Shown one piece after another: positions 1 to 9,500 of a DNA stretch of 9,500 nt; position 1 is the stretch's first letter, and each line of letters starts with the position of its first letter. Origin of the DNA: Clostridiales bacterium. Its GTDB lineage: Bacteria > Bacillota_A > Clostridia > Peptostreptococcales > Anaerovoracaceae. The notes beneath the pieces are model-generated. The model saw only the letters and a list, made by a program, of their open reading frames with translations, made no database searches and had not been told where the DNA came from. Location of the stretch: NCBI GenBank assembly GCA_015058265.1, contig SVCR01000043.1, positions 1 through 9,500 on the forward strand. The letters are read 5' to 3'. The position numbers were made by a program, and so were the translations under genes.

Positions 1-2
1 GC

Positions 3-485
3 AGCGTCGGAACAGGAGTAGCGGTAGCGGGAGCCTTCAGCCTCGTGAGATTCCGTTCGGTGCCGGGAACTGCGCGAGAGATATGTATGATCTTCCTGGC
101 AATGGCAACCGGCCTGATCACGGGAATGGGTTACCTGGCGATAGCCGCAATATTTACGATCCTGATATGCATGGTATTCATGATCTACAGCAGGCTCGAT
201 CTCGGAGCCAGAACAAACGCGAACAGATACAGGACATTCAGAGTAACGATACCGGAGGATCTGGATTACACGGGAGTGTTCGAGGATGTATTCAGTGAAT
301 ACACTTCCGCATGCGACCTGACAGGGGTCAAGACAATAAACATGGGCAGTATGTTCAGAATCACATATGATGTGATCCTCAAGGATCCGTCAAGGGAGAA
401 GGAACTGATTGACAAGTTGCGTTGCCGCAATGGCAACCTTGAGATAAATGTATCCAGCCAGAGCACGATAGCTGCTGAACTGTAG
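3..485 (+). CDS. DUF4956 family membrane protein, 5' end outside the window
   Basis: The reading frame is open from the window edge, so the first 160 visible residues are the C-terminal part of a longer protein; the GTG at 45 is an internal codon, not the start. The visible part begins SVGTGVAVAGAFSLVRFRS, a Gly/Ala-rich stretch followed by the conserved SLVRFRS-type segment that I associate with DUF4956. Two or three hydrophobic stretches follow (around IFLAMATGLITGMGYLAIAA and IFTILICMVFMIY), then a soluble C-terminal domain of about 90 residues ending at TAG. Function is unknown. In other Bacillota this family is often encoded beside VTC-type polyphosphate polymerases and secreted carbohydrate-binding proteins; the second kind of neighbour is present here 18 nt downstream, which supports the call. 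The family assignment is from recalled sequence patterns and was not searched. Confidence 0.8.
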   Translation, partial: SVGTGVAVAGAFSLVRFRSVPGTAREICMIFLAMATGLITGMGYLAIAAIFTILICMVFMIYSRLDLGARTNANRYRTFRVTIPEDLDYTGVFEDVFSEYTSACDLTGVKTINMGSMFRITYDVILKDPSREKELIDKLRCRNGNLEINVSSQSTIAAEL

Positions 486-503
486 GCATACAGAAAGGAA
501 CAG

Positions 504-2285
504 GTGGTAAAGATGATATTCGATCACAGGAATAAAAATAATAACGATAATGAAAAGCGCAGGGTCAGCGCAAAGTGGCGCATCCTTGCTATAGGAGCAG
601 CGATCATGATCATGCTTTCTGCGTGCGGGACAGCTGCTACGCAAACGGCAGATACAGCTTCGGGAACTGAGACATCGACGACTGTGTATACTGCAGCAAG
701 CAAATCCGAGATGTTCACAGACCGCGATCTGTCAGGTGACTACGATGAGAGCAGTGCTGTCAAAGTTACACTCAACGGGAACTCGGCATCTGTCTCCGGG
801 AGCGAAGACGGAGTCAGCATAGACGGGAGCACGATCACGATAACGAAGGAAGGCACTTATATCCTGACGGGCTCTCTGACAGACGGGATGGTAGTTGTCG
901 AGGCAGGTGACAGCGACAAAGTCCAGATCGTACTCGATAACGCATCTGTCACATCTTCATCATCAGCCGCGCTTTATGTCAAACAGGCGGACAAAGTATT
1001 CGTAACGACTGCGGACGGGACACAGAATACCCTGGCGAACGGAGGCACTTTCACCGCGATAGATGACAACAACATCGATGGCGCAGTATTTGCCAAGGAT
1101 GATGTCACTTTCAATGGAAAGGGAAGTCTGACAGTGACATCACCTGCAGGCCATGGAGCCGTAGGCAAAGATGATGTCAAGTTTGCAGGCGGTACAGTCA
1201 CTATCGAAGCAGCGAAGCACGGAGTAGACGCTAATGACAGCGCGAGATTCGCTGAGGCGACTGTGAACATCACAGCGGGAACGGACGGAGTCCATGTGTC
1301 TGATGACTCTGATGCTGAGAACGGGGAAGCTTCGGACAGCTACTTCTACATCGCTGACGGAACATTGAAGATAAGCGCCGGCGATGATGGTATCCATGCA
1401 GATGCTGAAGCCATCACAGAAGGCGGAGCTATCGATATCACTGAATCATACGAGTCGATCGAAGCGCTGAGCATCAAGATCAGCGGTGGTGATATCAATG
1501 TGAAGGCTAAGGACGACGGCCTGAATGCTGCAGGAGGAAAAGCTTCAACAGGAAGTGATGTATTCGGAGAAGATGACTGGGCCGGCGGAAAACAGGGATT
1601 CTCTGATGGCGGCAGCGATGGTTCTATCGTTATCAGCGGAGGCGACATGCATATTACAGCCGGCGGTGACGGGATCGACTCCAACGGATCAATAGAGATC
1701 TCCGGAGGATATACACTCGTTACCGGGCCTACCCAGGGAGACACTTCGATCATGGACTATAATACAACGGCGACTGTGACGGGAGGCACATTCATCGGGA
1801 CAGGCGGCTCCGGAATGGGTGCGAACTTCTCAAGCGCGGAGAACCAGGGAGTCATCACGGTAAGTACAGGCGGACAGAGCGCAGGAACAGCGGTCAAGCT
1901 GACTGATGCAGACGGGAAGACTCTGGCAGAGGTCACGCCGGAACTGGACTATGATGTTGTGATGATCAGCACACCTGATATGAAGACAGGAAGTACATAT
2001 ACCCTGAGCGCGGGCTCATACTCAGAAACCATCGAACTGAATGACGCTGTTTACGGCAGTCTCAACGGCCGTGGCGGCATGGGACGCGGAAACGGCGGAA
2101 TGCCGGATATGAACAACGGTAATGGCGGAAAGGGCGGCATGCACGGCGGCCACGGAGGCCATGGCGGCAGAGGTCCGGGAAACAATAACTCGGATGGCGC
2201 TTCTGACAGCTCCGGATCTGATGGTATCACCGGTGCCACACAGGACTCGGGGAACGATCCGTTCAGCGGAGGGAGCGCAGCCTGA
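504..2285 (+). CDS. Carbohydrate-binding lipoprotein, Cthe_2159/DUF4353 type
   Basis: Exported lipoprotein of about 593 residues. Basic residues are followed by a hydrophobic segment and a lipobox LSAC with the lipidated Cys at residue 41. Residues about 70-515 are Gly/Asp/Ser/Thr-rich short beta repeats with recurrent GxDGI/V(H/D/N) turns, such as TDGVHVSDD (260s), GDDGIHADAEA (293-303), KDDGLNAAGG (336-345) and GGDGIDSNGSIEISGG (387-402). This is the pattern of the right-handed beta-helix family that includes Clostridium thermocellum Cthe_2159, which binds cellulose and polygalacturonate. Residues 521-560 form a Gly/His/Met/Asn-rich tail with GGHGGHGG. The last 25 residues contain DGITGAT (573-579), which resembles an ApbE flavinylation site. 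The start is uncertain: GTG 504 follows AGAAAGGA (492-499) closely, while ATG 513 follows AGGTGG; both give the same signal region. Likely role: surface glycan binding. The exact ligand is unknown. Confidence 0.85.
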   Translation: MVKMIFDHRNKNNNDNEKRRVSAKWRILAIGAAIMIMLSACGTAATQTADTASGTETSTTVYTAASKSEMFTDRDLSGDYDESSAVKVTLNGNSASVSGSEDGVSIDGSTITITKEGTYILTGSLTDGMVVVEAGDSDKVQIVLDNASVTSSSSAALYVKQADKVFVTTADGTQNTLANGGTFTAIDDNNIDGAVFAKDDVTFNGKGSLTVTSPAGHGAVGKDDVKFAGGTVTIEAAKHGVDANDSARFAEATVNITAGTDGVHVSDDSDAENGEASDSYFYIADGTLKISAGDDGIHADAEAITEGGAIDITESYESIEALSIKISGGDINVKAKDDGLNAAGGKASTGSDVFGEDDWAGGKQGFSDGGSDGSIVISGGDMHITAGGDGIDSNGSIEISGGYTLVTGPTQGDTSIMDYNTTATVTGGTFIGTGGSGMGANFSSAENQGVITVSTGGQSAGTAVKLTDADGKTLAEVTPELDYDVVMISTPDMKTGSTYTLSAGSYSETIELNDAVYGSLNGRGGMGRGNGGMPDMNNGNGGKGGMHGGHGGHGGRGPGNNNSDGASDSSGSDGITGATQDSGNDPFSGGSAA

Positions 2286-2314
2286 AGGCGTGAAAACAAG
2301 AAAGGAGGCGTCAC

Positions 2315-3538
2315 ATGTCTGTTAACTACATAGCTTTGATCCCGGCGTATGAGCCGGACGGAAGGATGTGTGAAGTAGTAAAGTCTCTCAAGAAAAAGGG
2401 CTTTGACGTCATCGTAGTAGATGACGGGAGCGGAACGAATTATACAGATCTGTTCAGAACAGCGGAAGATGATGCGGCTGTGCTGACTCATTCAGCTAAC
2501 AGGGGCAAAGGAGCCGCGATAAAGACAGGGCTGGATCACATAAGGAAATACAGGACGGGAGGCGGCTATGACAGGACGGTGGTAGTCACAGTCGATGCTG
2601 ATGGGCAGCATCTTGCAGAGGACGCGATGCGTATCGCGAGAACAGCAGTAAGAAGGCCGGGAACTCTTGTCCTCGGCAGCAGGATGATGGACGGAGATGC
2701 TCCTCTGAGGAGCAGGTTCGGCAACGGTGTGACAAGGCATGTTTATTCTCTTGCCGCCGGCAGGAAAATATATGACACGCAGACAGGACTGAGAGCTTTC
2801 ACATCTGATCTCATCCCGATAATGCTGGAGATTCCCGGCGACAGATATGAGTATGAGATGAATATGCTGCTGGAGTTCTCAGTCAGAGACATTCCGATCG
2901 TTGAGGAGAAGATAGAGACAGTCTATATAGACAACAACAGCTCATCACACTTTGATACTCTCAGGGATTCTTTCAGGGTCTACAAAGAGATATTGAAATT
3001 CTCGGCATCGTCATTTGCGGGATTTCTGACTGATTACGCGGTATACGCACTGCTGCTGGCTTTGACAGGATACCTGGCAGTATCAGGGCGGGGAGCAGCA
3101 GCTCCGGTGATGGCAGCATACGGTCTGCAGATATCCAACATCGGAGCCAGGATAGTCAGCTCCGCCGTGAATTACACCATCAACAGCCGTCTCGTGTTCA
3201 GACACAGGGGAAATCGCGTCAGGTCAGCTCTGCAATACTTTGCACTGGCAGCAGTCATACTGGCCGGTAATACAGCGGTTCTCGGCTTGATGGCGGGGAC
3301 ATTCGGGATGAACAGGATGCTGGCAAAGCTGATCACAGAGATCATATTCTTCATGATCAGCTGGATCGTGCAGAAATATGTAATATTCTTTGACGGCAGA
3401 GAGGACGGGACTGAAAATGTCTCATCGCAGGGCAGCAGGCAGACCAAGTACATAGTCGGCAGCAAGGTCATAAGACCGGCAAGACTGAAGGCTGTCCGTG
3501 CGGGAAAGGGAGGAACTGACAATGATCAGAAAATATAG
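2315..3538 (+). CDS. Bifunctional family 2 glycosyltransferase / GtrA membrane protein
   Basis: A 407-residue fusion. Residues 1-225 are a DPM1/DUF-type GT2 glycosyltransferase: IALIPAYEPD at the N terminus, VVDDGSG at 35-40, the metal/nucleotide-sugar motif DADGQH at 94-99, and QTGLRAF at 156-162. Residues about 229-360 are a GtrA-like domain with four predicted membrane helices and the typical NYTINSRLVF segment at 286-295, ending in a WIVQKYVIF-like helix. Such proteins are thought to move a sugar from a nucleotide donor to polyprenyl phosphate and flip or present it for glycan modification outside the cell. The start is well supported by AAAGGAGG at 2301-2308, six bases before ATG. It lies 29 nt after the lipoprotein gene and overlaps the next gene by 17 nt, so co-translation is likely. 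The C-terminal 45 residues are basic and outside the GtrA domain. Substrate sugar unknown. Confidence 0.9.
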   Translation: MSVNYIALIPAYEPDGRMCEVVKSLKKKGFDVIVVDDGSGTNYTDLFRTAEDDAAVLTHSANRGKGAAIKTGLDHIRKYRTGGGYDRTVVVTVDADGQHLAEDAMRIARTAVRRPGTLVLGSRMMDGDAPLRSRFGNGVTRHVYSLAAGRKIYDTQTGLRAFTSDLIPIMLEIPGDRYEYEMNMLLEFSVRDIPIVEEKIETVYIDNNSSSHFDTLRDSFRVYKEILKFSASSFAGFLTDYAVYALLLALTGYLAVSGRGAAAPVMAAYGLQISNIGARIVSSAVNYTINSRLVFRHRGNRVRSALQYFALAAVILAGNTAVLGLMAGTFGMNRMLAKLITEIIFFMISWIVQKYVIFFDGREDGTENVSSQGSRQTKYIVGSKVIRPARLKAVRAGKGGTDNDQKI

Positions 3539-4610
3539 AAAAGCGATAGCGTTCGGTCTGGTACTGTCACTGTTCACTGTTTATGTAGCTCTTGATACAT
3601 TCGTCATATCCAGAGTATACGGCGAAGCAGTGGGAGAACAGGATGCGGCAGTGACAGAAGAAAACAACGGAACAGGCAGTGATCAGACTGAGGAAAATCA
3701 GGATGCAGCCGGCGAGAATAATAATGATGGATCAGACAGCGATGCATCTTCCGGCAGGCACAAGGGCCATCACGGACCGCGCGGCGAGGGCAAAAGCCCG
3801 GGAAGGCATTCAGACAGCAGCGATTCCGGAGATGGTGACACGGGCAGTTCCATATCGCAGAGCAGCGTCACGGAGGGATCGTCCTCAACGATCGACAGCT
3901 ACAGCGACGGGGATGTCAAGGTGACACTCAAGGAATACCGTGAGAACGACACGTCGATATACGTGGCAGACGTACAGGTGAGCTCAGCGAAATATCTCAA
4001 GACCGCTTTGGCGCAGGATTCATACGGAAAGAATGTCACTGAGAAGACATCAGAGATCGCGGAGAACAATAATGCCATTCTGGCTGTAAACGGCGATTAT
4101 TACGGAACACAGGAGAATGGATATGTTATTCGCAACGGGAAGCTGTATAGAGATACCGCTGTAAGCGGGAGAGAGGATCTGGTGATATATTCAGACGGAT
4201 CCTTCGAAATCATCAGAGAAGAAGAGATAACCGCGAAGCAGCTGATGGCCAAGGGCGCTGTGCAGACTCTCTCATTCGGACCTGCGCTCATTGAGGATTC
4301 TGCTGTATCTGTGGACACAGAAGATGAAGTAGGAAAAGCCAAGGCCAGCAATCCGCGGACGGCGATAGGAATGATCGATGACGGACACTATGTATTCGTC
4401 GTATCCGACGGCAGGAGCAGCGCAAGTACAGGATTGTCTCTGCTGCAGCTCGCGGAGTTCATGAAGTCTCTTGGAGTCAAAACAGCATACAATCTGGACG
4501 GAGGCGGATCTTCCACGATGTACTTCAACGGCAGCGTGGTCAATAATCCGACTACCGGAGGCAGCACTACCAAGGAAAGGAGCGTGAGTGACATTGTTTA
4601 CATCGGATAG
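3522..4610 (+). CDS. Phosphodiester glycosidase family (NAGPA-like) exported protein
   Basis: I choose ATG 3522 over GTG 3498 because GGGAGG at 3508-3513 sits eight bases before it; this gives 362 residues. An N-terminal membrane anchor or signal (about residues 9-30) is followed by a low-complexity linker at 35-125 rich in Asp/Asn/Ser/Gly with a His/Gly/Arg patch (GRHKGHHGPRGEG, 78-90). The catalytic domain (about 130-362) shows the family landmarks AVNGDYYG (188-195), NPRTAIGM (277-284), VFVVSDGR (291-298) and YNLDGGGSSTMYFNG (323-337). The family is named for the enzyme that removes N-acetylglucosamine from a phosphodiester; bacterial members are thought to trim phosphodiester-linked sugars from wall teichoic acids, capsular polymers or similar substrates. 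It probably acts outside the membrane. It follows the GT2/GtrA gene, so one gene may add and the other remove a sugar; that pairing is inference. Confidence 0.88.
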   Translation: MIRKYRKAIAFGLVLSLFTVYVALDTFVISRVYGEAVGEQDAAVTEENNGTGSDQTEENQDAAGENNNDGSDSDASSGRHKGHHGPRGEGKSPGRHSDSSDSGDGDTGSSISQSSVTEGSSSTIDSYSDGDVKVTLKEYRENDTSIYVADVQVSSAKYLKTALAQDSYGKNVTEKTSEIAENNNAILAVNGDYYGTQENGYVIRNGKLYRDTAVSGREDLVIYSDGSFEIIREEEITAKQLMAKGAVQTLSFGPALIEDSAVSVDTEDEVGKAKASNPRTAIGMIDDGHYVFVVSDGRSSASTGLSLLQLAEFMKSLGVKTAYNLDGGGSSTMYFNGSVVNNPTTGGSTTKERSVSDIVYIG

Positions 4611-5154
4611 ATACATGAAGGCACACAGGACTGCGCTGGTATATCTGATAATAGCCGCGGCAGTCGGACTGTTCGGAGCGGTGTACGAGCATTTCAGCTT
4701 TGGCGTATATTCCAACTGCATGATATACGCATTCGCATTCCCTCTGCTGATGGGGACTCTGCCGAATATGCTCATCATACCTGCCAAAGCGCAAGCGGGC
4801 GGCGTGACAGCCGGTTCGCTGAGGAGATTCATATTCGAAGTGATATCATCGGGGATGTATCACGCGGCAGTCGCTTCGCTGACAGCGGGCAGCATTATGA
4901 AAGGGATAATAGAAATATACGGGACAAGCAACAAGCTGCTTATAGTATATCCGGCCGCGGCGCTCATTCTGGTCTTCGCGGCGGTCGTAAAAGAGATACT
5001 GTCAGAAGATGGTGAAGAGAAGGAGGCGAGAAAGCTCCTTACCGGAAACGGCGAGATAGTGTATTGCTCAAATCCCGGAAGCCTTGTTCAGAACAGGCAG
5101 TATCATAGCTGCGGCTATTCCGACAACTATGCCGGCAACAGTTCCGCTGAATAA
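4588..5154 (+). CDS. Unrecognised four-helix membrane protein
   Basis: A 188-residue protein starting at GTG 4588, five bases after AAAGGAG (4576-4582) and inside the last codons of the glycosidase gene (23 nt overlap), which implies translational coupling. Four hydrophobic segments are visible, at about residues 15-36, 41-64, 83-107 and 117-137. The segment AVYEHFSFGVYSNCMIYAFAF looks like a conserved family signature, but I cannot name the family. After KEILSEDGEEKEARKL the chain turns hydrophilic, and its last 28 residues (VQNRQYHSCGYSDNYAGNSSAE and before) are encoded opposite the 3' end of the Gx transporter gene. That tail therefore may be an extension past an ancestral stop: shifting the frame by one base at about 5050 would meet a TAG within GCGAGATAG. 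Last visible gene of the envelope operon. Function unknown; a membrane partner of the glycan system is inferred from position only. Confidence 0.75.
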   Translation: MTLFTSDRYMKAHRTALVYLIIAAAVGLFGAVYEHFSFGVYSNCMIYAFAFPLLMGTLPNMLIIPAKAQAGGVTAGSLRRFIFEVISSGMYHAAVASLTAGSIMKGIIEIYGTSNKLLIVYPAAALILVFAAVVKEILSEDGEEKEARKLLTGNGEIVYCSNPGSLVQNRQYHSCGYSDNYAGNSSAE

Positions 5155-5586
5155 GAGAACAGGAAAATATGAGAAGATGCGAAGATCTTCTATCAGGGCA
5201 GCCGCTACCAGTAGCTGCCCTAAGTTGTGAAGGACACCTGCTGCCATGCTGACACCGGTCACGGAGAACAGATCGGTCTTCTTGAGCAGGATCATTCCGG
5301 TGAGACTTACGGCAGCTCCCGCGAGAGAGTACAGCATACCGAATGCACCGTTGAACAGCAGTCCTGCGATCACTATCCTTACTACGCTGACGCAGACGGC
5401 TTCCTTCGATCCGTATCTGTACAGAGCGATCAAAGTCACGATGTTGGCTATCCCCAGCTTGATGCCCGGAATGCCCGGGTTGTACGGGATGATGGCTTCA
5501 ACATAGGAGAAAATAAGAGCAAGTGAAGCCAGAAGAGCGACTCTCGCGATGAACCTTGCAGAAGTATTACGAGGTGACTGAGTCAT
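5068..5586 (-). CDS. Gx transporter family protein (heptaprenyl diphosphate synthase component I-like)
   Basis: I place the start at ATG 5586 on the minus strand because AGGAGGTG (complement of 5593-5600) lies six bases upstream. A GTG at 5595 is part of that ribosome binding site and an unlikely start. The product is 172 residues, almost all membrane-embedded. It has the family signature PGIPGIKLGIANIVTLIALY (37-56) and GVLHNLGQLL (117-126), with five or six predicted helices. The Pfam family is named for component I of heptaprenyl diphosphate synthase, but its members are now mostly annotated as Gx or ECF-like transporter subunits. The gene overlaps the upstream NusG domain II gene by 20 nt, so the two are co-translated. 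As I recall, this pair resembles EetA/EetB of flavin-based electron-transfer loci, which fits the divergent apbE. The transported substrate is not evident. Confidence 0.85.
   Translation of the reverse strand: MTQSPRNTSARFIARVALLASLALIFSYVEAIIPYNPGIPGIKLGIANIVTLIALYRYGSKEAVCVSVVRIVIAGLLFNGAFGMLYSLAGAAVSLTGMILLKKTDLFSVTGVSMAAGVLHNLGQLLVAAALIEDLRIFSYFPVLLFSGTVAGIVVGIAAAMILPVLNKASGI
5195..5221. other. GC-rich inverted repeat inside the convergent gene ends
   Basis: AGGGCAGC (5195-5202) and GCTGCCCT (5214-5221) form a perfect 8 bp stem with an 11-base loop. It starts 40 bases after the stop of the + strand operon and lies inside the Gx coding sequence. A perfect 10-base palindrome GAAGATCTTC sits at 5181-5190. 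There is no T-run on either strand, so this is not a standard intrinsic terminator. It could slow or stop convergent transcription, or merely reflect the coding sequence for a hydrophobic helix. Confidence 0.4.
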
Positions 5587-6001
5587 ACTCTTCACCTCCT
5601 CTGCCTTCGATACGTACTACAAGTCGGTTCGGCAGACATACGACACTCTCACCGCTCTGAGAGATCGATGAATGCTTGACGCATACCTGATTCTTGCAGG
5701 AAGCCTCAGTTACTGAGACGGTACCTCCTTTGATGTCAACGACATTATAATGCGTGTACTGATCTGAAGCGGATCTGCTGTCATCGGGAATACTGCCCGC
5801 AGATGCTTTTTCCTGTGGAGCGGGAACTATGACCCGGCGATCCTCTGCCAGGGGATATGTCGCATACAGATCACCTCCGGATTCGATCACGACTGTATCG
5901 CCTCCGGAATGAGACATTGCAAGGACAGCCGAAGCTGCCAGCCCGGCTGCGATCAGGAAGATAAATAATATGATGTCTGCTTTGCGAATGTACTTCTGCA
6001 T
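5567..6001 (-). CDS. NusG domain II-containing membrane-anchored protein
   Basis: A 144-residue protein: one N-terminal membrane helix (about residues 9-29) and an extracytoplasmic NusG_II beta domain. The characteristic C-terminal pattern is present, with Cys102, Cys107 and Cys122 in SCKNQVCVKHSSI and GESVVCLPNRLVV; family members usually read CPxxxCVxxGxIxxxGxxIVCLPN. The segment between residues 60 and 82 is Ser/Asp-rich and may be an insertion. Despite the name, this is not the transcription factor NusG. Genes of this type pair with the Gx transporter family, as here (20 nt overlap), and are found near apbE. The start ATG at 6001 has no convincing ribosome binding site: the upstream 25 bases are AT-rich with no purine run. 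Either translation is weak or the transcript begins very close to the start codon. Confidence 0.85.
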   Translation of the reverse strand: MQKYIRKADIILFIFLIAAGLAASAVLAMSHSGGDTVVIESGGDLYATYPLAEDRRVIVPAPQEKASAGSIPDDSRSASDQYTHYNVVDIKGGTVSVTEASCKNQVCVKHSSISQSGESVVCLPNRLVVRIEGRGGEEYDSVTS

Positions 6002-6015
6002 GCGGTCAATGATTA

Positions 6016-6024
6016 TGTTATAAT
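6016..6024 (+). promoter_or_regulatory. Extended -10 promoter for apbE
   Basis: TGTTATAAT matches the extended -10 consensus TGnTATAAT exactly. No good -35 box is seen 17 bases upstream, as is common for extended -10 promoters. The predicted start of transcription is near 6031, leaving about 45 bases of leader before GTG 6077. The site lies in the 75-base AT-rich gap between divergent genes. Its TTATAA core is palindromic, so the same DNA could also feed minus-strand transcription of the NusG domain II gene, but no matching minus-strand -35 box is clear. Confidence 0.55.
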
Positions 6025-6076
6025 CGTGTAAATCATTAATAAATAATAGAAACCAACGAAAAGGATGCGATCATAA

Positions 6077-7207
6077 GTGCGAAATCAACTCGGATCACAC
6101 ATAACAATAGGGAAAACTGTTAAGGCGGCTCTGCTGATGTGTCTTATGGCAGTAATGATTATAACACAGGCAGCTTGCAGCAGCGAAGTACAAAACGGAG
6201 CTTCCGGAGGAACAGGCAGCGAGCCTGTGACCGGCGAGAATTATTATCTCGACACGATCTGTAATGTCTCGATATACGCGATGAAAGATCAGGACGGCAA
6301 TGAAGTTCCGGCAGCGGATGTGAAGGACAGTGCGGAAGCTGCGATAGACAGAGCCTTCGACCTGTGCGCTGAGCTTGACAAGAAGCTCAGCAGAACACAA
6401 GAGGCTTCTGAGATCAGTAAGATAAACGAAGCCGGGGGAGAGTGGGTCGAAGCAGAACAGGATACGCTTGACCTGATCAAATCCGGTCTGGATTATTCAG
6501 CTCTGTCAGACGGGGATTTTGACATCACCATCGGAGGGGTGACTGATCTGTGGGATTTTCACGCGGATCCTGAAGATGCTGAGGTACCTGACGCCAATGA
6601 CGTTGAAGAGGCGGTCAAGCACGTTGATTATAAAAATGTTGAGATCGAGGGCGGCAAGGTGAGGATCAAGGATCCTGACGCCAGGATCGACCTCGGCGGG
6701 ATCGCGAAGGGCTATATCGGCGACAGGATGACAGAGGTCCTGGAAGAAGACGGCGTGACTTCAGGGATAATCAATCTCGGGGGCAATGTCATATGCATCG
6801 GGGGCAAGGACAACAGCAAGGAAGGCGATGAAGGGAGCTTCGTTATCGGAGTTGAAGCGCCATATTCCGACAGAACTGAGATCGTAGGCAAAGTCAATGC
6901 CAGAGACATGACCCTCGTTACTTCCGGTGTTTATGAGAGACAGATCGAAGTAGACGGAAAGACATATCATCACATCCTCAGCACGGAGACGGGCTACTCA
7001 GTCGAGACAGACATCGACGCTGTGACTCTTGTGGGCGATAAAGGTCAGTCTAGGGATCTCGATGCTCTCAGTACGATCTGCCTCATCAAAGGCCATGATA
7101 AAGCTAAGGAGCTTATTGAGAACACCCCGGGGGTCGAAGCGGTCTTCATTCTGAGCGACGGAAGTACGGATCAGACAAGCGGAATGAGATTCGAGCCGGC
7201 GCAGTGA
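6077..7207 (+). CDS. apbE: FAD:protein FMN transferase (ApbE family), exported
   Basis: A 376-residue exported enzyme that attaches FMN from FAD to a Thr or Ser of extracytoplasmic target proteins, using Mg2+. The N terminus has basic residues, a hydrophobic core (17-33) and Cys34 in TQAAC, a plausible but imperfect lipobox because position -3 is Gln. Family landmarks in order: YYLDTICNVSIYA (56-68), LSRTQEASEISKIN (104-117), FDITIGGVTDLWDF (148-161), DLGGIAKGY (205-213), INLGGNV (232-238), VTSGVYER (281-288), YHHILSTETGY (297-307) and LDALST (328-333), the last carrying the expected metal ligands. The start is GTG 6077, with AAAAGGA at 6059-6065 eleven bases upstream; the nearer ATG at 6065 runs into a stop after three codons. 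It is divergent from the NusG_II/Gx pair, and a degraded FMN-binding gene lies downstream. Its current targets may be elsewhere in the genome, for example Rnf subunits (inference). Confidence 0.93.
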   Translation: MRNQLGSHITIGKTVKAALLMCLMAVMIITQAACSSEVQNGASGGTGSEPVTGENYYLDTICNVSIYAMKDQDGNEVPAADVKDSAEAAIDRAFDLCAELDKKLSRTQEASEISKINEAGGEWVEAEQDTLDLIKSGLDYSALSDGDFDITIGGVTDLWDFHADPEDAEVPDANDVEEAVKHVDYKNVEIEGGKVRIKDPDARIDLGGIAKGYIGDRMTEVLEEDGVTSGIINLGGNVICIGGKDNSKEGDEGSFVIGVEAPYSDRTEIVGKVNARDMTLVTSGVYERQIEVDGKTYHHILSTETGYSVETDIDAVTLVGDKGQSRDLDALSTICLIKGHDKAKELIENTPGVEAVFILSDGSTDQTSGMRFEPAQ

Positions 7208-7291
7208 GTTTTGCACTGAGTAGAAGAATAGCAGGATCGAAATAGGATCAAAAATATCCTTTGACATGGATCGAGAATATTGTTGTATTTG

Positions 7292-7331
7292 AAAGCACAG
7301 ACTGCCTGATCACGGCGCCTGTGCTTTTTTC
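7292..7331 (+). terminator. Rho-independent terminator after apbE
   Basis: AAAGCACAG (7292-7300) pairs perfectly with CTGTGCTTT (7319-7327); a smaller inner GCC/GGC stem can form in the loop. The right arm runs into TTTTTT (7325-7330). It lies 85 bases after the apbE stop and separates apbE from the broken FMN-binding gene. Confidence 0.85.
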
Positions 7332-7413
7332 TGTACTGAAGTCGCGTTCCGATACGGGAAATGCCGGCGATTCAGATTCGGCTCAAATCAAATATTGAAA
7401 GGATCATCTGACC

Positions 7414-7598
7414 ATGGGAAAAAATTGCATTGTTTTATCGAGAAGGATCGCAGCGATACTGATCACTGCGATCATGATCCTCACTAGGGTGCCGGTGTCG
7501 ATGACGTGACCGGTGCGACATGCACTTCGTCAGCATTGATCGAAATGATACATAGAGTATTATCGGGTGAAGGCACCGTGACAGAAAGCGCGGGATAA
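7414..7598 (+). pseudogene. Remnant of an exported FMN-binding (FMN_bind) domain protein
   Basis: Two pieces in different frames look like the ends of one gene. The first, ATG 7414 to about 7485, has GAAAGGA (7397-7403) ten bases upstream and encodes a signal-peptide-like start, MGKNCIVLSRRIAAILITAI and so on; it stops at TGA 7507-7509. The second frame, 7488-7598, reads GAGVDDVTGATCTSSALIEM and then IHRVLSGEGTVTESAG before TAA 7596-7598. VDDVTGATCTSSALIEM matches the end of FMN_bind domains, where (S/T)GATxTS holds the Thr that ApbE flavinylates (here Thr, codon 7518-7520). A TAG at 7485-7487 closes the second frame just upstream, so the pieces cannot be read as one protein without a frame change. 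The missing middle, usually 60 or more residues, implies an internal deletion near 7480-7488. Position after apbE strongly supports the call. Family identity is from motif only. Confidence 0.7.
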
Positions 7599-7650
7599 CA
7601 GCTTGCTGCAGCTTTGTCTCGGACGGATAAGCTTGCTGCAGCTTTGTCCT
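7593..7650 (+). repeat. Imperfect tandem duplication, about 30 bp unit
   Basis: GCTTGCTGCAGCTTTGTC occurs at 7601-7618 and again at 7631-7648. Both copies are preceded by GGATAA (7593-7598 and 7625-7630) and followed by TCGG-type sequence, with small indels between copies. Each unit contains the palindrome GCTGCAGC. The first GGATAA contains the stop codon of the FMN_bind remnant, so the duplication begins at the end of that gene. No coding role is evident. Confidence 0.75.
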
Positions 7651-7700
7651 CGGCTAAATTCAAAAAGGACCAATGATCGGACACAATGACTGCGGACGTA

Positions 7701-7709
7701 TGTTATAAT
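7701..7709 (+). promoter_or_regulatory. Extended -10 promoter for the surE-isochorismatase gene
   Basis: TGTTATAAT is an exact extended -10 element and is identical to the one in front of apbE. No convincing -35 box lies 16-18 bases upstream. Transcription would begin near 7716, giving a leader of about 40 bases before ATG 7755. Confidence 0.55.
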
Positions 7710-7754
7710 TAAAAGCCGATGAAGGTTTAGATTATTCATAAAGGGGATCTGCAG

Positions 7755-9101
7755 ATGAATATACTCATTACTAATGATGACGGAATAGAGGCTCTCGGAA
7801 TCAGAAAACTGACAGCTGCGCTCAGTGAGTACGGTGATGTTTACGTCGCAGCTCCTGCAGAACAGCAGAGCGCGAAGAGCCAGAGTATAACTACCAGAGA
7901 GCAGATACATCCTGTCGAAGTACCAATGTTCGGAGCTGTTCAGGCCTGGGCAGTTGACGGGACCCCGACTGACTGCGTGATGTGGGCAGTGAAGCATTTC
8001 CGGGACAGGGGCATAGAGTTTGACCGTCTTTTCAGCGGTATCAATCACGGACATAATTACGGTATCGCCGCATACTATTCGGGCACGATAGGCGCAGCAA
8101 GAGAGGGCGCGCTGAATGGTATTCGTTCTGTTGCGATGTCTGTCCGTTCTCATGGCGCATCCGAATTCGACTATATATGCAGTCTGATACCTAGACTGAT
8201 GGAAATGTCTTCATCACTTACACCTGCTACTATACTGAGCGTGAATGCTCCTAATCTTCCGTCATGGGCTGTAAAAGGTGTCAAAGTCGTTGAGGTAGCT
8301 CCTTGGGGATACCGTGAAGGTTTCGGGTTCACTGAGACTGAGCCGGGTATGTACAAGATGGGAGCGCATGCTATCGAGCCGCCTGTCAGGGAACTGGCGG
8401 GAAGGACTGCAGATTTTGCCTATGGTTACGGAAGGAAGTACGCCGGCACTTCAGGCGAGCACAGATATGATATCGATTATGTGCTCGACGATTATGCAAC
8501 TATCAGCCCGCTCGTTTCACATACATCGGATGATACCGCGCTGAGAAAGCTTCAGGGACTGTTCCCGGATGAAGAGACATTGGCAGTCTTCGTTGACGTG
8601 CAGGAGAATGCTGTATCCGGAGTGATCAGCAGAGACCGCTTCGAGAAGAATTTATTCGGCTTTTCCCGCTGCATCAACAGACTCGGCCTGCCGTCCCTCA
8701 TCACCGAGCTGTATGGGATGGGCAATACTATTCCTGCAGCAGTCCCGGAGGGAGGAAGAACTGAGACGGTTGTCAGAAGAGAGTTCAGTGCGTGGGGTTC
8801 GGCAGATTTCTCCGCCAAAATGCAGAATGTGAAAACCGGCAGGGTAATGATCGCCGGCGCGGAGACTCACGCATCTGTACTGAGGACGGCACTGGACTTC
8901 AGAGACAAGGGCTATGAAGTGACCGTTATAGAGGATTGCTGTGCGTCGAGAGGCGGGCATGATCATAAGATGGCGATCGAGGCTATGAGATCAGCAGGCT
9001 GCACCATAATGACATACAGAATGGCTGTAACACAGCTGCTCTATACGACTAATCACCCGGCAGCTGAAGCCGTTATGAAGATAATGAATGAAAGAGACTG
9101 A
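7755..9101 (+). CDS. surE: SurE nucleotidase fused to an isochorismatase-like domain lacking the catalytic Cys
   Basis: A 448-residue protein; ordinary SurE is about 250. ATG 7755 follows AAGGGGA (7741-7747) by seven bases. Residues 1-255 are SurE (5'/3'-nucleotidase): NILITNDDG with metal ligands Asp8 and Asp9, APAEQQSAKSQSIT (33-46, Ser39 in the ligand position), AVDGTPTDC (66-74), SGINHGHNYG with Asn97 (94-103) and YYSGTIGAAREG (107-118). Residues 274-445 are an isochorismatase/cysteine-hydrolase domain: VFVDVQ with Asp281, RREFSAW (341-347), AGAETHASVLRTALD (367-381), EDCCASRGGHDHKMAIEAM (393-411) and a C-terminal NHPAAEAV. In active relatives the third motif is GxETHxCV; here Ser374 (TCT at 8874-8876) replaces Cys, and Arg341 appears to replace the Lys. 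The nucleotidase half looks intact, while the second half may be inactive, regulatory or altered. It is apparently monocistronic. Confidence 0.88.
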   Translation: MNILITNDDGIEALGIRKLTAALSEYGDVYVAAPAEQQSAKSQSITTREQIHPVEVPMFGAVQAWAVDGTPTDCVMWAVKHFRDRGIEFDRLFSGINHGHNYGIAAYYSGTIGAAREGALNGIRSVAMSVRSHGASEFDYICSLIPRLMEMSSSLTPATILSVNAPNLPSWAVKGVKVVEVAPWGYREGFGFTETEPGMYKMGAHAIEPPVRELAGRTADFAYGYGRKYAGTSGEHRYDIDYVLDDYATISPLVSHTSDDTALRKLQGLFPDEETLAVFVDVQENAVSGVISRDRFEKNLFGFSRCINRLGLPSLITELYGMGNTIPAAVPEGGRTETVVRREFSAWGSADFSAKMQNVKTGRVMIAGAETHASVLRTALDFRDKGYEVTVIEDCCASRGGHDHKMAIEAMRSAGCTIMTYRMAVTQLLYTTNHPAAEAVMKIMNERD

Positions 9102-9169
9102 TAGGCGGCAGAACCTGCTTTTGCAAATGACAGAAACATCTTGGATTATCTGAGAAACATCAGTAAATC

Positions 9170-9198
9170 TTGACAACTTCAGTGTGTTGATGTATATT
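9170..9198 (+). promoter_or_regulatory. Strong sigma-70-type promoter for tRNA-Thr and tuf
   Basis: TTGACA (9170-9175) is separated by exactly 17 bases from TATATT (9193-9198). The start of transcription is expected near 9205, just before the tRNA at 9212. This is the best consensus promoter in the window, as fits a tRNA/EF-Tu unit. Confidence 0.8.
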
Positions 9199-9211
9199 CT
9201 TAATGCTATGC

Positions 9212-9288
9212 GCTGTTGTAGCTCAGGTGGTAGAGCACATCCTTGGTAAGGATGAGGTTCGGCAGTTCGAGTCTGCTCAACAGCTCCA
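9212..9288 (+). tRNA. tRNA-Thr (anticodon GGT)
   Basis: A full cloverleaf is visible. Acceptor GCTGTTG (9212-9218) pairs perfectly with CAACAGC (9278-9284). The D stem is GCTC/GAGC (9221-9224, 9233-9236). Anticodon stem CATCC/GGATG flanks the loop TTGGTAA with anticodon GGT at 9245-9247. T stem GGCAG/CTGCT (first pair G-T) flanks TTCGAGT. CCA is encoded at 9286-9288. The variable loop is six bases. A Thr(GGT) tRNA immediately before an EF-Tu gene is also the arrangement at E. coli thrT-tufB. Confidence 0.95.
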
Positions 9289-9300
9289 GCGATAAACGCA

Positions 9301-9332
9301 TAGGGACAGGGACGCTTGTCCCTAAATTTTTT
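9301..9332 (+). terminator. Terminator-like hairpin between tRNA-Thr and tuf (possible attenuator)
   Basis: TAGGGACA (9301-9308) pairs with TGTCCCTA (9317-9324), an 8 bp stem with an 8-base loop, followed after two A by TTTTTT (9327-9332). The left arm is doubled (AGGGAC at 9302 and at 9308), so an alternative shorter hairpin can form with 9308-9313. No clear promoter lies between it and tuf, so tuf may depend on read-through. Confidence 0.7.
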
Positions 9333-9334
9333 AG

Positions 9335-9352
9335 AAAAATAACGTTATTTTT
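9335..9352. repeat. Perfect 18 bp AT-rich palindrome before the tuf ribosome binding site
   Basis: AAAAATAACGTTATTTTT is an exact palindrome centred between 9343 and 9344. It extends with weaker pairs to 9332-9355, which touches the AGGAGG at 9355-9360. As RNA it would be a weak AU hairpin with an ACGT loop, followed by two further T. It could affect tuf translation initiation or be a second weak terminator. Confidence 0.65.
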
Positions 9353-9367
9353 TTAGGAGGAGAACAA

Positions 9368-9500
9368 ATGGCAAAACAGAAATACGAGAGAACCAAGCCG
9401 CATATCAACATTGGTACTATCGGACACGTTGACCACGGTAAGACAACTCTTACAGCAGCTATCACATCTGTACTGAACAGAAAGTACGGACTCGGTGGCG
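9368..9500 (+). CDS. tuf: Translation elongation factor EF-Tu, 3' end outside the window
   Basis: The first 44 codons are present. The N terminus [20 protein letters not shown] is diagnostic, followed by the P-loop GHVDHGKT (residues 19-26) and TLTAAIT. EF-Tu delivers aminoacyl-tRNA to the ribosome as a GTP complex in the cytoplasm. The start is supported by AGGAGG at 9355-9360, seven bases upstream. Expression probably comes from the promoter at 9170-9198 through tRNA-Thr and past the hairpin at 9301-9332. The rest of the gene, including the effector and domain 2/3 regions, is not visible. Confidence 0.97.

Follow-up and report, generated by a model that had tools for sequence, protein, structure and literature searches.

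A remnant of an FMN_bind gene beside an intact apbE, and a predicted C-terminal flavinylation tag on a putative lipoprotein of the Cthe_2159 family, in a Clostridiales bacterium

In Listeria, the EET-type gene cluster encodes an NADH dehydrogenase dedicated to it as well as an intact flavinylated carrier. Related systems are described in several papers: PMC8238504 defines multi-flavinylated and NapH-like systems and notes genomes with an orphan apbE, PMC10339131 concerns proteins (SaFMN3 and CbFMN4) to which three and four FMNs are covalently bound, and PMC9973259 ties EetB (PF07456) to ApbE. Two new candidate groups, Flavodoxin_4 and FMN_red, are put forward in PMC11334425, the motifs of FMN_red sitting on an unstructured C-terminal extension, and according to PMC12052999 seven residues suffice for ApbE, such tags performing best at the termini.

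The stretch of DNA analysed here (the window) comprises 9,500 nucleotides of a Clostridiales bacterium, and in it, as in the multi-flavinylated NapH-like and EET-type clusters (PMC8238504 and PMC10339131), the C-terminal end of an FMN_bind protein with its flavinylation motif lies by apbE and eetA-eetB. Unlike in those clusters, however, what is left is a remnant that keeps 23 of 77 profile positions and has no signal start in frame. The arrangement of EetB and a NusG_II protein divergent to apbE recalls the EetB-type FAD export with ApbE of Listeria (PMC9973259), although the locus in the window has no intact FMN_bind carrier. A further protein of the window resembles the FMN_red extensions and the engineered flavin-tags (PMC11334425 and PMC12052999) in that a short motif is found on a flexible C-terminus, with apbE near and no FMN_bind domain; in contrast to these, its body is a Cthe_2159 beta fold without a known flavin site, and its modification is predicted. 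This body is like Cthe_2159 of Clostridium thermocellum (PDB 4peu and 4phb) in both sequence and fold, whereas the protein of the window, which has 593 residues and is predicted to be a lipoprotein, also has a disordered Gly-rich tail bearing the tag.

The flavin transferase gene apbE (6077-7207, forward strand) is intact, as the earlier note had stated, with a full-length match to PF02424 of 255 bits that covers profile positions 2-266 of 266. On the reverse strand lies a NusG_II domain protein (5567-6001, PF07009), which is EetA-like, EetA being a NusG_II protein. Next to it, also on the reverse strand, is an EetB homologue (5068-5595), a predicted FAD-export S subunit identified through PF07456, the family given for EetB in PMC9973259. 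The window has eetB together with apbE, as in an EET-type locus; neither an intact flavinylated carrier nor a dedicated NADH dehydrogenase was found among the window genes scanned against Pfam. The conserved downstream neighbour of apbE (7755-9101, forward strand) is, by Pfam, a SurE nucleotidase fused to an isochorismatase-like domain, and tblastn matches to it in genus relatives span most of its length.

The 547-bp interval between apbE and surE holds two pieces of a dead gene. Translation of 7488-7598 (forward strand) and its search against PF04205, a check that the earlier note had proposed, gave GAGVDDVTGATCTSSALIEMIHRVLSGEGTVTESAG followed by a stop and a match of 23.0 bits, above the gathering cut-off of 22; together with a match to the metagenome protein P0123 (E 1.4e-9), this bears out the proposal that an FMN_bind remnant is present at 7414-7598. 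On the same two grounds we rejected a chance origin of this tail, which represents the C-terminal 36 codons and the stop of an FMN_bind protein. Because only profile positions 54-76 of 77 are left and the whole domain is absent, we regard it as a remnant and not as a working member of the family, even though it contains DDVTGAT (7500-7520), a complete form of the minimal flavinylation motif D-x-x-[S/T]-G-A-[S/T] as defined in PMC12052999. The other piece, the head, is a 31-codon ORF (7414-7509, forward strand) with a purine-rich site upstream and a start that is positively charged and then hydrophobic, and with it the lost gene probably began, as a signal peptide or membrane anchor. When 7208-7754 was shuffled 1000 times with dinucleotides preserved (one strand), charged-then-hydrophobic ORF starts occurred in 11 shuffles, and in 5 together with a purine-rich site upstream, with thresholds set post hoc on a sequence already seen; the likeness of the head to the N-termini of relatives was judged by eye only. 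A signal-like start with a ribosome binding site, in another frame than the tail, is thus plausible, as had been suggested. Head and tail are in different frames, no single frame of the window connects them, and the signal-like start is not in the tail's own frame. The statement that no start codon leads into the tail frame holds insofar as a TAG (7485-7487) closes that frame upstream, but a GTG does lie in frame at 7506, in a GTGA (7506-7509) where it overlaps the TGA (7507-7509) of the 31-codon ORF; a product from this GTG would be without the signal and without the Asp that opens the flavinylation motif. The FMN_bind gene at 7414-7598 is dead.

Other readings of the interval were also considered and set aside. 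The sole known RNA found in the whole window is a tRNA-Thr at 9212-9288, so a known RNA between apbE and surE was rejected, and the numbers of promoter-like sites (2, with 1.1 expected) and terminator-like sites (1, with 0.5 expected) led us to discard arguments from promoters and terminators. A perfect 19-nt direct repeat, AGCTTGCTGCAGCTTTGTC, occurs directly downstream of the remnant, at 7600-7618 and 7630-7648.

P0123 is a metagenome protein of 159 aa from another assembly, and its FMN_bind domain is complete (59.1 bits, profile 1-76). It was the single candidate and the single match in a search of about 5.8 billion proteins in which the tail alone was the query and candidates were limited to roughly 93-295 residues. 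The two share 31 of 33 residues, the last 29 being all identical, which fits the recent loss that the earlier note had considered. ApbE proteins other than the window's own were at most 79% identical to it among the matches listed, and therefore the identical tail would suggest that P0123 comes from the same or a very close species. A full-length protein of 237-752 residues with the tail of the window was not found (4 candidates, none scored); protein searches spanned about 93-295 and 237-752 residues. The 36-residue tail, a query too short to be informative, gave one weak match (E 0.028, with one internal stop) in 47 genus genomes; in the 349 family genomes no match reached E 1e-4, and no viral contigs with P0123 were confirmed.

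The comparison with family relatives points to a larger parent protein. Three-domain FMN_bind proteins of about 421-442 aa are found in G335, G332 and G022, in each case beside a small FMN_bind protein, a Fer4_5 'NapH-like' 4Fe-4S membrane protein and apbE; eetA and eetB homologues are also present in the G335 and G022 clusters, the two covered by our Pfam scan. A recurring cluster of small FMN_bind, NapH-like, three-domain FMN_bind and large secreted protein was seen near apbE in L093, L094 and L095, and the large secreted protein of L093 and L095 is Shr-like_HID. Among domains found by motif search in the family loci L063-L107, the Cys that follows GAT in the window tail is present in 4 of 12 last domains, in 1 of 41 other domains and in none of 11 single-domain proteins. 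In three of five three-domain relatives, all 8 positions to the left of GAT in domain 1 are the same as in P0123, and to the right the best mean score of P0123 is with the last domains of such relatives; the residues left of GAT in the window tail fail to separate domain 2 from domain 3. The window tail most resembles the last of the three domains in such an FMN_bind protein, and from this likeness it follows that more than one domain was probably lost. The parent would have been a secreted or membrane-anchored, multi-flavinylated protein with three domains and about 430 residues, as in the family relatives. An out-of-frame internal deletion, by which about 1.1 kb of this probably three-domain gene went missing, may have fused the signal region to the end of the last domain, in line with the earlier note's proposal of loss by internal deletion, which P0123 and the relatives support. 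A second deletion form of one three-domain gene, this time in frame, seems to be represented by P0123, where the VDxV[S/T]GAT repeat would mark the fusion of domain 1 to this tail.

Whether such a gene was ancestral to the locus was addressed in a genus sample of 47 genomes, taken from the genus of G001, the genome with the nearest surE relative (L001). A close ApbE is present in 41 of them. Of the first 30 loci, 27 have apbE directly adjacent to surE (gaps of -2 to 127 bp), as do 5 of the remaining 11, which makes 32 of the 41 genomes with apbE. The earlier note had suggested looking for an intact gene between apbE and surE in relatives, and none of the 32 adjacent intervals holds a P0123-like gene. 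Divergent eetA and eetB homologues accompany apbE in 38 of the 41; an exception to this order is G022, where FMN_bind genes lie in between and which, among the 47 genomes, has an intact multi-domain FMN_bind gene. FMN_bind pieces spread over two frames, beside masked sequence, were seen in G023 (L104:1170-1525), and may be a decaying carrier gene or a sequencing error. Very long frames of 1603-2604 aa in seven genomes (G009, G011, G013, G014, G019, G020 and G043) show weak partial FMN_bind matches, six of the seven below cut-off. Since apbE and surE are mostly adjacent in relatives without such a gene, it is probable that the FMN_bind gene is not ancestral but entered the apbE-surE site in the window's lineage and was later lost. 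The claim that the local flavin acceptor was lost thus stands as far as the remnant goes, but the loss probably took more than one domain and concerned a gene that had probably been added.

Taken together, we consider it likely that 7414-7598 is what an out-of-frame deletion left of an added three-domain FMN_bind gene, ApbE having been kept for other proteins. The parent could instead have been a single-domain protein like P0123, the window then carrying a shorter deletion of such a gene; P0123, with its one complete domain, is in fact the sole homologue found with the tail of the window, and no longer one turned up, but the residues just before GAT differ (GAGVDDVTG in the window, STNVDAVSG in P0123) while the next 29 are identical, and a Cys after GAT is mostly a trait of the last domain in multi-domain relatives, so that we hold this origin to be unlikely, though not negligible. 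Somewhat less probable still is that the strain has an intact gene from which metagenomic assembly dropped the repetitive domains. Near-identical motifs are common to FMN_bind repeats and P0123 itself could be a collapse of this kind; the junction in the window, however, does not lie between two copies of a repeat, as the head is a signal-like region and not a domain.

We give very little credence to the idea that the gene is alive, and that a -1 frameshift or a coupled restart yields a membrane peptide of about 67 residues with a complete flavinylation motif. The frames of head and tail do overlap (7485-7509), the GTGA overlap is present, and seven residues would be enough for ApbE according to PMC12052999; yet no slippery heptamer was seen by eye in the overlap, which led us to reject a programmed frameshift, restart at the GTG would cost the product its signal and first Asp, and no conserved counterpart was found in relatives. 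The reading that we prefer remains the decay of a three-domain gene, and it raises the matter of what ApbE still modifies.

The ApbE of this organism probably survives because other extracytosolic proteins are served by it, among which RnfG and RnfD and, probably, the Cthe_2159-type lipoprotein encoded at 504-2285 would be the ones for which it was retained; that ApbE has other targets, as the earlier note had offered as one explanation, is likely, the candidates being RnfG/RnfD and the tail motif of this lipoprotein. A PF04205 match was obtained in 44 of the 47 genus genomes, and in 29 of the 30 loci looked at, the FMN_bind hit has homologues of rnfD, rnfG and rnfE around it. The motif of RnfG in this genus has no Asp at the first place in any of 34 rows (32 genomes; L002, L034-L061, L111 and L113-L116), its acceptor is Ser in 30 of the 34, and in 24 of the 29 RnfD rows read, TGPT stands in place of TGAT. 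Modification of RnfG may nevertheless occur, because according to PMC12052999 loss of the Asp has minor effects and Ser is accepted, less well than Thr. The remaining targets of ApbE are likely to include RnfG and RnfD of the Rnf complex.

The other candidate substrate is the predicted surface lipoprotein at 504-2285 (forward strand), which matches PF14262 with 237.9 bits (cut-off 25.8) and Cthe_2159 (4peu, 4phb) with a sequence E of 1.7e-31, the body of its predicted model superposing on 4peu and 4phb with a TM to target of 0.84-0.85. The beta body is well predicted, and the tail from residue 523 has a pLDDT below 50. A hydrophobic N-terminal helix (residues 18-37) in this model and a Cys41 invariant in 24 sequences would fit a lipoprotein, predicted to be extracytosolic. 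Orthologues are present in 30 of the 47 genus genomes, and in 21 of these 30 the gene and apbE share a strand, apbE following 1.0-6.9 kb downstream (at 3.8 kb in the window).

In the disordered C-terminal tail, residues 573-579 (2220-2240) read DGITGAT, the sole motif of the ApbE kind among eight window proteins scanned. Complete C-termini were available for 29 genus orthologues, one from the window and 28 from the 30 loci retrieved, the other two ending at a contig edge; 19 of the 29 have the motif D-x-x-[S/T]-G-A-[S/T] in the tail and nowhere else in the protein. A chance origin in Gly-rich tails was rejected, as shuffled tails gave a mean of 0.095 with the motif and a maximum of 3 in 2000 rounds, and other orders of its letters occurred at most once in the 29 tails; among 981 patterns of the same shape in the last 45 residues the motif is the commonest (19, against 8 for the next), although some relatedness among rows is left by these controls. 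The fixed letters are no test of constraint, since the 19 rows were chosen for the motif; the test lies in the codons at the fixed positions, which differ by synonymous changes whereas the residue itself changes at the two x positions, and in the residues that follow, Q or E in 19 of 19 and then L, M or I in 17 of 19. On a tree of the bodies the tag calls for 6 changes of state and is present in both main subclades. Ten of the 29 orthologues have no tag, near relatives of the window (L122, L123, L144 and L145) included, and its absence from L147 may reflect truncation, because the Cthe_2159-family protein of that genome (G007) has an internal stop.

Outside the genus the tag is rare. The family sample covered 60 loci from 59 of 62 genomes, and the tail motif was found in 3 of the 58 complete C-termini, two of them from genomes (G267 and G280) that are not among the ApbE matches; in L195 the motif is internal to the protein and not in the tail. 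In the class sample (106 genomes with a match) the tail motif was absent from the 30 best-scoring loci. A general terminal motif of these genomes was rejected, as 43 of 353 ORFs in L093-L148 have the motif within 110 residues of their end, and of these 24 lie in FMN_bind loci, 18 are Cthe_2159 proteins and 1 is another ORF, in L104. A DNA pattern for DxxTGAT[Q/E/..] matched 20 times in 17 of the 47 genus genomes, 15 times in Cthe_2159 tails and 5 times in frames of 14-122 codons, and a reversed control also gave 5 matches.

The Cthe_2159-family lipoprotein is, judging from these sequence comparisons, probably an ApbE target and a predicted flavin acceptor. We propose as its tag the residues D-x-x-T-G-A-T, with Q/E next and then usually L/M, where a disordered Gly-rich arm ends, and we lean towards the view, with doubt not far behind, that ApbE of the genus serves a new natural substrate, namely Cthe_2159-type lipoproteins with a predicted flavin on a C-terminal tag and no FMN_bind domain. 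No report joining PF14262 with flavin was found in the open-licence literature, and among open-licence papers on Cthe_2159, considered by title, nothing on flavinylation was recognised.

By itself the remnant is a dead gene of an ordinary kind, and yet a clear case of a lost flavin carrier whose modifying enzyme was kept; the question it poses, what ApbE still modifies, led to a testable candidate. The tag would be new if true, even though this kind of ApbE substrate is already known and the present one is predicted from sequence. Should the Cthe_2159 tail be flavinylated, a short terminal peptide would be all that ApbE needs to recognise some of its natural substrates, which scans restricted to FMN_bind or flavin-binding folds would overlook, and a polysaccharide-lyase-like surface protein of an anaerobic fermenter would bear a flavin. 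In that case the eetAB-apbE locus would have an electron carrier of its own, flexibly tethered, and such a carrier could be one reason why the adjoining FMN_bind carrier was dispensable.
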